Assembly: GCF_902506435.1 (NCBI RefSeq)
Contig: NZ_LR733215.1
Location: 198,459 to 262,458, forward strand
Direction: 5' to 3'
DNA from: Nocardioides sp. AX2bis
Lineage (GTDB): Bacteria > Actinomycetota > Actinomycetes > Propionibacteriales > Nocardioidaceae
DNA length: 64,000 bases
This document shows, one piece after another, positions 1-64,000 of this stretch. The notes beneath the pieces were generated by a model. It was not told the origin of the DNA. It searched no databases and saw only the letters and a list, made by a program, of their open reading frames with translations. Position 1 is the stretch's first letter, and each line of letters begins with the position of its first letter. Both the position numbers and the translations under genes were made by a program.

Positions 1-1
1 C

Positions 2-271
2 GGTGGCTCGGACGACGGTGGGTCCGACGACGGCGGCTTCGACGACTCCGACCTCGACGACGACGGCGACAACCTGACCGGCCAGACCCTCCAGCAGGCC
101 GTCCGCGCCGCGCTGGCCGAGACCGGCGGCGGCCGGGTCACCGACGCCGAGCGCGCCGACGCCGACGAGGACCACGCCTACGAGGTCGAGGTCCAGCTCG
201 ACGCCGCGACCGACGACGACGTCAGCGTCGAGCTCGACGAGCAGTTCGGCGTGGTCCGCGTCGACCGCTGA
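2..271 (+). CDS. PepSY-domain-like protein, C-terminal part (5' end outside window)
   Basis: An open frame runs in from the left edge and stops with TGA at 269-271, giving about 89 visible residues. It begins with an Asp/Gly/Ser-rich acidic linker (residues 1-25), followed by a segment reading TLQQAVRAALAET, then YEVEVQLDAAT and VSVELDEQFGVV. This alternation of a short helix and two beta strands with an acidic turn matches the PepSY fold seen in secreted or membrane-anchored inhibitors and sensors. The start, any signal peptide and any first PepSY copy lie outside the window. The family call is an inference from pattern only. Confidence 0.6.
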   Translation, partial: GGSDDGGSDDGGFDDSDLDDDGDNLTGQTLQQAVRAALAETGGGRVTDAERADADEDHAYEVEVQLDAATDDDVSVELDEQFGVVRVDR

Positions 272-333
272 CCCCGCGGCCCGTCCGCAGCAGGTGGCCC
301 TCGTCGCACCCCCCGGGTGAGTCGGGGGCCTCC

Positions 334-339
334 TAGGCT
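334..339 (+). promoter_or_regulatory. -10 box of a leaderless promoter for the GST gene
   Basis: TAGGCT is followed by exactly 6 nt and then the ATG at 346, so transcription should start at or next to the A of the start codon. The identical box and spacing recur before the ATGs at 3145 and 35582. No clear -35 and no Shine-Dalgarno sequence are seen. Confidence 0.65.
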
Positions 340-345
340 CGCGCC

Positions 346-1320
346 ATGAGCGACGACCCGACGTACACCGAGAAGGGCAAGCCCTTCGAGCGGGACACGA
401 ACTACATCCAGGACCGGATCACCGCCCGGCCCGGGACCTCCGCGGACCCGTACGTCGGTGACCTCGACGTCGAGACCTGGCCCGTCGAGCCCGGGCGCTA
501 CCGGCTGGCCGCGGCCAAGGCGTGCCCGTGGGCCAACCGCGCGATCATCGTGCGCGAGCTGCTGGGCCTCCAGGACGTGATCTCGATGGGCCTCGCCGGC
601 CCCACCCACGACGCCGACTCCTGGACCTTCGACCTCGACCCCGGCGGGGTCGACCCGGTCCTGGGCTACGAGCGGCTGCAGCAGGCGTACTTCGCCCGTG
701 ACCCCGACTACCCCCGCGGCATCACCGTGCCCGCGATGGCAGACGTGCCGACGAAGGCCGTCGTGACCAACGACTTCCCGCAGATCACGCACGACCTCTT
801 CTTCGAGTGGCGCGAGCACCACCGCGCCGGCGCCCCGGACCTGTGGCCCGCGGACGTCCGCGACGAGATGGAGGAGGTCATGCGGCGGATCTTCACCGAG
901 GTCAACAACGGCGTCTACCGCTGCGGCTTCGCCGGCTCGCAGGAGGCCTACCAGGAGGCGTACGACCGCCTCTGGACCGCGATGGACTGGCTCGAGGAGC
1001 GGCTGACCGACCGCCGCTACCTGATGGGCAGCGCCATCACCGAGGCCGACGTGCGGCTGTTCACCACCCTGGCCCGCTTCGACGCGGTCTACCACGGCCA
1101 CTTCAAGTGCAACCGCAACAAGCTGACCGAGATGCCGGCGCTGTGGGGCTACGCCCGGGACCTCTTCCAGACGCCCGGCTTCGGCGAGACGACCGACTTC
1201 GAGCAGATCAAGGCGCACTACTACGTGGTGCACACCGACATCAACCCGACCGGGATCGTCCCGGCCGGACCCGACCCCGCGGTGTGGCTGACCAGCCACG
1301 ACCGCGAGAAGCTGGGCTGA
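346..1320 (+). CDS. Xi-class glutathione S-transferase / glutathionyl-hydroquinone reductase family
   Basis: The 324-residue protein has the hallmark CPWA active-site motif (Cys at about residue 60), the thioredoxin-like N-terminal domain and an all-helical C-terminal domain with RFDAVYHGHFKCN, typical of the YqjG/ECM4 family, whose usual length is about 320 residues. These cytosolic enzymes use the Cys to reduce S-conjugated hydroquinones. Actinobacteria generally use mycothiol instead of glutathione, so the physiological thiol is probably mycothiol (inference). The start is set by a leaderless promoter box 6 nt upstream. The following SDR gene starts 1 nt after this stop codon, so the two are probably co-transcribed. 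Confidence 0.88.
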   Translation: MSDDPTYTEKGKPFERDTNYIQDRITARPGTSADPYVGDLDVETWPVEPGRYRLAAAKACPWANRAIIVRELLGLQDVISMGLAGPTHDADSWTFDLDPGGVDPVLGYERLQQAYFARDPDYPRGITVPAMADVPTKAVVTNDFPQITHDLFFEWREHHRAGAPDLWPADVRDEMEEVMRRIFTEVNNGVYRCGFAGSQEAYQEAYDRLWTAMDWLEERLTDRRYLMGSAITEADVRLFTTLARFDAVYHGHFKCNRNKLTEMPALWGYARDLFQTPGFGETTDFEQIKAHYYVVHTDINPTGIVPAGPDPAVWLTSHDREKLG

Positions 1321-1321
1321 C

Positions 1322-2041
1322 GTGGCTGACCGCAGCGGCATGCAGGTCGACGGGGCCCGGGTGCTGGTCGCCGGGGCGACCGGCGTCATCGGGGGCAAGC
1401 TCGTCACCGCGCTCGTGGAACGCGGCGCCCGCGTGGTGCCGGCCGGCCGGGACGAGGAGCGCCTCGCGGCCCTCGGCACGCAGTGCGGCACCACGCCCCA
1501 GGTGCTCGACGCGGTCGACGCGGACGCCGTACGCCGCGCCGTCGACGCCGCGGTCGCCGAGCTCGGCGGCCTCGACCTGCTCGTGGTCACCATCGGGGCG
1601 GCCGGCTTCGGCAAGGCCGTCGACCTCGACGCCGCCGTGACCGAGGAGCTCTTCGCCGTCAACGTGCAGGCCCCGATGGCACTCGTCCGCGCCGCCGCGC
1701 CCGCGCTGACGGAGTCCGAGCACGGCACCGCCGTCGTCCTGTCCGCGATCCTCGCCGACCTGCCCACGGTCGGGATGGCCGACTACTCCGCGGCGAAGTC
1801 CGCGCTGTCGACCTGGCTCGGCGTGCTCCGCAAGGAGCAGCGCCGCGCCTTCCGCGTCGTCGACGTCCGCCCCCCGCACCTCGACACCGGCCTCGACCAG
1901 CGCGCGCTCGCCGGCGAGCCGCCCCGCCTCCCCGAGCCGGTCGCCGCGGACGAGGTCGTCACCGCGATCCTCGACGCGCTCGCCGGGGACACGGGCGAGC
2001 TGGTCTGGGAGGCCAAGGAGAAGAAGCTCACGCCCCGTTAG
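1322..2041 (+). CDS. short-chain dehydrogenase/reductase (SDR)
   Basis: A 239-residue Rossmann-fold oxidoreductase. The nucleotide-binding loop is GATGVIGG (about residues 18-25) and the catalytic pair is in YSAAK (about residues 155-159). The GTG start lies 1 nt after the stop of the GST gene, which argues for translational coupling. The substrate cannot be told from sequence; the C-terminal part is short and polar. A strong palindrome follows the stop codon and may end the transcript. Confidence 0.85.
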   Translation: MADRSGMQVDGARVLVAGATGVIGGKLVTALVERGARVVPAGRDEERLAALGTQCGTTPQVLDAVDADAVRRAVDAAVAELGGLDLLVVTIGAAGFGKAVDLDAAVTEELFAVNVQAPMALVRAAAPALTESEHGTAVVLSAILADLPTVGMADYSAAKSALSTWLGVLRKEQRRAFRVVDVRPPHLDTGLDQRALAGEPPRLPEPVAADEVVTAILDALAGDTGELVWEAKEKKLTPR

Positions 2042-2048
2042 GCATCAG

Positions 2049-2087
2049 GTCGTGATCTGGTGCCAGCAGGTGGCACCAGATCACGAC
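2049..2087. terminator. 17-bp perfect palindrome between convergent genes
   Basis: Arms 2049-2065 and 2071-2087 are perfectly complementary with a 5-nt loop. It sits just after the SDR stop and overlaps the last codons of the opposing AbiEi-like gene. There is no T-run, so it is either a U-less actinobacterial terminator or a member of a dispersed palindrome family, since its core GATCTGGTG/CACCAGATC recurs at 4067-4105 and, with one change, at 58201-58233. Confidence 0.6.
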
Positions 2088-3049
2088 CCGACGGGCCGCG
2101 GGCACTGCGGGCAGCACCGCAGCGTTCCCTCCCAGCCCCTGGACCGCAGGACGGCGCCGACGTGACCCGCCGTGCTGCAGGCGTCGCGCAGCACCTGGCC
2201 CCACCCCACCCGGAGCGTGACGCGGTCCGAGCCGTGGCGGAGTGCCGCCGTGGCCAGGTCGCGGCCGAGGTCCTGGTCGAACGCCTGTGGCGACTCGTGG
2301 AACGCCCGCCCGTCCAGCTCCACGACGACGGCGAACGGCCGGTACTCGACGTCGCGCTGCACGCGTCCCACCGCCGTCGCCCCCACCTGCCGCTCGGCGC
2401 AGGGGAGACCGTGCGCCCGCTCGACGCGGTGCAGGTACTCGCGCTCCAGCACCGAGCACGCTCCGAGCGCGAGGTCGTCGAGCATGCCCGCCAGCAGCGC
2501 GTGGTTGGCCCCGCCACGGCGCCGGCCCAGCGTGGCCGCGATCGTCCTCGCATCGGTCTGCCGGGACCACGTCGCCTCGGCCAGCAGCCGGTACGCACGG
2601 CCCGGGTCCGGTTCGTGGAGGGCGGCCTCGACCGCAGCCTCCTCGATGCGCAGGCGGGGAGGGCACGATCCCGGCCGGACGCGGTCCTCCCAGTGTGCGG
2701 TGCGGTGGGCCACCACCCCGGGCACGGCGCGGACGCTCCGACGGAGACCGATGGCGACCTGGACCGGCGCCCTGTCCGGTGGTCGGGGCAGGGCCGACTC
2801 CCGGGTCAGGGCGCACGGCTCGTGGAGGAGGACCGCCGCCCAGGCGCGCTGGTCCCAGGTCGTCGGGCCGTTGTGCTCGACGTAGACCCCGGGGTGGACG
2901 GGCGTGAAGCGCCCGCGCCTGAGCCACCGCCGCAGGTCATGGGGCTCGGCGCCCAGGTCGAACAGCTGGCGGCGGGACACGACCCCGTCCTGCACCCAGC
3001 GGAGCAGATGGGCGAGCCCCTCCTCGTCCATCCCGGTCATGCACGTCAT
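2081..3049 (-). CDS. AbiEi-type N-terminal domain plus DUF559/Vsr-like protein
   Basis: The 322-residue protein has an N-terminal helix-turn-helix region (residues 10-50, with DGVVSRRQLFDLGAEP) followed by RGRFTPVHPGVYV, the pattern of AbiEi antitoxin-like N-terminal domains, and a C-terminal alpha/beta part with AVVVELDGRAFH and a downstream QDLGRDLATAALRHG, as in DUF559 (PDDEXK-like) domains. Such proteins are abundant orphans in actinobacteria; no toxin partner is adjacent. The C-terminus CCPQCPRP is unusual and overlaps the palindrome at 2049-2087. ATGs at 3049, 3040 and 3031 are all possible starts; the first is given. Confidence 0.7.
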   Translation of the reverse strand: MTCMTGMDEEGLAHLLRWVQDGVVSRRQLFDLGAEPHDLRRWLRRGRFTPVHPGVYVEHNGPTTWDQRAWAAVLLHEPCALTRESALPRPPDRAPVQVAIGLRRSVRAVPGVVAHRTAHWEDRVRPGSCPPRLRIEEAAVEAALHEPDPGRAYRLLAEATWSRQTDARTIAATLGRRRGGANHALLAGMLDDLALGACSVLEREYLHRVERAHGLPCAERQVGATAVGRVQRDVEYRPFAVVVELDGRAFHESPQAFDQDLGRDLATAALRHGSDRVTLRVGWGQVLRDACSTAGHVGAVLRSRGWEGTLRCCPQCPRPVGS

Positions 3050-3144
3050 CGTGGCGCGGAGGCCGCGTTCGTGCGGGTGCTGCGCCGGCGACCTGTGGAC
3101 AACGTCACCACGCCGGAGGTGCCGGTCGCTCCTAGGCTGCTGGC

Positions 3145-4059
3145 ATGGGCCACGACCACGGGCACGCCGCCGGGCGCGCCGCCGACCGCTCCAAGCTGCG
3201 GTGGGCGCTGCTGGTCACCGTCACGGTGCTGGTCGTCGAGGTGGTGGGCGCCGTGGTCACCGGGTCGCTGGCGCTGCTTGCCGACGCCGGACACATGGCC
3301 ACCGACGCCGGGGCGGTCGTGCTCGCGCTCGGGGCGTCGTACGTCGCCGGCCTCGGCGGGGGGCGCCGCTCCACCTTCGGCCTGCACCGGGCCGAGGTGC
3401 TGGCCGCGGTCGCGAACGCCGTGGTGCTGCTGGGCGTCTGCGCCTTCATCGCCTGGTCGGGACTGAGCCGCCTCGGCGACGCCCCGGACGTCGACGCGCT
3501 GCCGATGCTCGGGTTCGCGCTGGTCGGGCTGGTCGCCAACGGCGTCTCGCTGACGATCCTGCAGCGCTCCGACACCGGGTCGATCAACCTGCGCGGGGCC
3601 GCCGCGGAGGTGTTCGGCGACCTGGTCGGGTCGGTGCTGGCCGTCGTCGCCGCCCTGGTCATCGTGGCCACCGGGTGGCAGGAGGCCGACGCGGTCGCCT
3701 CCCTGCTGATCGCGGCGCTCATCCTGCCGCGCGCGGTCCTGCTGCTGCGCGACGCCGGCGCCGTGCTGCTCGAGATCGCGCCGAAGGGGCTCGACCTCGA
3801 CGCCGTGGAGCACCACGTGCGCCACGTGCCGGGCGTGGTCGACGTCCACGACCTGCACGCGTGGACCATCACCAGCGGCTTGCCCAGCCTCTCCGCCCAC
3901 GTGACGGTGACCGATGAGGCGCTGGCAGAGCGGGGCGTGGGCCCGATCCTCGACGAGCTGTGCCGCTGCGTGGGCGACCACTTCGCCGTCCGGCACGCCA
4001 CCTTCCAGCTCGAGCCGGCCTCCCACCGCGCGCACGAGGACCTCGGCGAGGTGCACTGA
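3145..4059 (+). CDS. cation diffusion facilitator (CDF) metal exporter
   Basis: The 304-residue protein has a His-rich N-terminus (MGHDHGH), six predicted membrane segments and the CDF metal site DAGHMATD at about residues 47-54, with the matching site in EVFGDLVGS. The cytosolic C-terminal domain contains HDLHAWTI. CzcD/ZitB-type members export Zn2+, Co2+ or Cd2+ in exchange for protons; the metal is not resolved here. The start is supported by TAGGCT at 3133-3138 with 6 nt before the ATG (leaderless). No metalloregulator gene is adjacent. A long palindrome follows the stop. Confidence 0.9.
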   Translation: MGHDHGHAAGRAADRSKLRWALLVTVTVLVVEVVGAVVTGSLALLADAGHMATDAGAVVLALGASYVAGLGGGRRSTFGLHRAEVLAAVANAVVLLGVCAFIAWSGLSRLGDAPDVDALPMLGFALVGLVANGVSLTILQRSDTGSINLRGAAAEVFGDLVGSVLAVVAALVIVATGWQEADAVASLLIAALILPRAVLLLRDAGAVLLEIAPKGLDLDAVEHHVRHVPGVVDVHDLHAWTITSGLPSLSAHVTVTDEALAERGVGPILDELCRCVGDHFAVRHATFQLEPASHRAHEDLGEVH

Positions 4060-4066
4060 GGGTCGC

Positions 4067-4105
4067 GTCGCGATCTGGTGTCACCTGGTGACACCAGATC
4101 GCGAC
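4067..4105. terminator. 18-bp perfect palindrome after the CDF gene
   Basis: Arms 4067-4084 and 4088-4105 pair perfectly around a 3-nt loop. It lies between the CDF stop and the malQ promoter, consistent with a terminator. No T-run follows. The core is the same as that of the palindrome at 2049-2087. Confidence 0.65.
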
Positions 4106-4153
4106 CTGAGAGCCGTCACCGGTCACCCGGCCCGCGCACCTACGATCTTCGGC

Positions 4154-6271
4154 GTGCCCCTGCCTCCCGCGCTCGCCCGGCTCGCCACGGTCTACGGCGT
4201 CGACACCGCCTACGAGGACTGGCAGGACCAGCCCGTGGAGGTGCCCGAGACCACGATCGTCCGCGTCCTGACCGCGATGGGGGTCGACGTCGCGGACCCG
4301 GAGGCCGCGCTGGCCGAGCAGGAGACCGCGCCGTGGCGGCGGGTGCTGCCGCCGGCCGTCGTCACCGTGGCCGGGCAGGCCGTGACGGTCGACCTCCACA
4401 CGACCGACGGCGAGCGACCGCCCGCGCTGCGGCTCGACCTCGAGGACGGCAGCAGCCGCGACCTCGCGACGTCGAAGCCCGGGGGTACGCGCGAGGTGGA
4501 CGGCGCGGCCGTCGTACGCCGGTCCGTGCGGCTGCCCGACGACCTCCCGCTGGGCTACCACGAGCTGGTCGCCGGCGACGCCCGCTGCCGCGTCGTCGTC
4601 ACCCCGCCGGTCCTCGGCCTGCCGCCGAGCCTCGGCGAGCGGAACGGGTGGGGCTTCGCCACCCAGCTCTACAGCGTCCGCTCGCGGCAGTCGTGGGGCG
4701 TGGGCGACCTGGCCGACCTGGCCGACCTCGCGGTCTGGTCGGCCGGCCTCGGTGCCGACTACGTCCTGGTCAACCCGCTGCACGCGGCCGAGCCGGTCGC
4801 GCCGCTCGAGCCCTCGCCGTACCTGCCCACGAGCCGCCGCTTCCCGAACCCGCTCTACCTGCGCGTCGAGCGGGTCCCGGAGTACGCCGACCTGGCCGCC
4901 GAGGACCGCGCGGTGGTCGACGGGCTCGCGGCCGACGTCCACACCGCGCTGGACGACCTCGACGCCATCGACCGGGACACCTCGTGGACCGCCAAGCGGC
5001 GGGCGCTGCGCGTGGTCCACGACGCCGGGCTCACGCCCGGGCGGCGGCTCGCGCTCGAGGCGTTCGTCGCCCGGGAGGGGGCGTCGCTGACCGAGCTGGC
5101 GACCTGGCGCGCCCTGGCCGCCGAGCACGGCCCCGACTTCCGGGAGTGGCCCGAGGACCTGCGCGACGCCCACGGACCCGCCGTGGCCGCGGCGCGCGAG
5201 GAGCTGGCCGCCGAGGTCGCCTTCGAGGTGTGGCTGCAGTGGGTGCTCGACGAGCAGCTCGCGGTCGCGCAGGCCGCGGCCACCGGCGCCGGGATGGCGC
5301 TGGGGACGATGCACGACCTCGCCGTCGGAGTGCACCCCGGCGGCGCCGACGCCTGGCGGCTGCGGGAGGCGTACGCCGAGGGCGTGCGCGTCGGCGCGCC
5401 GCCGGACGCCTTCAACCAGCGCGGGCAGGACTGGGGCCAGCCGCCGTGGACGCCGACCGGGCTGGAGGCCACCGGCTACGAGCCGTTCCGCGAGATGGTC
5501 GCGGCGCTGCTGCGCCACGCCGGCGGGGTCCGGATCGACCACGTGATCGGGCTGTTCCGGCTGTGGTGGGTGCCGGAGGGCGGGTCGCCGGCCGACGGGA
5601 CCTACGTCCGCTACGACCACGCCGCGATCATCGGCGTGCTCTGCCTCGAGGCGCAGCGCGCCGGGGCGGTCGTCGTGGGCGAGGACCTCGGCGTCGTCGA
5701 GGACTCCGCGCGCGCCTACCTGCTCGAGCGCGGCGTGCTCGGCACCTCGATCCTGTGGTTCGAGCGCGATGAGGACGGCGACCCGCTCCCGGCCCAGGAG
5801 TGGCGCGAGCTCTGCCTGGCCTCCGTCACCACCCACGACCTGCCGCCCAGCGCGGGCTACCTCACCGGCTCCCACGTCGACCTGCGCGAGCGTCTCGACC
5901 TGCTGACCCGGCCCGCTGCCGAGGAGCGCGCGGCCGACGAGGCCGAGCGCGCGTCCTGGCTGGCCGAGGTGCGCCGCCAGACCGGTCTGGCCGAGACCGG
6001 TCTGGCCGAGGACGCCGGGGTCGAGCAGGTCGTCGAGGCGCTGCACGCCTACCTGACACTGACGCCCAGCCGGTTGCGCAACGTCGCGCTCACCGACGCG
6101 GTCGGCGACCGGCGTACGCAGAACCAGCCCGGCACGAGCGACGAGTACGCGAACTGGCGCGTCCCGCTGTCCGGCCCCGACGAGCGACCGGTCTCGCTGG
6201 AAGACGTGCTGACGTCGACCCGGGCCCGTAGCCTGGCGCGGGTGATCAGCGCGAAGCAGGACGTCCCGTGA
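4154..6271 (+). CDS. malQ: 4-alpha-glucanotransferase (amylomaltase, GH77)
   Basis: The 705-residue protein transfers alpha-1,4-glucan segments between maltodextrins in the cytosol. GH77 motifs are visible: NPYxPxSRRF-like SPYLPTSRRFPNPLYL near residue 220, the nucleophile region VRIDHVIGLFRLWW at about residue 460, GEDLG at about 509 and TTHDLP at about 560. Length matches actinobacterial MalQ, which carries an extra N-terminal domain. The GTG at 4154 is chosen because TACGAT at 4141-4146 stands 7 nt before it. The next gene overlaps it by 4 nt (GTGA). No other maltose gene is in the window. Confidence 0.93.
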   Translation: MPLPPALARLATVYGVDTAYEDWQDQPVEVPETTIVRVLTAMGVDVADPEAALAEQETAPWRRVLPPAVVTVAGQAVTVDLHTTDGERPPALRLDLEDGSSRDLATSKPGGTREVDGAAVVRRSVRLPDDLPLGYHELVAGDARCRVVVTPPVLGLPPSLGERNGWGFATQLYSVRSRQSWGVGDLADLADLAVWSAGLGADYVLVNPLHAAEPVAPLEPSPYLPTSRRFPNPLYLRVERVPEYADLAAEDRAVVDGLAADVHTALDDLDAIDRDTSWTAKRRALRVVHDAGLTPGRRLALEAFVAREGASLTELATWRALAAEHGPDFREWPEDLRDAHGPAVAAAREELAAEVAFEVWLQWVLDEQLAVAQAAATGAGMALGTMHDLAVGVHPGGADAWRLREAYAEGVRVGAPPDAFNQRGQDWGQPPWTPTGLEATGYEPFREMVAALLRHAGGVRIDHVIGLFRLWWVPEGGSPADGTYVRYDHAAIIGVLCLEAQRAGAVVVGEDLGVVEDSARAYLLERGVLGTSILWFERDEDGDPLPAQEWRELCLASVTTHDLPPSAGYLTGSHVDLRERLDLLTRPAAEERAADEAERASWLAEVRRQTGLAETGLAEDAGVEQVVEALHAYLTLTPSRLRNVALTDAVGDRRTQNQPGTSDEYANWRVPLSGPDERPVSLEDVLTSTRARSLARVISAKQDVP

Positions 6272-6687
6272 GGCCGCAGGTCCTCGAGCTCATCGCCGTC
6301 GAGCACGCCGCCGGCGGGCAGGCGGAGGAGACGCCCACCGGCACGGGCGGTGAGCGGGGGACCGACGACCACTGCGGGCTGTGCGGCCTCACCGTCGACA
6401 AGGCCGCCTGGGAGGCGATCGGCGAGGAGCTCGGGGTGCCGGTCACGCTGCACACCAGCGACGACCTGTCGCCCGAGGAGAGCCCGGTCGTGCGCGAGGT
6501 CGGCACGCCGGCGGTGATCGCCCGCTTCGAGGACAACGAGTTCCACGCCGTCGTCCTGGCGGAGCGGCTCGAGGTCTTCGACGGCGACGTCACGCGGCTC
6601 GTGCGCGAGGTGCGCCTCGTCGCCGAGCAGCAGGGTTGGGACCTCCAAGCCAGCGAGCAGCCCGAGGAGCGGCCCGAGACGCTCTAG
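6268..6687 (+). CDS. hypothetical protein with CGLCG motif
   Basis: A 139-residue protein of unknown function, translationally coupled to malQ by a GTGA overlap. Residues 33-41 contain HCGLCGLTV, a single CxxC pair that could bind metal or be redox active; no second pair is seen. The middle is an alpha/beta region (PAVIARFEDNEFHAVVLAERL) and the C-terminus is acidic and probably disordered. It is not recognised; the link with malQ may be positional only. Confidence 0.6.
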   Translation: MRPQVLELIAVEHAAGGQAEETPTGTGGERGTDDHCGLCGLTVDKAAWEAIGEELGVPVTLHTSDDLSPEESPVVREVGTPAVIARFEDNEFHAVVLAERLEVFDGDVTRLVREVRLVAEQQGWDLQASEQPEERPETL

Positions 6688-6706
6688 GGGCGCCCGCCCC
6701 GACGGC

Positions 6707-7180
6707 TCAGGCCTTGCCGTCCTGCGCGGTGGCGTTCTTCTCGTCGGCCTCGGCGGCGTGCGCGAGCTTGACCAGGGTGCCGTCGATGCCGCGGCGTGCC
6801 TTGTAGGGGAACCCGGCGATCTTGAGACCCAGGCGGATCGGCGCCGGCACCCTCGACAGGTCCCACGTCTCGGTGACCTTCGTGCCCCCGGCGACCGGCT
6901 CGAGCTCGTAGCGCCAGCGGTGCGGCGCGAAGTGCTTCCACGCGATCAGCCGGTCCTGCTCGAACTCCACCACCGTGTTCTTGGTCCGGTAGGCCGCGCC
7001 CTGCTTCATCCCCATCCCGAAGGTCGAGCCCAGGGTCAGCGTGGCCGGGCCCTCCACCGAGCCGCGCAGGGTGCCCGAGCCGTCGATGCGCTGGTGCTGG
7101 CGCGGGTCGGCCAGGATCGCGAAGACCCGCGCGGGCGAGGCCTCGATGACGGTGGAGGAGGAGACGCTGGGGGTGCTCAT
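6707..7180 (-). CDS. SRPBCC (START-like) family protein
   Basis: The 157-residue protein opens with the SRPBCC signature SSSTVIEASPARVFAILADP and ends in the long C-terminal helix; VAGGTKVTETWDLS is the typical strand pair. These helix-grip proteins bind hydrophobic ligands or act as polyketide cyclase-like or stress proteins; the ligand is unknown. The start is at the ATG 7180 because TACGGT (7192-7187) lies 6 nt upstream, giving a leaderless transcript; a longer frame upstream reads over this promoter. It is divergent from the 2-oxoacid dehydrogenase operon. Confidence 0.8.
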   Translation of the reverse strand: MSTPSVSSSTVIEASPARVFAILADPRQHQRIDGSGTLRGSVEGPATLTLGSTFGMGMKQGAAYRTKNTVVEFEQDRLIAWKHFAPHRWRYELEPVAGGTKVTETWDLSRVPAPIRLGLKIAGFPYKARRGIDGTLVKLAHAAEADEKNATAQDGKA

Positions 7181-7256
7181 GGCACCACCGTAGGGAGCCG
7201 TGCCGCGGGGCGCTCCCCGAGAGGGGTGGGATTGGCGGCACTGCCGGGGCGTTCGG

Positions 7257-7290
7257 TACGTTGACCCCGACCTGACTGTGGTCGGGGTCA
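7257..7290 (+). promoter_or_regulatory. promoter and palindrome ahead of the 2-oxoacid dehydrogenase operon
   Basis: TACGTT (7257-7262) looks like a -10 box, with TTGGCG (7232-7237) as a possible -35 at a rather long 19-nt spacing. Immediately downstream is an 11-bp perfect inverted repeat, arms 7262-7272 and 7280-7290, loop 7 nt. Because the palindrome covers the likely start of transcription it fits an operator better than a terminator. The operon leader is about 110 nt. Confidence 0.5.
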
Positions 7291-7380
7291 CAGCGTCACC
7301 CACCCTCGTGGCGCGTGCCCCACCGCGACCGGACCGGCCAGGCGGAGACCCCGTCCACCGGTGAGAAGCGAGGAGCCGAC

Positions 7381-8553
7381 GTGAGCCCGACCCCACCGCA
7401 CGACCCGTCCTTCGGGCCCGACCTGGTGGAGGTCTTCGGGCCCCAGCAGACCGACGGCGGCCCCGAGCTGGTGCAGCTGCTGACGCCCGAGGGCGAGCGC
7501 GTGCACCACCCCGAGTTCGACCTCGACTTCTCCGCCGACCACCTGCGCGGGCTCTACCGCGACATGGTGCTGACCCGGCGGATCGACACCGAGGCCACCG
7601 CGCTGCAGCGCCACGGCGAGCTCGGCATCTGGGCCCAGCTGCTCGGCCAGGAGGCCGCGCAGATCGGCGCCGGGCGCGCCCTGCGCCCGCAGGACCACGT
7701 CTTCCCGACCTACCGCGAGCACGGCGTCGCCTGGTGCCGCGGGATCGACCCGCTCGACCTGCTCGGCCTCTTCCGCGGGGTCGACCACGGCGCCTGGGAC
7801 CCCGCCGAGAAGCACTTCGGGCTCTACACGATCGTGATCGGCGCCCAGGCGCTGCACGCCACCGGGTACGCGATGGGCATGCAGCGCGACGGCGTCGTCG
7901 GCACCGGCGACCCGGACCGCGACGCGGCGGTCGTCGCCCACTTCGGTGACGGCGCCTCCTCGCAGGGCGACGTCAACGAGGCCTTCATCTTCGCCGCCTC
8001 CTACAACGCCCCCGTGGTGTTCTTCTGCCAGAATAACCAGTGGGCCATCTCGGAGCCGATCGAGCGCCAGAGCCGGATCCCGCTCTACCAGCGCGCGCTC
8101 GGCTTCGGCTTCCCCGGCGTCCGGGTCGACGGCAACGACGTGCTGGCGACGTACGCCGTCACCCAGGCCGCCCTCCAGCGCGCCCGCGACGGGCAGGGCC
8201 CGACCCTGGTCGAGGCCTACACCTACCGGATGGGCGCCCACACGACGACCGACGACCCGACCCGCTACCGGCTCTCCGACGACGTCGAGCACTGGAAGCT
8301 CAAGGACCCGATCGCCCGGGTCGAGGTCTACCTCAAGCGCAACGGCCTGGTCGACGAGGCGTTCCTCGCCGACCTGAAGAAGGAGGCCGACGAGCTCGGC
8401 CACCACCTCCGCGAGGGCTGCAAGGCGCTGCCCGACCCCGAGCCGGGCGCGATGTTCGAGCACGTCTACGCCGAGGAGACCGAGGAGCTGCGCGTCCAGC
8501 GCGAGGGCTTCGCGGCCTACCACGCCGGCTTCGAGAGCGAGGGCGCGCGATGA
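7381..8553 (+). CDS. bkdA: 2-oxoacid (branched-chain or pyruvate) dehydrogenase E1 alpha subunit
   Basis: The 390-residue thiamine-diphosphate enzyme subunit carries the ThDP motif GDGASSQGDVNEAFIFAA (about residues 190-207) closing with NNQWAIS, and the phosphorylation-loop-like YRMGAHTTTDDPTRYR. It decarboxylates the 2-oxoacid together with E1 beta and passes the acyl group to E2. GTG 7381 is chosen because AGGAG (7371-7375) precedes it; an in-frame GTG at 7315 has no such site. It overlaps the E1 beta gene by 4 nt. Whether the substrate is branched-chain oxoacids or pyruvate cannot be settled from sequence; the alpha2beta2 form and gene order favour branched-chain. Confidence 0.85.
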   Translation: MSPTPPHDPSFGPDLVEVFGPQQTDGGPELVQLLTPEGERVHHPEFDLDFSADHLRGLYRDMVLTRRIDTEATALQRHGELGIWAQLLGQEAAQIGAGRALRPQDHVFPTYREHGVAWCRGIDPLDLLGLFRGVDHGAWDPAEKHFGLYTIVIGAQALHATGYAMGMQRDGVVGTGDPDRDAAVVAHFGDGASSQGDVNEAFIFAASYNAPVVFFCQNNQWAISEPIERQSRIPLYQRALGFGFPGVRVDGNDVLATYAVTQAALQRARDGQGPTLVEAYTYRMGAHTTTDDPTRYRLSDDVEHWKLKDPIARVEVYLKRNGLVDEAFLADLKKEADELGHHLREGCKALPDPEPGAMFEHVYAEETEELRVQREGFAAYHAGFESEGAR

Positions 8554-9533
8554 GCACGAGCAGGATCACCCTGGCCAAGGGCCTCAACATGGGTCTGCGC
8601 AAGGCGATGGAGGACGACCCCAAGGTCCTCCTCATGGGCGAGGACGTCGGCAAGCTCGGCGGCGTCTTCCGGATCACCGACGGCCTGCAGAAGGACTTCG
8701 GCGAGGACCGCGTCATCGACTCCCCGCTGGCCGAGTCCGGCATCGTCGGCACCGCCGTGGGCATGGCGCTGCGCGGCTACCGACCGGTCGTCGAGATCCA
8801 GTTCGACGGCTTCGTCTACCCCGCCTACGACCAGATCGTGTGCCAGGTCGCGAAGATGAGCTACCGCTCCAAGGGCCGCTCCCCGATGCCGATGGTCATC
8901 CGGATCCCCTTCGGCGGCGGGATCGGCGCGGTCGAGCACCACTCCGAGTCGCCCGAGGCGCAGTTCGCGCACACCCCGGGACTGAAGGTCGTGGCCTGCT
9001 CCAACCCCGTCGACGGCTACTGGATGATCCAGCAGGCCATCGCCAGCGACGACCCGGTGATCTTCCTCGAGCCCAAGCGGCAGTACCACGCCGACAAGGC
9101 CGACCTCGACGACACCGCGCGCCCCGACCCGCTCTTCACCTCCCGCGTCGTGCGCGCCGGCACCGACCTGACCGTGCTCGCCTACGGCCCGACGGTGAAG
9201 ACCGCCCTGGCCGCCGCGGAGGCCGCCGCGACCGAGGGCCGCTCGCTCGAGGTGATCGACCTGCGCACCCTCTCGCCGCTCGACATGGGCCCGGTCCTGG
9301 ACTCCGTACGACGTACGGGTCGCGCCGTGATCACCCACGAGGCGCACGTCAACCTCGGGATCGGCGCCGAGGTCGCCGCGCGGGTGAGCGAGCAGTGCTT
9401 CTACTCCCTCGAGGCGCCGGTGCTGCGCGTCGGCGGATTCGACACGCCCTACCCCGCGTCACGGATCGAGGAGGAGTACCTCCCCGACCTCGACCGGGTG
9501 CTGGACGCCGTCGACCGCTCGTTCGAGTTCTAG
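8550..9533 (+). CDS. bkdB: 2-oxoacid dehydrogenase E1 beta subunit
   Basis: The 327-residue subunit shows the transketolase pyrimidine-binding domain (LLMGEDVGKLGGVFRIT, residues 29-45), DSPLAESGIVGTAVGMA, and the C-terminal transketolase domain ending PVLRVGGFDTPYP. It forms the E1 active site with the alpha subunit. Start ATG overlaps the alpha stop (ATGA). The E2 gene begins 15 nt downstream, so the three genes form one operon; no E3 (lipoamide dehydrogenase) gene is nearby and it must be supplied from elsewhere. Confidence 0.88.
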   Translation: MSTSRITLAKGLNMGLRKAMEDDPKVLLMGEDVGKLGGVFRITDGLQKDFGEDRVIDSPLAESGIVGTAVGMALRGYRPVVEIQFDGFVYPAYDQIVCQVAKMSYRSKGRSPMPMVIRIPFGGGIGAVEHHSESPEAQFAHTPGLKVVACSNPVDGYWMIQQAIASDDPVIFLEPKRQYHADKADLDDTARPDPLFTSRVVRAGTDLTVLAYGPTVKTALAAAEAAATEGRSLEVIDLRTLSPLDMGPVLDSVRRTGRAVITHEAHVNLGIGAEVAARVSEQCFYSLEAPVLRVGGFDTPYPASRIEEEYLPDLDRVLDAVDRSFEF

Positions 9534-9548
9534 GCCAGGAGACCCGAC

Positions 9549-11045
9549 ATGGCTGAGTACAAGCTGCCCGACCCCGGCGAGGGGCTCACCGAGGCCGAGA
9601 TCGTCACCTGGCGCGTCAAGGTCGGCGACACGGTCGAGATCAACGACGTCGTCGTCGAGATCGAGACCGCGAAGTCGCTGGTCGAGCTGCCCTCCCCGTA
9701 CGCCGGCACCGTCGTCGCGCTGCTGGCCGACGAGGGCCAGATGGTGGAGGTCGGCACCCCGATCATCCGGATCGTCGACCCGGCCGAGGCGGCGGCGTCG
9801 GTCGCCGACGCGCCGCCGGCCCCGACCGCCGAGATGGAGATCGACCTGTCCAACCCGGCCGCCAGCGGCGGCGGTGAGGGCGAGAGCCTGGTCGGGCGCA
9901 ACAAGGCCGACCGCGGTCCGGTGCGCCGTCGCCGCAAGGGCGCCGCGTCGCCGTCGACCGAGGCCGGCGCCAACACCCAGATGCAGCTCCAGGGCGCCTT
10001 CGCCCCGGGTGGCGCGATGTCCGACGAGGTCGTCGCCTCCGACGAGCCGGCCGTCCCCGCCACCTCCGCCCGCGGACCCGAGCCGGAGGCCGCCGACGCG
10101 CTGGTGCCGGCGCGGGCCACGTCGCCGCAGGAGACCCGGGTGCTGGCGAAGCCTCCGGTGCGCAAGATGGCCAAGGACCTCGGGGTCGACCTGACCTCGC
10201 TGACCGCGAGCGGGCCCGGCGGCACGGTCACCCGCGAGGACGTCCAGTCCGCCGCCTCCGGACGGGGCGCGGCGCCGGCCGGCGTACCCGCTCCTGCGCC
10301 GGCCGCCGACGCGCCGCGCGCGGCGCACGCCGGCGCCCGGGAGACCCGCGAGCCGGTGAAGGGCGTTCGGAAGATGATGGCCGGGGCGATGGTCGGCTCC
10401 GCCTTCTCGGCGCCCCACGTGACCGAGTGGGTCACCGTCGACGTCACCGCCGCGATGGAGCTGGTCGAGCGGCTGCAGCGGCACCGGTCGCTGCGCGACG
10501 TCAAGGTCGGTCCGCTCCTGGTCCTGGCCCGCGCGGTCACCCTCGCGGTGCGCCGCACACCGGAGATCAACTCGTGGTGGGACGAGGCGGCGCAGGAGGT
10601 CGTGGTCCGCCACTACGTCAACCTCGGGATCGCCGCGGCCACCCCGCGCGGTCTGGTCGTGCCGAACGTCAAGGACGCCGACGCGATGTCGCTGCACGAC
10701 CTCGCCGCGGCCCTCGGTGAGCTCACCGCCACGGCGCGCGAGGGGCGTACGACCCCCGCCGCCATGAGCGGCGGCACGTTCACGATCACCAACGTCGGTG
10801 TCTTCGGGGTCGACGCGGGCACCCCGATCATCAACCCCGGCGAGTCCGCGATCCTGTGCTTCGGCGCGATCCGCAAGCAGCCGTGGGTGGTCACCCGGGA
10901 CGGCGTCGACGAGATCGTGCCGCGCCAGGTCACCACGCTCGCGTTGTCCTTCGACCACCGCCACGTCGACGGCCAGATGGGCTCGCGCTTCCTGGCCGAC
11001 GTGGCCGGCATCCTCGAGGACCCGGGCTCCGCGCTGCTGTTCTAG
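9549..11045 (+). CDS. bkdC: 2-oxoacid dehydrogenase E2 (dihydrolipoyl acyltransferase)
   Basis: The 498-residue protein has, in order, a single lipoyl domain (residues 1-77, lipoylated Lys in ETAKS at about 42), a long Pro/Ala-rich linker, a peripheral-subunit-binding domain (about residues 195-232, VRKMAKDLGVDLTSLTASGP), a second linker and the catalytic domain ending with SFDHRHVDGQMG (catalytic His about residue 471). It transfers the acyl group from lipoate to CoA. A purine-rich CAGGAG sits about 8 nt before the ATG. A long palindrome follows the stop. Confidence 0.9.
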   Translation: MAEYKLPDPGEGLTEAEIVTWRVKVGDTVEINDVVVEIETAKSLVELPSPYAGTVVALLADEGQMVEVGTPIIRIVDPAEAAASVADAPPAPTAEMEIDLSNPAASGGGEGESLVGRNKADRGPVRRRRKGAASPSTEAGANTQMQLQGAFAPGGAMSDEVVASDEPAVPATSARGPEPEAADALVPARATSPQETRVLAKPPVRKMAKDLGVDLTSLTASGPGGTVTREDVQSAASGRGAAPAGVPAPAPAADAPRAAHAGARETREPVKGVRKMMAGAMVGSAFSAPHVTEWVTVDVTAAMELVERLQRHRSLRDVKVGPLLVLARAVTLAVRRTPEINSWWDEAAQEVVVRHYVNLGIAAATPRGLVVPNVKDADAMSLHDLAAALGELTATAREGRTTPAAMSGGTFTITNVGVFGVDAGTPIINPGESAILCFGAIRKQPWVVTRDGVDEIVPRQVTTLALSFDHRHVDGQMGSRFLADVAGILEDPGSALLF

Positions 11046-11046
11046 T

Positions 11047-11093
11047 CGCTGCTGGTGCGGGTCAGGCGTAGAGCCGGACCCGCACCAGCAGCG
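11047..11093. terminator. 17-bp perfect palindrome, bidirectional terminator
   Basis: Arms 11047-11063 and 11077-11093 pair perfectly with a 13-nt loop. It begins 2 nt after the E2 stop and contains the last codons and stop of the opposing gene, a position expected for a shared terminator of convergent genes. No T-run is present. Confidence 0.65.
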
Positions 11094-12036
11094 GGCGGTG
11101 GTCGGACTCGAACCCGTCCAGGGTGCGGTGCGCGGCGAGCTGGGCCGGGCCGCGGACGCCGTCCTCGGTGCGTCGGCGTACGGAGTCGGCGGCCAGCCAG
11201 ACGTAGTCGATCCACCGGGTGTTGCGGGTCGGTACGACGCCGTCCAGGCCGAGGGCGTCGTAGGACGAGACCGCCTTCCCCTCGAACACCCGGGACAGCC
11301 CTCCTGCGGGCCGGGCCGCGGCGTCGTCGGCGTGGTCGAAGTTGTAGTCGCCGGTGCCGAGCACGACGTCGCCGGGGGTCCGGGACCACATCCGCGCCAT
11401 CGTCCGGTAGTGGCGCTTCGCTCTCCGGGCGTTGAGGTTGCGCTCGAAGCGCTGCCCGGTCTCGATCGTCTGGTTGACGTGGGTGTTGAGCAGGCTCACG
11501 GTCCGCCCGGAGTCGCGGTGGCGCAGCCGCACCGTGACGACCCAGCGGGACGGGAACGGTGCGGCGGTGACGGCGGCGGACGCCCCGCCGTGCATCTTGC
11601 GGGTCCGGGCGCCGAGGAAGGCGAAGGTGTCCCGTCGCCAGCTGACCGCCAGCGGCGCGGCCGCCCCGGTGCCGGGTGCCTGCCAGGTGCCCCAGCCGCG
11701 GGCCGCGTACTCCGCAGCGAGGTCGCGGAACATCGGGGTCGCCGCCTCCTGCCACCCGACCAGGTCGACACCGGGCGTGCCGGCGAGGCGGGCCCAGTCC
11801 CGGCCGGCCTGGTCGGGCGTGAGGGTGCGGCGGGCGTTGAACGAGAGCACACCCAGGTCGTCGACGACCCGCCCCGGCAGCGGCGCGGCGCGCGACGGGC
11901 CACCGGCGGCCCGGTCCCGGGTCCCGGCCGCTCCGTCGGTGCCGTCGGTGAGGTGCAGGACGACCGCGAGGAGCGTCGCGGCGAGCGCCGCGACCAGGAC
12001 CAGGACGCCGGTCCCGACGAGAGGGCGGGCGGTCAT
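11062..12036 (-). CDS. endonuclease/exonuclease/phosphatase-family protein, membrane-anchored
   Basis: The 324-residue protein starts with a transmembrane or signal segment (residues 6-27) followed by an EEP fold: SFNARRT, DLVGWQEA with the catalytic-type Glu, NTHVNQT, GDYNFDH and the terminal SDHRPLLV. Family members hydrolyse phosphodiesters in nucleic acids or phospholipids outside or at the membrane. Start ATG 12036 is set by TACCCT (12048-12043) 6 nt upstream. The frame stays open further upstream but without supporting signals. It is divergent from the SipW-type operon. Confidence 0.8.
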   Translation of the reverse strand: MTARPLVGTGVLVLVAALAATLLAVVLHLTDGTDGAAGTRDRAAGGPSRAAPLPGRVVDDLGVLSFNARRTLTPDQAGRDWARLAGTPGVDLVGWQEAATPMFRDLAAEYAARGWGTWQAPGTGAAAPLAVSWRRDTFAFLGARTRKMHGGASAAVTAAPFPSRWVVTVRLRHRDSGRTVSLLNTHVNQTIETGQRFERNLNARRAKRHYRTMARMWSRTPGDVVLGTGDYNFDHADDAAARPAGGLSRVFEGKAVSSYDALGLDGVVPTRNTRWIDYVWLAADSVRRRTEDGVRGPAQLAAHRTLDGFESDHRPLLVRVRLYA

Positions 12037-12216
12037 GCGCGCAGGGTAGTCGTGGTGCCGGGGCAGTCGCGCGCAGGCGGCGCCGAGGGGTCCGCGACCC
12101 GTGATCGTCTCGCGGCCGAGAGCCTGACCGGGTTCCGCCACGCACGACGAGGAGTGGCCGCACCCTGGGGGGACCCGACATCCCGCTCCGTGCCTCACCC
12201 CCCGAAGGAACCCCCC

Positions 12217-12822
12217 ATGCACAAGTCCAAGAAGGCGGCCATCGCCGCCGTCGCCGGCGGCGGTCTGCTCCTCGGCGGCCTCGGCTCCCTCGCCTACTGG
12301 GAGGACGCGGAGAGCGCCCCCGGTGGCACCGTCACCGCCGGCACGCTCGACATCTCGGCGCCGGTCTGTGGCAGCTGGAAGGCAGGTGCGACCGATGTCG
12401 TCCTCGCCACGTTCCGCATGGTGCCGGGCGACTCACTGACCCGCACCTGCACCTTCACCGCGGACGTGGCGGGTCAGAACCTGAAGACCAAGCTGGCGTT
12501 CGTCAAGCCCGCGCTGGACTCGAGCACGCTCGCCGGCGAGCTGACCTACGGCGCGACCTATGCGCGCAACGGTGGCACTGCGGCCGACCTGGCGGCCTAC
12601 GACAACGCGACCCCTACCCTCACCAACATCGCTGACAACGACACGATCACGGTGAACTACACGGTGTCCTTGCCGTTCGGGGGCAACGAGGCCGGCGCTC
12701 CCGGTGTCGACAACGAGAGCAACTCCGGTGCCGAGTTCAGCTCCGGCGCGACCGGTCTGGTCGGCGGCGAGCTGACCGCGGTCCTGAGCGACCTCACGCT
12801 CACGGTCACCCAGGTCTCCTGA
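12217..12822 (+). CDS. SipW-dependent-type secreted protein (TasA/camelysin-like), copy 1
   Basis: The 201-residue protein has a Lys-rich N-terminus, a Gly-rich hydrophobic segment and then SLAYWEDAES and TVTAGTLDI. This W-[EN]-D pattern just after the signal segment is typical of alternate signal peptides cut by SipW-type signal peptidases. The mature part is beta-rich, low in Lys and contains two Cys (about 51 and 76). GAAGGA lies about 10 nt before the ATG. Next gene is the cognate peptidase, 12 nt away. A role as a surface fibre or matrix protein is inferred from the TasA family. Confidence 0.8.
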   Translation: MHKSKKAAIAAVAGGGLLLGGLGSLAYWEDAESAPGGTVTAGTLDISAPVCGSWKAGATDVVLATFRMVPGDSLTRTCTFTADVAGQNLKTKLAFVKPALDSSTLAGELTYGATYARNGGTAADLAAYDNATPTLTNIADNDTITVNYTVSLPFGGNEAGAPGVDNESNSGAEFSSGATGLVGGELTAVLSDLTLTVTQVS

Positions 12823-12834
12823 GCCCGAACCCCG

Positions 12835-13437
12835 ATGGCCGAGCCCACCGCACGTCGGCGTCGCCGGTCGACCTCTCGTCGACCGGTGGCGCTGGTCGTC
12901 AACGCCTTGAGCTGGGTGCTGGCGGCGGTGGTGCTCGCGATCGTGGTGCTGGCTGTGATCGTGCCGCGGGTGGCCGGGGCGGAGCCGTACACGGTGCTGA
13001 CGGGGTCGATGACCCCGGCGTACCCGCCCGGGTCGATGGTCGTGGTGAGGCCGAGCGACGACATCGTCGTGGGCGACGCAGTGACCTACCAGCTGGAGAG
13101 CGGCGAGCCCGCGGTCGTCACCCACCGCGTCGTCGGGATCGGCTACGACGGTGAGGGCGATCGGTCCTACACGCTGCAGGGCGACGCCAACGAGGAGCCG
13201 GACTCCGAGCAGGTCCGACCCGAGCAGATCCGGGGCGAGGTCTGGTACTCCTTGCCGTGGGTCGGTCACCTCGGCGTGCTCGTCACCCCCGGGCAGCACC
13301 AGCTGCTCGTCTACGTCGCCGCCGGTGCGTTCTTCGCGTACGCGGCGGCGCTGCTGTGGCAGCTCCGGCGCGACCGGCGCCGGGAGCAGGCCCGCGGGAG
13401 CGTCCGGTCCGAGCGCGAGGAGGAGTCACGTGTCTAG
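12835..13437 (+). CDS. sipW: signal peptidase I, SipW/ER type
   Basis: A 200-residue membrane protease with an N-terminal transmembrane segment (about residues 20-45), the nucleophile in VLTGSMTPAYPPGS (Ser about 58), VVTHRVVGI carrying the His that replaces the usual general-base Lys in ER-type enzymes, and QGDANEEPD. A second membrane segment (about 160-178) precedes a basic tail. It should process the exported proteins encoded before and after it. The next gene overlaps it by 8 nt. Confidence 0.88.
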   Translation: MAEPTARRRRRSTSRRPVALVVNALSWVLAAVVLAIVVLAVIVPRVAGAEPYTVLTGSMTPAYPPGSMVVVRPSDDIVVGDAVTYQLESGEPAVVTHRVVGIGYDGEGDRSYTLQGDANEEPDSEQVRPEQIRGEVWYSLPWVGHLGVLVTPGQHQLLVYVAAGAFFAYAAALLWQLRRDRRREQARGSVRSEREEESRV

Positions 13438-14053
13438 CCACCGTGCTGAGCGCCCGCACGGTCGGCGGCTGGGTCGCGGCCCGCTCGTCGTCCTGAGCGT
13501 CACGGCTGCGCTCGGGTCCGTGACGAGCATCGGGACCTACGCGTTCTGGAACGACACCGCGACGGTCGCCGGCGCGACGATCACGTCGGGGACGTTGGAC
13601 CTCAAGGTCAACGACGCCGACAACCTGCCGACGTGGACGCCGTTTTCGATGACCAACATGGCACCCGGCGAGAGCCGGGCGGCCGTGCTGACGCTGAGGA
13701 ACACCAGCCCCACGCCGTTCACGGTCGCCGCCACCGGGTCGGCGACCGGTGCGGACCTGCAACCCGTGATGGTCGTCCGCGTCGTCGTCGGCGCGTCGGC
13801 CACGGTCGACACGTCCTACCCCCGCACCGAGGCGTGCACCGGTGGCACCCAGGTCTACAACGCGATCCTGCCCGCCGGCACGCCTGCGCAGGTCCTGCCC
13901 GCCCCGCCCGTCGTGGCCCCCGGGGTGAACAACGGCGCACCCGTCGACGTCTGCGTGCAGGCGACGCTGCCGAACACTCCGGCCGTCAACCAGAACGCGC
14001 TGCAGGGCAAGACCTGGGTCCCGACCTTCGTCTTCACCGCGACGCAGTCATGA
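13430..14053 (+). CDS. SipW-dependent-type secreted protein (TasA-like), copy 2
   Basis: The 207-residue protein has a basic N-terminus, a hydrophobic segment (about residues 17-38) and then GTYAFWNDTATVAGATITSG, the same processing-site pattern as in the first gene of the operon. NMAPGESRAAVLTLRN is typical of camelysin/TasA beta-sandwich proteins. The GTG start overlaps the end of the peptidase gene and has GAGGAGG about 6 nt upstream. Two Cys (about 135 and 182) may form a disulfide. Export to the cell surface is inferred. Confidence 0.78.
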   Translation: MSSHRAERPHGRRLGRGPLVVLSVTAALGSVTSIGTYAFWNDTATVAGATITSGTLDLKVNDADNLPTWTPFSMTNMAPGESRAAVLTLRNTSPTPFTVAATGSATGADLQPVMVVRVVVGASATVDTSYPRTEACTGGTQVYNAILPAGTPAQVLPAPPVVAPGVNNGAPVDVCVQATLPNTPAVNQNALQGKTWVPTFVFTATQS

Positions 14054-14496
14054 GGCGTCCCGGGGCCGGGGTCCTGGTCGCAGCGGGTCTCGTGCTGGCC
14101 GCGACGGCCCCGTCCGCGACCACCCGGGCGGGGTGGAACGACACCGCGCGGGTGTCGAGCCAAGCCACGACCCTGACGGTGGCGCCGGTTCTGTCGTGCA
14201 CCGAGGTGGGCTCCGAGGCAGTCGTCTCCTGGCCCCGTCCGGTGACGGGGACGACGTACGCGACGGTGGCCTACACGGCCACGATCGCGCGCAACGGAGG
14301 TGGACCGGTCAGCGCCCCGGTCGCCGACTCGGGCTCGTCGCTCTCGGTGACGGTCCCGAACTCCGTCGCCGTCCTCTCGTCCGACGTCTTCGTCTCGGTG
14401 ACCGGGACGCTCTCCGGCACGAGCTGGACCGGCTCGACGCCCATCACGTTACGGATGCGTGGCCTCCTGGCGGGCTGGCGGGTCGCCTGCACGTGA
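14050..14496 (+). CDS. small exported protein of the SipW operon, copy 3
   Basis: The 148-residue protein is coupled to the previous gene by an ATGA overlap. It has a short signal-like segment (residues 5-20) followed by TRAGWNDTARVSS, again the GWND pattern of SipW substrates. The remainder resembles a fibronectin-type beta domain (TIARNGGG, SSLSVTVPN). Cys about 50 and the penultimate Cys could pair. It is shorter than copies 1 and 2 and may be an adaptor or anchor (speculative). Confidence 0.68.
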   Translation: MRRPGAGVLVAAGLVLAATAPSATTRAGWNDTARVSSQATTLTVAPVLSCTEVGSEAVVSWPRPVTGTTYATVAYTATIARNGGGPVSAPVADSGSSLSVTVPNSVAVLSSDVFVSVTGTLSGTSWTGSTPITLRMRGLLAGWRVACT

Positions 14497-14509
14497 TGGC
14501 GACGGCCTT

Positions 14510-14890
14510 TCAGCCGGCCTCGCGCTGCACCGTCAGCCGCGGCACCCCGCCCAGCCCGAGCCGGTAGCGGACGTGGGCCGCGTGGTGGGCCAGTGCGTCC
14601 CAGAGCGCGGCGTGCGCCGACCAGGGGAGCGGCTCGTCGCCGACGTGCCAGGAGTCGCCGAAGGCGATCCAGACCGGGGTCCAGTCCGCGGCGAGGTCCC
14701 ACGCGCCGCGCCGGGCCATCAGCATCCGGCGACGCACCTGGAAGGCCATCCGGGGGCCGTCGTCGGCGATCGGGGCCGTCGCGACCGGCCACACCCACAG
14801 GTCGAGCGCCATCAGCTCGAGCTCGAGGTCGCGCAGCACGGCAGGGTCGACCAGCACGGTGGCGACGTTCTCGTGGGGCGGGCGCCTCAT
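14510..14890 (-). CDS. hypothetical protein, 126 aa
   Basis: An unrecognised soluble protein rich in Trp and Ala, with LDLWVWPVATAPIAD, WIAFGDSWHVGDEPLPW and a C-terminal helical AALWDALAHHAAHVRYRLG. TAGCGT (14903-14898) is 7 nt before the ATG at 14890, which supports a leaderless start. The stop is 14 nt from the stop of the SipW operon on the other strand. No function is proposed. Confidence 0.6.
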   Translation of the reverse strand: MRRPPHENVATVLVDPAVLRDLELELMALDLWVWPVATAPIADDGPRMAFQVRRRMLMARRGAWDLAADWTPVWIAFGDSWHVGDEPLPWSAHAALWDALAHHAAHVRYRLGLGGVPRLTVQREAG

Positions 14891-14970
14891 GCCGCGCACG
14901 CTACCCAGGCGCTCCCACCCGGCGGAAGGGCCCGCCCGGTGCCTGTGGACGGGCGGCGCCCGGGCCGGGT

Positions 14971-16398
14971 CTACCCCTCGGACGCGTCGACGGGCGGGGT
15001 GGTGCCACCGAGGAGCCACGCCTCGAGGAAGGCGGTCAGCTCGGTGCCGGTCTCCTCCTCCAGCCAGGCCCAGTAGTCCTCGCGGTCGGTGGCGACGTCG
15101 TCCCGCGCGGCCGGCCAGGCCCGCACCATCGACCAGAAGGCGTCGTCGCCGAGGTCGGCCCGCAGCTCGTGCCACATCAGCGCGGGGAGGTAGTAGATGT
15201 TGCCGTCGCCGAACCTGTCGGGGTCGTAGTCGGCGGGCGGGCCGGCGTACGCCCGGCTGGCGGTGTCGCCGGCGGCGATCTCGTCCATCACGGCCTGCAG
15301 GGGACGGCCGCCGTGCTGGGACTCCCACAGCAGCTGCAGGTACATCGCCATGCCCTCGTTCATCCACACCTCGCTCCAGTCGTCGGGGCCGACCTGGTCG
15401 CCGTACCAGTGGTGGGCGAGCTCGTGGAGGACCACCGCCGGGGACGTGCTGTAGGCGTCGTCCCCGAGCGTGATCATGGTCTGGGTCTCCATGCCGCTGG
15501 CGCCGTCGACCACGACGAACCCGAGGGTGGAGAACGGGTACGGCCCCAGCCGCTCCTCCAGCCAGTCCAGAGCCCGGGGGGCGGAGCGGAGGTTCCACAG
15601 CCGGTTCGCCCGCAGGTCCGGCGAGGTCCAGTAGGTGATCAGGGTGCCCGACCTGGAGGTGTCCTGGGTCGTCTCCAGCCTGCCGGTGGCCACCGTGACG
15701 AGGTAGGACGCGGCGGGCTGGTCGAGGTGCCACTCGGTCCGGGTCGTGCCGGCCTCCTCGGTGCGGGAGACGAGCCTGCCGTTCGAGACGCCGATCGACG
15801 GCGAGGGGACCTCGATGGCGATGTCGTAGAGCGCCTTGTCGGAGGGATGGTCGTTGACGGCGTACCAGCTGTAGGCGCCGTAGGGCTCCTGCATCGTCCA
15901 GGTCCCGCCGTTCGGGGTGACGTGCCAGCCGGTGGTGGAGATGTCGGCGCGCGCCGTCGGGGCCGGGACGGGCCCGGGCGTGCCGGCGTAGTCCAGCTCC
16001 AGCTCGTGGCGCGCGTCGGCCTCGACCGGGGCGTCGACGACCAGGTCCTTGCCCTCGCGGGCGACGTCGACCGGCTCGCCGTCCAGCGTGGCGTCGAGGA
16101 CCTCCAGGGGCTCGCCCAGGTCGAGCCGGAACGAGTCGGCCGTGGTCGTGGCGCGGAAGGTCAGCACCTCGGTCGCGGTGAGCTCGCGGCCCTCGGGGTC
16201 CCAGGCGAGGTCGAGGTCGTAGTGCAGGGCGTCCACGCCCGGGTCGCCGACCTCGGGGTAGACCGAGTCCTCCTGCGGGTCGCTGACCGCGGCGGCGTAC
16301 GGGTCCTCGGCGGCGGTTCCGGGCTGCGCGGCCGGCTCCGACGAGCACGCCACCAGCGCCAGCACCGTCAGGAGAGCGGCCGGGACCGTGCTCCTCAC
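14971..16398 (-). CDS. M1-family (aminopeptidase N-like) metallopeptidase, lipoprotein
   Basis: The 475-residue protein starts with a lipoprotein signal (LTVLALVACSSEP, Cys about 17). The gluzincin zinc site is HELAHHWYG (about residue 323) with the third ligand in NEGMAMYL 18 residues later. The substrate-recognition GAMEN motif of classical M1 aminopeptidases is replaced by GASGMET. It lacks the large C-terminal helical domain. GTG 16398 overlaps the stop of the sigma-factor gene, so the two are translationally coupled. Exopeptidase activity is uncertain given the altered motif. Confidence 0.85.
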   Translation of the reverse strand: MRSTVPAALLTVLALVACSSEPAAQPGTAAEDPYAAAVSDPQEDSVYPEVGDPGVDALHYDLDLAWDPEGRELTATEVLTFRATTTADSFRLDLGEPLEVLDATLDGEPVDVAREGKDLVVDAPVEADARHELELDYAGTPGPVPAPTARADISTTGWHVTPNGGTWTMQEPYGAYSWYAVNDHPSDKALYDIAIEVPSPSIGVSNGRLVSRTEEAGTTRTEWHLDQPAASYLVTVATGRLETTQDTSRSGTLITYWTSPDLRANRLWNLRSAPRALDWLEERLGPYPFSTLGFVVVDGASGMETQTMITLGDDAYSTSPAVVLHELAHHWYGDQVGPDDWSEVWMNEGMAMYLQLLWESQHGGRPLQAVMDEIAAGDTASRAYAGPPADYDPDRFGDGNIYYLPALMWHELRADLGDDAFWSMVRAWPAARDDVATDREDYWAWLEEETGTELTAFLEAWLLGGTTPPVDASEG

Positions 16399-17000
16399 AC
16401 GTCGTCCCGCAGCAGCGGCCGGGCCAGCTGGCGGCCGTGGTGCACCTGGGCCTTGACGGTGCCGAGCGGCAGCCCGAGCGCGTCGGCGATCTCGCCGTAG
16501 GCCAGGCCGTACACGTCGCGCAGGACTAGCGGCTCGACGAACTGCGGGTGGCCCTCGCCGATGGTCTCCATCGCCTCGAGCAGGTCCAGCCGGGTGCCGG
16601 CGATGACGCTCGTGGTGCGCGGGTCGGGACGGTCGAGCCGGCCACCCTCGGCGGGGTCGGCGGCCACGGCCTGGCGCTTGAGGCGGCGGTACGTGCTGCG
16701 GGCGCTGTTGAGGGCCACGACGTGCAGCCACGTGGTGAACCGCCCGCGCCCGTGCCACGACCCGACCTTGGTGGCGACCGAGAGCATCGCCTCCTGGCAG
16801 GCGTCCTCGGCGTCAGGACCGTGCGGTAGGACCCCGCGGCACACCGCGAGGATCCGCGGGCGGACGACGCCGAGCAGGTCCTCGAGGGCGACCCGGTCGC
16901 CGCGGGCCGCCGCCCGGGCGAGCGCGTCGACGCGGTCGGGCTCGCTCGTCCCGTCGGTCTCGCGGGGCGCGGGGGTCATCAGGGGGGTCCTCGTGGTCAT
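16395..17000 (-). CDS. ECF-type RNA polymerase sigma factor (sigma-70 family)
   Basis: The 201-residue protein shows sigma region 2 (DAEDACQEAMLSVATKVGSW and FTTWLHVVALNSARSTYRRL) and region 4 (VYGLAYGEIADALGLPLGTV). It lacks regions 1 and 3, as group IV sigma factors do. It redirects RNA polymerase to a specific regulon. No anti-sigma gene follows; instead its stop codon overlaps the start of a lipoprotein metallopeptidase gene. ATG 17000 is given; an in-frame ATG at 16980 is possible. Divergent to it is a Ser/Thr kinase, a possible regulatory partner (inference). Confidence 0.85.
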   Translation of the reverse strand: MTTRTPLMTPAPRETDGTSEPDRVDALARAAARGDRVALEDLLGVVRPRILAVCRGVLPHGPDAEDACQEAMLSVATKVGSWHGRGRFTTWLHVVALNSARSTYRRLKRQAVAADPAEGGRLDRPDPRTTSVIAGTRLDLLEAMETIGEGHPQFVEPLVLRDVYGLAYGEIADALGLPLGTVKAQVHHGRQLARPLLRDDV

Positions 17001-17138
17001 CGGGGTCAGGCCTCTCCGGTGGGCCCCATCATGCCTGTCCGCGTCGCGGGCGGGGCGTCTCCTGCTGGGACGCCGCCGGGGACCGTTCGGTTGCCGCCCC
17101 CGGTTGCCGCCTCCGCGAGGGCAGCCCATGATGCGCAG

Positions 17139-18635
17139 GTGACCATGCCCTCCCGCCTCGGTCGCTACGCCGTACGCCGCCGGATCGGCGCCGGCGGGTT
17201 CGCGACGGTGTGGCTGGCCTACGACGAGCAGCTCGACAGCCCGGTGGCGGTCAAGGTGCTGGCCGACAACTGGGCCTCCGACCCGCAGGTGCGCACCAGG
17301 TTCGTCGAGGAGGGCCGCTACCTGCGCCGGGTCGAGTCGCCGCACGTCGTGTCGGTCTACGACGCCGGCGAGCTCGAGGACGGCCGGCCGTACCTGGTGA
17401 TGTCCTACGCCGACCAGGGCACGCTGGCCGATCGGGTCGACCTGGGCGGGCTCGGCCCGGACGCCGCCCTGCAGGTGGTCCGCGAGGTCGGCGAGGGCCT
17501 GGCCGCCCTGCACGCCCGCGGCATCGTGCACCGCGACGTCAAGCCCGCGAACGTGCTGTTCCGCGCCGTCGACGGCCGGCTGCGGGCGATGGTGGGCGAC
17601 CTCGGCCTCGGTCGGGCGATGGACGCCTCGTCCCGGCTGACCATGGTCGCCGGCTCCCCGTCGTACGTCGCGCCGGAGCAGGCCCGCGGCGGCGAGCGGC
17701 CCGACGCGCGCGCCGACCAGTACTCCCTGGCGGTGGTGACCCACCTGCTGCTCTCCGGGCGACCGCCCTTCGACCACGTCAGCCTCGGGGCGGCGGCCGA
17801 CCCCGCGCCGGTGCCCGCGCTCGACTGGACGGGGCGCAGCCTGCCGGCCGCCGCGGACGACGTCGTGCGACGCGCGCTGAGCCCCGACCGCGAGGAGCGC
17901 TACGCCGACGTCCCGGCCTACGTGGCCGCGCTCGCCGAGGCGCTCGCCCCGGCGCTGCGGCCCGAGGACGCCGCGGGCCGGCTGCCGGTGGACCCCGCGC
18001 TGACCGTGCCGGCCGCGCGGCCCGCACCGGACGGGTCGGCGGGGCGTACCGACCCGGGCCCGGGCCGGGACCCAGGGGACGCTCCCGCACGGACCCGGCC
18101 CCGGACCCGGCCCCGGTCGTTGGCCGTGGTCGCCGCCGGTCTCGCGGCGCTGGTGGGCGGCGTGGCCGGCGGCTGGGCGGTCCACGACGCGCTGGCGCCG
18201 GGGGAGGTCGGGGTCGCCGACGCCACGGGCTCGCTGTCGGTCACCGTCCCGTCCGCCTGGCAGGCCTCCGTGGTGGACGACGGCTGGGAGCCGCCCGTGG
18301 AGGGTGCGAGCGGCGACTACCCCGCGCTCGCCGCCGGCACGGGCGAGGGCTGGCAGGACTCCGGGGAGGGCGTGTTCGTGGCACTGCTGCCCGGCGCGGA
18401 GCTGCCCGACCCGCTCCCGCAGCACCCGGAGTGCGAGACCCGGCGGGCGCCGTACTCCGACACCCTCGAGGACGGCGCGGCCACCACGGTGGTCTCCACC
18501 GGCTGCCCCGGCGGGGTGCGGGTGGAGCGCGTCGTGCAGGTCACCACCGGCGAGCTGCTGTGGGTGCAGGTGCGCAGCGCCGACCAGGCCACCGCGATGC
18601 GGGTGCTCGACAGCGTCGAGACCGTCGGGCTCTAG
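17139..18635 (+). CDS. PknB-type serine/threonine protein kinase with extracytoplasmic domain
   Basis: The 498-residue membrane kinase has the Gly loop GAGGFATVWLAYD, catalytic Lys in AVKVL (about 38), HRDVKPANVLF (about 130), GDLGLGR in place of the usual DFG, and a SPSYVAPEQ activation segment. A Pro/Arg-rich linker leads to one transmembrane helix (about 327-350). The outer domain has no PASTA repeats; SVTVPSAWQ and the paired Cys suggest a Mog1/PsbP-like fold (inference). The GTG at 17139 follows CATGAT (17127-17132) by 6 nt. The kinase is divergent from the sigma factor and convergent with another PsbP-like gene. Confidence 0.9.
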   Translation: MTMPSRLGRYAVRRRIGAGGFATVWLAYDEQLDSPVAVKVLADNWASDPQVRTRFVEEGRYLRRVESPHVVSVYDAGELEDGRPYLVMSYADQGTLADRVDLGGLGPDAALQVVREVGEGLAALHARGIVHRDVKPANVLFRAVDGRLRAMVGDLGLGRAMDASSRLTMVAGSPSYVAPEQARGGERPDARADQYSLAVVTHLLLSGRPPFDHVSLGAAADPAPVPALDWTGRSLPAAADDVVRRALSPDREERYADVPAYVAALAEALAPALRPEDAAGRLPVDPALTVPAARPAPDGSAGRTDPGPGRDPGDAPARTRPRTRPRSLAVVAAGLAALVGGVAGGWAVHDALAPGEVGVADATGSLSVTVPSAWQASVVDDGWEPPVEGASGDYPALAAGTGEGWQDSGEGVFVALLPGAELPDPLPQHPECETRRAPYSDTLEDGAATTVVSTGCPGGVRVERVVQVTTGELLWVQVRSADQATAMRVLDSVETVGL

Positions 18636-18654
18636 GCCGGGCTCTAGGCCGGGC

Positions 18655-19293
18655 TCAGCCGACCGGCTGCAGGCTGGCCGCGACCTGGTCGAGCAGGTCG
18701 TCGAGGCCGGGCAGGTCGCGCTCGCGGCCGAAGACCGACACCTCGACCACGGCCTCGGTGGACCCCGGGCGGGTGAACCACCGGAAGGTGTTGAAGCGCA
18801 GCCAGTTCTCCGGCAGCGCGCGGTAGCTGACGGCGAGGGTGTCGGGCGAGCTGCCGCGCACGGCCACGTCCGGGTAGCCGCTCTCGAAGGCGGCGAGCTT
18901 CTGGGCGACCATCTGGGCCGGCGCCACCCGCTCGCTGACCAGCTTGACCCGCATCCCGTAGCCGTTGTCGACGGCGTCGGGCGGCACCAGCTTGGTCTCG
19001 CCGGCCCCGATGTCGGTGGCCACCCAGCCCGCCGGCGCCTCGTAGGTCCAGCCGAAGGGCGGCGTGCCCAGCCGTCCCTTGCGGTACTCGAGGTCGACGG
19101 CCAGCGCCGGCGGCCCGCCGTCGACGGCGTACGGCGCCTCGGTCCGCACCGGGACCGACGGCGAGCTCGCAGGCAGGGGGCTCGCGGGGCCCGCTGCGGC
19201 GTCCGGCCCCGCGTCCAGGCCGGCGAGGAGCCAGCCCCCGCCGAGACCCACGAGGGCCAGCAGGAACACCACCCCGACGACACGACCCCGCAC
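18655..19293 (-). CDS. membrane-anchored hypothetical protein, LpqN/PsbP-like
   Basis: A 212-residue protein with an N-terminal membrane anchor or signal (residues 5-25), a Pro/Ala/Ser-rich linker, then an alpha/beta domain (FGWTYEAPAGWVATD, NGYGMRVKLVSE, a helix from AQMVAQKLAAF, and PGLDDLLDQVAASLQ). The layout resembles Mog1/PsbP-like secreted domains such as mycobacterial LpqN, but this is only structural pattern matching. GTG 19293 is chosen from TACGGT (19306-19301), 7 nt upstream. Its stop lies 20 nt from the kinase stop. Confidence 0.62.
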   Translation of the reverse strand: MRGRVVGVVFLLALVGLGGGWLLAGLDAGPDAAAGPASPLPASSPSVPVRTEAPYAVDGGPPALAVDLEYRKGRLGTPPFGWTYEAPAGWVATDIGAGETKLVPPDAVDNGYGMRVKLVSERVAPAQMVAQKLAAFESGYPDVAVRGSSPDTLAVSYRALPENWLRFNTFRWFTRPGSTEAVVEVSVFGRERDLPGLDDLLDQVAASLQPVG

Positions 19294-19369
19294 GGGCGTC
19301 ACCGTAGCCCCCCGTCCGCCCGCTGGCCCGGTGCCTGGTGACGACCGTCCGTCTCCTACGTTGGCGCTC

Positions 19370-20917
19370 GTGCCCAGCCTGCTGATCCGCGACGCCCACC
19401 TGGTGCCGCTCGAGCCCGCACCCGCCACCGCGCCCCCCGCCGGATCCCCTGCCCCGCCGGGAGCTCCGGGCGGCGGGCCGGTCGACGTGCTCGTCAAGGA
19501 CGGACGCGTCACCGAGGTGGGCCCGCGCCTGCGCCGCCCCGACGGGGTCGAGGAGGTGGCCGCGGACGGCCGCTGGCTGATGCCGGGGCTGTGGGACCAG
19601 CACACGCACCTGGGGCAGTGGACGCTGAACCGGGAGCGCCTCGACCTCTCCGAGGCCCGCTCGCCCGAGGACTGCCTGCGGCTGCTGGCCGACGTCCTCG
19701 GTGAGGACGCCGGCGACGCCCCGGTCGTGGGCTTCGGTCACCGCCCGGGCGGCTGGTACCGCCGCGCCAGCACTGTCGAGCTCGACGAGGTGGTCGGCGA
19801 CCGGGTCGTGGTGCTGATCGCGGGCGACGCCCACCACGCGTGGGTCAGCTCGGCCGCCATGCGCGCCCTCGACATCGAGTGGCGCGACGGCGTGGTCGCC
19901 GAGAACGACTGGTTCCCGGCGTACGCCCGCCTCGACGAGCTGGTCGGCAGCGACGGCACCTCCCCGGCGGCGTACCGGCGCTCGCTGGAGGCCGCCGCGG
20001 CGCTGGGCGTGGTCGGGGTCGTCGACTTCGAGTTCTCCGGCGGCGCGCAGGAGTGGTGCGAGCGTTGGGAGGCCGGCTGCGACCTGCTCCGGGTCCGGAT
20101 GGCGACCTACGCCGACGGCCTCGACACCGTGATCGAGGCCGGTCTGCGCACGGGCGACCCGCTGGGACGCGACCCGCTGCTGACGATGGGGCCGCTGAAG
20201 ATCATCAGCGACGGGTCGCTGAACACGCGGACGGCGTGGTGCTGCGAGCCGTACGCCGACGCGGAGCGGGTGCAGCACGCCCACGGCGCCCCCAACCAGA
20301 GCGGCGCCGAGCTGGTCGCCCTGCTGACGCGGGCCCGTGACCACGGCCTGGAGGTCTCCACCCACGCCATCGGCGACGCCGCGGTGACCGGGGCGCTGGA
20401 CGCCTACGAGATCAGCCGCGCGCGCGGCTCGATCGAGCACGCGCAGCTGGTGCTGCACCGCGACGTGGGCCGGATCGCCCGGCTCGGCCTGCGCGCGAGC
20501 GTCCAGCCGGCGCACCTGCTCGACGACCGCGACCTGACCGAGCTGGTCTGGCCGGGGCAGGCCGAGCGGTGCTTCGCCTTCCGCTGGATGCTCGACGCCG
20601 GCGCCCGGCTCGTGCTCGGCTCGGACGCCCCGGTCTCGCCGCTCGACCCGTGGCTGGCGATGGGTGCGGCGGTCCACCGCTCGGCCGACCTGCGCGAGCC
20701 GTGGCACCCCGAGCAGGCCCTCACGACGCTGGAGGCGCTGGCCGCCAGCACCGACGGGCAGGGAACGGTGGCCGTCGGCTCCCGCGGCGACCTCGCGCTG
20801 CTCGACGCCGACCCGCTCGAGTTCGAGCCGGACTCGGCGGCCTCGAACGGGCACCTGCGGGGCACGAGCGTCGCGCTGACCGTCGTCGACGGGCGGGTCA
20901 CGCACCGCGCGCTCTGA
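19370..20917 (+). CDS. amidohydrolase family protein (YtcJ/amidohydrolase_3 type)
   Basis: The 515-residue metal-dependent hydrolase has the first metal ligands in LWDQHTHLGQW (about residue 78), a central HAWVSS, ISDGSLNTRTAW typical of the YtcJ subgroup, STHAIGD (His ligand) and LGSDAPVSPLDPW (Asp ligand). Members cleave amide or related C-N bonds of small molecules; the substrate is unknown. GTG 19370 is chosen because TACGTT (19357-19362) lies 7 nt upstream. It appears monocistronic. Confidence 0.85.
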   Translation: MPSLLIRDAHLVPLEPAPATAPPAGSPAPPGAPGGGPVDVLVKDGRVTEVGPRLRRPDGVEEVAADGRWLMPGLWDQHTHLGQWTLNRERLDLSEARSPEDCLRLLADVLGEDAGDAPVVGFGHRPGGWYRRASTVELDEVVGDRVVVLIAGDAHHAWVSSAAMRALDIEWRDGVVAENDWFPAYARLDELVGSDGTSPAAYRRSLEAAAALGVVGVVDFEFSGGAQEWCERWEAGCDLLRVRMATYADGLDTVIEAGLRTGDPLGRDPLLTMGPLKIISDGSLNTRTAWCCEPYADAERVQHAHGAPNQSGAELVALLTRARDHGLEVSTHAIGDAAVTGALDAYEISRARGSIEHAQLVLHRDVGRIARLGLRASVQPAHLLDDRDLTELVWPGQAERCFAFRWMLDAGARLVLGSDAPVSPLDPWLAMGAAVHRSADLREPWHPEQALTTLEALAASTDGQGTVAVGSRGDLALLDADPLEFEPDSAASNGHLRGTSVALTVVDGRVTHRAL

Positions 20918-20981
20918 TCAGGGTCGTTGGTCCCTCGGGATTGCCTGTGGAAGACCCTCGCGGCCGTCGGCCGTGTGGTCC

Positions 20982-20987
20982 TAGGTT
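20982..20987 (+). promoter_or_regulatory. -10 box for the M4 peptidase gene
   Basis: TAGGTT lies about 42 nt before the GTG at 21030, predicting a leader of roughly 35 nt that contains GGGAGG as ribosome binding site. This makes it one of the leadered genes here. No clear -35 is seen. Confidence 0.45.
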
Positions 20988-21029
20988 GAGCGGGCGCCGC
21001 CGCTCAGGTGGCCCACCCCGGGAGGCACC

Positions 21030-22643
21030 GTGCACCGTCCATCCCTCGTCGCCGTCGCGCTGCTGTGCGTCTCCGGCGCCGCCACCGCCCTCGCCGCTCC
21101 CGGGCAGGCCGCGCCCGCCACGCCTGCGGCGGGCGCTGCCCGGGCCGCCGCAGCGGCCCCCGACGGTGGCGCCCGTGCCGTCGCCGCCCGGGACGACGCC
21201 CGCCGCGCCGCGCGCGACCTGGCCGGGCTCGGGGCGCGGGACGCGCTGGTGGCCACCGACACCGTGCTCGAGCCGCAGGGCCGCAGCCACGTCCGGTTCC
21301 AGCGGACCTACGCCGGGCTGGAGGTCGTCGGCGGGGACGTCGTGCTGCACCAGGGCGGCGCCGACGGAGACTCGCTGACCGGCCCGACCACCCGCGTGCG
21401 GGTGGCGACGCGGCCGACCGTCGCGGCGGCGAGCGCGACCCGTACGGCCCGCGCGCAGCTCGACCTGCAGGACGAGTCCGCGCGCCGCGACCTCGTCGTG
21501 CTGGCCGTCGGCGACCCGCCCCGCCTGGCCTGGCGGGTCGAGGTGCGCGGCGCCCGGGCCGACGGATCGCCGGCAGGTGAGCTCGTCTTCGTCGCGGCCC
21601 GCGGGTCCGACGGCTCCGGTGGGGTCCTCGACCGGTGGCCCTCGGTGCTCGCCGAGACCGGGACGGGGCAGGGCCGCTACGTGGGCACGGTCCCCGTCGA
21701 GGCCACCCGGGGCTCGCAGGGCGTCTTCTCCATGGTCGACCCGACGCGGGGCGCCAGCCGCACCTACGACGTCTCCCTGGGCCGTCGCGGCGTCTACCCG
21801 GTCGTGACCGACGCCGACAACACCTGGGGCGACGGCACACTGGCGGACCCGCAGACCACCGCCGTCGACGCCCACCAGGGCGCCGCGACCACCTGGGACT
21901 TCTACGAGGACCGCTTCGGTCGGATTGGGATCGGCGACGACGGGGTCGGGGCGAGCTCGCTGGTCCACGCCGGCCGGTTCGCCAACGCCTTCTGGGACGA
22001 CTACTGCTTCTGCATGACCTACGGCGACGGCGGCGGTGGTCTCGGCCCGCTGACCTCCTACGACATCGTCGGCCACGAGATGACGCACGGCGTGACCAGC
22101 GCCAGTGCCGGCCTGGTCTACCGCGGCGAGTCCGGCGGCCTCAACGAGGCCACCAGCGACATCCTCGGCACGATGGTGGAGTTCTCGGCCGGCAGCGCCA
22201 CCGACCCGGGCGACTACGTGCTGGGCAGCGAGGTGTTCAAGAAGTACGACCCGGCAACGCGCTACATCCGCCGGATGGACGACCCGCGGGCGGACGGCCG
22301 CAGCCTGTCCTGCTACTCGCCGCGGGCGGCGTCGGTCGACGTCCACTACTCCTCCGGCCCGGCCAACCACTTCTTCTACCTGCTGGCCGAGGGCAGCGGC
22401 GCGAAGGAGATCAACGGGATCGCCTACGACAGCCCGACCTGCAACGGCGCCGCGGTGAGCGGGATCGGTCGTGAGGAGGCGACGGCGATCTGGTACCGCG
22501 CGCTGACGATCTACATGACCCCGCGCACCGACTACCGCGCCGCGCGCGGCGCCACCTCCCAGGCCGCCCGCGACCTGTACGGCGCCGGGTCGGTCGAGGT
22601 CGCCACCGTCCGGGCGGCGTGGGCCGCGGTCCGGGTGCCCTGA
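21030..22643 (+). CDS. M4-family (thermolysin-like) secreted metalloprotease
   Basis: The 537-residue precursor has a signal peptide (residues 1-30, cut near GQAAPA), an FTP/PepSY-type propeptide region (about 45-190) and the catalytic domain. The zinc site is GHEMTHGVTS (about 347-356) with the third ligand in GGLNEATSDILG; the C-terminal helical lobe has the YSSGPANHFFYLLAE motif. It is an extracellular endopeptidase. GTG start follows GGGAGG (21019-21024). A short perfect palindrome right after the stop is shared with the convergent SGNH gene. Confidence 0.9.
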   Translation: MHRPSLVAVALLCVSGAATALAAPGQAAPATPAAGAARAAAAAPDGGARAVAARDDARRAARDLAGLGARDALVATDTVLEPQGRSHVRFQRTYAGLEVVGGDVVLHQGGADGDSLTGPTTRVRVATRPTVAAASATRTARAQLDLQDESARRDLVVLAVGDPPRLAWRVEVRGARADGSPAGELVFVAARGSDGSGGVLDRWPSVLAETGTGQGRYVGTVPVEATRGSQGVFSMVDPTRGASRTYDVSLGRRGVYPVVTDADNTWGDGTLADPQTTAVDAHQGAATTWDFYEDRFGRIGIGDDGVGASSLVHAGRFANAFWDDYCFCMTYGDGGGGLGPLTSYDIVGHEMTHGVTSASAGLVYRGESGGLNEATSDILGTMVEFSAGSATDPGDYVLGSEVFKKYDPATRYIRRMDDPRADGRSLSCYSPRAASVDVHYSSGPANHFFYLLAEGSGAKEINGIAYDSPTCNGAAVSGIGREEATAIWYRALTIYMTPRTDYRAARGATSQAARDLYGAGSVEVATVRAAWAAVRVP

Positions 22644-22666
22644 CCTGGTCGGTCAGCCGACCAGGT
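22643..22666. terminator. 10-bp palindrome between convergent genes
   Basis: Arms 22643-22652 and 22657-22666 pair perfectly around a 4-nt loop. The left arm begins in the M4 protease stop codon and the right arm covers the last codons of the SGNH lipoprotein gene, consistent with a bidirectional terminator. Confidence 0.6.
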
Positions 22667-23624
22667 CCGCGACGGCCGCGGCCACGGCCTCCTGCTCGAC
22701 GGCGAAGGGGTGGAAGGCCAGGGCCCGCTCCGGGTCGGTCTGGATGCCGTTGACCCAGGGGTCCTCGGAGCACACGTCGCGACCCTTGCTCATCCCGAGC
22801 ACGTCGATCGTGTCGGCGTCGGCGGCCTCCGCTCCGGCGACCACCGCGCGGGACAGCTCGGCGTTGACCTCCCGCACGTAGGCGTAGTCGCCGGCGGCGA
22901 GCGCCCCGGCCTCGCAGCTGCCCTCGGCGGGCAGCAGCTGGGGGTAGTCGACGACCACGATCTGGGCCTTCGGCGCGCGCTGGCGGATCCCGGTCACGAT
23001 CGCCTCGACCAGCCCGTCGACGCGGCGCACCGCGGGGAGCAGGTCGTCCGGACCGCCCTCCAGCTTCTCGGTGCAGGGGGCGCCGTCGGGGTCGTCGGCG
23101 GCCAGGGGCAGGCAGTCCTGGAACAGCGTGGAGAACAGCTCGACGTCGTTGCCGCCGATGCCGAGCGTGACCAGGTCGGTGTCGCGGCCGAGCGCGTCGA
23201 ACTGGGCCGGCTGCGCGCCCGACTGGGTCTGCTGCACCCCGACCATCGACGTGGTGGTCGCGCCGACGCAGCTGACGTCGGTGAGCTCGTAGCCCAGCTC
23301 GGCGGCGAGCAGGTGCGGGTAGTTGCCGTCCGAGCGGAGGCAGCCGTCCGAGGTGTCGGTCGAGGGCACCAGGGGGGCGGCGGTGTAGGAGTCGCCGAGC
23401 GCGACGTACTGCTCGCCGTTGGAGGGCGCAGGCTCCGCGGTGTCGCTCGGCTCCTCGGTGGGGGCCGACGAGGAGGACGAGGAGGGGGAGGGTGTCGGGT
23501 CGGCCGCGTCGCTGCGTTCCTGGCCGCCGCCGGAGCAGGCGCCCAGGAGCAGGGTCGCGGACGCGAGCCCGGCCACGAGCCCGGGCAGGGAGGAGCGTCC
23601 TGCCGGACGGGGGAGCTTCGGCAT
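22653..23624 (-). CDS. SGNH/GDSL hydrolase, lipoprotein
   Basis: The 323-residue protein has a lipoprotein signal with lipobox LLGACSGG (Cys about 30), an acidic Ser/Glu/Pro linker, then the SGNH blocks: YVALGDSYTAA with nucleophile Ser about 78, LGIGGNDVELF, and the C-terminal WVNGIQ...FHPF with the catalytic His. Its spacing resembles secreted lipase/acylesterases of actinobacteria. Start ATG 23624 follows TAGGTT (23636-23631) by 6 nt; the TAG of this -10 box is also the stop codon of the upstream PucR gene. Confidence 0.87.
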   Translation of the reverse strand: MPKLPRPAGRSSLPGLVAGLASATLLLGACSGGGQERSDAADPTPSPSSSSSSAPTEEPSDTAEPAPSNGEQYVALGDSYTAAPLVPSTDTSDGCLRSDGNYPHLLAAELGYELTDVSCVGATTTSMVGVQQTQSGAQPAQFDALGRDTDLVTLGIGGNDVELFSTLFQDCLPLAADDPDGAPCTEKLEGGPDDLLPAVRRVDGLVEAIVTGIRQRAPKAQIVVVDYPQLLPAEGSCEAGALAAGDYAYVREVNAELSRAVVAGAEAADADTIDVLGMSKGRDVCSEDPWVNGIQTDPERALAFHPFAVEQEAVAAAVADLVG

Positions 23625-23633
23625 GGCGACAAC

Positions 23634-24812
23634 CTACGGGAGCGCTCCCAGGGCGATCACCAGGCGCAGCACGGTGGCGGGGTCCTCGAGGTCGTCGGCG
23701 TAGAGCTCGCGCAGCTGCTGCATGCGGTAGCGGACGGTCTGGGGGTGCACGAAGAGATCGGCGGCCACGTCCTCGCGGCGGCCCTGGTGCAGCAGCCAGG
23801 AGCGCAGCGTCGCGGTCAGCTTCTCCGCGGCGGCCGGCTTCAGGTCCGCCAGCGGAGCCAGCGCCCGGGCGCGCAGGTCGGCGAGCGCCTCGGGGTCGGC
23901 GGTGAGCACCAGCTGCTCGAGGTGCTCCTCGGTGTCGCCGCCCAGCCCCAGCGCGTGCGCCCGGCGGGCGCGGTCGACCGAGCGGTGCGCGTCGGTCCAG
24001 GGGCGGGCGGGGCCGGCGACGACGCCGCGGTCGTCCACGCGGCCCAGGGTGGTGGACCGGGCCGAGCCGTGGCAGTCGGGCACGAGCAGCACCGCGGCGT
24101 CGTCGAGGCCGGCGACGTCGGTCACCGACAGGGTGCCGGGGGGCAGGGCGGCGAGCACCGGGCGTACCTGGGCCGAGGGCACCACCAGCGCGGTCAGCGT
24201 GCTCGGCGGCGTCCAGCCGGCGTCCTCGGCGGCCGCGGTGACCGTCTCGGCCGGGGCTCCGTCGAGCAGGTGGCGCGCCAGTCGCTCCCGCAACCGCTCC
24301 CGCGCCCGGCCGGCGCTGGCCAGCTCGTCGTCGTGCCCGGCGACGCTGCTGGCCGACAGCTCGTCGATGTAGGCGAAGACCAGCTCGGCGAAGGAGGCCG
24401 TCTGCGCCGCGTCGAGCCCGCTGGCCACGGCCACGCCGGACATCTCGCGCCAGGAGACCCGCGCCCCGATCCGGTACGCCGAGAGCAGCGCCGCGGTGCT
24501 CCGCCCGCTGCGGGCCTCCCCACGGCCCAGCGCGTAGGCCCCCTCGACCGCCGGTGCGGTCGGGGTGCGGGGGTCGCTGCCGCGCCGACCCGAGGCCAGC
24601 GAGAGGAACCCGCCGAGCGCCATCTGCACCGCCGTACGGATCGTGCTGCCCATCCGGCCCCCGAGGTCGTCCTCGTAGCCGGGGATCTCGGCGATGATGG
24701 CCGCGACGACGTCGTCGGCCACCCGCGGCAGGTGCGCCCGGATCGCCGCGGCGGACTCCTCGGGCAGCAGCAGGCCCCGGCTCACCAGCTCTCGTGGACC
24801 ACCTGACGCCAT
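23634..24812 (-). CDS. PucR-family transcriptional regulator
   Basis: The 392-residue regulator has an N-terminal helical sensor region (residues 1-170), a GGDEF-like middle and a C-terminal helix-turn-helix (WLLHQGRREDVAADLFVHPQTVRYRMQQLRELYA split over residues 335-370), the PucR C-terminal signature. GAGAGG-like purines precede ATG 24812, and TACTCT (24849-24844) is a likely -10 with a leader of about 25 nt. It is divergent from the ferredoxin reductase/desaturase pair and may control it (inference from position). Confidence 0.85.
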   Translation of the reverse strand: MASGGPRELVSRGLLLPEESAAAIRAHLPRVADDVVAAIIAEIPGYEDDLGGRMGSTIRTAVQMALGGFLSLASGRRGSDPRTPTAPAVEGAYALGRGEARSGRSTAALLSAYRIGARVSWREMSGVAVASGLDAAQTASFAELVFAYIDELSASSVAGHDDELASAGRARERLRERLARHLLDGAPAETVTAAAEDAGWTPPSTLTALVVPSAQVRPVLAALPPGTLSVTDVAGLDDAAVLLVPDCHGSARSTTLGRVDDRGVVAGPARPWTDAHRSVDRARRAHALGLGGDTEEHLEQLVLTADPEALADLRARALAPLADLKPAAAEKLTATLRSWLLHQGRREDVAADLFVHPQTVRYRMQQLRELYADDLEDPATVLRLVIALGALP

Positions 24813-24908
24813 GCGTACCCCTCTTTTCGTCTCGACCGAACAAAGAGTACCGCTCGAATCACGTCTTGAGCACAGGAGTTTGTGCCGCCGGTCGAGCAGA
24901 CTAGGTGC

Positions 24909-26072
24909 ATGAGCTCCTTTTCCTCCCTGCGCATCGGCCCGTCCTCGGGACGCGGCCGCAGCACGGCCGGCCTCCGGGCCGCCGTGGGCTCGCGCGTGCG
25001 CCGTGTGGCCGAGGCCGCGGTGACGCCGCTGGAGCTCGACGACGTGCTCGACGTGTTCAGCCCGCTGCGCGCCGGTGGCCCGTTGCGCGGCCGGATCGTG
25101 GCCGTGCACCCCGAGACCCGCGACGCCGCGACGATCGAGATCAAGCCCGGCGCCGACTGGGCCGGGCACGTGCCCGGCCAGTACGTCCGGATCGGCATCG
25201 ACGTCGACGGGGTGCGCCACTGGCGCGCCTACTCGCTGACCCACGGCCCCCGCGCCGACGGCCACGTCTCGATCACCGTCAAGGCGGTGCCGGACGGCCA
25301 CGTCAGCTCCCACCTCGTCCACGGCGCCCGCCCGGGCACCCTGGTCCACCTCGAGCAGGCCGCCGGCGAGTTCGTGCTCCCGCCGGAGTCGCGCAAGCTG
25401 CTCTTCGTCACCGCCGGCTCCGGCATCACCCCGGTGATCGGGATGCTCCGCAACCTGTTCCCGTCCACCGACGAGGGCGTGCTGCTGCCCTCGCGGGGCG
25501 CCGACCGCGACATCGTGGTCGTCCACGTCGCCCCCAGCCAGCCCGACTCGATCTTCCACGACGACCTGGTCGCCCTGGACGCGGCCGGCGCGATCCGTCT
25601 CGTCACCCGCTACGACGACGAGCACGGCGTGCTCGACGTCGGCTCGATCGGCGACCTCGTGCCCGACCTGGCCGAGCGCCGCACGTTCGCCTGCGGCCCC
25701 TCGGGCCTGCTCGACGCCCTCGACGCCCACCACGAGGAGCACGGGCTCGAGCTCTTCGTCGAGCAGTTCCGCACCTCGCGGGTCGAGCCGGGCGAGGGTG
25801 GCACCGTCACCTTCTCCACCTCGGCCACCGACGTCGAGATCGACGGCGCCACGCCGATCCTGGACGCCGCCGAGGCGGCCGGCCTGCTGATGCCCAGCGG
25901 CTGCCGGATGGGCATCTGCATGGGCTGCGTGCTGCCGATGCGCGAGGGCTCGGTGCGCGACCTGCGCAACGGGGCCATCACCACCGCGGTCCCCGGCGAG
26001 ACCGACCCGCGCGGCGTGCTCGTGCAGACCTGCGTCAACGCCCCCGCCGGCGCCTGCTCGATCGACCACTGA
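24909..26072 (+). CDS. ferredoxin reductase with C-terminal 2Fe-2S domain (desaturase electron-transfer partner)
   Basis: The 387-residue flavoprotein has an FAD/FMN-binding domain (RAYSLTHGPR), an NAD-binding domain (FVTAGSGITPVIGMLRN, FACGPSGLLDAL) and a plant-type 2Fe-2S domain with Cys in CRMGICMGC (about 332-340) and a last Cys near 374. This order matches the reductase encoded beside DesA3 in mycobacteria (Rv3230c type), which feeds electrons to an acyl-CoA desaturase. The desaturase gene follows 61 nt downstream. A CAGACT box ends 6 nt before the ATG, suggesting a leaderless start. Confidence 0.88.
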   Translation: MSSFSSLRIGPSSGRGRSTAGLRAAVGSRVRRVAEAAVTPLELDDVLDVFSPLRAGGPLRGRIVAVHPETRDAATIEIKPGADWAGHVPGQYVRIGIDVDGVRHWRAYSLTHGPRADGHVSITVKAVPDGHVSSHLVHGARPGTLVHLEQAAGEFVLPPESRKLLFVTAGSGITPVIGMLRNLFPSTDEGVLLPSRGADRDIVVVHVAPSQPDSIFHDDLVALDAAGAIRLVTRYDDEHGVLDVGSIGDLVPDLAERRTFACGPSGLLDALDAHHEEHGLELFVEQFRTSRVEPGEGGTVTFSTSATDVEIDGATPILDAAEAAGLLMPSGCRMGICMGCVLPMREGSVRDLRNGAITTAVPGETDPRGVLVQTCVNAPAGACSIDH

Positions 26073-26133
26073 GCACCACCCGCACCACCACCGACCTGAC
26101 CCACCCGACCACCGTCACACCACGGAGGCACCC

Positions 26134-27375
26134 ATGACCGTCATGACCAAGAAGCCCGAGAACCCCACCGCGCACCTCACCGAGGCCGACGTCGAGCAGA
26201 TCGGCGTCGAGCTCGACGCGATCCGCCAGAGCATCATCGACGACCGCGGCGCGGCCGACGCGGCGTACATCCGTCGCATGGTCGACGTGCAGCGCAAGCT
26301 CGAGCTCGGCAGCCGCGCGGTGCTCCTGGCCAGCGCCTTCCCCCCGGCCTGGGTCGCGGGGACGATCGGCCTGAGCATCGCCAAGATCCTCGAGAACATG
26401 GAGATCGGGCACAACGTCATGCACGGCCAGTGGGACTGGATGCGCGACCCGAAGATCCACTCGAGCACCTGGGAGTGGGACAACGCCTCCACGGCCGAGG
26501 GCTGGAAGCACTCGCACAACGAGGTCCACCACACGTACACGAACATCGTGGGCAAGGACAACGACCTCGGCTACGGCATCATGCGCGTCGACGAGGACCA
26601 GCGCTGGATCCCGATGTACCTCGCGCAGCCGCTGTGGAACGCGATCAACGCCTGCTTCTTCGAGTACGGCATCGCGGCCTACGACCTCGAGCTGGGCAAG
26701 AACCTGTCCATCCCGAAGGAGAAGCGCAGCGACGAGTTCAAGCGCCGCGCCCGCAACACGATCACCAAGATCCGCAAGCAGGCCACCAAGGACTACGTCG
26801 TCAACCCGGCGCTCGCGCTGCCGTTCGGCGGGTTCCTCCCGGCCCTGGCCGCGAACTTCACCGCCAACGTGGTGCGCAACGTCTGGTCCCACTCGGTGAT
26901 CATGTGCGGCCACTTCCCCGAGGGCGTCGAGACCTTCGAGCGCAAGGCGATCCCCGAGAACGAGACCCGCGGCCAGTGGTACGTCCGCCAGATGCTCGGC
27001 TCGGCCAACATCTCCGGCTCCAAGGCGATGCACCTGATGACCGGGAACCTGTCGCACCAGATCGAGCACCACCTGTTCCCCGACCTGCCGTCGAACCGGT
27101 ACGCCGAGATCGCCCCCCAGGTGAAGGCGCTCTTCGACAAGTACGAGCTGCGCTACCACGAGGCCCCGCTGCCCCAGCAGGTCGGCAGCGCCTGGCACAA
27201 GGTCGTCCGGCTGTCGCTGCCCAACGGCTTCATGACCACCACGACGCCGAAGAACCTGCCCAGCCAGATGAAGCTGCTCTACGGCATGGCCACCGGCGGC
27301 CCCAAGGTCCGCCGCGCCGCCCAGGCCCGCCTCGAGCAGCAGGCCCGCCGGATCAAGGCCGCCAAGGCCGCCTGA
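26134..27375 (+). CDS. membrane acyl-CoA (delta-9-type) fatty acid desaturase, DesA3-like
   Basis: The 413-residue di-iron membrane enzyme has the three His boxes HNVMH (about residue 92), HSHNEVHHT (about 126-133) and HQIEHH (about 308-313). It introduces a cis double bond into saturated acyl chains using O2 and electrons from the reductase encoded just upstream. Hydrophobic segments flank the first two boxes. CGGAGG lies 5 nt before the ATG. The Lys/Arg-rich C-terminus is cytosolic. A strong terminator hairpin follows. Confidence 0.9.
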   Translation: MTVMTKKPENPTAHLTEADVEQIGVELDAIRQSIIDDRGAADAAYIRRMVDVQRKLELGSRAVLLASAFPPAWVAGTIGLSIAKILENMEIGHNVMHGQWDWMRDPKIHSSTWEWDNASTAEGWKHSHNEVHHTYTNIVGKDNDLGYGIMRVDEDQRWIPMYLAQPLWNAINACFFEYGIAAYDLELGKNLSIPKEKRSDEFKRRARNTITKIRKQATKDYVVNPALALPFGGFLPALAANFTANVVRNVWSHSVIMCGHFPEGVETFERKAIPENETRGQWYVRQMLGSANISGSKAMHLMTGNLSHQIEHHLFPDLPSNRYAEIAPQVKALFDKYELRYHEAPLPQQVGSAWHKVVRLSLPNGFMTTTTPKNLPSQMKLLYGMATGGPKVRRAAQARLEQQARRIKAAKAA

Positions 27376-27405
27376 CCGGTCCGCCCCCTCCGGGGCACCC
27401 GCGCA

Positions 27406-27451
27406 ACGTCATACGGCGCGCACCGCAGCCGCGGTGCGCGCCGTACGACGT
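27406..27451. terminator. long hairpin between convergent genes
   Basis: A 14-bp perfect GC-rich stem (27413-27426 with 27431-27444, 4-nt loop) is extended by further pairing after one mismatch to 27406 and 27451. It lies between the desaturase stop and the S51 gene stop, as expected for a bidirectional terminator. Confidence 0.75.
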
Positions 27452-27461
27452 CCTGGGCGTC

Positions 27462-28244
27462 TCAGCCGAGGAACCGCACGTCCAGCGGGCTCTCCGCGAC
27501 GTCGGCGAGGTCGGCCGCGTCGTCCACGTCCAGCGCGCCGCCGGCCAGGTGCACCCGGAACGCCCGGCCGTCGGGCCGCTCGCTGACCGCCTCGACCAGC
27601 GCGCCGTCGCGGAACAGCAGCCCCACCCCGTCCTCGGCGGCGAAGCCGCTGGGCAGGGCGCGGCTCCCGACCATGTCGAGGTACGCCGGGCGTCGGTCCG
27701 GCTCGCCGTCGTAGTGCGGGCACGCCGAGCCCGGCAGGAACCCCAGCCCGTCGTCGAGCGCGCTGAGCGGGCCGTGCGAGTCGGTGACCGAGGAGTCGAA
27801 CCAGCAGTTCATCCCGGCGCTGACGCCGGCCAGCACGACCCCGTCGGCCAGGGCCGCGGCCATCGCGGCGTCCAGGCCGTGCAGGCGCCACAGCGCGAGC
27901 AGGTTGAGCGTGCTGCCGCCGCCCACGAACACCGCGTCCTGGTCCAGCAGCGTCCCGGCGAGGTCCGAGCCGTCGCGCCAGAACAGCGACACCACGGTCG
28001 TCTCGGCGCGGTCGCCGAAGGCGGCCTCGAACCTCGAGGTGTACGCCTCCGCGTCACCGCTGGCCGTCCCGACGAACGCCACCCGCGGCCGGTCGCCGTG
28101 GCCGCGCTGCTCGGCGCGGGGCCGGGCGAGGTCCAGCAGCAGGTCGTCGAGGAGCGGGCTCCCACCCACCGAGAAGCCGCCACCCCCGAGCGCGAGGATG
28201 GTGCCGGCCGGTCGTGACGGGCGGCCCGAGTCAGCGGTCGTCAT
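27462..28244 (-). CDS. peptidase S51 / cyanophycinase-like (type 1 glutamine amidotransferase fold)
   Basis: The 260-residue protein has GGGGFSVGG at the N-terminus, the binding loop FVGGGSTLNLLALW and the nucleophile elbow GVSAGMNCWF (Ser about 139), as in dipeptidase E and its relatives. Family members cleave Asp-X dipeptides or related bonds in the cytosol. CACCAT (28256-28251) stands 6 nt before the ATG. Length is near the upper end for peptidase E. Exact substrate unknown. Confidence 0.82.
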   Translation of the reverse strand: MTTADSGRPSRPAGTILALGGGGFSVGGSPLLDDLLLDLARPRAEQRGHGDRPRVAFVGTASGDAEAYTSRFEAAFGDRAETTVVSLFWRDGSDLAGTLLDQDAVFVGGGSTLNLLALWRLHGLDAAMAAALADGVVLAGVSAGMNCWFDSSVTDSHGPLSALDDGLGFLPGSACPHYDGEPDRRPAYLDMVGSRALPSGFAAEDGVGLLFRDGALVEAVSERPDGRAFRVHLAGGALDVDDAADLADVAESPLDVRFLG

Positions 28245-28277
28245 GTCGCGATGGTGTCACCCCGGCCGCCCGCGTGT

Positions 28278-28343
28278 CCGCAAGCGTCACCTCGAGGCGC
28301 CGCGAGCGTCATCTCGGCTGTCCGCGAGGGTCATCTCGGCGGG
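28278..28343 (+). repeat. 66-bp dispersed repeat made of three 22-bp units (locus 1)
   Basis: Three consecutive 22-bp units (28278-28299, 28300-28321, 28322-28343) share CCGCGAGCGTCATCTCGG with small changes. The same three units in the same order occur in reverse orientation at 49175-49240 with 62 of 66 positions identical by eye. Here the third unit covers the end of the DUF2470 gene. There are no spacers, so it is not CRISPR. Confidence 0.8.
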
Positions 28344-29068
28344 GGGAGGCGGGCCTCGACCAGCTCCTGGAGCGCGAGCCTGGCGTCGCAGCCGCACCGG
28401 ACCTCGCGGCCCAGCGGCAGGTGCAGGTCCTCGACGCGGCGGGGCGGGACGTGGTGGACGCGCAGCGTGATCCCGCCGCGGTCCACCAGGACCGGGCGGA
28501 CGACGGCCGCAGGGTCGAGGTCCGGCCGTACGCTGCGGGCCAGTGCCGCGGCCAGGTCGGGGTGGTCGCGGTCGAGGTGCGCGGTCCACCCGGCCTCCCA
28601 GCCGGCCAGGGGGTCCGGAGCCGCGGCGGTGTAGTCGGCGGCGTCCACGCCCTGCCAGCCCTCCTGCTCCGGCCCGACCCGCCAGTCGATCGCGACCCGC
28701 TGCGGCACCAGCCGCAGGACCGGCCGCCCCGGGCCGGCGCCCAGGTGGGTCGCCACCCCGGCGGGCAGGGGGTCGGTGGCGCGCGTGAGCGGTCCGGTGA
28801 GCCGGACCCGACCACGGACCCGGTCGGGCTCCGGGACGCCGGCGACGTCGGTGAGGGTCGCCGTCAGCACCGGCCCGGGGAACCGGCCCGCGAGGGCCAG
28901 CGGCGAGCCCGGCTCGCCGGACCCGGTGGGCGGAGCGCAGATGAGCAGCGAGCCGTCGGCGTCGGCGAGGTGCCGCTCGACCGGGACGGTCATCGAGAGC
29001 ACCCCGACCTCGAGCCCGGTGGCGGTGACCACGACGGCGCGGGCACGCTCGGCGTACGACGGTGACAT
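28331..29068 (-). CDS. DUF2470-type protein (haem-iron utilisation-like), iron-box controlled
   Basis: The 245-residue protein has an N-terminal split-barrel-like region (RARAVVVTATGLEVGVLSMT) and a C-terminal DUF2470-like part with HLDRDHPDLAAALA and VLVDRGGITLRV. DUF2470 forms the C-terminal half of HugZ-type haem oxygenase-related proteins. GGGGGAGG lies 5 nt before the ATG, and a 17/19 match to the IdeR/DtxR box lies about 30 bp upstream, so expression in iron limitation is likely. CGCD near the end is unusual. Haem binding is not shown by sequence. Confidence 0.7.
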   Translation of the reverse strand: MSPSYAERARAVVVTATGLEVGVLSMTVPVERHLADADGSLLICAPPTGSGEPGSPLALAGRFPGPVLTATLTDVAGVPEPDRVRGRVRLTGPLTRATDPLPAGVATHLGAGPGRPVLRLVPQRVAIDWRVGPEQEGWQGVDAADYTAAAPDPLAGWEAGWTAHLDRDHPDLAAALARSVRPDLDPAAVVRPVLVDRGGITLRVHHVPPRRVEDLHLPLGREVRCGCDARLALQELVEARLPPPR

Positions 29069-29097
29069 GGGACCTCCCCCGGTCGATCGGCAACGAC

Positions 29098-29116
29098 TTA
29101 GGTAAGCCTAACCTCA
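29098..29116. promoter_or_regulatory. IdeR/DtxR iron box upstream of the DUF2470 gene
   Basis: On the minus strand the site reads TGAGGTTAGGCTTACCTAA, matching 17 of 19 positions of the DtxR/IdeR consensus TTAGGTTAGGCTAACCTAA. It lies about 30 bp upstream of the ATG at 29068, where a promoter is expected. A second box is at 49870-49888. Confidence 0.8.
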
Positions 29117-29137
29117 ATCCACCCGGGTCGCCAGGGG

Positions 29138-29503
29138 TCAGGGCGCCCCGCGGGGCTCCTCGGCGTCGCGCTGCTCGGAGAGCTCGTCGACCTCGAGCAG
29201 GTCGGTGCGCACCCTCCCGCCGCGGACCGCGGCGCGCCCGATCATGTGGCTGGCGACCGGAGCCGTGACCAGCTGGAACAGCACCACCAGGCCGAGCAGC
29301 GCCACGACGGACGGGTCGCGCAGCCGCAGCCCGACGCCCACGGTGATCAGGATCAGCCCGAGCACCTGCGGCTTGGCCGCCGAGTGCATCCGGGTCAGCA
29401 CGTCGGGGAAGCGCAGCAGGCCGACGGCCGCGACCAGGCTGAACAGCGCGCCGAGGACGAACAGCACCCCGGCGATCCCGTCGGCCACGCCCGCCCAGCT
29501 CAC
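29138..29503 (-). CDS. mnhG: Mrp Na+/H+ antiporter subunit G
   Basis: A 121-residue protein with three membrane helices. GLLRFPDVLTRMHSAAKP is the MnhG/PhaG signature. It is the last gene of the six-gene Mrp operon and overlaps the F gene by 4 nt (ATGA). The C-terminus is acidic and extends beyond the membrane part. The subunit is required for assembly of the multisubunit cation/proton antiporter. Confidence 0.9.
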   Translation of the reverse strand: MSWAGVADGIAGVLFVLGALFSLVAAVGLLRFPDVLTRMHSAAKPQVLGLILITVGVGLRLRDPSVVALLGLVVLFQLVTAPVASHMIGRAAVRGGRVRTDLLEVDELSEQRDAEEPRGAP

Positions 29504-29874
29504 AGCAGCCCCCCACCGGTCGGGCGGCCGAGCGTGCCGTCGTCCGCGGGGTCCGCGGGGTCCGACGAGGCCGGCTCGTCGGCGGACGGGTCCTCGTCGA
29601 GGCGCGGCTCGTCGACGTCGTCGCTGCCGGGGAAGAACCGGGCGATGGAGACCGAGCCGACGAAGCCGAGCAGGGTGAGGACGAGCAGGATCGGTACGGC
29701 GTCGGCGTCGCGGTCCGCGGCCACGTCGAGCGCGATCCCGGCCAGCAGGACCGCGGCCAGGACGTCGAAGGAGATCGCGCGGTCCAGCATGGTCGGACCC
29801 AGCGTCATCCGCAGGACGACCAGCACCGCGGCGATCGCGAGGATCGCCCCGGCGAGGAGGATGGCGATGGTCAC
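29500..29874 (-). CDS. mnhF: Mrp antiporter subunit F
   Basis: A 124-residue protein with three membrane segments and the family pattern LGPTMLDRAISFDVLAAVLL followed by ILLVLTLLGFVGSVSIARF. The C-terminal 35 residues form an acidic, Asp/Pro/Ala-rich tail not found in shorter homologues. GTG start overlaps the E stop (GTGA). Confidence 0.88.
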   Translation of the reverse strand: MTIAILLAGAILAIAAVLVVLRMTLGPTMLDRAISFDVLAAVLLAGIALDVAADRDADAVPILLVLTLLGFVGSVSIARFFPGSDDVDEPRLDEDPSADEPASSDPADPADDGTLGRPTGGGLL

Positions 29875-30380
29875 GAGGCCGGCTCCTTCCGGGCGAAGGC
29901 CCGCAGGACCCGCTGCTCCTGGGCGAGGGCAGTGGCGCGGGAGTGCTCGACGGCGGCCGGGTCGGGGGCGTCGAGGACGTGCAGGAAGAGGGTGTGGGTC
30001 GAGCGCCGGGCCTCGATCACGACGGCACCCGGGACCAGGGAGATCAGCTCGGCCACCACGGTCAGCACCAGGTCCGAGGAGGTGGCCAGGTCGACCTGGA
30101 CGATCGCGCTGCGGGGGTGGCCGGGACGCAGCGTGGTCACCGAGACGCGCACGCTGGCCACCACCACGTCGGCCAGGAACCGCCCGAGCAGCACGAGCAG
30201 GGGCCACGGTCGGACGACGCCGTCGGCGCGCAGCCGCGGCAGCGGGAAGACCAGGCAGACGGCGACGCCGACCAGGGCCCCGGACAGCAGGATCTTGGGG
30301 CTCACGCTGCCCCACAGCGCGCACCAGACCAGGGCCAGCCAGAGCACCACGGGCCACTGCAGCAGGCGGAGACGGCTCAT
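29871..30380 (-). CDS. mnhE: Mrp antiporter subunit E
   Basis: A 169-residue protein with two or three N-terminal membrane helices (WPVVLWLALVWCALWG, SGALVGVAVCLVF) and a soluble part containing TLRPGHPRSAIVQVDL and VAELISLVPGAVVIE, the hallmark of MnhE. ATG start overlaps the D stop (ATGA). The cytosolic tail has the HVLDAPD block. Confidence 0.9.
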   Translation of the reverse strand: MSRLRLLQWPVVLWLALVWCALWGSVSPKILLSGALVGVAVCLVFPLPRLRADGVVRPWPLLVLLGRFLADVVVASVRVSVTTLRPGHPRSAIVQVDLATSSDLVLTVVAELISLVPGAVVIEARRSTHTLFLHVLDAPDPAAVEHSRATALAQEQRVLRAFARKEPAS

Positions 30381-32065
30381 CGGGCCTCCTCCCCGAGCAC
30401 GGCGGAGAGGTACGGCTGGCGGTCCGCGAGGTCGGCCGCGGCCCGGTCGGTGTAGCCGTAGAACGGGCCGCCGACCACGCTCAGGGCCAGGCTCACCGCG
30501 ACCAGGGCCGCGGCCGGGGCGGTCATCAGCAGCGGCAGCCGGCGGGGCAGCGCGTCCTCGAGCAGCAGCTGGTGCAGGTCGCGGTCCGGGTCGTCGTCCG
30601 CGCGCAGGGCCCGCGCGGCCTCGAGGTCGCGGGGCCCGAAGGTGACCGGGCCCATGTGCACGTGGTCGCCGTGCCTCTCGGCCGCGGTGCCGCTGTCGGG
30701 GTCGATCATCGAGGTCGTCATGTCGTGGGCCTGCTCCGGGCTGCGCCAGAAGGCGAGCGCCCACGTCTTGGCCACGGCGTACAGCGTGAGCAGGCTGGTC
30801 ACGACGCCGGCGGCCACCAGCACGAGCGCCAGCGCGGAGCCGTCGGCCAGGCCGGCCTGCAGCAGCCCGGTCTTGCCGAGGAAGCCCGACATCGGCGGGA
30901 TGCCGGCGAGGTTCATCGCGGGGATGAAGAAGAGCACCGCGATCAGGGGTGAGAGCCGCGCCAGCCCGCCCAGGCGCAGCAGCGAGGTGCTGCCCGCCCG
31001 GGTCTCGATGAGTCCCACCACCAGGAACAGCGCGGTCTGGATGGTGATGTGGTGGGCGACGTAGAAGATCGCGCCGGAGAGTCCCGCGGTGGTGGCCAGG
31101 GCGATCCCGAAGATCATGTAGCCGATGTGGCTGACCAGGGTGAAGGACAGCATCCGCTTGATGTCGGACTGCGCGATCGCACCCAGCGCCCCGATCACCA
31201 TCGTCAGCAGCGCGGCGACCAGCAGCAGCACCGTCAGGTCGCTGTCGGGGAAGATCAGCGTCTGCATCCGGAGGATCGCGTAGACGCCGACCTTGGTGAG
31301 CAGGCCGGCGAAGACGGCGGTGACCGGCGCCGGGGCGGTCGGGTAGCTGTCGGGCAGCCAGAGCGACAGCGGGAAGACGGCGGCCTTGATCGAGAAGGTG
31401 ACCAGCAGCAGCAGCTGCAGGACCAGCGAGACGCCGTCGGGCAGCTCGCCGACGCGCAGGGCGACCTGGGCCATGTTGAGGGTGCCGACCGCGGAGTAGA
31501 CCGCGGCGATCGAGACCAGGAACAGCATGGAGCTGACCAGGTTGACCACGACGTAGATCGTGCCGGCGCGGACCCGCGCCGTGGTCCCGCCCAGGGTCAG
31601 CAGCACGTAGCTGGCGAAGAGCAGCATCTCGAAGCTGACGAACAGGTTGAACAGGTCACCGGAGAGGAAGGCGTTGGAGACGCCGGCCACGAGCACCAGG
31701 AAGGTGGGGTGGTAGATCGAGACGGGTGCCTCGCGGTCGTCGTCGGTGATCCCCTGGCCGATGGAGTAGACGAGGACGGCCAGGGTGACGACGGAGGAGA
31801 CCAGCAGCATCAGCGCCGCCAGCCGGTCGGCGACCAGCGAGATGCCCAGCGTCGAGGACCAGCCGCCGAGGGTGAGCACCTGGGGTCCCTCGCGGTCCAC
31901 GACGACCAGCAGGGTCGCCGCGATCGCCACCACCGCGGCCAGCACGGAGGTGCTGACCCACCGCTGCAGGGTGGGGCGCCCCGAGAGCATCAGTGCGGCA
32001 CCGGCCCCGAGCAGCGAGAGCAGCACGGGCAGGGGCAGCAGGGCGGTCACGCCGAGCCCGGTCAT
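30377..32065 (-). CDS. mnhD: Mrp antiporter subunit D (proton-pumping NADH dehydrogenase-like)
   Basis: A 562-residue membrane protein homologous to complex I NuoN/NuoM, with about 14 helices. VFAGLLTKVGVYAILR and the neighbouring SIKAAVFPLSLWLPDSYPTA hold the conserved proton-channel Lys and Pro residues; FSFEMLLFASYVLL-like sequence carries the conserved Glu. A soluble His/Asp-rich insertion near residues 445-490 is longer than in the classical subunit. Start overlaps C (ATGA). Confidence 0.92.
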   Translation of the reverse strand: MTGLGVTALLPLPVLLSLLGAGAALMLSGRPTLQRWVSTSVLAAVVAIAATLLVVVDREGPQVLTLGGWSSTLGISLVADRLAALMLLVSSVVTLAVLVYSIGQGITDDDREAPVSIYHPTFLVLVAGVSNAFLSGDLFNLFVSFEMLLFASYVLLTLGGTTARVRAGTIYVVVNLVSSMLFLVSIAAVYSAVGTLNMAQVALRVGELPDGVSLVLQLLLLVTFSIKAAVFPLSLWLPDSYPTAPAPVTAVFAGLLTKVGVYAILRMQTLIFPDSDLTVLLLVAALLTMVIGALGAIAQSDIKRMLSFTLVSHIGYMIFGIALATTAGLSGAIFYVAHHITIQTALFLVVGLIETRAGSTSLLRLGGLARLSPLIAVLFFIPAMNLAGIPPMSGFLGKTGLLQAGLADGSALALVLVAAGVVTSLLTLYAVAKTWALAFWRSPEQAHDMTTSMIDPDSGTAAERHGDHVHMGPVTFGPRDLEAARALRADDDPDRDLHQLLLEDALPRRLPLLMTAPAAALVAVSLALSVVGGPFYGYTDRAAADLADRQPYLSAVLGEEAR

Positions 32066-32508
32066 CCGCGGTCCTCCTCGGGTCGGGCGGAGGCATGGTC
32101 GCCCTGCTGGTCGCGGTCGTCGAGGTCGTAGCCCTGCGAGGTCTCGTCGGCGTCGGCGAGCCGGCGGATGGAGGCGTCCTCGACGTCGTCCTGGACCTCG
32201 TCGTGGCCGTGGAGCTGCCAGCTGCGGTGCGCCATCGCCAGCAGGAAGGCGGTGGTGCCCAGGGTGATCACGATCGCGGTCAGCACGAGGGCCTGGGGCA
32301 GCGGGTCGGCCATGTCGGCGGTGGGGGCGCTGCCGTAGATCGGCGGCTCCCCGGGCTCGCCGGCCGAGACCATGAAGCCGAGGTTGACGCCGTTGCTGAG
32401 CAGGACCAGGCCCACCAGCACCCGGGTGAGGCTCCGTTCGAGCATCAGGAAGACACCGGTGCCGACCAGGACGCCGCAGGTCGCGACGAGGACGAGGCTG
32501 ACGTTCAT
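32062..32508 (-). CDS. mnhC: Mrp antiporter subunit C
   Basis: A 148-residue NuoK-like subunit with three membrane helices; RVLVGLVLLSNGVNLGFM and DPLPQALVLTAIVITLGTTA are typical. The C-terminal 50 residues form a charged tail (Asp/Glu/His/Gln-rich). It overlaps both neighbours by 4 nt, placing it in one polycistronic unit. Confidence 0.9.
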   Translation of the reverse strand: MNVSLVLVATCGVLVGTGVFLMLERSLTRVLVGLVLLSNGVNLGFMVSAGEPGEPPIYGSAPTADMADPLPQALVLTAIVITLGTTAFLLAMAHRSWQLHGHDEVQDDVEDASIRRLADADETSQGYDLDDRDQQGDHASARPEEDRG

Positions 32509-35447
32509 CGCGGCGCCGCCCCCTCGCGCCGGCCGGCCTCGGCCTGGCGGTCGATGCTCTCCCCGCGGTCGCGGGCCTGCTCCTCGCGCAGGATGTGACG
32601 GTCCAGGCGCGAGCCGAAGGTCCGCAGCACGTCCAGGGTCAGCCCGACGACGACCAGGAAGACGCCGATGTCGAAGCCGACCGAGCTCACCAGGTGGATC
32701 TCGCCGAGGAGTGGCGGGTAGAGGTAGACGTCGTAGGTGCGCTGGGCCTCGCCGCTGACCACCAGCGGGCCGAGGCTGGCCAGGGCGGCCACGAACAGGC
32801 CCGTCCCGATCAGCACCCCGGCGTCGACGGGGGCGGCCTCGTCGAGCTCGTACCGGCCGCCGGCGAGGTAGCGGACCATCAGGGCCAGGCCGGCCACCAT
32901 CCCGGCCGCGAACCCGCCGCCCGGCAGGTTGTGCCCGGCCAGCAGCAGGTAGATCGCGAAGACCATGACGGTGTGGAAGACCAGGCGCGTGATGACCTCG
33001 AAGACGATCGAGCGGCGCTCCGGGCTGAGCGTGCGGGGCCCCGGCAGCCAGGCGCGGCGCCCGCCCTGCGACGAGAGCTTCGTGACGTCGCGCGGGTAGG
33101 GGATGTCACGCACCCGACGGATGCCGGAGGTGCGGCTGTCGATGAAGATCAGGCTGGCCACGCCCGTCGCCGCGGCGACGAGGACCGCGATCTCGCCCAT
33201 CGTGTCCCAGGCCCGGATGTCGACCAGGGTGATGTTGACGACGTTCTTGCCGTAGCCGAAGTCGTACGCCGCGTCGGCGAACGCCTCCGAGATGGGGCGC
33301 GCGGTACGGGCGTTGGCCGAGACCAGCAGGAACCCGGAGACGGCCGTGCCGACGGCGACGCCGAGGGCCGCACGCCACCATCGCCGCACGCTCAGCGGGC
33401 GGTCGCTGAAGAACGGGGGCAGCCGGCGCAGCACCAGCACGAAGACGACCAGGCTGACGGTCTCGACCAGCACCTGCGTCAGCGCCACGTCGGGCGCGCC
33501 GTGCAGCAGGAAGATCAGGCCCGCGCCGTACCCGGTGACCCCGGCGAGCGCGACGGCGCGCAGCCGGCGCCGCGACCGCGCGGCGGCGACGGCGGCCAGC
33601 ACCGTGACCAGCGCGACGGCGCCCTGGGCGGGGGAGTCCCACAGCCGCACGCCCAGCGGACCGCCCTCCGTCCCGCCGGTGAGCACCGCGACCGTGGCCG
33701 CGCCGGGCAGCGCCAGGACCACCAGCAGGATCACCGCGAGGTACGTCGGCACCGAGCCCCGCTGGAAGAGCCCGGTGGCCTCGACCGAGAAGCGGTCCAC
33801 CCGGCGCAGGACCACGCGGTACGCCGCGTCGGCGGTGAAGCGGGTGCCGACCCGGGCGGCGATCCGGCAGTACTGGTGCTGCAGCCGGAACAGCAGCAGG
33901 CCGAGCAGCAGGGCGACCGCGGAGAGCGCGAGCGGCAGCTCGAGGCCGTGCCACAGGGCGAGGTACTCCTCCTCCTCGCCGGTCGGGAGCTGGTCGGCGT
34001 ACCCGTCGAGGACGTCGGTCAGCACGCCGCCGGCGAAGCCGAGCACGACGGTGAGCCCGGCCAGGACCACCGGGGCGAGGGCGAAGGGGGCCGGCACCGG
34101 GGTGACCTCGGTGGCGGCGACACCGGTCTTGGCGGCGAAGGCACCCCACCAGAAGCGCAGCGTGTAGGCCGCCGTCAGCGCCGAGCCGAGGACCAGCCCG
34201 ACCAGGACGGCCCACCCGGCGGCCGGGGGCAGGTCGCCGCGGGTGCCGTCGGTGACCTCGAGGAGCGCGGCCCACACGGTCTCCTTGCCGACGAAGCCGA
34301 GCAGCGGCGGGACGCCGGCCATGGACGCGCCCGCGACGGCGGCGGCGACCGCGACCGCCGGCATCCGGCGCCCGACCCCGGACAGCTCGCGCAGGTCGCG
34401 GGTGCCGGTCTGGTGGTCGACGATGCCGACGACGAGGAACAGCGTGGCCTTGAAGAGCGCGTGGGCCAGCAGCATCGCCAGGCCGGCGAGGGCCGCCGTC
34501 CGCGTGCCGATCCCGACCAGCACCATCAGGAAGCCCAGCTGGCTGACCGTGCCGTAGGCCAGCAGCAGCTTCAGGTCGAGCTGGCGCAGCGCGCGGGCCC
34601 CGCCCAGCAGCATCGTGGCCGTGCCGAGCCCGAGCACCACGGGGTGCCAGCCGGGCGTGCCCGCGAACGCGGGGGCCAGCAGGGCGACCAGGTAGACGCC
34701 GGCCTTGACCATGGACGCGGCGTGGAGGTAGGCGCTGACCGGGGTCGGCGCGGCCATCGCCGCCGGGAGCCAGAAGTGGAAGGGCACCTGCGCGGACTTG
34801 GTCAGCGCGCCGAGCAGGACCAGCAGCAGCGCCACCGTGGTCGCGGTGCCGGCGGGCGGGTCGGCCAGGATCTCGCTGATCCGGAAGGTCCCGGCCTGCT
34901 GGCCCAGGACCAGCATCCCGACCAGCATCGCCAGGCCGCCGAGCGTGGTCACCAGCAGCGCCTGCATCGCGGCCAGGCGCCCGGGCCGGTCGGTGGGCTT
35001 GAAGCCGATCAGCAGGTAGGAGAAGACCGTGGTCAGCTCCCAGAAGACGTAGAGCAGGAGCAGGTCGTCGGCCAGGACCAGGCCGAGCATGGTGCCGACG
35101 AACGCGGTGAAGGCCAGCCCGAAGCCGGCCAGCGACGCGGGCGGTGTCTCCGCGAAGTACCACGCGCAGTACGCCATCACCAGCACGCCGACGCCGGCGA
35201 CGACGAGCACCATCACCCACTGGAGCAGGCCCATCCGCAGCGCGAGGTCGAGCCCGAGGGCCGGCACCCACTCCGTCACCGACACGGCAGCGCCACCGTC
35301 GGTGACGGTCCCGGCCCAGGTCAGCGCCCAGACGAAGGTCGCCGCCGGCACCAGGGCGAGCACCAGGAACGCCCAGCGGCCCACGCGGTGGACCAGCGCG
35401 GGCGCGACGCACGCCGCCAGGGCGTGGGCGAGGACGACGGTGAGCAC
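32505..35447 (-). CDS. mnhA: Mrp antiporter subunits A and B fused
   Basis: The 980-residue protein is the first gene of the operon. Residues 1-500 are NuoL-like (AYCAWYFAET, FWELTTVFSYLLIGF with conserved Glu, LTKSAQVPFHFWLPAAMAAP). After more helices and the NuoJ-like domain, residues about 810-945 form an MnhB domain (VFHTVMVFAIYLLLAGHNLPGGGF). Actinobacterial Mrp systems commonly have this A-B fusion, so the operon encodes all seven subunits in six genes. GTG 35447 is preceded by a GAGAGG-type site. Confidence 0.92.
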   Translation of the reverse strand: MLTVVLAHALAACVAPALVHRVGRWAFLVLALVPAATFVWALTWAGTVTDGGAAVSVTEWVPALGLDLALRMGLLQWVMVLVVAGVGVLVMAYCAWYFAETPPASLAGFGLAFTAFVGTMLGLVLADDLLLLYVFWELTTVFSYLLIGFKPTDRPGRLAAMQALLVTTLGGLAMLVGMLVLGQQAGTFRISEILADPPAGTATTVALLLVLLGALTKSAQVPFHFWLPAAMAAPTPVSAYLHAASMVKAGVYLVALLAPAFAGTPGWHPVVLGLGTATMLLGGARALRQLDLKLLLAYGTVSQLGFLMVLVGIGTRTAALAGLAMLLAHALFKATLFLVVGIVDHQTGTRDLRELSGVGRRMPAVAVAAAVAGASMAGVPPLLGFVGKETVWAALLEVTDGTRGDLPPAAGWAVLVGLVLGSALTAAYTLRFWWGAFAAKTGVAATEVTPVPAPFALAPVVLAGLTVVLGFAGGVLTDVLDGYADQLPTGEEEEYLALWHGLELPLALSAVALLLGLLLFRLQHQYCRIAARVGTRFTADAAYRVVLRRVDRFSVEATGLFQRGSVPTYLAVILLVVLALPGAATVAVLTGGTEGGPLGVRLWDSPAQGAVALVTVLAAVAAARSRRRLRAVALAGVTGYGAGLIFLLHGAPDVALTQVLVETVSLVVFVLVLRRLPPFFSDRPLSVRRWWRAALGVAVGTAVSGFLLVSANARTARPISEAFADAAYDFGYGKNVVNITLVDIRAWDTMGEIAVLVAAATGVASLIFIDSRTSGIRRVRDIPYPRDVTKLSSQGGRRAWLPGPRTLSPERRSIVFEVITRLVFHTVMVFAIYLLLAGHNLPGGGFAAGMVAGLALMVRYLAGGRYELDEAAPVDAGVLIGTGLFVAALASLGPLVVSGEAQRTYDVYLYPPLLGEIHLVSSVGFDIGVFLVVVGLTLDVLRTFGSRLDRHILREEQARDRGESIDRQAEAGRREGAAPR

Positions 35448-35581
35448 TCTCGGCCTCTCGACAGCAGGGGAGGTCAGGGGGAAGCGAGCCTGGCCCGCGG
35501 CTCCAGACTAGTCGAGCGGGGGTCGCCGCCCGGACGAGCCGACCGCTCCCGGACCGTGCCCGGTCGCCCTAGGCTGCCTCC

Positions 35582-36388
35582 ATGTCGAGCCCCGCTGCCC
35601 ACGTCTCCTGCGCGGTCGAGGACGGCGTCGCCCACGTCCGGCTCGCCCGGCCGGACAAGCTCAACGCCCTGACCCTGCCGATCCTCGACGACCTCGTCGC
35701 CACCGCCCGGCGGCTGCGCCGCGACCGGCACCTGCGCGCCGTGGTCCTCTCCGGCGAGGGCGACGCCTTCTGCGCCGGCCTCGACTTCGGCTCGGTGATG
35801 CGGCACCCGGTCGGCGTCGCCCGCGCCTTCGTCCCACGGCCGTGGCGCGGCACCAACACCTTCCAGGAGGCCTGCTGGGCCTGGCGCCGGCTGCCGGTCC
35901 CGGTCGTCGCCGCGGTGCACGGCCACTGCCTCGGTGGCGGCCTGCAGATCGCGCTGGCTGCGGACTTCCGCATCGCGACGCCCGACTCGTCGTGGTCGGT
36001 GCTGGAGGGCAAGTGGGGGATCGTGCCCGACATGAGCGGCATCGCCAGCCTCTCCCAGCTGGTCGGCATCGACGTCGCCAAGCGGCTGACGATGACCGCG
36101 GAGGTGGTCAGCGGCAAGCAGGCCCACGACCTCGGGCTGGTCAGCGAGCTGGACAGCGACCCCGTCGCCGCGGCCCACGAGCTCGCCGCCCGTCTCGTGC
36201 AGCGCTCGCCGGACCAGCTCGCGGCCACCAAGCGCCTGTTCGACGCGACCTGGTCGGCCAGCCCGCGGCGTACCTTCGCCCGGGAGCGCGTCGAGCAGGC
36301 GTTCCTGCTGGGGGCGCGCAACACGAAGGTCGCCCGGGAGGCCGCGCTGGCGAAGGTCGCCCCGGTCTTCGGCCCGCGCGGGCGGTGA
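35582..36388 (+). CDS. enoyl-CoA hydratase/isomerase (crotonase) family protein
   Basis: The 268-residue protein has the oxyanion-hole segments GEGDAFCAGLDFG (about residues 58-70) and HGHCLGGGLQIALAADFRIA (about 114-133), then WGIVPDM where the catalytic acid is expected as Glu in hydratases but is not obvious here. It acts on acyl-CoA thioesters. TAGGCT (35570-35575) is 6 nt before the ATG, so the transcript is leaderless. The next gene overlaps by 4 nt (GTGA). Confidence 0.87.
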   Translation: MSSPAAHVSCAVEDGVAHVRLARPDKLNALTLPILDDLVATARRLRRDRHLRAVVLSGEGDAFCAGLDFGSVMRHPVGVARAFVPRPWRGTNTFQEACWAWRRLPVPVVAAVHGHCLGGGLQIALAADFRIATPDSSWSVLEGKWGIVPDMSGIASLSQLVGIDVAKRLTMTAEVVSGKQAHDLGLVSELDSDPVAAAHELAARLVQRSPDQLAATKRLFDATWSASPRRTFARERVEQAFLLGARNTKVAREAALAKVAPVFGPRGR

Positions 36389-38037
36389 GGCTCCCCGGGA
36401 CCTCCGGGGCCTCCGGGGCATCCGGGACCTCCGGGGCCGGGGTCGCCGGGATCGGGCGGGTCCTCGCGGTCGGTGCCGCGCTGGTGGCCTGGCTGCTGCT
36501 CCTCCGGGTGCTCGGCCCCGCCGCCCTGCTCCTCGGGGTCCTCCTGCTGGTGCTGCCCCGCGTCGGTGCGCGCGTGCGCGGCTGGCTGCGTCCGGCTTCC
36601 TGGGGCTGGTGGAAGGTCGCCTTGGGCGTCGCGGTCGTCGTCGGCACGCTCGGCGCGGTCCTCGTCCTCGCGCCCGCCGGTCGGCTGCCGCTGCCGCCGT
36701 CGACCGGCACCTGGGTGACGCCGTCGTTCCTCGGCCGGGCCGCGGTGGCCGACCCGCTGCCCGCGGTCGCGCCGGGCCCGCCGGGCCCGCTGGGGGACTC
36801 CCCGGAGGTGGGCGGGGCGTGGTTCGGCGGCGCCGACTGCGGGGACCTGACCGCCCTGCCCACGGGCCTGCTCGTCGCGGTCTGCGCCGAGGGCGGCGAG
36901 GACGACGAGCCCGGCGGCGGGGACCGCGTGCTGCGGGTCCTCGACCCGGTCACCCTGCGGCCGCTGGTCTCCCGGGACCTGCCACCGGCGCCGCCGGGCG
37001 CGCCGGCCCGGTGCGGGCGGGCGCTCGCGGTCGTGGGGGAGCAGGTGGTCGTGGGGACCGCGGCCGGCGCGCTCGACGTGCTGGCGACCACCGACGCCGC
37101 AGGCGAGCCCGACCTCACTCTCGCCGCCTCGACCGACCTGCGCGGGGAGCTGGCCGAGGGGGAGTGCCTGGTCGCCGTGGCCCCCGACGCGACCGGGCTG
37201 TGGTGGGCCGGGTCCGCCGGCCGGGTCGGCGTCGTCGACCCCTCGGACGGCGTCGCGTCGTTGCGGCTGCCCGGGACGGTGGCCAACCCGGTGACCGCCG
37301 TCGACGGCACCGCCTACGTGGTCACCACGCAGGTGCTCGCCGCCGTCGGGCGCGACCCGGCCGGTCGGCTCGAGGTGCGCTGGCGGTCGGTCTACGACGC
37401 GGGGACCGGTGTCCGCACCGGCCAGGTCAGCCAGGGCGGCGGCACCGCCGCGGTGCTGCTCGACGGCACGGAGGAGTCGGGGCCCCTGCTCGCCATGACC
37501 GACAACGCCGACCCGCGGGTGCAGCTGCGCCTGGTGCGGGCCGGGGACGGCTCGCTGGTCTGCCAGACCGCGCTCTTCGAGGACGACGCCAGCGCCGTGG
37601 AGGCCGACCCGGTGCCGGTCGACGGCGCCGGGGTGGTCGTGGCCAACGCCGCCGGCTGGACCGGCCCGCGCAGCACGCTGCTGGGCCGCGCCCCCGCGGG
37701 CGGCCTGGTCCGGGTCGACCTCGTCGACGGGGAGTGCCGCACGACCTGGACCTCCGACGTGGCGTCGCCCTCGGTGCGACCGGCCGTCTCCCCGGTCACC
37801 GGCCTGGTGCACGCCTGGGCCGTCCGTCCGAGCTGGTGGGGCGTCGACGCGTGGTACCTCACCGGCCTCGACGCCCGGACCGGCGACCTCCGCTTCGCCG
37901 CCCGTGCCGGCACCGGCCCGGCCTACGCCGGCCGCCGCGGCGGCGTGCTGCTCGGTGCCGACGCCGCTGCCACGGTCGCCACCGCGGGCGGGCTGGTGCG
38001 CGTGGTCGACCGGTTCCCGACGCTGGCGGAGGACTGA
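36385..38037 (+). CDS. membrane-anchored PQQ-like beta-propeller protein
   Basis: The 550-residue protein has two N-terminal membrane segments (about residues 22-52 and 73-92) and a large beta-rich outer domain with repeated short strands such as TALPTGLLVAVCAE, VVVGTAAGALDVLA and TGLVHAWAVRPS, suggesting a BamB/PQQ-like propeller. Six Cys occur in the outer part. The first codons run through four 9-bp tandem repeats (36399-36434) coding for a Thr/Ala-Ser-Gly string. GTG overlaps the crotonase stop. Function is unknown; coupling with the crotonase may only reflect compact packing. Confidence 0.68.
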   Translation: MRLPGTSGASGASGTSGAGVAGIGRVLAVGAALVAWLLLLRVLGPAALLLGVLLLVLPRVGARVRGWLRPASWGWWKVALGVAVVVGTLGAVLVLAPAGRLPLPPSTGTWVTPSFLGRAAVADPLPAVAPGPPGPLGDSPEVGGAWFGGADCGDLTALPTGLLVAVCAEGGEDDEPGGGDRVLRVLDPVTLRPLVSRDLPPAPPGAPARCGRALAVVGEQVVVGTAAGALDVLATTDAAGEPDLTLAASTDLRGELAEGECLVAVAPDATGLWWAGSAGRVGVVDPSDGVASLRLPGTVANPVTAVDGTAYVVTTQVLAAVGRDPAGRLEVRWRSVYDAGTGVRTGQVSQGGGTAAVLLDGTEESGPLLAMTDNADPRVQLRLVRAGDGSLVCQTALFEDDASAVEADPVPVDGAGVVVANAAGWTGPRSTLLGRAPAGGLVRVDLVDGECRTTWTSDVASPSVRPAVSPVTGLVHAWAVRPSWWGVDAWYLTGLDARTGDLRFAARAGTGPAYAGRRGGVLLGADAAATVATAGGLVRVVDRFPTLAED

Positions 38038-38059
38038 CCGGGTGACGTCCTGCAGGTGA

Positions 38060-38118
38060 TAGTCCCTGACGAGATCGTCCTCCGCGACGCCGGATCAGGA
38101 CGATCTCGTCAGGGACTA
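38060..38118. terminator. 22-bp perfect palindrome after the propeller gene
   Basis: Arms 38060-38081 and 38097-38118 pair over 22 bp without mismatch around a 15-nt loop. It ends the crotonase/propeller unit before the GrpB promoter. No T-run. Its length exceeds what termination needs. Confidence 0.65.
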
Positions 38119-38186
38119 CCCCGTGCTGCCGCTGGCGACGCCGACCACCAGCAGCGGACTCGAGCGCGCCGGGGGACCATCGGCGG

Positions 38187-38753
38187 GTGAGCACACCCCG
38201 AACCCCCCGCCGTCCGGACGTCACCACCGTCGAGCTCGTCGGCGGGATCGAGAAGCGCGAGCTCGTCCTCGACGAGTACGACCCCGCGTGGCCCCAGCGC
38301 TACGCCGAGCACGAGACGCGCATCTGCACCGCGCTCGGCGTGCACGCCGTCTCCGTCGAGCACGTCGGCTCGACGTCGGTGCCCGGGCTGGCGGCGAAGC
38401 CGATCCTCGACGTGCTGGTGACGGTGGAGGACATCACCGCGGAGGAGGACTACCTGGTGCCGCTGATCGACGCGGGGTACCTGCTGCGCGTGCGGGAGCC
38501 GGGCCACCGGATGGTCCGCACGCCGGAGCTCGACGTCCACGTGCACGTCCACGAGGTCGGGGACGCCGAGGCGCAGGACAAGGTCCGGTTCCGGGACCGT
38601 CTGAGGTCCTCCGAGGAGGACCGCGTGCTCTACGAGCGCACGAAGCGTCGGCTGGTCGCGCAGGACTGGCCCGACATGAACGCCTACGCCGACGCCAAGG
38701 GCAACGTCGTCGCCGACGTCATGGCCAGGTCAGCCCCACGGTCCGCTCGCTGA
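38187..38753 (+). CDS. GrpB family protein (nucleotidyltransferase-like)
   Basis: The 188-residue protein has the GrpB block EHVGSTSVPGLAAKPILDV (about 54-72) and LDVHVHVHEVGD, typical of the UPF0157/GrpB family with a minimal nucleotidyltransferase fold. Its biochemical role is not established in general. GACCAT (38175-38180) lies 6 nt before the GTG, a leaderless start. The last 35 bp overlap the 3' end of the opposing SDR gene. Confidence 0.85.
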   Translation: MSTPRTPRRPDVTTVELVGGIEKRELVLDEYDPAWPQRYAEHETRICTALGVHAVSVEHVGSTSVPGLAAKPILDVLVTVEDITAEEDYLVPLIDAGYLLRVREPGHRMVRTPELDVHVHVHEVGDAEAQDKVRFRDRLRSSEEDRVLYERTKRRLVAQDWPDMNAYADAKGNVVADVMARSAPRSAR

Positions 38754-39675
38754 GATCCCACAGCGCCCGCTGCGCCTCCGGGTCCTGCGCTGCGCTGCTG
38801 GCCGTGACGACCTGCGGTCGCCCGCGCATCTGACCGGGCCCGTCGGGGCCGCAGTACGTGCCGCCCGGGAGGTCGGCGGTGGCGGCCATCAGGGTCGGCC
38901 ACGCGCCGGCGGCGACCGGCTGGGCGACCGCGCGGACGGCGGCGTCGTAGACCGTGGAGGCCCGCCCGGCCAGGCCCCCGGCGGCACCGCCGAACTGCCC
39001 GTTCGCGGCCAGGTGGGAGCCGGCGAAGCCGGGGTGGGCGGCCAGGGCGCTGATCGGCAGGCCGGCGTCGCGCAGGCGGCGCTCGAGCTCGAAGGTGAAC
39101 AGCAGGTTGGCCAGCTTGGACTGCGCGTAGGCCTGCCACTTGCGGTAGCGGCCCTGCTGGCGGGGGTCGTCGAGCGGCGCCGATCGGGCGCGGCGGTGCA
39201 TCAGGGAGGAGACCGTGACCACGCGGGCGTCCTCCGCCGCCACCAGCTGCGGCAGCAGCAGGCCGGTCAGCAGGAACGGACCGAAGTGGTTCGTGGCCAT
39301 CTGCAGCTCGAGCCCGTCGGGGGTGCGGCGCTCCGGGGTGCCCATCACGCCGGCGTTGTTGACCAGCAGGTGCAGCGGACCCAGGTCGGCGGCCCTGCGG
39401 GCGGCCGCACGCACCGACGTCAGGTCGGCGAGGTCGACGACCAGCTGCTCGGGGGCGGGCTGGTCGCCACCCAGCTCGGCGGTGACCGCTCGGGCGGTGG
39501 CGTCGAGCTTGTCGGCGTTGCGCCCGGCCAGGACGACGCGCGCGCCGCGCCGGGCCAGCTCGAGCGCGGTGTGGTGGCCCAGGCCGCCGAGGCTGGGTCC
39601 GGTGACCACGGCCGTCCGCCCGGCCTGGTCGGGCACGTCGGCGAGGGTCCAGGGGGCGACCGCGGCGGAGCTCAT
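38719..39675 (-). CDS. SDR oxidoreductase (retinol-dehydrogenase-like)
   Basis: A 318-residue Rossmann enzyme with TGPSLGGLGHHTALELARRG (a variant of TGxxxGxG), NNAGVMG, and the catalytic YAQSKLANLLFT (Tyr about 188). Its length and the QMATNHFGPFLLTGLLLP block match the retinol dehydrogenase/WW-domain oxidoreductase-like subgroup. TAGGCT (39688-39683) lies 7 nt before the ATG and overlaps the last codons of lysE. The 3' end overlaps GrpB by 35 bp tail to tail. Confidence 0.85.
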   Translation of the reverse strand: MSSAAVAPWTLADVPDQAGRTAVVTGPSLGGLGHHTALELARRGARVVLAGRNADKLDATARAVTAELGGDQPAPEQLVVDLADLTSVRAAARRAADLGPLHLLVNNAGVMGTPERRTPDGLELQMATNHFGPFLLTGLLLPQLVAAEDARVVTVSSLMHRRARSAPLDDPRQQGRYRKWQAYAQSKLANLLFTFELERRLRDAGLPISALAAHPGFAGSHLAANGQFGGAAGGLAGRASTVYDAAVRAVAQPVAAGAWPTLMAATADLPGGTYCGPDGPGQMRGRPQVVTASSAAQDPEAQRALWDLSERTVGLTWP

Positions 39676-39680
39676 GCCGC

Positions 39681-40337
39681 TCAGCCTAGGTCGGTCCGGG
39701 CGAGGGTCACGGCGAGCAGCAGCATGACGACACCGATCAGGGCGTCGAGGACCTGCCAGGAGCGCGGGCGGGAGAGCAGGCGGTGGGCCCGGTGCGCGCC
39801 GTAGCCCAGCCCGACGAACCACACGGCGCTGCCGAGCACCGCGCCCAGCCCGAACCACCACCGCTCGCCGGGCCCCTGCGTGGTGGCCACCGAGCCCAGG
39901 AACAGCACGGTGTCGAGGTAGACGTGCGGGTTGAGCCAGGTCAGCGCGAGCGCGGTCAGCACGGCCTTGCGGCGGGTGCCGGCGCCGGACTCGGCGGCGC
40001 GGAGCACGTCCGGGCGGGCCGCCCGGCGCAGCGAGAGCAGGCCGAAGACGGCCAGGAACACCACGCCGCCCCACCGCACGGCCTCGAGCAGCCACCCGGC
40101 CTGCTGCACCAGCGCGCCCACGCCGGCCACCCCGGCCAGGATCAGGACGGCGTCGGAGGCCAGGCAGATGGCGACGACCGTGCCGACGTGGGCCCGGGCC
40201 AGGCCCTGCCGCAGGACGAAGGCGTTCTGGGCGCCGATGGCCACGATCAGGGCGAGGCCGGTGACCATGCCGGTGAGGGCCGCGGTGGCCGCCGCGGTGG
40301 CCGGGGCGGTGGCCGGGGCGAGGAGGGAGACGAGCAC
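39681..40337 (-). CDS. lysE: LysE-type amino acid exporter
   Basis: The 218-residue protein has six hydrophobic segments and the LysE signature LIVAIGAQNAFVLRQGLARAH with WLNPHVYLDTVLFLGS. It exports lysine or arginine in Corynebacterium-type systems. GTG 40337 is chosen because TACCGT (40350-40345) lies 7 nt upstream; the frame extends further without support. The extra N-terminal 35 residues (Ala/Thr-rich) are longer than in classical LysE, so a start closer to MVTGLALIVAIG is possible. It is divergent from its likely regulator. Confidence 0.87.
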   Translation of the reverse strand: MLVSLLAPATAPATAAATAALTGMVTGLALIVAIGAQNAFVLRQGLARAHVGTVVAICLASDAVLILAGVAGVGALVQQAGWLLEAVRWGGVVFLAVFGLLSLRRAARPDVLRAAESGAGTRRKAVLTALALTWLNPHVYLDTVLFLGSVATTQGPGERWWFGLGAVLGSAVWFVGLGYGAHRAHRLLSRPRSWQVLDALIGVVMLLLAVTLARTDLG

Positions 40338-40418
40338 GGGACCGACGGTAGGTGCGCCGGACCGTTCAGGCCAGCGAAACAATCTTCACGATCATCAGCC
40401 GCGCTTATGATCGGTCGG
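40338..40418. promoter_or_regulatory. divergent lysE/lysG control region
   Basis: The 81-bp gap holds two outward -10 boxes, TACCGT (40350-40345) for lysE and TATGAT (40406-40411) for the regulator, each 7 nt from its start codon. The centre (40375-40405) is clearly AT-richer than the surroundings, as expected for a LysR-type binding site. A strict T-N11-A motif was not resolved by eye. Confidence 0.6.
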
Positions 40419-41297
40419 GTGGATCCCGCCCCCGCCCAGCTCGCCGCCCTGGCCGCGATCGTCGACCACGGCACGTTCGAGGCCGCGGCCCGCCACCTGC
40501 ACGTCACGCCGTCGGCGGTGAGCCAACGGATCCGCTCGCTCGAGCAGGCCGCCGGGCAGGTGCTGGTCCGGCGTACGACGCCCTGCCGCCCGACCGTCGC
40601 GGGCGAGGCGCTGGTCCGGCTGGCCCGGCAGACGGCGCTGCTGCGTGCGGAGGCCGCGCAGGTCCTGGCCGGGACCGGTGCGGGCCCGGTGGTGCTGACC
40701 GTGGCCGTCAGCGCCGACGCGCTGGCCACCTGGTTCAGGGGGGTCCTGGCCGAGCTGGCCCGTCCTGCGCCGGACGGCTCGGTCGTCGCGCTGCGGCTGC
40801 ACGTGGAGGACCAGGCGTACTCGGCCGACCTGCTCCGCCGCGGTGACGCGCTCGGTGCGGTGACCTCGGAGCCGGGGGCCGTGCAGGGCTGCTCGAGCGA
40901 GCCTCTCGGGGTGCTGCGCTACCACGCCGTGGCAGCGCGCTCCCTCCTCCCGGACGGGCCGGCCCCCGACGCCCCCGCCGGCCTGCCGATGGTGGTCCTC
41001 AACGAGCAGGACGACCTGCAGCACGCCGTCCTGCGGGCCCGCGGGCTGCCCGAGCCCCCGGTGGTGCACCGGGTGCCGACCTCGGCCGACTTCGCCGAGG
41101 CGGTCCGGCTCGGCCTCGGCTGGGGCATGCTGCCCGAGCCGCAGCTGGCCCCGATGCGGGCCGCGGACGAGGTGGTCGACCTCGGGCCCGACCCGGTCGA
41201 CGTCGCCCTGCACTGGCAGCGCTGGCGTCTCGACGCGCCCGCCCTGGACCGGTTGAGCGAGGCCGTACGCCGGGCCGCCCGCGCCGGGATGCGGTGA
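40419..41297 (+). CDS. lysG: LysR-family regulator of the ArgP/LysG type
   Basis: The 292-residue regulator has an N-terminal winged helix (FEAAARHLHVTPSAVSQRIRSL) and a LysR effector domain. Its sequence follows ArgP/LysG closely, and its position divergent to lysE is the classical arrangement in which the regulator senses basic amino acids and activates the exporter. GTG 40419 is supported by TATGAT 7 nt upstream, so the mRNA is probably leaderless. Confidence 0.88.
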   Translation: MDPAPAQLAALAAIVDHGTFEAAARHLHVTPSAVSQRIRSLEQAAGQVLVRRTTPCRPTVAGEALVRLARQTALLRAEAAQVLAGTGAGPVVLTVAVSADALATWFRGVLAELARPAPDGSVVALRLHVEDQAYSADLLRRGDALGAVTSEPGAVQGCSSEPLGVLRYHAVAARSLLPDGPAPDAPAGLPMVVLNEQDDLQHAVLRARGLPEPPVVHRVPTSADFAEAVRLGLGWGMLPEPQLAPMRAADEVVDLGPDPVDVALHWQRWRLDAPALDRLSEAVRRAARAGMR

Positions 41298-41309
41298 CCG
41301 GGCCCGTCC

Positions 41310-43598
41310 TCACCCCGGCAGGGAGGTCGGGGCGCTCGAGCCGGTGTCGAGCCGGCTGATCTCGACGGCGGCGACGACCGCCTCGACCGTCGTCTCCTGC
41401 CCGGCAGCCGACCCGGCGGGGTCGGCGCCCCCGGTGCGGGGGACGCCGGCGACCAGGATGGACCGCGCCTCCTCCAGGGCGACCGGGCGCGACCAGAGGA
41501 AGCCCTGGGCCATCACCGCGCGGTGCTCGCGCAACCACGTGGCCTGCTGGGCCAGCTCGACGCCCTCGGCCACGGTCTCCAGGCGCAGCGCGTCGCTCAT
41601 CGCCAGGATGGCCTCGACCAGCGAGGAGGCGTCCTCGGAGCCGCCCAGGCGCTGCACGAACGACCGGTCCACCTTGAGGACGTCCACGGGGAGCACCGCG
41701 AGGTTGGACAGCGAGTTGTACCCGGTGCCGAAGTCGTCGATGGCGACCCGGACGCCGAGCCCGCGCAGCGCGGCGAGGGTGGCGACGCCGCGCTCGACGT
41801 CGTCGAGGATGACGGTCTCGGTGACCTCCAGCACCAGGCGCTCCGCCGGCAGCCCGCTGGCGGCCAGGGCGTCGACCACGGTGTCGTGGAAGGCCGGGTG
41901 GGTCAGCTGCTGCGCGGCGACGTTGACCGCCATGAACAGCGGGCCGCCCTCGCGGTCCAGCGCGGCGCCGGCGCGGCAGGCCTCGGCCAGCACCCAGGCG
42001 CCGAGGGGCACCACGAGCCCGGACTGCTCGGCCACCGGGATGAAGTCGTCGGGCATCAGCAGGCCGCGCTCCGGGTGCTGCCACCGCACGAGCGCCTCGA
42101 ACCCCGTCACGCTCTGGCTCTCGAGCGCCACCGTCGGCTGGAAGTGCAGCAGGAGCTGGCCGCCGGGGATCGCCTCGGCCAGCTCGCCGCGCAGGGCCAG
42201 GAGCTCCATCGCCCGCGCGTGCAACGACTCGTCGTAGAGCGCCAGGCACCCCTTGCCCTGAGACTTCGCGTGGTACATCGCCACGTCCGCGTTGCGCATC
42301 AGCTCCCGGCTCGTCCGCGCTCCGGTGGCGGTGCCGGCCAGCCCCACGCTGGCCTGGAGCCGGTGCCGTCGGCCGCCCACCACGAACGTCCCGTCGAGGG
42401 TCTCGAGCACCAGCCGGGCAGCATCGCCGGCGGCGTCGAGGTCGGTGTCGTCGAGCAGCACGGCGAACTCGTCCCCGCCGAGACGCGCCACCGTGTCCTG
42501 CGGGCGGAACGCCGCGCCCATCCGCTGCGCCGCGGCGACCAGGAGCTCGTCGCCGGCCTGGTGGCCCAGGCTGTCGTTGACCACCTTGAAGTCGTCGATG
42601 TCGAGGAAGAGCACCGAGAGCTCGCCTCCGACGGACTCCCGACGCTGCAGGGCGTGGTCGAGCCGGTCGGTGAACAGCTGGCGGTTCGCCAGGCCGGTGA
42701 GGGCGTCGTGGAAGGCCTGGTGGGTCAGGCTCTCCTCGAGCCTGCGGCGGTCGGTGACGTCGCGCACCGTCAGCACCCAGCCGCCGACGCTGGGCTCCTG
42801 GTGCAGGTCCTTGACGGTGGCCTCGAGCACGAGGGGCCGCCCGCCGGCATGGACCGCGCGCAGGGTCAGGAGGTCGTGGTCCTCCTGGCGGGCCAGGGCA
42901 CGGGCCAGCAGGGGGCGGTCCTCCGCGTCGACGAGGTCGACGAACCGCCTGCCGCGCACCTCCTCGGGCTCGAGGCCGAGCACCTGGAGCGTCGACGGGC
43001 TGACGTAGGTCGCGGTGGAGTCGGCGTCCAGGACGGCGACGACGTCGGTGCTGTTGCGCACCAGCGCCTCCAGCCGGCGTTCCCCGCGGGCAGTGACCTC
43101 GATGGCGGTCAGGGCCTGCTGGACCGCGCGGTGGCGCCGCGCCAGCCGTCGGAACCAGGTGAACCAGCCGACGCACACCACCACGAACAGGCCGAGCAGG
43201 AGCGCCAGCACCGCACGGTCCGCCGCGGCGCGCTGGTCCTCGACCCCCTGGCCCGTCACGTCGAGGGCCTCGCGGAGCGCCGCGGCCGCGCCCGGAGCGC
43301 CGGCCACGGCGGCCGGGACAGCGTCGACCACCTCGTCCGCCCCCGGTGCGCCGGAGGCGACGAGCCCGTCCGCCGCGGCCCCCAGCCGAGCAGCGGCCGT
43401 CTCGTCCAGCCCGTCCCGCGGGGCCTCGGGCAGCAGTGCCTGGACCCGGGCGAGCGCGACCCGCCGGTCCTCGACCGGGTCGTCGAGGTGGTAGACGCGG
43501 ACGACGAAGACCAGCTCCGCGGTCAGGACCGCCAGGATCGCCGCCAGCCGCAGGACCCGTGCCACGCGCGTGCCGCGGGCCGGACGGGGGAGTCTCAT
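41310..43598 (-). CDS. membrane PAS-GGDEF-EAL c-di-GMP enzyme
   Basis: The 762-residue protein has two membrane helices (about residues 15-33 and 130-150) enclosing a 95-residue outer region, a PAS domain (about 178-290), GGDEF (intact RLGGDEF about 372) and EAL (intact EALVRW about 500, with DDFGTGYNSL and ETVAEGVE). Both catalytic motifs look complete, so it could both make and degrade c-di-GMP. It is a single-gene unit; no obvious partner is adjacent. The C-terminal 50 residues are disordered. Confidence 0.93.
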   Translation of the reverse strand: MRLPRPARGTRVARVLRLAAILAVLTAELVFVVRVYHLDDPVEDRRVALARVQALLPEAPRDGLDETAAARLGAAADGLVASGAPGADEVVDAVPAAVAGAPGAAAALREALDVTGQGVEDQRAAADRAVLALLLGLFVVVCVGWFTWFRRLARRHRAVQQALTAIEVTARGERRLEALVRNSTDVVAVLDADSTATYVSPSTLQVLGLEPEEVRGRRFVDLVDAEDRPLLARALARQEDHDLLTLRAVHAGGRPLVLEATVKDLHQEPSVGGWVLTVRDVTDRRRLEESLTHQAFHDALTGLANRQLFTDRLDHALQRRESVGGELSVLFLDIDDFKVVNDSLGHQAGDELLVAAAQRMGAAFRPQDTVARLGGDEFAVLLDDTDLDAAGDAARLVLETLDGTFVVGGRRHRLQASVGLAGTATGARTSRELMRNADVAMYHAKSQGKGCLALYDESLHARAMELLALRGELAEAIPGGQLLLHFQPTVALESQSVTGFEALVRWQHPERGLLMPDDFIPVAEQSGLVVPLGAWVLAEACRAGAALDREGGPLFMAVNVAAQQLTHPAFHDTVVDALAASGLPAERLVLEVTETVILDDVERGVATLAALRGLGVRVAIDDFGTGYNSLSNLAVLPVDVLKVDRSFVQRLGGSEDASSLVEAILAMSDALRLETVAEGVELAQQATWLREHRAVMAQGFLWSRPVALEEARSILVAGVPRTGGADPAGSAAGQETTVEAVVAAVEISRLDTGSSAPTSLPG

Positions 43599-43687
43599 GG
43601 GCTAGACGTCGGCACCGCAGCGGGGCGCCTTGACCGACGACCAGACCGGTGGGCCGGACCGGTGGACCGGACCGGCCGACCCGAGGA

Positions 43688-43888
43688 CTAGCGCCGGTCC
43701 GAGGGGTGCCGCTGCGCCTGGCGGCTGGTGACCACGCCGAGCACGATCGCCAGCGCGCCCATCGCCAGGCAGATCCACCCGACGACGTCGGTGCGCACGA
43801 CGTCCGTCACGGCCTGCGGCATCGCGATCGCGTCCAGCGCGAGGACGGCGCCGACGACCATCAGCACGACACCTGCTCCGAGTCCCAT
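43688..43888 (-). CDS. small two-helix membrane protein (DUF6458-like)
   Basis: A 66-residue protein with two transmembrane helices separated by VVRTDVVGWI, a pattern found in short conserved actinobacterial membrane proteins of the DUF6458 type. TAGGCT (43901-43896) lies 7 nt before the ATG, which supports it being a real leaderless gene. The tail is basic. Function unknown. Confidence 0.72.
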   Translation of the reverse strand: MGLGAGVVLMVVGAVLALDAIAMPQAVTDVVRTDVVGWICLAMGALAIVLGVVTSRQAQRHPSDRR

Positions 43889-43924
43889 GCGGGGGAGCCT
43901 ACGACGTCCTCGCGCCGTCGCCGA

Positions 43925-45784
43925 CTAGAAGGCGGCCTCGTCGAGGTCCATGATCGAGGAGTCGGTCGCCTCGGCGATGGCGCGCTCCGCGGTCACCTTG
44001 GGCAGGTTGTACTGGCAGAAGAACTGCGCGGCCGCGACCTTGCCCTCGTAGAACGCCTTGTCCCGGCCCGGCTCGCCGTCGAGCTTCTGCAGCGCGACGT
44101 CGGCCTGGCGCAGCAGCAGCCAGGCGCAGACGACGTCGCCGAGCACCATCAGCAGGCGGCTGGTGTTGAGGCCCACCTTGTAGATGTTCGACAGCTCGTC
44201 GGCGGAGGCCATCAGGTCGTTGATCATGTGGCCGACGATCGCGTTGGCGTCCTCCAGCGCGGTCCCCAGCAGCGCGCGCTCGTTCTTGAGACGCCCGTTG
44301 CCGGCCTCGCTGGCCAGGAAGGCCTGGATCTCCTGCGTCAGGTGGCCCACGGCGCGGCCCTGGTCCTTGACGATCTTGCGGAAGAAGAAGTCCTGGCCCT
44401 GGATCGCGGTCGTGCCCTCGTAGAGCGTGTCGATCTTGGCGTCGCGGACGTACTGCTCGATCGGGTACTCCTGCAGGAACCCGGAGCCGCCGAAGGTCTG
44501 CAGCGACTCGGTCCCGAGCAGGACCCACGAGCGCTCGGAGCCGTACCCCTTGACGATGGGCAGCAGCAGGTCGTTCACGGCGGCGGCCAGCTCGGCGCTC
44601 TCGCCCCGGTGCTCGGCCAGCATCACCTCGTCCTGCCAGGTGGCGGTGTAGAGCACCAGCGCGCGCATCGCCTCGGCGAAGGACTTCTGCACCATCAGCG
44701 AGCGGCGCACGTCGGGGTGGTGGGTGATCGTGACGCGCGGTGCGGTCTTGTCCGCGGCCCGGGTCAGGTCGGCGCCCTGGACGCGGGTCCTCGCGTAGTC
44801 AAGCGCGTTCAGGTAGCCGGTCGACAGGGTCGCGATGGCCTTGGTGCCGACCATCATCCGGGCGTTCTCGATCACCTGGAACATCTGCGCGATGCCCTGG
44901 TGGACCTCGCCGAGCAGCCACCCCTTGGCGGGCTCGCCGCCGCCCACCGACGGGTCGCCGAAGGTGACCTCGCAGGTGTTGGAGACCTTGATCCCCATCT
45001 TGTGCTCGACGTTCGTGACGTAGACGCCGTTGCGCTCGCCGGTCAGCTCGCCGGTCTCGTGGTCGAAGTGGATCTTGGGCACCAGGAAGAGGCTCAGGCC
45101 CTTGGTGCCGGGGCCGCCGACGCCCTCGACGCCGACGGGGCGCGCGAGGACGAGGTGCAGGATGTTCTCCTGCAGGTCGGACTCGGCCGAGGTGATGAAC
45201 CGCTTGACGCCCTCGATGTTCCAGGAGCCGTCCTCGTTCTGCGTGGCCCGGCTGCGCCCGGCGCCGACGTCGGAGCCCGCGTCGGGCTCGGTCAGCACCA
45301 TCGTCGCGCCCCAGCGGCGGTCGATCATGTGCTGCGCGATCCGCTGGTCGCGCTCGTTGCCGTTGCGGTGCACCACCGCGGCGAAGCTCGGGCCGGCGGC
45401 GTACATCCACACCGGTGCGTTGGCGCCGAGGACCAGCTCGCCCATCGCCCAGTTCAGGCTCGAGGGGGCGGCCTGGCCGCCGAGGGCCTCGGGGACCTGC
45501 AGGCGCCAGTACTCCGAGTCCATCCAGGCGTGGTAGCTCTTCGCGAACGAGGCCGGCACCGGTGCGGTGTGGGTGGCGGGGTCGAAGACCGGCGGGGTGC
45601 GGTCGCTGTCGACGTACGACGCCGCGAGGTCCTCGCGGGAGAGCCGGTCGACCTCGGCCAGGATCTCGCGGGCGGTGTCGGTGTCGACCTCGGAGAACGG
45701 GCCGGTGCCGAGGACGTCGCCGCGGCCGAGGACCTCGAAGAGGTTGAACTCGATGTCGCGCAGGTTGCTGCGGTAGTGGCTCAT
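43925..45784 (-). CDS. acyl-CoA dehydrogenase, FadE5-like
   Basis: The 619-residue flavoenzyme starts [20 protein letters not shown], as mycobacterial FadE5 does. It has the FAD-binding [18 protein letters not shown], the middle beta domain, and the C-terminal helical domains with [16 protein letters not shown] and the catalytic-base region [11 protein letters not shown]. It catalyses the first oxidation of beta-oxidation on acyl-CoA. AAGGAG precedes the ATG by about 12 nt. The promoter overlaps nested palindromes that look like a TetR-type operator. Confidence 0.9.
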
Positions 45785-45826
45785 GTCCGGGGGGCTCCTT
45801 GGCGGGTGACGATCGGTGCGGCGGCG

Positions 45827-45858
45827 ATGTTACCGCTCGGTCTACTGACCAGTAACAT
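45827..45858 (-). promoter_or_regulatory. promoter with overlapping operator for the acyl-CoA dehydrogenase gene
   Basis: On the minus strand TTACTG (45855-45850) and TAACAT (45832-45827) form a -35/-10 pair with an exact 17-bp spacer. The region carries nested inverted repeats: ATGTTAC/GTAACAT (45827-45833 with 45852-45858), TACTGACCAGTA (45843-45854) and GGTC/GACC (45839-45842 with 45847-45850). This fits a repressor, probably TetR-like, sensing acyl-CoA; the regulator is not in the window. Confidence 0.6.
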
Positions 45859-45936
45859 CATCGTACGGGCGCTTCCCGGGGCCCGCAAGGCAGGTCGCCC
45901 GCCCCGCGGGGTCGCTGCGTCTGGGAGACTGGCCGC

Positions 45937-46395
45937 GTGCGCGTCTCAGCCAAGTCCGACTACGCGCTGCGCGCCCTGGTCGAGATGGCCCGGGCCGACG
46001 GCGAGCGGGCGATCAGTGCCGAGGAGCTCGGCCGACGCCAGGAGATCCCCCACGGGTTCCTCCAGGCGATCCTCGCCGACCTCCGCCGGGCCGGGGTCGT
46101 GCGCTCCCAGCGCGGCCAGTCGGGCGGGTGGCGCCTGGCGCGCGAGCCCGCCGAGGTCAGCGTGGCCGACGTGATCCGGGCCGTCGACGGCCCGCTGGTC
46201 TCCGTCTACGGCCTGCGACCGGAGGGCGTGTCCTACAACGACCACACCGAGGTCCTGCAGCGGGTCTGGATCGCGGCGCGCAGCGCGCTGCGCGAGGTCT
46301 TCGAGGACGTCTCGATCGGCGACCTCGCCGCGGGCCGGCTGCCCGAGGCCGTCGAGGCCCGAACGCTGGACCAGGACGCCTGGCAGCCGCACTGA
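45937..46395 (+). CDS. Rrf2-family transcriptional regulator
   Basis: The 152-residue winged-helix regulator begins MRVSAKSDYALRALVEMA, typical of Rrf2, with the wing at RSQRGQSGGWRLAREP. The three Cys that bind an iron-sulfur cluster in IscR and NsrR are absent, so it resembles CymR-type members. GAGACT (45925-45930) is 6 nt before GTG 45937, a leaderless start. It is divergent from the acyl-CoA dehydrogenase gene, 152 bp away. Targets unknown. Confidence 0.85.
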   Translation: MRVSAKSDYALRALVEMARADGERAISAEELGRRQEIPHGFLQAILADLRRAGVVRSQRGQSGGWRLAREPAEVSVADVIRAVDGPLVSVYGLRPEGVSYNDHTEVLQRVWIAARSALREVFEDVSIGDLAAGRLPEAVEARTLDQDAWQPH

Positions 46396-46438
46396 CCCCG
46401 TCCGGCGCCCCGTCCGGAACCCCGGTGGGAGCCGGGGA

Positions 46439-47302
46439 TCAGGCGACCGAGAACCGGCGGCGCCGCGGACCCTGGTCGGCCTCGTCGAGACGCGCCTCGA
46501 GGGTCTCGTTGCGGCGGCTGAGCCGTTCGACGTCGCGACGGGCCTCGGCCAGGGCGCGGGTCGTGCGCAGCAGCGCGCCGTCGAGGTCGGGCGTGGGTGC
46601 GGGAGCGGGCGGCAGCAGGTCGGCGAGGTCGCCGCGCACGTCGTGACCGCCGGTGACCACCGCCGTGCGCCAGGTCTCCGCCCGCTCGCGCAGCCGCTGG
46701 GTGCCCGCGGCGTCCAGCGGGCGTGCGGCCGGGGCCGGCCCGGGCTCGAGGCCGTCGAGGGACAGCGAGCGGGTGCCGAACCCGACCACCCGGCCCAGCT
46801 CCCGCCACGCCGCCTCGCGCCCGGCGTCGCCCGGGGGCACGACGACCACGTGCAGCCGGTCGGGGTCACGCACGGCGCGCTGCCAGCGGCCGACCACCGA
46901 GGCGAGGTCGGTGTCGGGGTCGCCCGGCTCGGCCCAGCCGTCGGGCGCGGTGACGGTGACGACGACGTGCAGCTTCAGGCCCGGCAGCTGCGTGGTCAGC
47001 AGGTCGATCTCGTCCTCGCCCGCCCCGGCCAGGGCGGTCTGGCTGACCAGCACCGTCGAGCGGCCCTTCAGGGCGCGCCGCGCGATCCCGGACCAGGCGC
47101 CCTCGACCTCCTTGCGGCGGTAGCCCCACTCCCGGTGCCGGCGGCGCACCTCGATCGCGGCCCGGAACGACTCCTCGCGGGCCTTGGTCGGCACGAGCAC
47201 GTCCAGCTCGGCGAGGTTCGTGCGGTGCCGCTGGACGGCGGTGTCGAGGACGTCGCCGACCCCGGGGAGCCCGATGTGCAGGTACGCCTTGCGCTTGGCC
47301 AT
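46439..47302 (-). CDS. sulfotransferase-like protein with C-terminal coiled coil
   Basis: The 287-residue protein opens with KRKAYLHIGLPGVGDVLDTA, resembling the PAPS-binding loop HIGLPKTGTT of sulfotransferases but with changed residues, followed by a Rossmann-like core (STVLVSQTAL, LKLHVVVTVTAP, RLHVVVVPP). The last 60 residues (ALAEARRDVERLSRRNETLEA) form a coiled coil. The altered loop argues against normal catalysis. ATG 47302 is chosen because GAGGCT (47314-47309) precedes it by 6 nt; an upstream GTG at 47329 is less likely. Confidence 0.62.
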   Translation of the reverse strand: MAKRKAYLHIGLPGVGDVLDTAVQRHRTNLAELDVLVPTKAREESFRAAIEVRRRHREWGYRRKEVEGAWSGIARRALKGRSTVLVSQTALAGAGEDEIDLLTTQLPGLKLHVVVTVTAPDGWAEPGDPDTDLASVVGRWQRAVRDPDRLHVVVVPPGDAGREAAWRELGRVVGFGTRSLSLDGLEPGPAPAARPLDAAGTQRLRERAETWRTAVVTGGHDVRGDLADLLPPAPAPTPDLDGALLRTTRALAEARRDVERLSRRNETLEARLDEADQGPRRRRFSVA

Positions 47303-47399
47303 GGCGCCAGCCTCGCCCGGCCGGGTCACGCGGCGGCGAGGGGCGTACGGCGTCGGGACGGCCTGCGGGTGAACACCCGGTGATCCGGGGTGGGCGGCC

Positions 47400-48041
47400 T
47401 CAGGCCAGCGCCCGTTGCACCCAGGTCACCAGCGGCCGCAGCGCCTGCCAGTCGCGTCGCACCAGCGCGCCGATCTCCGGGGTGTGGATGACGGGGTCGA
47501 AGCCGTGGTCACGCCCGACCACGATCGTCTTGTGGCGCAGCAGCCCGATCCGCGGGTGGTCGGCCGGGTACCCGCGCGGGGAGGTCTTGAGCTGCTCCCC
47601 GCCGACCTCGAAGCCGGCCTTCTCCAGGGTGGTCAGCGTGCGGCGCAGCGCCGGCCCGGTCCGGTCGTCGGCCATCGCCGCCCGCAGCGCCGCGAGCCGC
47701 TCGCCGGAGGCCTCGTAGAGGCCGGCGCCGGCGCGTACCCCCCGGGGGCTGAGCTCGACGTACCAGCCCCACGACGGACCGGCCGGGACGAACCCGCCCT
47801 GGTGGGTCTTGTAGGGCGTCTTGTCCTTGCTGAAGCGCACGTCGCGGTAGGGACGGAAGACCTTCGCCGGCCGACCCTGGGTGGCGAACTCGGGCGCGAG
47901 CTCGTCGATCAGCGCGGTCATCGGGGCCCGCACCGACTCCTCGTAGGTCGCGCGGTGGGCCTCCCAGTAGGACCGGGTGTTGTCCATCTCGAGGTCGTCG
48001 TAGAAGTCGAGCGCGGCGACGGGGAAACCGGTGAACGACAC
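47400..48041 (-). CDS. DUF2461 domain protein
   Basis: A 213-residue protein of the DUF2461/TIGR02453 family: YDDLEMDNTRSYWEAHR at the N-terminus, FRPYRDVRFSKDKTPYKTH and HPRIGLLRHKTIVV. Function unknown. TAGGCT (48053-48048) is 6 nt before GTG 48041, so it is leaderless. Confidence 0.87.
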   Translation of the reverse strand: MSFTGFPVAALDFYDDLEMDNTRSYWEAHRATYEESVRAPMTALIDELAPEFATQGRPAKVFRPYRDVRFSKDKTPYKTHQGGFVPAGPSWGWYVELSPRGVRAGAGLYEASGERLAALRAAMADDRTGPALRRTLTTLEKAGFEVGGEQLKTSPRGYPADHPRIGLLRHKTIVVGRDHGFDPVIHTPEIGALVRRDWQALRPLVTWVQRALA

Positions 48042-48087
48042 GGGCCGAGCCTAGGCCCGGCGCCTGGCCCCCCGTACGGCCCGGGGC

Positions 48088-48157
48088 GGCAGGGCGGTGA
48101 TGCCTCGTGTGCGCCACCGCCCTGCCTGTGCGGCGGGATCGGGGGGTATCCCGCCGC
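48088..48157. terminator. two adjacent hairpins between the DUF2461 gene and tRNA-Gly
   Basis: Hairpin 1 has 12-bp perfect arms (48088-48099, 48115-48126); hairpin 2 has 10-bp perfect arms (48130-48139, 48148-48157). They lie about 75-145 nt downstream of the minus-strand tRNA gene and upstream of the DUF2461 promoter, so they could end the tRNA transcript. A short T-run (TTTTCC) lies nearer the tRNA. An uncharacterised small RNA is an alternative. Confidence 0.45.
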
Positions 48158-48232
48158 GCCTCCACGGTGGCACATCAGAGGGGAGGGGCCCCAGCATCTT
48201 TCGGAAAACAGGCCGACGTGGCCCGGAGGACG

Positions 48233-48308
48233 TGGAGCGGACGACGAGACTCGAACTCGCGACATCGACCTTGGGAAGGTCGCGCTCTACCAACTGAGCT
48301 ACGTCCGC
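48233..48308 (-). tRNA. tRNA-Gly (anticodon CCC), 3' CCA encoded
   Basis: On the minus strand the 76-nt sequence folds as a full cloverleaf: acceptor stem GCGGACG/CGTCCGC, D-arm with AGCTCAGTTGGTAGAGC, anticodon stem CGACC/GGTCG with loop TTCCCAA, and T-arm with GTTCGAGTC. The CCC anticodon decodes GGG. The discriminator is T and CCA is encoded (48235-48233). Confidence 0.95.
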
Positions 48309-48357
48309 AGGCGACCGGCGGACCGGTCGCGACCGAGGATAGACGATGGCGGCCGGC

Positions 48358-49155
48358 TCAGGCCCCGCCGGGGGAGACCGGGCGCCCCAGCGTGGGGTAG
48401 CGGGGTGCCAGCCCGTCGCCCGAGGACCGGCCGGTCAGGCGGCGGTGCACCCACGGCAGGGCGGACTCGCGGGTCCAGGCGGCGTTCTCGCGCAGCCGCT
48501 GCCGGGCGTCGGGCGCGACCACCGCGCGGGGCGTGGCGGGCGGCAGGTCGTGGGCTACCCCGAGGACGGCCAGCACCTCGGTGGCCATCCGCAGGTGGCC
48601 GGCCGGGCCCATGTGCATCCGGTCCTCGTCCCAGAACCCCCAGTCGCGGTACTCCCGCAGCCGCCAGAAGTCGACGATCCCGGCGCCGTGGTGGTCCGCG
48701 GCCGCGCGGACCAGCTCGTTGTAGAGCGCGAACCGCCCCCGCACCGCGCGGTAGATCGCCGAGCCGCCCGGGTCGAAGGCGGTGAACACGAGCACCCGGG
48801 CGCCGGTCGCGGCCAGCCGCCCGATCGCCTCGTCGTACCGGGCGACCATGGCGTCGAGGTCGACCCGTGGCCGCAGGATGTCGTTGGCGCCGGCGTAGAC
48901 GGTGACGACGTCGGGCTCCAGCGCCAGCGCGGGTGCGAGCTGCTCGTCGAGGATCCCGTGCAGCTTGCGGCCGCGGATGGCCAGGTTGGCGTACCCGAAG
49001 TCGTGCCCGGCCTCGTCGGCCCGTGCCGCGAGGACCTCGGCGACGCGGTCGGCCCAGCCGCGCAGGCCGTTCGGGCGGGCGGGGTCGGGGTCCCCGACGC
49101 CCTCGGTGAAGGAGTCGCCCAGGGCGACGAAGCGGCGGTACGCGGCGGTGCTCAC
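48358..49155 (-). CDS. SGNH/GDSL hydrolase, cytosolic type
   Basis: The 265-residue protein has FVALGDSFTEGVGDP with nucleophile Ser about 14, GYANLAIRGR, VYAGANDILRP and the late DRMHMGPAGH containing the catalytic His. No signal peptide is seen, unlike the lipoprotein SGNH enzyme at 22653-23624. GTG 49155 is chosen because CAGGAT (49167-49162) lies 6 nt upstream; the frame remains open beyond but reads through a dispersed repeat. Confidence 0.87.
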   Translation of the reverse strand: MSTAAYRRFVALGDSFTEGVGDPDPARPNGLRGWADRVAEVLAARADEAGHDFGYANLAIRGRKLHGILDEQLAPALALEPDVVTVYAGANDILRPRVDLDAMVARYDEAIGRLAATGARVLVFTAFDPGGSAIYRAVRGRFALYNELVRAAADHHGAGIVDFWRLREYRDWGFWDEDRMHMGPAGHLRMATEVLAVLGVAHDLPPATPRAVVAPDARQRLRENAAWTRESALPWVHRRLTGRSSGDGLAPRYPTLGRPVSPGGA

Positions 49156-49174
49156 GCCCGCATCCTGCCAACAC

Positions 49175-49240
49175 CCCGCCGAGATGACGCTCGCGGACAG
49201 CCGAGATGACGCTCGCGGCGCCGCGAGATGACGGTTGCGG
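49175..49240 (-). repeat. 66-bp dispersed repeat made of three 22-bp units (locus 2)
   Basis: Reverse-oriented copy of the repeat at 28278-28343: three 22-bp units in the same order, unit 2 identical, unit 3 with one difference and unit 1 with three. It fills most of the gap between two divergent leaderless promoters (SGNH hydrolase and dcd). Confidence 0.8.
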
Positions 49241-49258
49241 CGGCAGTAGGGTGCGGGC

Positions 49259-49834
49259 GTGCTGCTCAGCGACCGCGACATCCTGGCCGAGATCGACGCG
49301 GGCCGGGTGGCGATGGAGCCCTGGGACCCCGAGATGCTCCAGCCGTCGTCGATCGACGTGCGCCTCGACCGCTACTTCCGGGTCTTCGAGAACCACAAGT
49401 ACCCGCACATCGACCCCGCGGCCGACCAGTCCGACCTGACCCGGATCGTCGAGCCCGACGGGGACGAGGCGTTCATCCTGCACCCCGGGGAGTTCGTGCT
49501 CGGGTCGACGTACGAGGTCGTCACGCTGCCCGACGACGTCGCCGCCCGCGTCGAGGGCAAGTCGTCGCTGGGCCGTCTCGGTCTTCTCACCCACGCCACC
49601 GCGGGCTTCGTCGACCCGGGCTTCTCCGGCCACGTCACCCTGGAGCTGGCCAACGTGGCGACGCTGCCGATCAAGCTCTACCCCGGCATGAAGATCGGCC
49701 AGTTCTGCTTCTTCCGGCTCTCGTCGGCCTCCGAGCACCCGTACGGCTCCGCGCGCTACGGCTCGCGCTACCAGGGCCAGCGCGGCCCGACGCCCTCGCG
49801 GTCGTTCCAGGGCTTCCACCGCACCCCGATCTGA
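49259..49834 (+). CDS. dcd: dCTP deaminase
   Basis: The 191-residue trimeric cytosolic enzyme deaminates dCTP for thymidylate synthesis. It shows [18 protein letters not shown], the nucleotide-binding [20 protein letters not shown] and the catalytic Glu in [10 protein letters not shown]. Actinobacterial enzymes of this type are often bifunctional and release dUMP, which sequence alone does not settle here. TAGGGT (49247-49252) lies 6 nt before GTG 49259. Confidence 0.95.
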
Positions 49835-49869
49835 GACCTGGGTCACCCGGACCGCTCGGCCGGACAGAG

Positions 49870-49888
49870 TTAGGTTAGCCTTACCTCG
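49870..49888. promoter_or_regulatory. IdeR/DtxR iron box upstream of the siderophore uptake operon
   Basis: The site reads TTAGGTTAGCCTTACCTCG and matches about 15 of 19 consensus positions. It lies 28 bp before the start codon of the binding-protein gene, so iron-loaded IdeR would block the promoter of the whole five-gene operon. Confidence 0.78.
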
Positions 49889-49915
49889 GTATCCGACGAA
49901 CCGAGGAGCTCGACC

Positions 49916-50971
49916 GTGCGCCCACTGCACCGCCTGACCGGCCTGGCCGCCGCCACCCTGGCGCTGACCACCCTGACCGCCTGCAGCACCGGCCCCTCCG
50001 ACGAGGCCGCGACCGAGGCGGTCGAGCCGACCAGCGAGGTCGACGCCGACGCCTTCCCGGTCACCATCGAGCACGCCCTGGGCGAGGTCACGATCGAGGA
50101 GGAGCCGACCCGTGTCGTCTCCGTCGGCTACGCCGAGGCCGACTTCCCGCTGTCGCTCGGCGTGGTCCCGGTCGGCGCCGCCAAGATCACCTACGCCGGC
50201 AACGAGAACGACTCCTCGGACTTCTTCGACGAGGCCCTGGCCGAGATCGACGGCGCCGAGCAGCCCGTCCGCCTCGACGAGACCGACGGCGTGCCGGTCG
50301 ACAAGATCGTGCGCCTCGAGCCCGACCTGGTCACCGCGACCGCCTCGGGCATGACCCAGGAGGAGTACGACCAGCTCACCGAGGCCGGCATCCCCGTCGT
50401 GGCCTACCCCGAGGCGCCCTACACGACCACCTGGCAGCAGTCCCTCGACCTCGTCGGGCAGGCCCTGGGCCGCAGCGAGCTGGCCGACCAGGTCGAGGCC
50501 GAGACGGAGGAGCTGTTCGCCGCCACGGCCGAGGAGCACCCCCAGCTCGAGGGCGCCTCGTTCGTCTTCGGCGGCCCGAACGCCGGCGACAACTCCTCCT
50601 TCTACGTCTACACGCCCGAGGACAACCGGCCGCGGCTGCTCGCCGAGCTGGGCATGGTCAACACCGAGTTCGTCGAGGAGAACAGCGAGGAGGGCCAGTT
50701 CCTCTTCAACGTCTCCTCCGAGCGGGCCGCCGAGCTGGACGCGGACGTGTTCCTCACCTACGCCACCTCCGAGCAGGAGGTCGAGGACCTGGCCAGCAAC
50801 CCGCTGACCCGCCAGATCCCCGCCATCGCCGACAACCGCTGGTACGCCGCGGTCGACCTGACCGAGGCCATCGGTTTCTCCGCCCCGTCGCCGCTGTCGC
50901 TGCCCTCGGCGCTCGAGGACTACGTGCCGAACGTCGCCGCGGCCGTCGAGGGCGACGGCTCCGGGTCCTGA
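49916..50971 (+). CDS. iron-siderophore ABC transporter substrate-binding lipoprotein
   Basis: The 351-residue lipoprotein has a signal peptide with lipobox LTTLTACSTG (Cys about 23) and the FecB/FepB-type two-lobed fold: TRVVSVGYAEADFPLSLGVVPVGA, KIVRLEPDLVTATASGMTQE and the central helix. It captures ferric siderophores outside the membrane. GTG 49916 has GAGGAG about 8 nt upstream. First gene of the operon. The siderophore is unknown and no biosynthesis genes are nearby. Confidence 0.92.
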   Translation: MRPLHRLTGLAAATLALTTLTACSTGPSDEAATEAVEPTSEVDADAFPVTIEHALGEVTIEEEPTRVVSVGYAEADFPLSLGVVPVGAAKITYAGNENDSSDFFDEALAEIDGAEQPVRLDETDGVPVDKIVRLEPDLVTATASGMTQEEYDQLTEAGIPVVAYPEAPYTTTWQQSLDLVGQALGRSELADQVEAETEELFAATAEEHPQLEGASFVFGGPNAGDNSSFYVYTPEDNRPRLLAELGMVNTEFVEENSEEGQFLFNVSSERAAELDADVFLTYATSEQEVEDLASNPLTRQIPAIADNRWYAAVDLTEAIGFSAPSPLSLPSALEDYVPNVAAAVEGDGSGS

Positions 50972-50996
50972 CCCGGCCACCCACGAGGACGAGACG

Positions 50997-52013
50997 ATGG
51001 CGCTGAGCACACCGGAGGTCCTGGACCGGCCGCGGGCGCGCCCCGCGGCCGGTCCGGCGCGGGCCGCCGCGGTGCTGCTCGCGGTGCTGCTGGTCGTCGC
51101 GGTCGGCTCGGTCCTGGTGGGCTCCCGCGCGGTCTCCCCGCTGGCGCTGCTCGAGGCCGGTCCGGACCGGGTCGTGCTCGAGTCCCGGGCGGTCCGCACC
51201 GTGCTCGGGGTGCTCGTCGGCATGGCCCTCGGGCTCGCCGGCGCCGCGATGCAGGGCCTGACCCGCAACCCGCTGGCCGATCCCGGCATCCTCGGCGTCA
51301 ACGCCGGCGCCGCGCTGGCGATCGTGCTCGGCATCGTCTACCTCGGCGTCGGGGGGCTGCAGGCGTACATGCTGCTCGCGTTCCTCGGGGCCGCGGTCGC
51401 CTCGGTCCTGGTGCACGCCATCGCCGGCCTCGGCCGGGACGGCGCCACCCCGGCCACGCTGACCGTCGCCGGCGCCGCCTTCGCCGCGGCCGCGAGCAGC
51501 TGGACGGTCGCGGTGCAGATGGTCGACCAGACCACGCTGGACGTGATGCGACGCTGGCAGGTCGGCTCCCTCGGCGGCCGCGACTGGGACACGGTCGGCA
51601 CGGTCGCGCCGGTGCTGCTGGCCGGCATCGCGCTGGCGCTGCTGCTGAGCCGTACGCTCAACTCCCTCGCGCTCGGCGACGACCTCGCCCGGGGCCTGGG
51701 CCGCCACACCGGCCGCGACCGGGTCCTGGTCGGCGTCGCGATCGTGCTCCTCGCCGGCACCGCCACCGCCGTGGCCGGCCCGATCGCCTTCGTCGGCCTC
51801 GTCGTACCGCACCTCGTCCGGGTCGTCACCGGCTCCGACCACCGCCTCCTGCTGCCGCTCTCGGCGGGGTACGGCGCGGTGCTGGTGCTGCTGGCCGACA
51901 CCGTCGGTCGTGTGGTGCTCCCGCCGGGCGAGGTCCAGGTCGGCATCATGACCGCCGTCGTCGGCGTGCCCGTCTTCCTGCTGCTCGTGCGGCGCGGACG
52001 GATGGGCCTGTGA
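50997..52013 (+). CDS. FecCD-family iron-siderophore permease 1
   Basis: A 338-residue permease with about nine or ten helices. GLAGAAMQGLTRNPLADPGILGVNAGAAL is split across the conserved FecCD core, and GPIAFVGLVVPHLVR forms the coupling helix that contacts the ATPase. GACGAG purines precede the ATG. Its stop overlaps the next start (GTGA). Confidence 0.92.
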   Translation: MALSTPEVLDRPRARPAAGPARAAAVLLAVLLVVAVGSVLVGSRAVSPLALLEAGPDRVVLESRAVRTVLGVLVGMALGLAGAAMQGLTRNPLADPGILGVNAGAALAIVLGIVYLGVGGLQAYMLLAFLGAAVASVLVHAIAGLGRDGATPATLTVAGAAFAAAASSWTVAVQMVDQTTLDVMRRWQVGSLGGRDWDTVGTVAPVLLAGIALALLLSRTLNSLALGDDLARGLGRHTGRDRVLVGVAIVLLAGTATAVAGPIAFVGLVVPHLVRVVTGSDHRLLLPLSAGYGAVLVLLADTVGRVVLPPGEVQVGIMTAVVGVPVFLLLVRRGRMGL

Positions 52014-53068
52014 GCACCCCGACCCTGCGCGCGGCCGTGCCCGTGCGGACGTCCTCCCGCCCCGACCTGCGGGTGGCCACCCGCCGTCCACGCCGCCGCC
52101 GGCGGCTGGTGATCGGCGGGCTGCTGGTCGCCCTGGTCGCCGCGTTCGCGGTCCGGGTGCTGCTCGGCGACTACACCGTGACCGCGCCCGACTTCGTCCG
52201 GATCGTGCTCGGCGAGCAGATCCCGGTCGCGACCTTCATCGTGATGGAGTCCAAGCTGCCGCGGGCCGTGCTGGCCCTGCTGGTGGGGCTGGCCCTCGGC
52301 AGCGCCGGGTCGCTGTTCCAGACCCTGCTCCGCAACCCGCTGGCCAGCCCCGACGTGATCGGGGTCAGCATGGGCGCCAGCGCGGCCGGGGTGCTGGCCC
52401 TGCTCGTCCTCGGCCTGCGCGACGGCGCCGTCTCGGTCTTCGCCGTGGTCGGCGCGGTCGTGGTCTCGGTCGTGGTGCGGTGGGTGGCCGGCACCACCGG
52501 CGGCTACCGCCTGGTGCTGGTCGGCGTCGGGATGGCGGCGGCGATGGTCTCGGTGGTGCAGTACCTCTTCGCCCGCTCGGCCACCTACGACGTGCAGCTG
52601 GCGCTGCGGTGGCTGGTCGGCAGCGTCAACAACGTGCCCTGGTCGACGATCGGGGCGCTGGCCGCGGCCCTCGCCGTGCTGCTGCCCCTGCTGGTCTGGC
52701 TGTCCCGGGCGCTGCCGGTGCTCGAGCTGGGCGACGACGCCGCCGCCGGGCTCGGCGTGGGCCGGCACCGCACCGACGTCCTGCTGCTGGTCGGCGTGCT
52801 GCTGACCTCGGTGGCCGTGGCCGCCGCGGGCCCGGTGTCGTTCGTGGCCTTCATGGCCGGGCCGATCGCCCGGTCCCTGCTCGGCGGGCGGCACAGCCTG
52901 CTGGGCGGCGCCCTGGTGGGGGCCGTGCTGATGCTGCTCGCCGACTACGCGGCGGCGTACCTGGTCCCCGGCGTGGTGCTCCCCGTCGGGGTGGTGACGG
53001 GGGCGGTCGGAGGACCGTTCCTGCTGTGGCTGCTGGCGCGCGGCGCCGCAGGAGGGAGAGTGCGATGA
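52010..53068 (+). CDS. FecCD-family iron-siderophore permease 2
   Basis: A 352-residue partner permease with a basic N-terminal extension (residues 1-32, RPRRRRR) then the FecCD core: SAGSLFQTLLRNPLASPDVI and, near the end, GPVSFVAFMAGPIAR. Together with permease 1 it forms the heterodimeric channel. Overlaps both neighbours by 4 nt. Confidence 0.92.
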   Translation: MSTPTLRAAVPVRTSSRPDLRVATRRPRRRRRLVIGGLLVALVAAFAVRVLLGDYTVTAPDFVRIVLGEQIPVATFIVMESKLPRAVLALLVGLALGSAGSLFQTLLRNPLASPDVIGVSMGASAAGVLALLVLGLRDGAVSVFAVVGAVVVSVVVRWVAGTTGGYRLVLVGVGMAAAMVSVVQYLFARSATYDVQLALRWLVGSVNNVPWSTIGALAAALAVLLPLLVWLSRALPVLELGDDAAAGLGVGRHRTDVLLLVGVLLTSVAVAAAGPVSFVAFMAGPIARSLLGGRHSLLGGALVGAVLMLLADYAAAYLVPGVVLPVGVVTGAVGGPFLLWLLARGAAGGRVR

Positions 53069-53874
53069 GCAGGCTGCGCACCGAGGCCGTGAGCCTGGGG
53101 TACGGCGACCGCACCGTGGTCCGCGAGGTCACCCTCGAGGTCCTCGACGGGCAGGTGACCGTCGTGGTCGGCCCGAACGCCTGCGGGAAGTCGACCCTGC
53201 TGCGGGGCCTGGCCCGGCTGGTCCGGGCCCGCGGTGGCAGCGTGCTGCTCGACGGCGAGGTGATCCACCGCCGCCCGACCAAGGAGGTCGCCAAGGTCCT
53301 GGGTCTGCTGCCCCAGAACCCGGTCGCCCCCGACGGCGTGACCGTCGCCGACCTCGTCGGCCGCGGCCGACACCCCCACCAGGGCATCTTCGCCCGCTGG
53401 GGCGCCGAGGACCGGGCGGCGGTCGAGGAGGCGATGGTCCTCACCGACACCGCCGGCCTCGCCGACCGCGTCGTCGACGAGCTCTCCGGGGGGCAGCGCC
53501 AGCGGGTCTGGATCGCGATGGCCCTGGCGCAGGGCACCGACCTGCTCCTGCTCGACGAGCCGACGACCTACCTCGACGTCGCGCACCAGGTCGAGATGCT
53601 GGACCTGCTCGCCGAGCTCAACGCCCGCTCCGGCACCACCATCGTGATGGTGCTCCACGACCTCAACCTCGCGGCCCGCTACGGCCACCGGCTCGTGGCG
53701 ATGCGCGACGGCGTCGTGCTGGCCGAGGGCACCCCGGCCGAGGTGGTGACCTCGGCGACCGTGCGGGAGGTCTTCGGCCTCGACAACACCGTGATCACCG
53801 ACCCGGTCTCCGGCACCCCGCTGGTGGTGCCCATCGGGCGCACCCACGCCCCCGTCCCCCAGGAGGACGCATGA
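53065..53874 (+). CDS. iron-siderophore ABC transporter ATP-binding protein
   Basis: The 269-residue ATPase has Walker A GPNACGKST (about 37-45), signature LSGGQRQRV (about 140), Walker B LLLLDEPTTYLD (about 155-166) and the switch His in VLHDLN. It resembles FepC/FhuC. ATG overlaps the permease stop (ATGA), and its own stop overlaps the next start. Confidence 0.94.
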   Translation: MSRLRTEAVSLGYGDRTVVREVTLEVLDGQVTVVVGPNACGKSTLLRGLARLVRARGGSVLLDGEVIHRRPTKEVAKVLGLLPQNPVAPDGVTVADLVGRGRHPHQGIFARWGAEDRAAVEEAMVLTDTAGLADRVVDELSGGQRQRVWIAMALAQGTDLLLLDEPTTYLDVAHQVEMLDLLAELNARSGTTIVMVLHDLNLAARYGHRLVAMRDGVVLAEGTPAEVVTSATVREVFGLDNTVITDPVSGTPLVVPIGRTHAPVPQEDA

Positions 53875-54842
53875 CGACCGACCCCGACCTCGACCCCGAC
53901 CCCGACCTCGGACTCCCGCTCGTGCTCGGGGAGGTCGAGGTGGTCGCCGTGGAGCGGCTGTCGCCGTCCTTCGTCCGCGTCGAGCTCGGCGCACCGTGCC
54001 TGGCCGAGATGGGGGTCGACGGCAGCTGGCTCGACCAGCGGTTCAAGGTGATCTTCCCGTGCGACGACGGCTCGTTGCCGCAGCTGCCGATGGCCGGCCT
54101 CGACTGGTGGGAGGCGTGGCAGGCGCTGCCCGAGGAGGAGCGCGGCAGCATGCGCACCTACACCGTCCGCGACGTGGTCGGGGTCGGCGAGCACCGCCGG
54201 CTGGTCGTCGACATCGTCCTCCACGACCCCGTGGCCGGGGAGCCGGACGGGCCGGGCAACCGGTGGGCGACCGCCGCGAGCGAGGGCGACCGGCTGCTGG
54301 TGCTGGTCCCGCGTCGCGGGCACGAGTTCGGCGGGCGCGAGTTCGCGCCGGCGCCGACCGACCGGGTGCTCCTGGTCGCCGACGAGACGGCCGTGCCGGC
54401 GGTGGCCGGGATCCTGCGCGACCTGGGACCGGAGGCGGCCGGGTGCGCGCTGCTCGAGGTGCCGACCTCCGCCGACGTGCAGGCCCTCGAGGCTCCGGCC
54501 GGGGTGGAGGTGCACTGGCTCCCGCGGGACGGGGCGCCGCGTGGCGACCTGCTGCACGCGGCCACGGTCGCCCGTCTGGGGGTCGACCCCCGGGAGCTGC
54601 CCGAGGTCGACGACGAGGAGGTCGACCCGAACGTGTGGGAGACGCCGGTCTACTCCTCCTCGGGGGAGCAGATCGCGCCCGACCCTGGGGTGGACGTCCG
54701 CGACGGCCTGTACGCCTGGATCGCGGGGGAGTCGAAGGTGGTGACCGGCCTGCGCCGGCACCTGGTGCGCGAGCGCGGGGTCGACCGTCGACAGGTGGCG
54801 TTCATGGGCTACTGGCGCGAGGGCGTGTCGATGCGGGGCTGA
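53871..54842 (+). CDS. siderophore-interacting protein (ferric-siderophore reductase, ViuB-like)
   Basis: The 323-residue flavin reductase-like protein shows RVELGAPCLAEM, the FAD-binding block MRTYTVRDV, the NAD-binding VLLVADETAVPAVAGIL and the terminal AFMGYWREG. It releases iron from imported siderophores by reduction in the cytosol. The N-terminus is a short Asp/Pro repeat (DPDLDPDPDLG). It is translationally coupled to the ATPase and ends the operon. Its last 34 bp overlap a possible small gene on the other strand. Confidence 0.9.
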   Translation: MTTDPDLDPDPDLGLPLVLGEVEVVAVERLSPSFVRVELGAPCLAEMGVDGSWLDQRFKVIFPCDDGSLPQLPMAGLDWWEAWQALPEEERGSMRTYTVRDVVGVGEHRRLVVDIVLHDPVAGEPDGPGNRWATAASEGDRLLVLVPRRGHEFGGREFAPAPTDRVLLVADETAVPAVAGILRDLGPEAAGCALLEVPTSADVQALEAPAGVEVHWLPRDGAPRGDLLHAATVARLGVDPRELPEVDDEEVDPNVWETPVYSSSGEQIAPDPGVDVRDGLYAWIAGESKVVTGLRRHLVRERGVDRRQVAFMGYWREGVSMRG

Positions 54843-54958
54843 CCGCGTCTGCGGCGGGTGGTCCCGGGGACGCCGGGGCGGGCGTACCGCGTGGCGGTGG
54901 TGCGGTCGGCCGAGCGCTGACGCGCCTCGACCTCGGCGAGCGGACGGAACTCGTGCAC
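54809..54958 (-). CDS. possible small basic protein, 49 aa
   Basis: A short frame starts at GTG 54958 with AAGGA (54970-54966) at 7-nt spacing and stops with TAG at 54809-54811. The product begins VHEFRPLAEVEARQRSADR and is Arg-rich (about a quarter Arg). It lies 49 bp downstream of the DUF4097 gene on the same strand and is antisense to the end of the siderophore-interacting gene. No homologue is recognised; the ribosome site is the main support. Confidence 0.4.
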   Translation of the reverse strand: MHEFRPLAEVEARQRSADRTTATRYARPGVPGTTRRRRGQPRIDTPSRQ

Positions 54959-55007
54959 GGGGGTCTCCTTCGTGGGGCGGACAGGGGTGCGTCGGTGCGT
55001 CGTGGGG

Positions 55008-55838
55008 TCAGGCGTCGACGAGGTGCACGTCGCCGCTCACGGTGCTGACCCGCAGGGTCAGGTGGGGGCGGTCGTCGGTGGGCTCGCCGCGCGGGGAGGT
55101 GTCGGCGCGGACCGAGCCGGTGACGCTGGTGATGTCGGTCCACACGGGGAGGTCCGTCGGGATGGCTACCTGCACGTCGGTCGAGGCGCCGCGCAGGCTG
55201 ATCGTGCAGGGCGCGGCCCGGTCGACGACGACGTCGCCACTCCCGCTGGTCATCATGACGTCGCCGTGGTGGCGGGCCACGTGCAGGTCGCCGGACCCGG
55301 TCTTGACCGCGAGGTCGCCCTGTACCTCGCCGAGCCGGACGTCCCCGGAGCCCGTGGACACCGCGACGGCCGCCGAGGCGTGCTCGACGACCACGTCGCC
55401 ACTCCCGCTCTTGACCTGCAGCTCGCCCTGGACGCGGTCGAGGCGGACGTCGCCGGAGCCGGTCTCGACCAGGGTCGCCCCCGTGAGGGTGTCGACCGTC
55501 AGGTCCCCGCTCCCGCTGCGCAGGGAGCCTGCGCCGTACGAGCCCGCGGCCCGCAGGTCGGCGGTGCCGAGCCGCACGTCCAGGTCGCTGCCGGTGGGGA
55601 GCACGACGTCGACGTCGACCTCGACGTCGCGCTCGACGAAGCCGCGGTGCTGGGGCGCGGTCACCGACAGCACCCCGTCGTGGAGGTCGACCACGACGTC
55701 GCCGGCGTGCTGGCCGGCCACGCGGACCGACGTGCTGACGGTGTCCTCGGCCGTGACGGTCAGGCTGCCGCGGCCCAGGCGGGCACGGAGCCTGACGGGG
55801 GCGGTGGTGTCGAAGGCGTGGTCTCGGGCGGCGGTCAT
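55008..55838 (-). CDS. DUF4097-family beta-strand repeat protein
   Basis: A 276-residue protein built of short beta repeats with SGSGD (GSGDLTVDTL, GSGDVRLDRV, GSGDVVVEHA, GSGDVRLGEV, GSGDLHVARH, GSGDVVVDRA) at about 19-residue spacing (residues 107-210), which would stack as a right-handed solenoid. No signal peptide is seen. GAGGAG lies 5 nt before the ATG. In actinobacteria this gene often follows a HicB-like ribbon-helix-helix gene, and a remnant of such a gene lies 44 bp upstream here. Its native promoter may therefore be lost. Confidence 0.85.
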   Translation of the reverse strand: MTAARDHAFDTTAPVRLRARLGRGSLTVTAEDTVSTSVRVAGQHAGDVVVDLHDGVLSVTAPQHRGFVERDVEVDVDVVLPTGSDLDVRLGTADLRAAGSYGAGSLRSGSGDLTVDTLTGATLVETGSGDVRLDRVQGELQVKSGSGDVVVEHASAAVAVSTGSGDVRLGEVQGDLAVKTGSGDLHVARHHGDVMMTSGSGDVVVDRAAPCTISLRGASTDVQVAIPTDLPVWTDITSVTGSVRADTSPRGEPTDDRPHLTLRVSTVSGDVHLVDA

Positions 55839-55882
55839 GGGGGCTCCTCGGGCTCGGTCTCGGGTGGGGTGGCCGGTGGTGG

Positions 55883-56145
55883 TCAGAGCCAGCCGGTCGT
55901 ACGGCGGCCGGCACGGCGGCCGAACGGGTCGAACCCGCCGGCCAGCGGGCGGCTGGACAGGTCGACGTCGACCCGGGCGGCTCCGTCGCGGGTGGCGTCC
56001 CGGACGACGGTGACCAGCCAGGTGTTCAAGGACTGCCCGGCCCCGGCCGCGGCCTCCTCGGCCTTGTTCTTGAGGTGCTCGGGCAGCCGGAGCGTGATCC
56101 GGGCGACGCCGCCGTCCTCGTCGGACTCCGGCGGGGCGGGGGGCG
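55883..56145 (-). pseudogene. 5'-truncated HicB-like ribbon-helix-helix regulator
   Basis: The minus-strand frame encodes DGGVARITLRLPEHLKNKAE, then GQSLNTWLVTVVRDATRDG and FDPFGRRAGRRTTGWL, ending TGA at 55883. This is the C-terminal RHH half of the HicB-family protein usually found before DUF4097 genes; intact members carry roughly 70 further N-terminal residues. Reading upstream the frame enters the 44-bp repeat array at 56146 and meets a stop at 56231 without any ATG, GTG or TTG. The start and N-terminal half appear to have been replaced by the array. Confidence 0.72.
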
Positions 56146-56329
56146 CGAGACCAGGACCGGCGGTCGAGGAGCGAGCGCAGCGAGCATCACGAGACCAGGA
56201 CCGGCGGTCGAGGAGCGAGCGCAGCGAGCATCACGAGACCAGGACCGGCGGTCGAGGAGCGAGCGCAGCGAGCGTCACGAGACCAGGACCGGTGGTCGAG
56301 GAGCGAGCGCAGCGAGCGTCACGAGACCC
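56146..56329. repeat. tandem array: four 44-bp units plus 8 bp
   Basis: Units start at 56146, 56190, 56234 and 56278, each exactly 44 bp, and a fifth starts at 56322 but breaks off after CGAGACCC. Units differ only at single positions (GCATCA in units 1-2 versus GCGTCA in 3-4; CGGCGG versus CGGTGG in unit 4). The core TCGAGGAGCGAGCGCAGCGA recurs inverted at 58062, 58333 and 58481. There are no spacers between units, so this is not CRISPR. The gradient of changes suggests growth by unequal crossing over. Confidence 0.9.
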
Positions 56330-56358
56330 CTCCACAAGGGACATAGGTCCACTGACGA

Positions 56359-56374
56359 TCGAACGCATGTTCGA
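56359..56374. promoter_or_regulatory. perfect LexA/SOS box
   Basis: TCGAAC-GCAT-GTTCGA matches the mycobacterial LexA consensus TCGAAC-N4-GTTCGA exactly. It lies directly upstream of the -10 box TACACT (56376-56381), which is itself 6 nt before the ATG at 56388; CTGACG (56352-56357) is a candidate -35 at 18-nt spacing. LexA would cover the promoter, predicting DNA-damage induction of the HNH gene. Confidence 0.85.
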
Positions 56375-56387
56375 CTACACTAGATCC

Positions 56388-57953
56388 ATGACCACCACCC
56401 CAGACCAAAGCACCGGGCCCGACCCGATGCTCGACGTCGACGTGCAGGTGGAGGCCGTCATGTCCCCGGACCCCTCGTTCCTCGACTGGGTCCACGAGCT
56501 CGACAACCGCCGCGAAGCCACCAGGGCCGACGCACTCGCAGTCGTGAAGAACGCACGTGCAGTCCGCGCTGCCGCAGAGGTCGCGGTCCTGCAGTCGATC
56601 GTGGAGTGGTGCGTGATCAACGAAGCACTCCGCGACGACGAGGCCATGTGGATCGCCGGCTACGGCGACCACGGCCTGTCCCTCGGCGGTGCCGGGTGCC
56701 CCCTGGTCCGCGAGTCCGCGGTCATCGAGATCTCCGCCGTCTTAGGCGTCTCCACCCGCTCCGGTGCCGACCAGATCGCGATCACCCTCGAGCTCCGCTA
56801 CCGGCTCCCACTGTTGTGGGAACGCGTCATCTCCGGGGCCTGCCCGGTCTGGCGGGCCCGGCTCGTCGCGGAAAAGACCATGGCCCTGTGCGAGGACGGC
56901 GCCGCGGAGGTCGACCGCCTCGTCGCTCCGTTCGCCCACTCCATCTCTTATGCCCAGCTGTGCCGCCTGACCGACGAGGCGCTCTTGCGGTGGGACCCCG
57001 CCGCGGCGGAGGAGAAGCGGAAGGCTGCCGCCGACGGCAGGTACTGCCGCATCGGACTCTCGCAGCATGTCGACGGCACCGTGCAGCTCGACGCCGGACT
57101 CGACCTCGCCGACGCCCTGGCCCTCGAAGCAGCGGTCCGGGACCGGGCGAAGGCCTACGTCGACGACGGATCGACCGAGTCCCTCGACGTTCGCCGCTCG
57201 ATGGCCCTCGGCTCCCTCGCCCTCGGCGAGCAGACCCTGCCCACCGACAACACCGACACCGGGAAGACACCCACGGCGCCGGCGGGGCCGGTGGGGCCGG
57301 CCCTGGTGTTGTTCGCTCACATCCCCGGCGGGGTGTTCAACCCGCTCTTCCAGGCGGGCGCCGGCTCCGTCAATGACGCCCTGGTGTCGCGGTTGGACAA
57401 CCGGCACCCCGCCAAGGGCCCGATCACCACCGCGCAGGTCCGCGAGTGGGCGCGGACCGCGGCGAGCATCACGATCCGGCCGGTCCTGGACCTGGCCGAG
57501 ACGATCCACTGCGACTCCTACGAGTGCTCCGACCGCCTCAAGGAACAGACCCAGCTGCGCGACACCACCTGCGTCTTCCCGTGGTGCACCAACCCCGCAG
57601 TCTTCACCGACATGGAGCACGTGATCCCGTACCCCGAAGGGCCCACCCAGACCGGGAACGTCGCCCCCGCCTGCCGCACCCACCACCGCGCCAAGACCCA
57701 CATGGGCTGGGACTACGACGTCCTCGGCCCCGGGCTGTACCTGTGGACCAGTCCCCAAGGCGAGCGGTACCTGAGGTCCCACGCCGGGACCCACCCCATC
57801 GACCAGCTCCCGCCCGGGCCACCACCCGAACCCCTGCCCGAAGAACCGGACTCGACCCCGTACCCGGACCCGTCACCCCCGGCCGCAGACAACCCAGACG
57901 ACCCCGACCAACCCGACGAATCACCACCCCGCAACACCACCCCACCCTTCTGA
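56388..57953 (+). CDS. DUF222 / HNH endonuclease, 13E12 repeat family, SOS-regulated
   Basis: The 521-residue protein has a long N-terminal DUF222 region (residues about 20-330; SADQIAITLELRYRLP-like helical blocks) and a C-terminal HNH site: CVFPWCTNP, DMEHVIPYPEGPTQTGN and ACRTHHRAKTH (about residues 400-440), with all expected Cys, His and Asn present. The last 60 residues are Pro/Asp-rich and disordered. ATG 56388 follows TACACT by 6 nt. REP13E12 genes in mycobacteria are repeated, mobile-like and partly LexA-controlled. It is flanked by inverted copies of a repeat. The nuclease target is unknown. Confidence 0.9.
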   Translation: MTTTPDQSTGPDPMLDVDVQVEAVMSPDPSFLDWVHELDNRREATRADALAVVKNARAVRAAAEVAVLQSIVEWCVINEALRDDEAMWIAGYGDHGLSLGGAGCPLVRESAVIEISAVLGVSTRSGADQIAITLELRYRLPLLWERVISGACPVWRARLVAEKTMALCEDGAAEVDRLVAPFAHSISYAQLCRLTDEALLRWDPAAAEEKRKAAADGRYCRIGLSQHVDGTVQLDAGLDLADALALEAAVRDRAKAYVDDGSTESLDVRRSMALGSLALGEQTLPTDNTDTGKTPTAPAGPVGPALVLFAHIPGGVFNPLFQAGAGSVNDALVSRLDNRHPAKGPITTAQVREWARTAASITIRPVLDLAETIHCDSYECSDRLKEQTQLRDTTCVFPWCTNPAVFTDMEHVIPYPEGPTQTGNVAPACRTHHRAKTHMGWDYDVLGPGLYLWTSPQGERYLRSHAGTHPIDQLPPGPPPEPLPEEPDSTPYPDPSPPAADNPDDPDQPDESPPRNTTPPF

Positions 57954-58650
57954 CCCACTAACACTCAGCCGCAGCCATACCGCCGGACCGGGCACGCCCA
58001 CCGGCGATACCGGCACGCCCGGACCTCCCCCGGCCACCGCGGCCCACCCGCTGCCGCGACCGGTCTCGTGACGCTCGCTTCGCTCGCTCCTCGACCACCG
58101 AGGGCTGACCTCCGCTTCTCGACCGCCGAAGGCTGGCCTCCGCTCGTCGACCACCGGGAGCGCCGGTACCGGCGCCCCCGCGCCCTCGGGCTCTCGACTC
58201 GCGATCCGGTGCCACCTGCTGACACCGGATCGCAACCCGACCGCCCCCGCCGGCCCGGGTCACCGGCTGCCGTGGTCGATGTGATCTGCACTCATCGGGT
58301 GCACGCAGATCGCACATCGACTCACCGCGACTGGTCTCGTGACGCTCGCTAGCGCTCGCTCCTCGACCACCGGGCCGCCGGCGCTCGGTCGTCGACCACG
58401 GGATCAACCCGCCCGGGCGCAGACCCCCGCACGTCGACCTGACCGTTTCACGCACCAGGTGCGTGAAAGTCACAGGTCGAGGTCTCGTGACGCTCGCTGC
58501 CGCTCGCTCCTCGACCCCCGGGGCCACCGCTCTCCTCGACCACCGGGGCCAGTTCCCGCTCCTCGACCACCGGGCCTGCACCCGGGCCCAGACGCACCGC
58601 GGCCGCGACCCCCGTGGGGGCCGCGGCCGCGGTGAGGAGGCTGGGTCAGG
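57954..58650. repeat. gene-free repeat region right of the HNH gene
   Basis: About 700 bp with no credible gene. It holds three copies (58062-58100, 58333-58372, 58481-58520) of the core of the 44-bp repeat in inverted orientation, many short CTCGACCACCG-type fragments, and palindromes: 58201-58233 (core GATCCGGTG/CACCGGATC), 58276-58320 (imperfect), and 58446-58468 (11-bp perfect arms, 1-nt centre). Open frames across it are low-complexity Arg/Ser/Asp readings of the repeats. Confidence 0.8.
58595..58634 (-). terminator. GC-rich hairpin after the LVIVD-type gene
   Basis: Arms 58595-58612 and 58617-58634 pair at 17 of 18 positions with a 4-nt loop, 17 nt beyond the stop of the minus-strand gene. 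No T-run follows. Confidence 0.65.
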
Positions 58651-60210
58651 TCAGCCGTTGAAGCTGGGCTGCGACTGCGGGTTGAACCCGCCCTTGGGCT
58701 GGCGCGCGAGGGGGGTCAGGCGCGGGTCCTCGATCTTCAGCACGTCCAGGCCCTGCTGGATGTCGTTGCTGTAGATGTGGCCGCGGTACCAGTAGGCCGA
58801 CCAGGAGCCACCGAGCACGAGACGGGCGTCCGAGATGGGGCCACGGTCGAACCAGCCGATCTCCTTGGGCTTGGCGGCGTTGGTGAAGTCCCAGACCGAG
58901 ATGCCGCCCTGGTACCAGGCCTGCACCATGACGTCCTTGCCCTTGACCGGGATCAGCGAGCCGTTGTGGGCCACGCAGTTCTCGTTCTCGGAGTTGGTGC
59001 GCGGGATCTTGTAGTAGCTGCCGAAGTTCAGCTGGCCGCGCTTGCCGATCGAGTAGATCGCGTCGGCGCCCTTGGTCGGGCCCACGTCCGGGTTGCAGGT
59101 CGCCGCGCCGCCGCCGCCGAGCTCGTCGGTGAAGACGACCTTGGTGCCGGCGTTGTTGAAGGTCGCGGAGTGCCAGAACGCGAAGTTCTTGCGGTCGCGG
59201 ACCGTCTCGGTCACCACCGGGTTGGCCCGGTCCGAGATGTCCATCAGCACGCCGTCACCCATGCAGGCGCCGGCCGCGATGTCCTTGCTCGGGTACGCGG
59301 TGATGTCGTGGCAGCCGCTCGTCGTGGAGGAGTAGTTGCCGGTCGGGTTGCCACCCTCGGGGAAGATCTTCGGCTCGCTGATCAGCTGCGCGCCCTCGGG
59401 GAACGCGCGGGTGATCTTGACGACGCTGATCTTGTCGTGCGGACGGCGGCAGTCCGGGAAGACGTTCTGCGGGCCGTAGGACGACACGTAGACGTAGACC
59501 TGCTTGCCGTTGTCGCTCGGCGCGAGGGTGTGGGTGTGCGACCCGCAGGCGGTCTCGACCGACGAGACGAACGCGGGAGCAGTCGGGTCGCTGATGTCGA
59601 AGACCCGGATGCCCTCCCAGCTCTTCTGGTCCTCCGCGGACTGGGGCAGCGAGGTGCAGGTGTCGTTGCTGCGGCTCGAGTCCACGCTCAGCACGAGCAG
59701 GTCGCCCGAGACCGAGATGTCGTTCTGCGAGCCCGCGCAGACGACCTGCGCGACCTGGACCGGGTCGGCCGGCGTACTGATGTCGTAGACGGTGAAGCCC
59801 TCGTAGTTGCCGGCGAAGGCGTACTTGCCCCGGAAGGCGAGGTCGGAGTTGTAGGCGGTCTCCGCGGCGAACGCACCCTGCTTGGGCACGTTGGCGATGA
59901 GCTCCATGTTGGCGCTCATGTCCATCTCGCCGGACGGGATCTCGGCCTGTGCGGCCGCCGAGTCGCCCGCGACGTCGCAGCCGACGCCGAAGCGGTCGGC
60001 CGCGCTGTTGAGCTGGCGGGCGAGCGCCGGCGGGCAGAAGCCGGCCGTCGAGCTGGCCGCGGCGGCGGCGTCCTCCTCGGCCGAGGCCGAGGTGAGGGCG
60101 GCGGGGACGGTCGCGGCGACGACGGCCGTGAGGAGCGCGCCGGCGAGCAGGGGGCGGCGAAGCGATGATCGCGAGGGGTGCTGAGGGTGCAGTGAGCGGT
60201 CCCGAGACAC
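58651..60210 (-). CDS. secreted LVIVD-repeat / beta-propeller protein
   Basis: The 519-residue precursor has a signal peptide (about residues 18-45, ending near SASA) and a repeated beta-propeller-like body with AFAGNYEGFTVYDISTPADP, GIRVFDISDPTAPAFVSSVE and GGISVWDFTNAAKPKEIGWF, the LVIVD pattern. Ten or so Cys in the mature part may form disulfides. GTG 60210 is the most upstream usable start, with AAAGG about 11 nt away. It is divergent from a DUF305 lipoprotein, a common pairing in actinobacteria. Function unknown. Confidence 0.78.
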   Translation of the reverse strand: MSRDRSLHPQHPSRSSLRRPLLAGALLTAVVAATVPAALTSASAEEDAAAAASSTAGFCPPALARQLNSAADRFGVGCDVAGDSAAAQAEIPSGEMDMSANMELIANVPKQGAFAAETAYNSDLAFRGKYAFAGNYEGFTVYDISTPADPVQVAQVVCAGSQNDISVSGDLLVLSVDSSRSNDTCTSLPQSAEDQKSWEGIRVFDISDPTAPAFVSSVETACGSHTHTLAPSDNGKQVYVYVSSYGPQNVFPDCRRPHDKISVVKITRAFPEGAQLISEPKIFPEGGNPTGNYSSTTSGCHDITAYPSKDIAAGACMGDGVLMDISDRANPVVTETVRDRKNFAFWHSATFNNAGTKVVFTDELGGGGAATCNPDVGPTKGADAIYSIGKRGQLNFGSYYKIPRTNSENENCVAHNGSLIPVKGKDVMVQAWYQGGISVWDFTNAAKPKEIGWFDRGPISDARLVLGGSWSAYWYRGHIYSNDIQQGLDVLKIEDPRLTPLARQPKGGFNPQSQPSFNG

Positions 60211-60276
60211 GAGGCACCGAACCTTTCCGAGAGAGTGGTGCTCTGATGGGTGGGTATGTCGTACCGTGCCCGGGAG

Positions 60277-60981
60277 ATGAATGTAAAGACTCGGGTCCGC
60301 ATTTCCTCGCTCGCCGCACTGGCCGTCGTGGCCGTCGCCGGGCTCTCCGGCTGCGCCTCCGACAGCGGGGGTGACGCCGGTACGCCGCGCGCCGCACCGT
60401 CCGCGTCGACCCCGCCGAGCCCCTCCGAGGGCGTCGTCCTCCAGCCCGGAGGGCCCGGTGAGCCGAACGCCACCGGCGACGCGGTGCAGCAGCAGGCACC
60501 CCAGCCGTGGAACGCCGAGGACGCGACCTTCGTGCAGATGATGGTCCCGCACCACAGCCAGGCCCTCGAGATGGCGGCGCTGGCGCGCACCCGCGCCGAG
60601 GACCCCGGGGTCCGGGCACTGGCGGACCGGATCGGGGCGGCGCAGCTGCCCGAGATCCGGCTGATGTCGGCGTGGATGACCGAGCAGGGCCTCGCCCCCG
60701 AGGACATGGGTGGGATGGACGGCATGGACATGTCGTCGATGGCCGGCATGGAGGGCATGCTCAGCCCCGAGCAGATGGACACCCTCGCCGCGGCGCAGGG
60801 CGCGCGCTTCGACCGCCTCTTCCTGCGCGGGATGATCGCCCACCACGAGGGCGCGGTGACGATGGCCGACGACGTCACCGTGGCCGGCAGCGCCCTCCAG
60901 GTCTCCGAGCTGGCCCTCGACGTGTCATCCGGCCAGTCCGCCGAGGTCGACCGGATGCGCGACCTGCTCCGCACCCTCTGA
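60277..60981 (+). CDS. DUF305-domain lipoprotein
   Basis: The 234-residue protein has a lipoprotein signal with lipobox GLSGCAS (Cys about 27), a Pro/Ser/Gly linker, and the DUF305 ferritin-like repeats MMVPHHSQALEMAALA (about 88-103) and MIAHHEGAVTMADDV (about 195-209), with a Met-rich loop GGMDGMDMSSMAGMEGM between them. The HH motifs and Met loop suggest metal, possibly copper, binding (inference). ATG 60277 is preferred over 60250 because it directly precedes the basic n-region and TACCGT (60262-60267) lies just upstream. Confidence 0.85.
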   Translation: MNVKTRVRISSLAALAVVAVAGLSGCASDSGGDAGTPRAAPSASTPPSPSEGVVLQPGGPGEPNATGDAVQQQAPQPWNAEDATFVQMMVPHHSQALEMAALARTRAEDPGVRALADRIGAAQLPEIRLMSAWMTEQGLAPEDMGGMDGMDMSSMAGMEGMLSPEQMDTLAAAQGARFDRLFLRGMIAHHEGAVTMADDVTVAGSALQVSELALDVSSGQSAEVDRMRDLLRTL

Positions 60982-61015
60982 CACCGCACCCTCTGACACC
61001 GGAACCCCTGACACC

Positions 61016-61067
61016 GCACGACGGGGAACGGCCCCGGGACCGTGGTCCCGGGGCCGTCCTGTCGTGC
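61016..61067. terminator. strong bipartite hairpin between convergent genes
   Basis: A 14-bp perfect stem (61028-61041 with 61044-61057) is enclosed by a further 7-bp stem (61016-61022 with 61061-61067). It lies midway between the DUF305 stop and the M28 peptidase stop and probably ends both transcripts. Confidence 0.8.
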
Positions 61068-61097
61068 GTGCTGCGGTTGCTGCGCAGGCCTGCCGCG

Positions 61098-62672
61098 TCA
61101 GCGGCGGGCGGCGTCGCTGCGCGGCGTGAACGGGCGCGAGGTGCGCTCGTAGTCCGCGTTCAGCGCCTTCGTGCTGGTGCCGTAGCGCGCCGTGGCGTCG
61201 GCCATGGCGTTGGTGAACTGGTTGATCGCGCGCATGTTGACGTTGCTGATGTCGTCGCAGGCCTGGTGGTAGCAGGCGTCGTACGCCTCGCCGGCCGTGC
61301 CGCCGAACAGGGCCGCCTCCTCGTCGGTCTTGACGCCCTCGGCGCCGCTGAACAGACCACCGGCGGGGATGCCCTCGGCGATGAACGGCCCGTAGTCGCT
61401 ACGACCGTTGAACTCGGTCGGGGCGGAGGCCAGGTCCTTGCCGCGGAAGTGCTTGCGGAAGGTCTTCTCGATGGCCGCGGAGCCGGCCGGGCCCTCGGGA
61501 CCGCCGGTCGAGCCGTCGCCGTCGTAGACGAAGCGCGCGAAGTTCGGCGAGCCGATCATGTCGAAGTTGAGGTACATCCGGATGTCGGCGAGCGCGCCCG
61601 GGTTGTCGGCCTTCAGGTCGCTGACGTAGTGGTCGGAGCCGAACAGGCCCTGCTCCTCGGCGCCCCACCAGGCGAAGCGCACGGTGTTGCGGAAGTAGCC
61701 GCGCTCGGCGGCGGCCTCGGCCAGCTCCAGCAGGCCGGCGGAGCCGGAGCCGTTGTCGTTGATGCCGGCCCCCTCGGCCACGCTGTCGAGGTGCGCGCCG
61801 GCCATGACGACGTTGCCGCCGTTGCCGTACGGCGTCTCGGCGACGACGTTCCAGGTGCGGGCGCTCTCGGAGACCGCGTCGACCGCGACCCGGGCCACGG
61901 TGCCGTCGTCGGCCAGGTCGAGCCCGGTGGCGTAGCTGGCGCCGACGGCCGGGATGTAGTCGCCCGGCCCGCCGAGGGTGCCGTTGAGGACGCCGTCCTC
62001 GCCCTCGGTGCCGCGGTTGAAGATGATCGCGGCGGCCGCGCCGGCCTCGCCGGCGTTGGTGACCTTGTCGACGAACCCGCAGGTCCCGCGCTGCATCAGG
62101 GCGATGGAGCCCGCGGGGAAGCCCGCGAAGTCGGCGTCCTCGCAGCCGCTGGTCGAGGTCGCGCTGGGGCTCAGGTCGGTGTCGACCACGACGACCTCGG
62201 CGGTGACGTCGCCCGAGCCGGCGTACTCCATGACCGCGAAGTCCTCGTCGCCGACGTAGGTCGTGGGATCGGGCAAGACCTGCTCGAGCTCGCTCGGGGC
62301 GTTCTCCCGGAACACGTCGACGGTGAACGGCTGCACCTGCGGGCGGTAGCCCGCGTCGCGCAGCCGGTCCACGACGTAGTCCTTGCTGGCCTGGTAGCCG
62401 GGGGTGCCGGTCGAGCGGTTGCCGCCGTTGGCGTCGGAGATGGCCTGCAGGCGCAGCAGGTGCTCACGCACGCCCTGCGGCTTGGTGGCGCGCTGCAGCT
62501 GGCGCGACAGCTGGTCGGCGGACGGCCCGAGGGCCACCGACCTGTCGCTCTTCTTCTCGGCGGCCGAGGCCGTACCGGTGCCGGTGGTGCCGACCGCGGT
62601 GACGCCCAGGGCCAGACCGAGGGCCAGGCCGCCGGCACCGAGCCGGCGACGGGGGGTGAGACGTGAGGACAC
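61098..62672 (-). CDS. secreted M28-family metallopeptidase with PA domain
   Basis: The 524-residue precursor has a basic signal peptide (residues 1-40, cut near ASAAE), a prodomain, a protease-associated insert (about 155-275, GSIALMQRGTCGFVDKVTNA) and the M28 catalytic core: GAHLDSVAEGAGINDNGSGS, WWGAEEQGLFGSDHY and NFDMIGSPN, which hold the two-zinc ligands. It resembles Streptomyces-type secreted aminopeptidases. GTG 62672 has GGGAG upstream. The C-terminal CYHQACDD region has the usual disulfide and the last His ligand. Confidence 0.92.
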   Translation of the reverse strand: MSSRLTPRRRLGAGGLALGLALGVTAVGTTGTGTASAAEKKSDRSVALGPSADQLSRQLQRATKPQGVREHLLRLQAISDANGGNRSTGTPGYQASKDYVVDRLRDAGYRPQVQPFTVDVFRENAPSELEQVLPDPTTYVGDEDFAVMEYAGSGDVTAEVVVVDTDLSPSATSTSGCEDADFAGFPAGSIALMQRGTCGFVDKVTNAGEAGAAAAIIFNRGTEGEDGVLNGTLGGPGDYIPAVGASYATGLDLADDGTVARVAVDAVSESARTWNVVAETPYGNGGNVVMAGAHLDSVAEGAGINDNGSGSAGLLELAEAAAERGYFRNTVRFAWWGAEEQGLFGSDHYVSDLKADNPGALADIRMYLNFDMIGSPNFARFVYDGDGSTGGPEGPAGSAAIEKTFRKHFRGKDLASAPTEFNGRSDYGPFIAEGIPAGGLFSGAEGVKTDEEAALFGGTAGEAYDACYHQACDDISNVNMRAINQFTNAMADATARYGTSTKALNADYERTSRPFTPRSDAARR

Positions 62673-62782
62673 GATGGTGCTCCCAAGAGGTTCCAGGCCC
62701 CGAGCCGATCGGCGGGGCGGTTGCCGCAGAGTAGGGCGCGCCGCCGACACAGGCAACGGTTCTGGGTCCTCCGTCCCGAAGG

Positions 62783-63589
62783 TCAGTGGCCGCCGCCGAG
62801 GCGCTGGTTGACGACCCGGGTCAGCCAGCCCGGCGAGAACCGCGAGCCGAGCGACAGCGCCCGGGTCTGCAGGCCGACCGGGAAGTGGACCTGGTGGATG
62901 GCCGCACGCGGGCGGCTGGGGTGGACCGCGGCCCACACGGCGTCGGCGACCTCCTGCGGGCCGAGGCGGATCCCCAGCGAGGAGGTCGTCCCGGTCTTCA
63001 GCGTCGTGGTCATCGCGGTCTGCACGAACAGCGGCCACATCGCCACGACCCGCACCCCGTGCCGGCCCCACTCCAGGTCGAGGGCCTCGGTGAGCCCGCG
63101 GACGTAGAACTTGGTGGCGCTGTAGTTGGCGAGCTCGGGCTGGCCGTAGATCGCGGAGGCCGAGGCCATGTTGACCACGGTCGCCCGGCCGTGGGCAGCC
63201 GCGGTGGTGCGCAGGTGCTCGTACCCGGCGTGGCAGCCGTTCAGCACGCCGCCGACGTTGATGTCGACCTCGCGGCGGTGCCGCTCGACGTCCTGGTCGG
63301 CGAACCAGCCGCCGACCAGGACCCCGGCGTTGTTCACCAGCACGTCGAGCCGACCGGTCTCGCCGACCAGCGCGTCGACCGCCCCGGCGAAGGCGCCGGC
63401 GTCGGTGACGTCGAGCCGGCCCGTACGCACGGTGCCGCCGAGCCCCTCGACCTCGGTCGCCAGCGTGGCCAGGCCGGCCTCGTCGACGTCGTAGGCACCG
63501 ACCGTCCAGCCCTGCCGGGCGAAGGTGAGGGCGATGGCGCGGCCGATGCCGGCGGCGGCGCCGGTGACCAGGACGGTGGATTGGCTCAT
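62783..63589 (-). CDS. SDR family oxidoreductase
   Basis: A 268-residue classical SDR with TGAAAGIGRAIAL (residues 9-21), NNAGVLVGG and YSATKFYVRGL (catalytic Tyr about 156). Its C-terminal half (HFPVGLQTRALSLGSRFSPGWL) resembles those of membrane-associated SDRs acting on lipids, but the substrate is unknown. TAGGAC (63601-63596) lies 6 nt before the ATG. A 110-bp gap separates it from the M28 gene on the same strand. Confidence 0.88.
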   Translation of the reverse strand: MSQSTVLVTGAAAGIGRAIALTFARQGWTVGAYDVDEAGLATLATEVEGLGGTVRTGRLDVTDAGAFAGAVDALVGETGRLDVLVNNAGVLVGGWFADQDVERHRREVDINVGGVLNGCHAGYEHLRTTAAAHGRATVVNMASASAIYGQPELANYSATKFYVRGLTEALDLEWGRHGVRVVAMWPLFVQTAMTTTLKTGTTSSLGIRLGPQEVADAVWAAVHPSRPRAAIHQVHFPVGLQTRALSLGSRFSPGWLTRVVNQRLGGGH

Positions 63590-63647
63590 GGAGAGGTCCT
63601 ACCAGACCCGACAGGTCGGTGCACACGTGTCCACCGTCACCCGGCGG

Positions 63648-64000
63648 TCACCCCTGGCGCGCGAGCGCCCCCATCGGGTCCCACGCCGGGAGCACGAGCG
63701 GCTCCTGGTCGAGGGCCGCGCGCAGGTCGGCCGGCAGCGCGTCGCGGCGTACCGCGATCTCGAAGACGTACTCGCCGAACCACGAGTCGTTCATGGTCCA
63801 GAAGCCCTTGTCGGCCTTGTCGGTGCCCCACGAGTTCTCCACCCGCCAGCGGCGGGCGGTGGGCCCGTCGGGACCGTCGACCACGTCGACCCCGGTCAGC
63901 AGCATCGCGTGCGTCATCGCGGTCGCGTGGTGGTGCAGGCGGTCGGCCTTGGTCATCGTCGTCGAGGAGCCGTAGAGCGCGTCGTAGTCGAAGAGCGCGG
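63648..64000 (-). CDS. pepC: C1B-family cysteine peptidase (bleomycin hydrolase/aminopeptidase C), C-terminal part
   Basis: About 117 C-terminal residues are visible; the 5' end lies beyond the right edge, so any internal ATG such as the one at 63956 is not the true start. Visible are FDYDALYGSS, the catalytic His in MTHAMLLTGVDVV and the catalytic Asn in WRVENSWGTD, followed by GFWTMNDSWFGEYVFEI, characteristic of PepC/bleomycin hydrolase. The cytosolic enzyme is a hexameric aminopeptidase. The C-terminal tail is short. Confidence 0.9.
   Translation of the reverse strand, partial: ALFDYDALYGSSTTMTKADRLHHHATAMTHAMLLTGVDVVDGPDGPTARRWRVENSWGTDKADKGFWTMNDSWFGEYVFEIAVRRDALPADLRAALDQEPLVLPAWDPMGALARQG

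What the first reader, a model, noticed from the sequence alone, without database searches (positions are those of the whole stretch)
55883..58520. SOS-controlled 13E12-type HNH element inserted into a HicB-like/DUF4097 locus and flanked by inverted repeats
Directly seen: a DUF222/HNH gene with a perfect TCGAAC-N4-GTTCGA box, four 44-bp tandem repeats on its left, three inverted copies of the repeat core on its right, and a ribbon-helix-helix gene whose start and N-terminal half are missing exactly at the array edge. Known: REP13E12/DUF222-HNH genes behave as repeated, mobile-like units in mycobacteria, and some are LexA-regulated. Inference: the segment between the repeats moved in, destroyed the regulator gene, and is mobilised or expressed on DNA damage, with the repeat core as its end or target sequence.
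Basis: partly seen in the sequence, partly recalled or inferred. Interest (0 to 1): 0.75.

Follow-up and report, generated by a model that had tools for sequence, protein, structure and literature searches.

The report
Nuclease gene carrying hairpin repeat arrays
In the soil bacterium Nocardioides, a nuclease gene with a DNA-damage control box is found in several copies together with short hairpin-forming DNA repeats, an association seen in many species of the genus that could help explain how such repeats spread and what this large, unexplained nuclease family does.

Summary
The segment is one of six close copies (89-97% protein identity, one a fragment) of an HNH-nuclease gene in a Nocardioides genome. 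Homology with the closest copy starts exactly at the repeat array (56146), so array and gene form one repeated unit; the copies are under purifying selection and each has a perfect SOS box.

The repeat belongs to a dispersed REP-like family of the genus: hairpins whose pairs covary. In this genome all 12 copies of two HNH/DUF222 groups carry it (upstream 44 '+', 0 '-'; downstream 22 '-', 1 '+'). Among 80 named HNH loci 52 carry a related repeat (upstream 109 '+', 11 '-'). No Y1 (RAYT) transposase was found here. I read the unit as REPtron-like, with an HNH nuclease in the transposase's place. The association is solid; the mechanism is inferred.

The 'insertion into HicB' is unsafe: relatives have the gene intact, but its missing half lies 19.5 kb away beside a single-N, fold-back join, so misassembly is possible. 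The protein fails the DUF222 model. Many repeats stand alone, some Nocardioides multiply HNH genes without them, and 29 of 30 DUF222 loci outside the family lack them.

The parts
55008..55838 (-). DUF4097 gene (left neighbour; not part of the unit)
   Evidence: Pfam PF13349 E 5.7e-19; same neighbour in relatives
55883..56144 (-). C-terminal part of a HicB-like ribbon-helix-helix gene, cut at the array edge
   Evidence: full-length relative L024 hits HicB at E 5.6e-4, just under cut-off
56146..56328 (+). Upstream array of four 44-bp units, each with one REP in '+' orientation (56162-56196, 56206-56240, 56250-56284, 56294-56328; positions read from the sequence)
   Evidence: left limit of homology with paralog L012
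56359..56374 (+). SOS-type box TCGAACGCATGTTCGA
   Evidence: perfect box in all six A copies of this genome
56388..57953 (+). HNH nuclease gene (group A, 521 aa); D408, H411, H432, H433 invariant and N424 nearly invariant in 17 sequences
   Evidence: dN/dS 0.16-0.27 among the six A copies
58062..58096 (-). Downstream REP, inverted
58188..58246 (.). Palindrome P1, also found at other REP clusters
58272..58330 (.). Palindrome P2
58333..58368 (-). Downstream REP, inverted
58425..58485 (.). Palindrome P3
   Evidence: matches L137 at 100% over 57 bp
58481..58516 (-). Downstream REP, inverted

Best explanation
A multi-copy HNH-nuclease element of the 13E12/DUF222 kind in Nocardioides. The unit is: array of REP hairpins in one orientation, SOS box, HNH gene, and in 9 of the 12 group A and B copies of this genome REPs in the opposite orientation on the 3' side (group B lacks the SOS box). 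Shown: array and gene lie together in one stretch of homology between copies; REPs sit next to HNH genes in many species of the genus with a strong upstream orientation bias; the REP is a covarying hairpin. Inferred: after DNA damage LexA release makes the nuclease; it recognises or cuts REP DNA, perhaps as a single-stranded hairpin; break repair or strand transfer then copies the REP-gene unit, and REPs alone, to new places. This is the role proposed for RAYT transposases with other REPs, but with an HNH nuclease. Whether copying is by homing-like gene conversion or by transposition is not decided.
For: Five further copies at 89-97% protein identity; homology with L012 starts exactly at the array; all six A and all six B copies carry REPs and all six A copies a perfect SOS box; own orientation: upstream 44 '+', 0 '-', downstream 22 '-', 1 '+' (one of the 22 lies beyond an N join). 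Own genome: 12 of 18 HNH/DUF222 loci within 1 kb of a REP against 0.56 expected, maximum 5 in 20,000 placements (98 sites used of 168). Other REP-bearing species: 15 of 27 distinct HNH loci with REPs, 0.01-0.08 sites expected per locus. Named set: 52 of 80 loci, upstream 109 '+' and 11 '-', 3.42 sites per 10 kb against 0.27 and 0.16 in control loci, 0 of 80 in reversed sequence. Covariation: 78 of 80 and 74 of 80 Watson-Crick at the two variable arm pairs against 48.8 and 41.5 expected. No Y1_Tnp in the genome. A REP cluster with an internally deleted DUF222 gene inside (L132). Purifying selection. REPs in frame inside HNH genes.
Against: HNH genes multiply without these REPs: G018 has 37 matches and 0 strict REPs; among its eight fetched copies the only flanking 16-mers shared by four or more lie within about 36 bp of the match. 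28 of 80 named loci have no REP. In this genome the five more distant HNH/DUF222 loci L006, L007, L017, L018 and L019 have none. 0 of 30 repeat-centred loci hold an HNH gene. 29 of 30 DUF222 loci outside the family have no REP, and the one hit is isolated. REP class need not follow the HNH lineage: near copies L264 and L267 in one genome carry different classes, and groups A and B share one REP here. Downstream orientation is unbiased in the named set. Other transposases were not searched for. No biochemical evidence.
Confidence: 0.38

Rival explanations
1. Passive co-location: REPs are spread by an unidentified agent, and HNH genes duplicate by recombination and gene conversion between copies; both collect at the same permissive intergenic sites, and the array is copied only as a neighbour.
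For: Many REPs are solo; HNH genes multiply without REPs; REP class can differ between near copies in one genome. In M. tuberculosis, REP13E12 loci are gene-conversion hot spots (PMC13061034, passages).
Against: Upstream orientation bias, 109 to 11 in the named set and 44 to 0 in this genome, and the fall of upstream '+' sites from 101 within 750 bp of the match to 8 beyond; the same upstream polarity in this genome and six others.
Confidence: 0.3
2. The upstream REPs are cis-regulatory hairpins (terminator, insulator or mRNA structure) kept because they control a possibly harmful, SOS-regulated nuclease gene.
For: 89 of the 109 upstream '+' sites lie within 500 bp of the match, near the SOS box where there is one; hairpin structure is conserved by covariation.
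Against: 28 of 80 loci lack them; many copies are solo and some lie in frame inside HNH coding regions, which fits spreading DNA better than a regulator.
Confidence: 0.17
3. One reading: a 2.4-kb element with repeat ends moved cleanly into the HicB-like gene and destroyed it.
For: Intact gene in 28 of 28 relatives whose region is whole; 16 of 16 fetched relatives lack the segment between the halves; homology between copies starts at the array.
Against: Gene halves 19.5 kb apart, not 2.4 kb; far half ends at a single N and a fold-back; an N inside another HNH copy joins a group-A 5' part to a group-B 3' part (L016/L008), probably a false join, so joins at these genes cannot be trusted.
Confidence: 0.1
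4. Host DNA-repair nuclease: the HNH genes serve SOS repair, as proposed for mycobacterial 13E12 genes, and the repeats are incidental.
For: SOS-like boxes at 30 of 80 loci with at most 1 mismatch; purifying selection; a mismatch-repair role was proposed for LexA-controlled 13E12 HNH genes (PMC4181829, passage).
Against: Up to 37 matches in one genome and species-specific expansion look selfish rather than like a housekeeping repair set.
Confidence: 0.05

Closest known systems
REP13E12 / 13E12 HNH genes of Mycobacterium tuberculosis
   Same: Multi-copy HNH genes, several LexA-controlled and described as having characteristics of mobile elements (PMC5005354, passage); listed among repetitive elements (PMC10589994, passage).
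   Different: No M. tuberculosis sequence was compared here. Flanking REP arrays were not mentioned in the passages read.
REPtrons (RAYT gene flanked by GTAG-type REPs)
   Same: A DNA-acting enzyme gene flanked by dispersed hairpin repeats, with many solo repeats elsewhere (compare PMC3733652: abstract, sections 6 and 16 and passages seen).
   Different: The enzyme is an HNH-type protein; no Y1_Tnp was found in this genome.
CGTC-tagged REPs
   Same: Hairpin repeats; CGTC follows the core hairpin in one class here; they are reported to lack a dedicated transposase (PMC3733652, abstract and section 16).
   Different: Here the tag's last base varies and pairs with the other arm, the repeat is longer (mostly 33-36 nt in the strict class), and the words Actinobacteria and Nocardioides do not occur in that paper's main text.

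Membership tests
DUF222 (PF02720) | Match over the Pfam cut-off | tested here: not met
   Window protein: no match at E<=1. Group B (L001) matches at 2.5e-26. Remote relation A-B by hhalign.
HNH nuclease | HNH active-site motif | tested here: met
   D408, H411, H432, H433 invariant and N424 nearly so in 17 sequences; phrog_333 HNH E 3e-4; but Pfam HNH is below its cut-off (E 0.042). Activity not tested.
REP13E12 family of mycobacteria | Sequence membership of the named repeat family | not tested
   No mycobacterial copy was fetched; the likeness is functional and from the literature.
REP elements | 20-40 bp palindrome in many dispersed copies | tested here: met
   168 copies of the core in this genome with up to 2 mismatches, control 1+1; strict form in 20 of 116 genomes; covarying stem in the genus. 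In this genome itself the commonest cores have no perfect stem above 3 pairs.
REPtron (RAYT) | Y1 tyrosine transposase gene | tested here: not met
   PF01797: 0 matches in the own genome; control rings in 5 of 14. Not searched in the other species.
CGTC-REP super-family | Unpaired CGTC-type tag at one end of an 8-9 bp stem | tested here: not met
   The last tag base is C, G or A and pairs with the other arm in 78 of 80.
Insertion sequence | Terminal inverted repeats, target-site duplication, transposase | tested here: inconclusive
   Inverted REPs flank 8 of 12 copies of this genome on both sides but this is not general; no empty site could be read because of the N join; transposases other than Y1 not searched.
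HicB antitoxin | HicB RHH domain over cut-off | tested here: inconclusive
   Full-length relative L024: 20.2 bits against a cut-off of 21; the window fragment has no hit. No toxin partner was looked for.
Known anti-phage defence | PADLOC model match | tested here: not met
   No match at E<=0.01.

The most novel reading that the evidence does not exclude
Nocardioides HNH proteins are the enzymes of a REP system without a Y1 transposase: SOS-induced nucleases that act on REP hairpins and copy both REPs and their own REP-flanked genes, a second, independent kind of REPtron.
Probability: 0.27. Interest if true: 0.85.

Novelty: new variant of a known kind. Interest (0 to 1): 0.6.

Why it matters
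HNH genes of the 13E12/DUF222 kind are numerous in actinobacterial genomes and have, to my knowledge, no settled function. How REPs spread where no RAYT partner exists is an open question stated in print for CGTC REPs (PMC3733652). An orientation-biased link between the two across many Nocardioides species makes both questions testable with one purified protein and one oligonucleotide. Searches that listed no paper on such a link, by title and abstract start: HNH endonuclease with repetitive extragenic palindromic or Nocardioides, REP elements with RAYT, Actinobacteria and HNH, REPIN with RAYT (10 of 18 listed), DUF222, 13E12 terms. The library is open-access only, and I did not read these papers through.

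Tried and rejected
Structure: AlphaFold model of the window protein, mean pLDDT 70.5; Foldseek against PDB gave no match at E<=0.001; no PDB relative by profile at E<=0.01. Uninformative.

Strict REPIN idea: that mixed solo clusters are always '+ then -'. In this genome 4 of 4 mixed clusters among the 20 solo regions fetched fit (L130, L132, L137, L142), but for neighbours within 300 bp the named set has 19 '+-' and 12 '-+', and the repeat-centred set 3 and 2, so I do not claim it generally.

REP-HNH co-evolution: REP class is clustered on the HNH tree (44 rows; 15 changes, shuffled mean 26.5, 0 of 200 as low), but rows from one genome are not independent and near copies can differ, so I do not use it as proof of recognition.

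Origin of the 17-kb block right of the element: its LVIVD-type gene has a match in 9 of 24 other genomes, one of them weak; the ORFs downstream of it in 8 of these loci match no own locus held, so misassembly against rearrangement stays open.

The broad REP pattern has some chance hits in coding sequence (L283 inside the gene, L296, L298); they were left in the counts.
Full report
1. The observation. All items are present: SOS-type box 56359-56374, four 44-bp tandem units 56146-56328, three inverted copies at 58062, 58333 and 58481 (0.18 expected for seven found), the HNH gene 56388-57953, and an RHH gene remnant ending at the array. The protein itself does not match DUF222; a second, true DUF222 group (B) exists in the same genome.

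2. A multi-copy unit. The window protein has five further close copies in this 4.2-Mb genome (97, 94, 91, 91 and 89% identity; one is a fragment), three distant ones at 35% and a 30-residue remnant. Nucleotide homology of the window locus with the closest copy (L012) begins at locus position 1259, which is window 56146, the first base of the array. All six A copies have a perfect SOS box; A and B copies (six each) carry the same REPs; B loci show no box with fewer than 2 mismatches of their own; the distant loci L017, L018 and L019 have a box with 0 or 1 mismatch, L006 and L007 with 2, and these five have no REPs. In gene orientation the 12 A and B loci have 44 '+' and 0 '-' REPs upstream, 22 '-' and 1 '+' downstream; L012 and L015 have none downstream, L004 none upstream, and L005 is the exception downstream; the one of L016 lies beyond an N join. 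dN/dS among A copies is 0.16-0.27.

3. The repeat is a REP family. The core occurs 168 times in the genome with up to 2 mismatches, control pattern 1+1. The strict form (arms GGTCGAGGAG and CGTCACGAGACC, free core) occurs in 20 of 116 genomes including the own one, all of one genus, with 0 in the reversed control. In a phylum sample a relaxed form occurs in 7 of 396 including the own genome, some of these clearly chance. Named relatives of the HNH gene show that the genus is, or is close to, Nocardioides. Other classes differ in arm and core in a compensating way: over 80 unique repeats the two variable arm pairs are Watson-Crick in 78 and 74 (48.8 and 41.5 expected), and core pairs 0-4 in 79-99%. 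An inner stem of 5 or more pairs is present in 56% of 140 unique repeats against 11% of shuffles. In this genome the commonest cores have no perfect stem of more than 3 pairs; read by eye they are palindromes interrupted by tandem G-A mismatches, which is my reading and not a test. Unique repeats are not phylogenetically independent.

4. Association with HNH genes. Own genome: 12 of 18 HNH/DUF222 loci lie within 1 kb of a REP against 0.56 expected (98 of the 168 sites were used; L015 also has REPs, making 13). Only 38 of these 98 sites lie by such a gene. Other REP-bearing species: 28 rows and 5 more make 27 distinct loci, of which 15 have one or more REPs, 0.01-0.08 sites expected per locus; sites before the match are '+', those inside or beyond it 7 '-' and 2 '+' (each gene counted once). 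Named set: the best 80 of 579 relatives, often several per genome; 52 have a REP of the broad form; upstream 109 '+' and 11 '-', inside 11 '-' and 5 '+', downstream 14 '-' and 15 '+'; 89 of the 109 lie within 500 bp of the match start; density 3.42 per 10 kb against 0.27 in 29 and 0.16 in 16 control loci; reversed control 0 of 80. With the strict class alone, one mismatch allowed per arm, it is 13 of 80. Limits: 0 of 30 repeat-centred loci hold an HNH gene (at most two places per genome, the first listed ones, from 20 genomes, one of them the own); G018, with 37 HNH matches, has no strict REP and its eight fetched copies share 16-mers only within about 36 bp of the match; among 30 DUF222 loci of other families one isolated hit was seen.

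5. REPs inside the nuclease genes. In several species a REP lies in frame, without stops, between the N-terminal part and the HNH domain, read as peptides such as GFETGLRPSSTT (L227, L230, L233), GRVAGEERAGVSRP (L274, L289, L301) or GSRDGRCATSSTT (L174, L187); L301 has two in opposite orientation; L247, L302 and L306 hold a stop in the stretch. In alignment A1 the REP-coded stretch of L174 and L187 is an insertion relative to most others. This fits REPs as mobile DNA.

6. The HicB-like gene. In 28 of 28 relatives whose region is whole an intact RHH frame of about 180-260 codons precedes DUF4097 (L049 is cut by a contig end). In 16 of 16 20-kb regions the two halves are adjacent and none of the genes of the 17-kb block is found there; L099 has an HNH gene a few kb away, not between the halves. 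In this genome the N-terminal half is at C8:274139-274423, 19.5 kb right of the C-terminal half, on the same strand, next to a single N at C8:274057 and a fold-back copy of itself. Another N (C8:3589077, L016/L008) joins a group-A 5' part to a group-B 3' part, probably falsely. I therefore rate a real insertion into this gene and a misassembly about equally likely; the statement that the regulator was destroyed remains open.

7. Mechanism. The facts that need explaining are that array and gene lie in one repeated unit, the upstream polarity, and the covarying hairpin. A nuclease acting on REP DNA explains all three and gives the SOS control a purpose; the HNH loci without REPs and the freely varying REP classes speak against strict dependence. 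I put the REP-acting nuclease at 0.38, passive co-location at 0.30, cis-regulation at 0.17.

8. Known ground. LexA control of 13E12 genes in M. tuberculosis is in print (PMC5005354 and PMC4181829, passages), as are their repeated nature (PMC10589994, passage) and gene-conversion hot spots (PMC13061034, passages). REPtrons and CGTC REPs: PMC3733652 (abstract, sections 6 and 16, passages). No title or abstract start listed names a link of REPs to HNH genes.

Noticed in passing
58188-58246, 58272-58330, 58425-58485; also 4061-4104 and 2054-2082: Three other palindromes between the downstream REPs (fold -26 to -33 kcal/mol). P1 recurs at several REP clusters and, at 84-90%, at two places elsewhere in the window; P3 recurs at 100% over 57 bp in L137.
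   Followed up: partly
L132 (G000:C8:1593200-1596300): REP cluster (seven '+', one '-') enclosing a DUF222 gene with an internal deletion (residues 1-74 and 318-424 left), like a MITE derivative.
   Followed up: partly
L016/L008, G000:C8:3587978-3589439: A single N joins a group-A HNH gene to the 3' end of a group-B DUF222 gene: probably a chimeric scaffold join.
   Followed up: partly
L227, L230, L233, L234, L274, L281, L286, L289, L301, L174, L187: REPs in frame inside HNH genes, coding for linker peptides.
   Followed up: partly
   Followed up: partly
L130, L137, L142: Solo clusters of '+' then '-' REPs with about 170-550 bp between and no HNH/DUF222 remnant found by tblastn.
   Followed up: no
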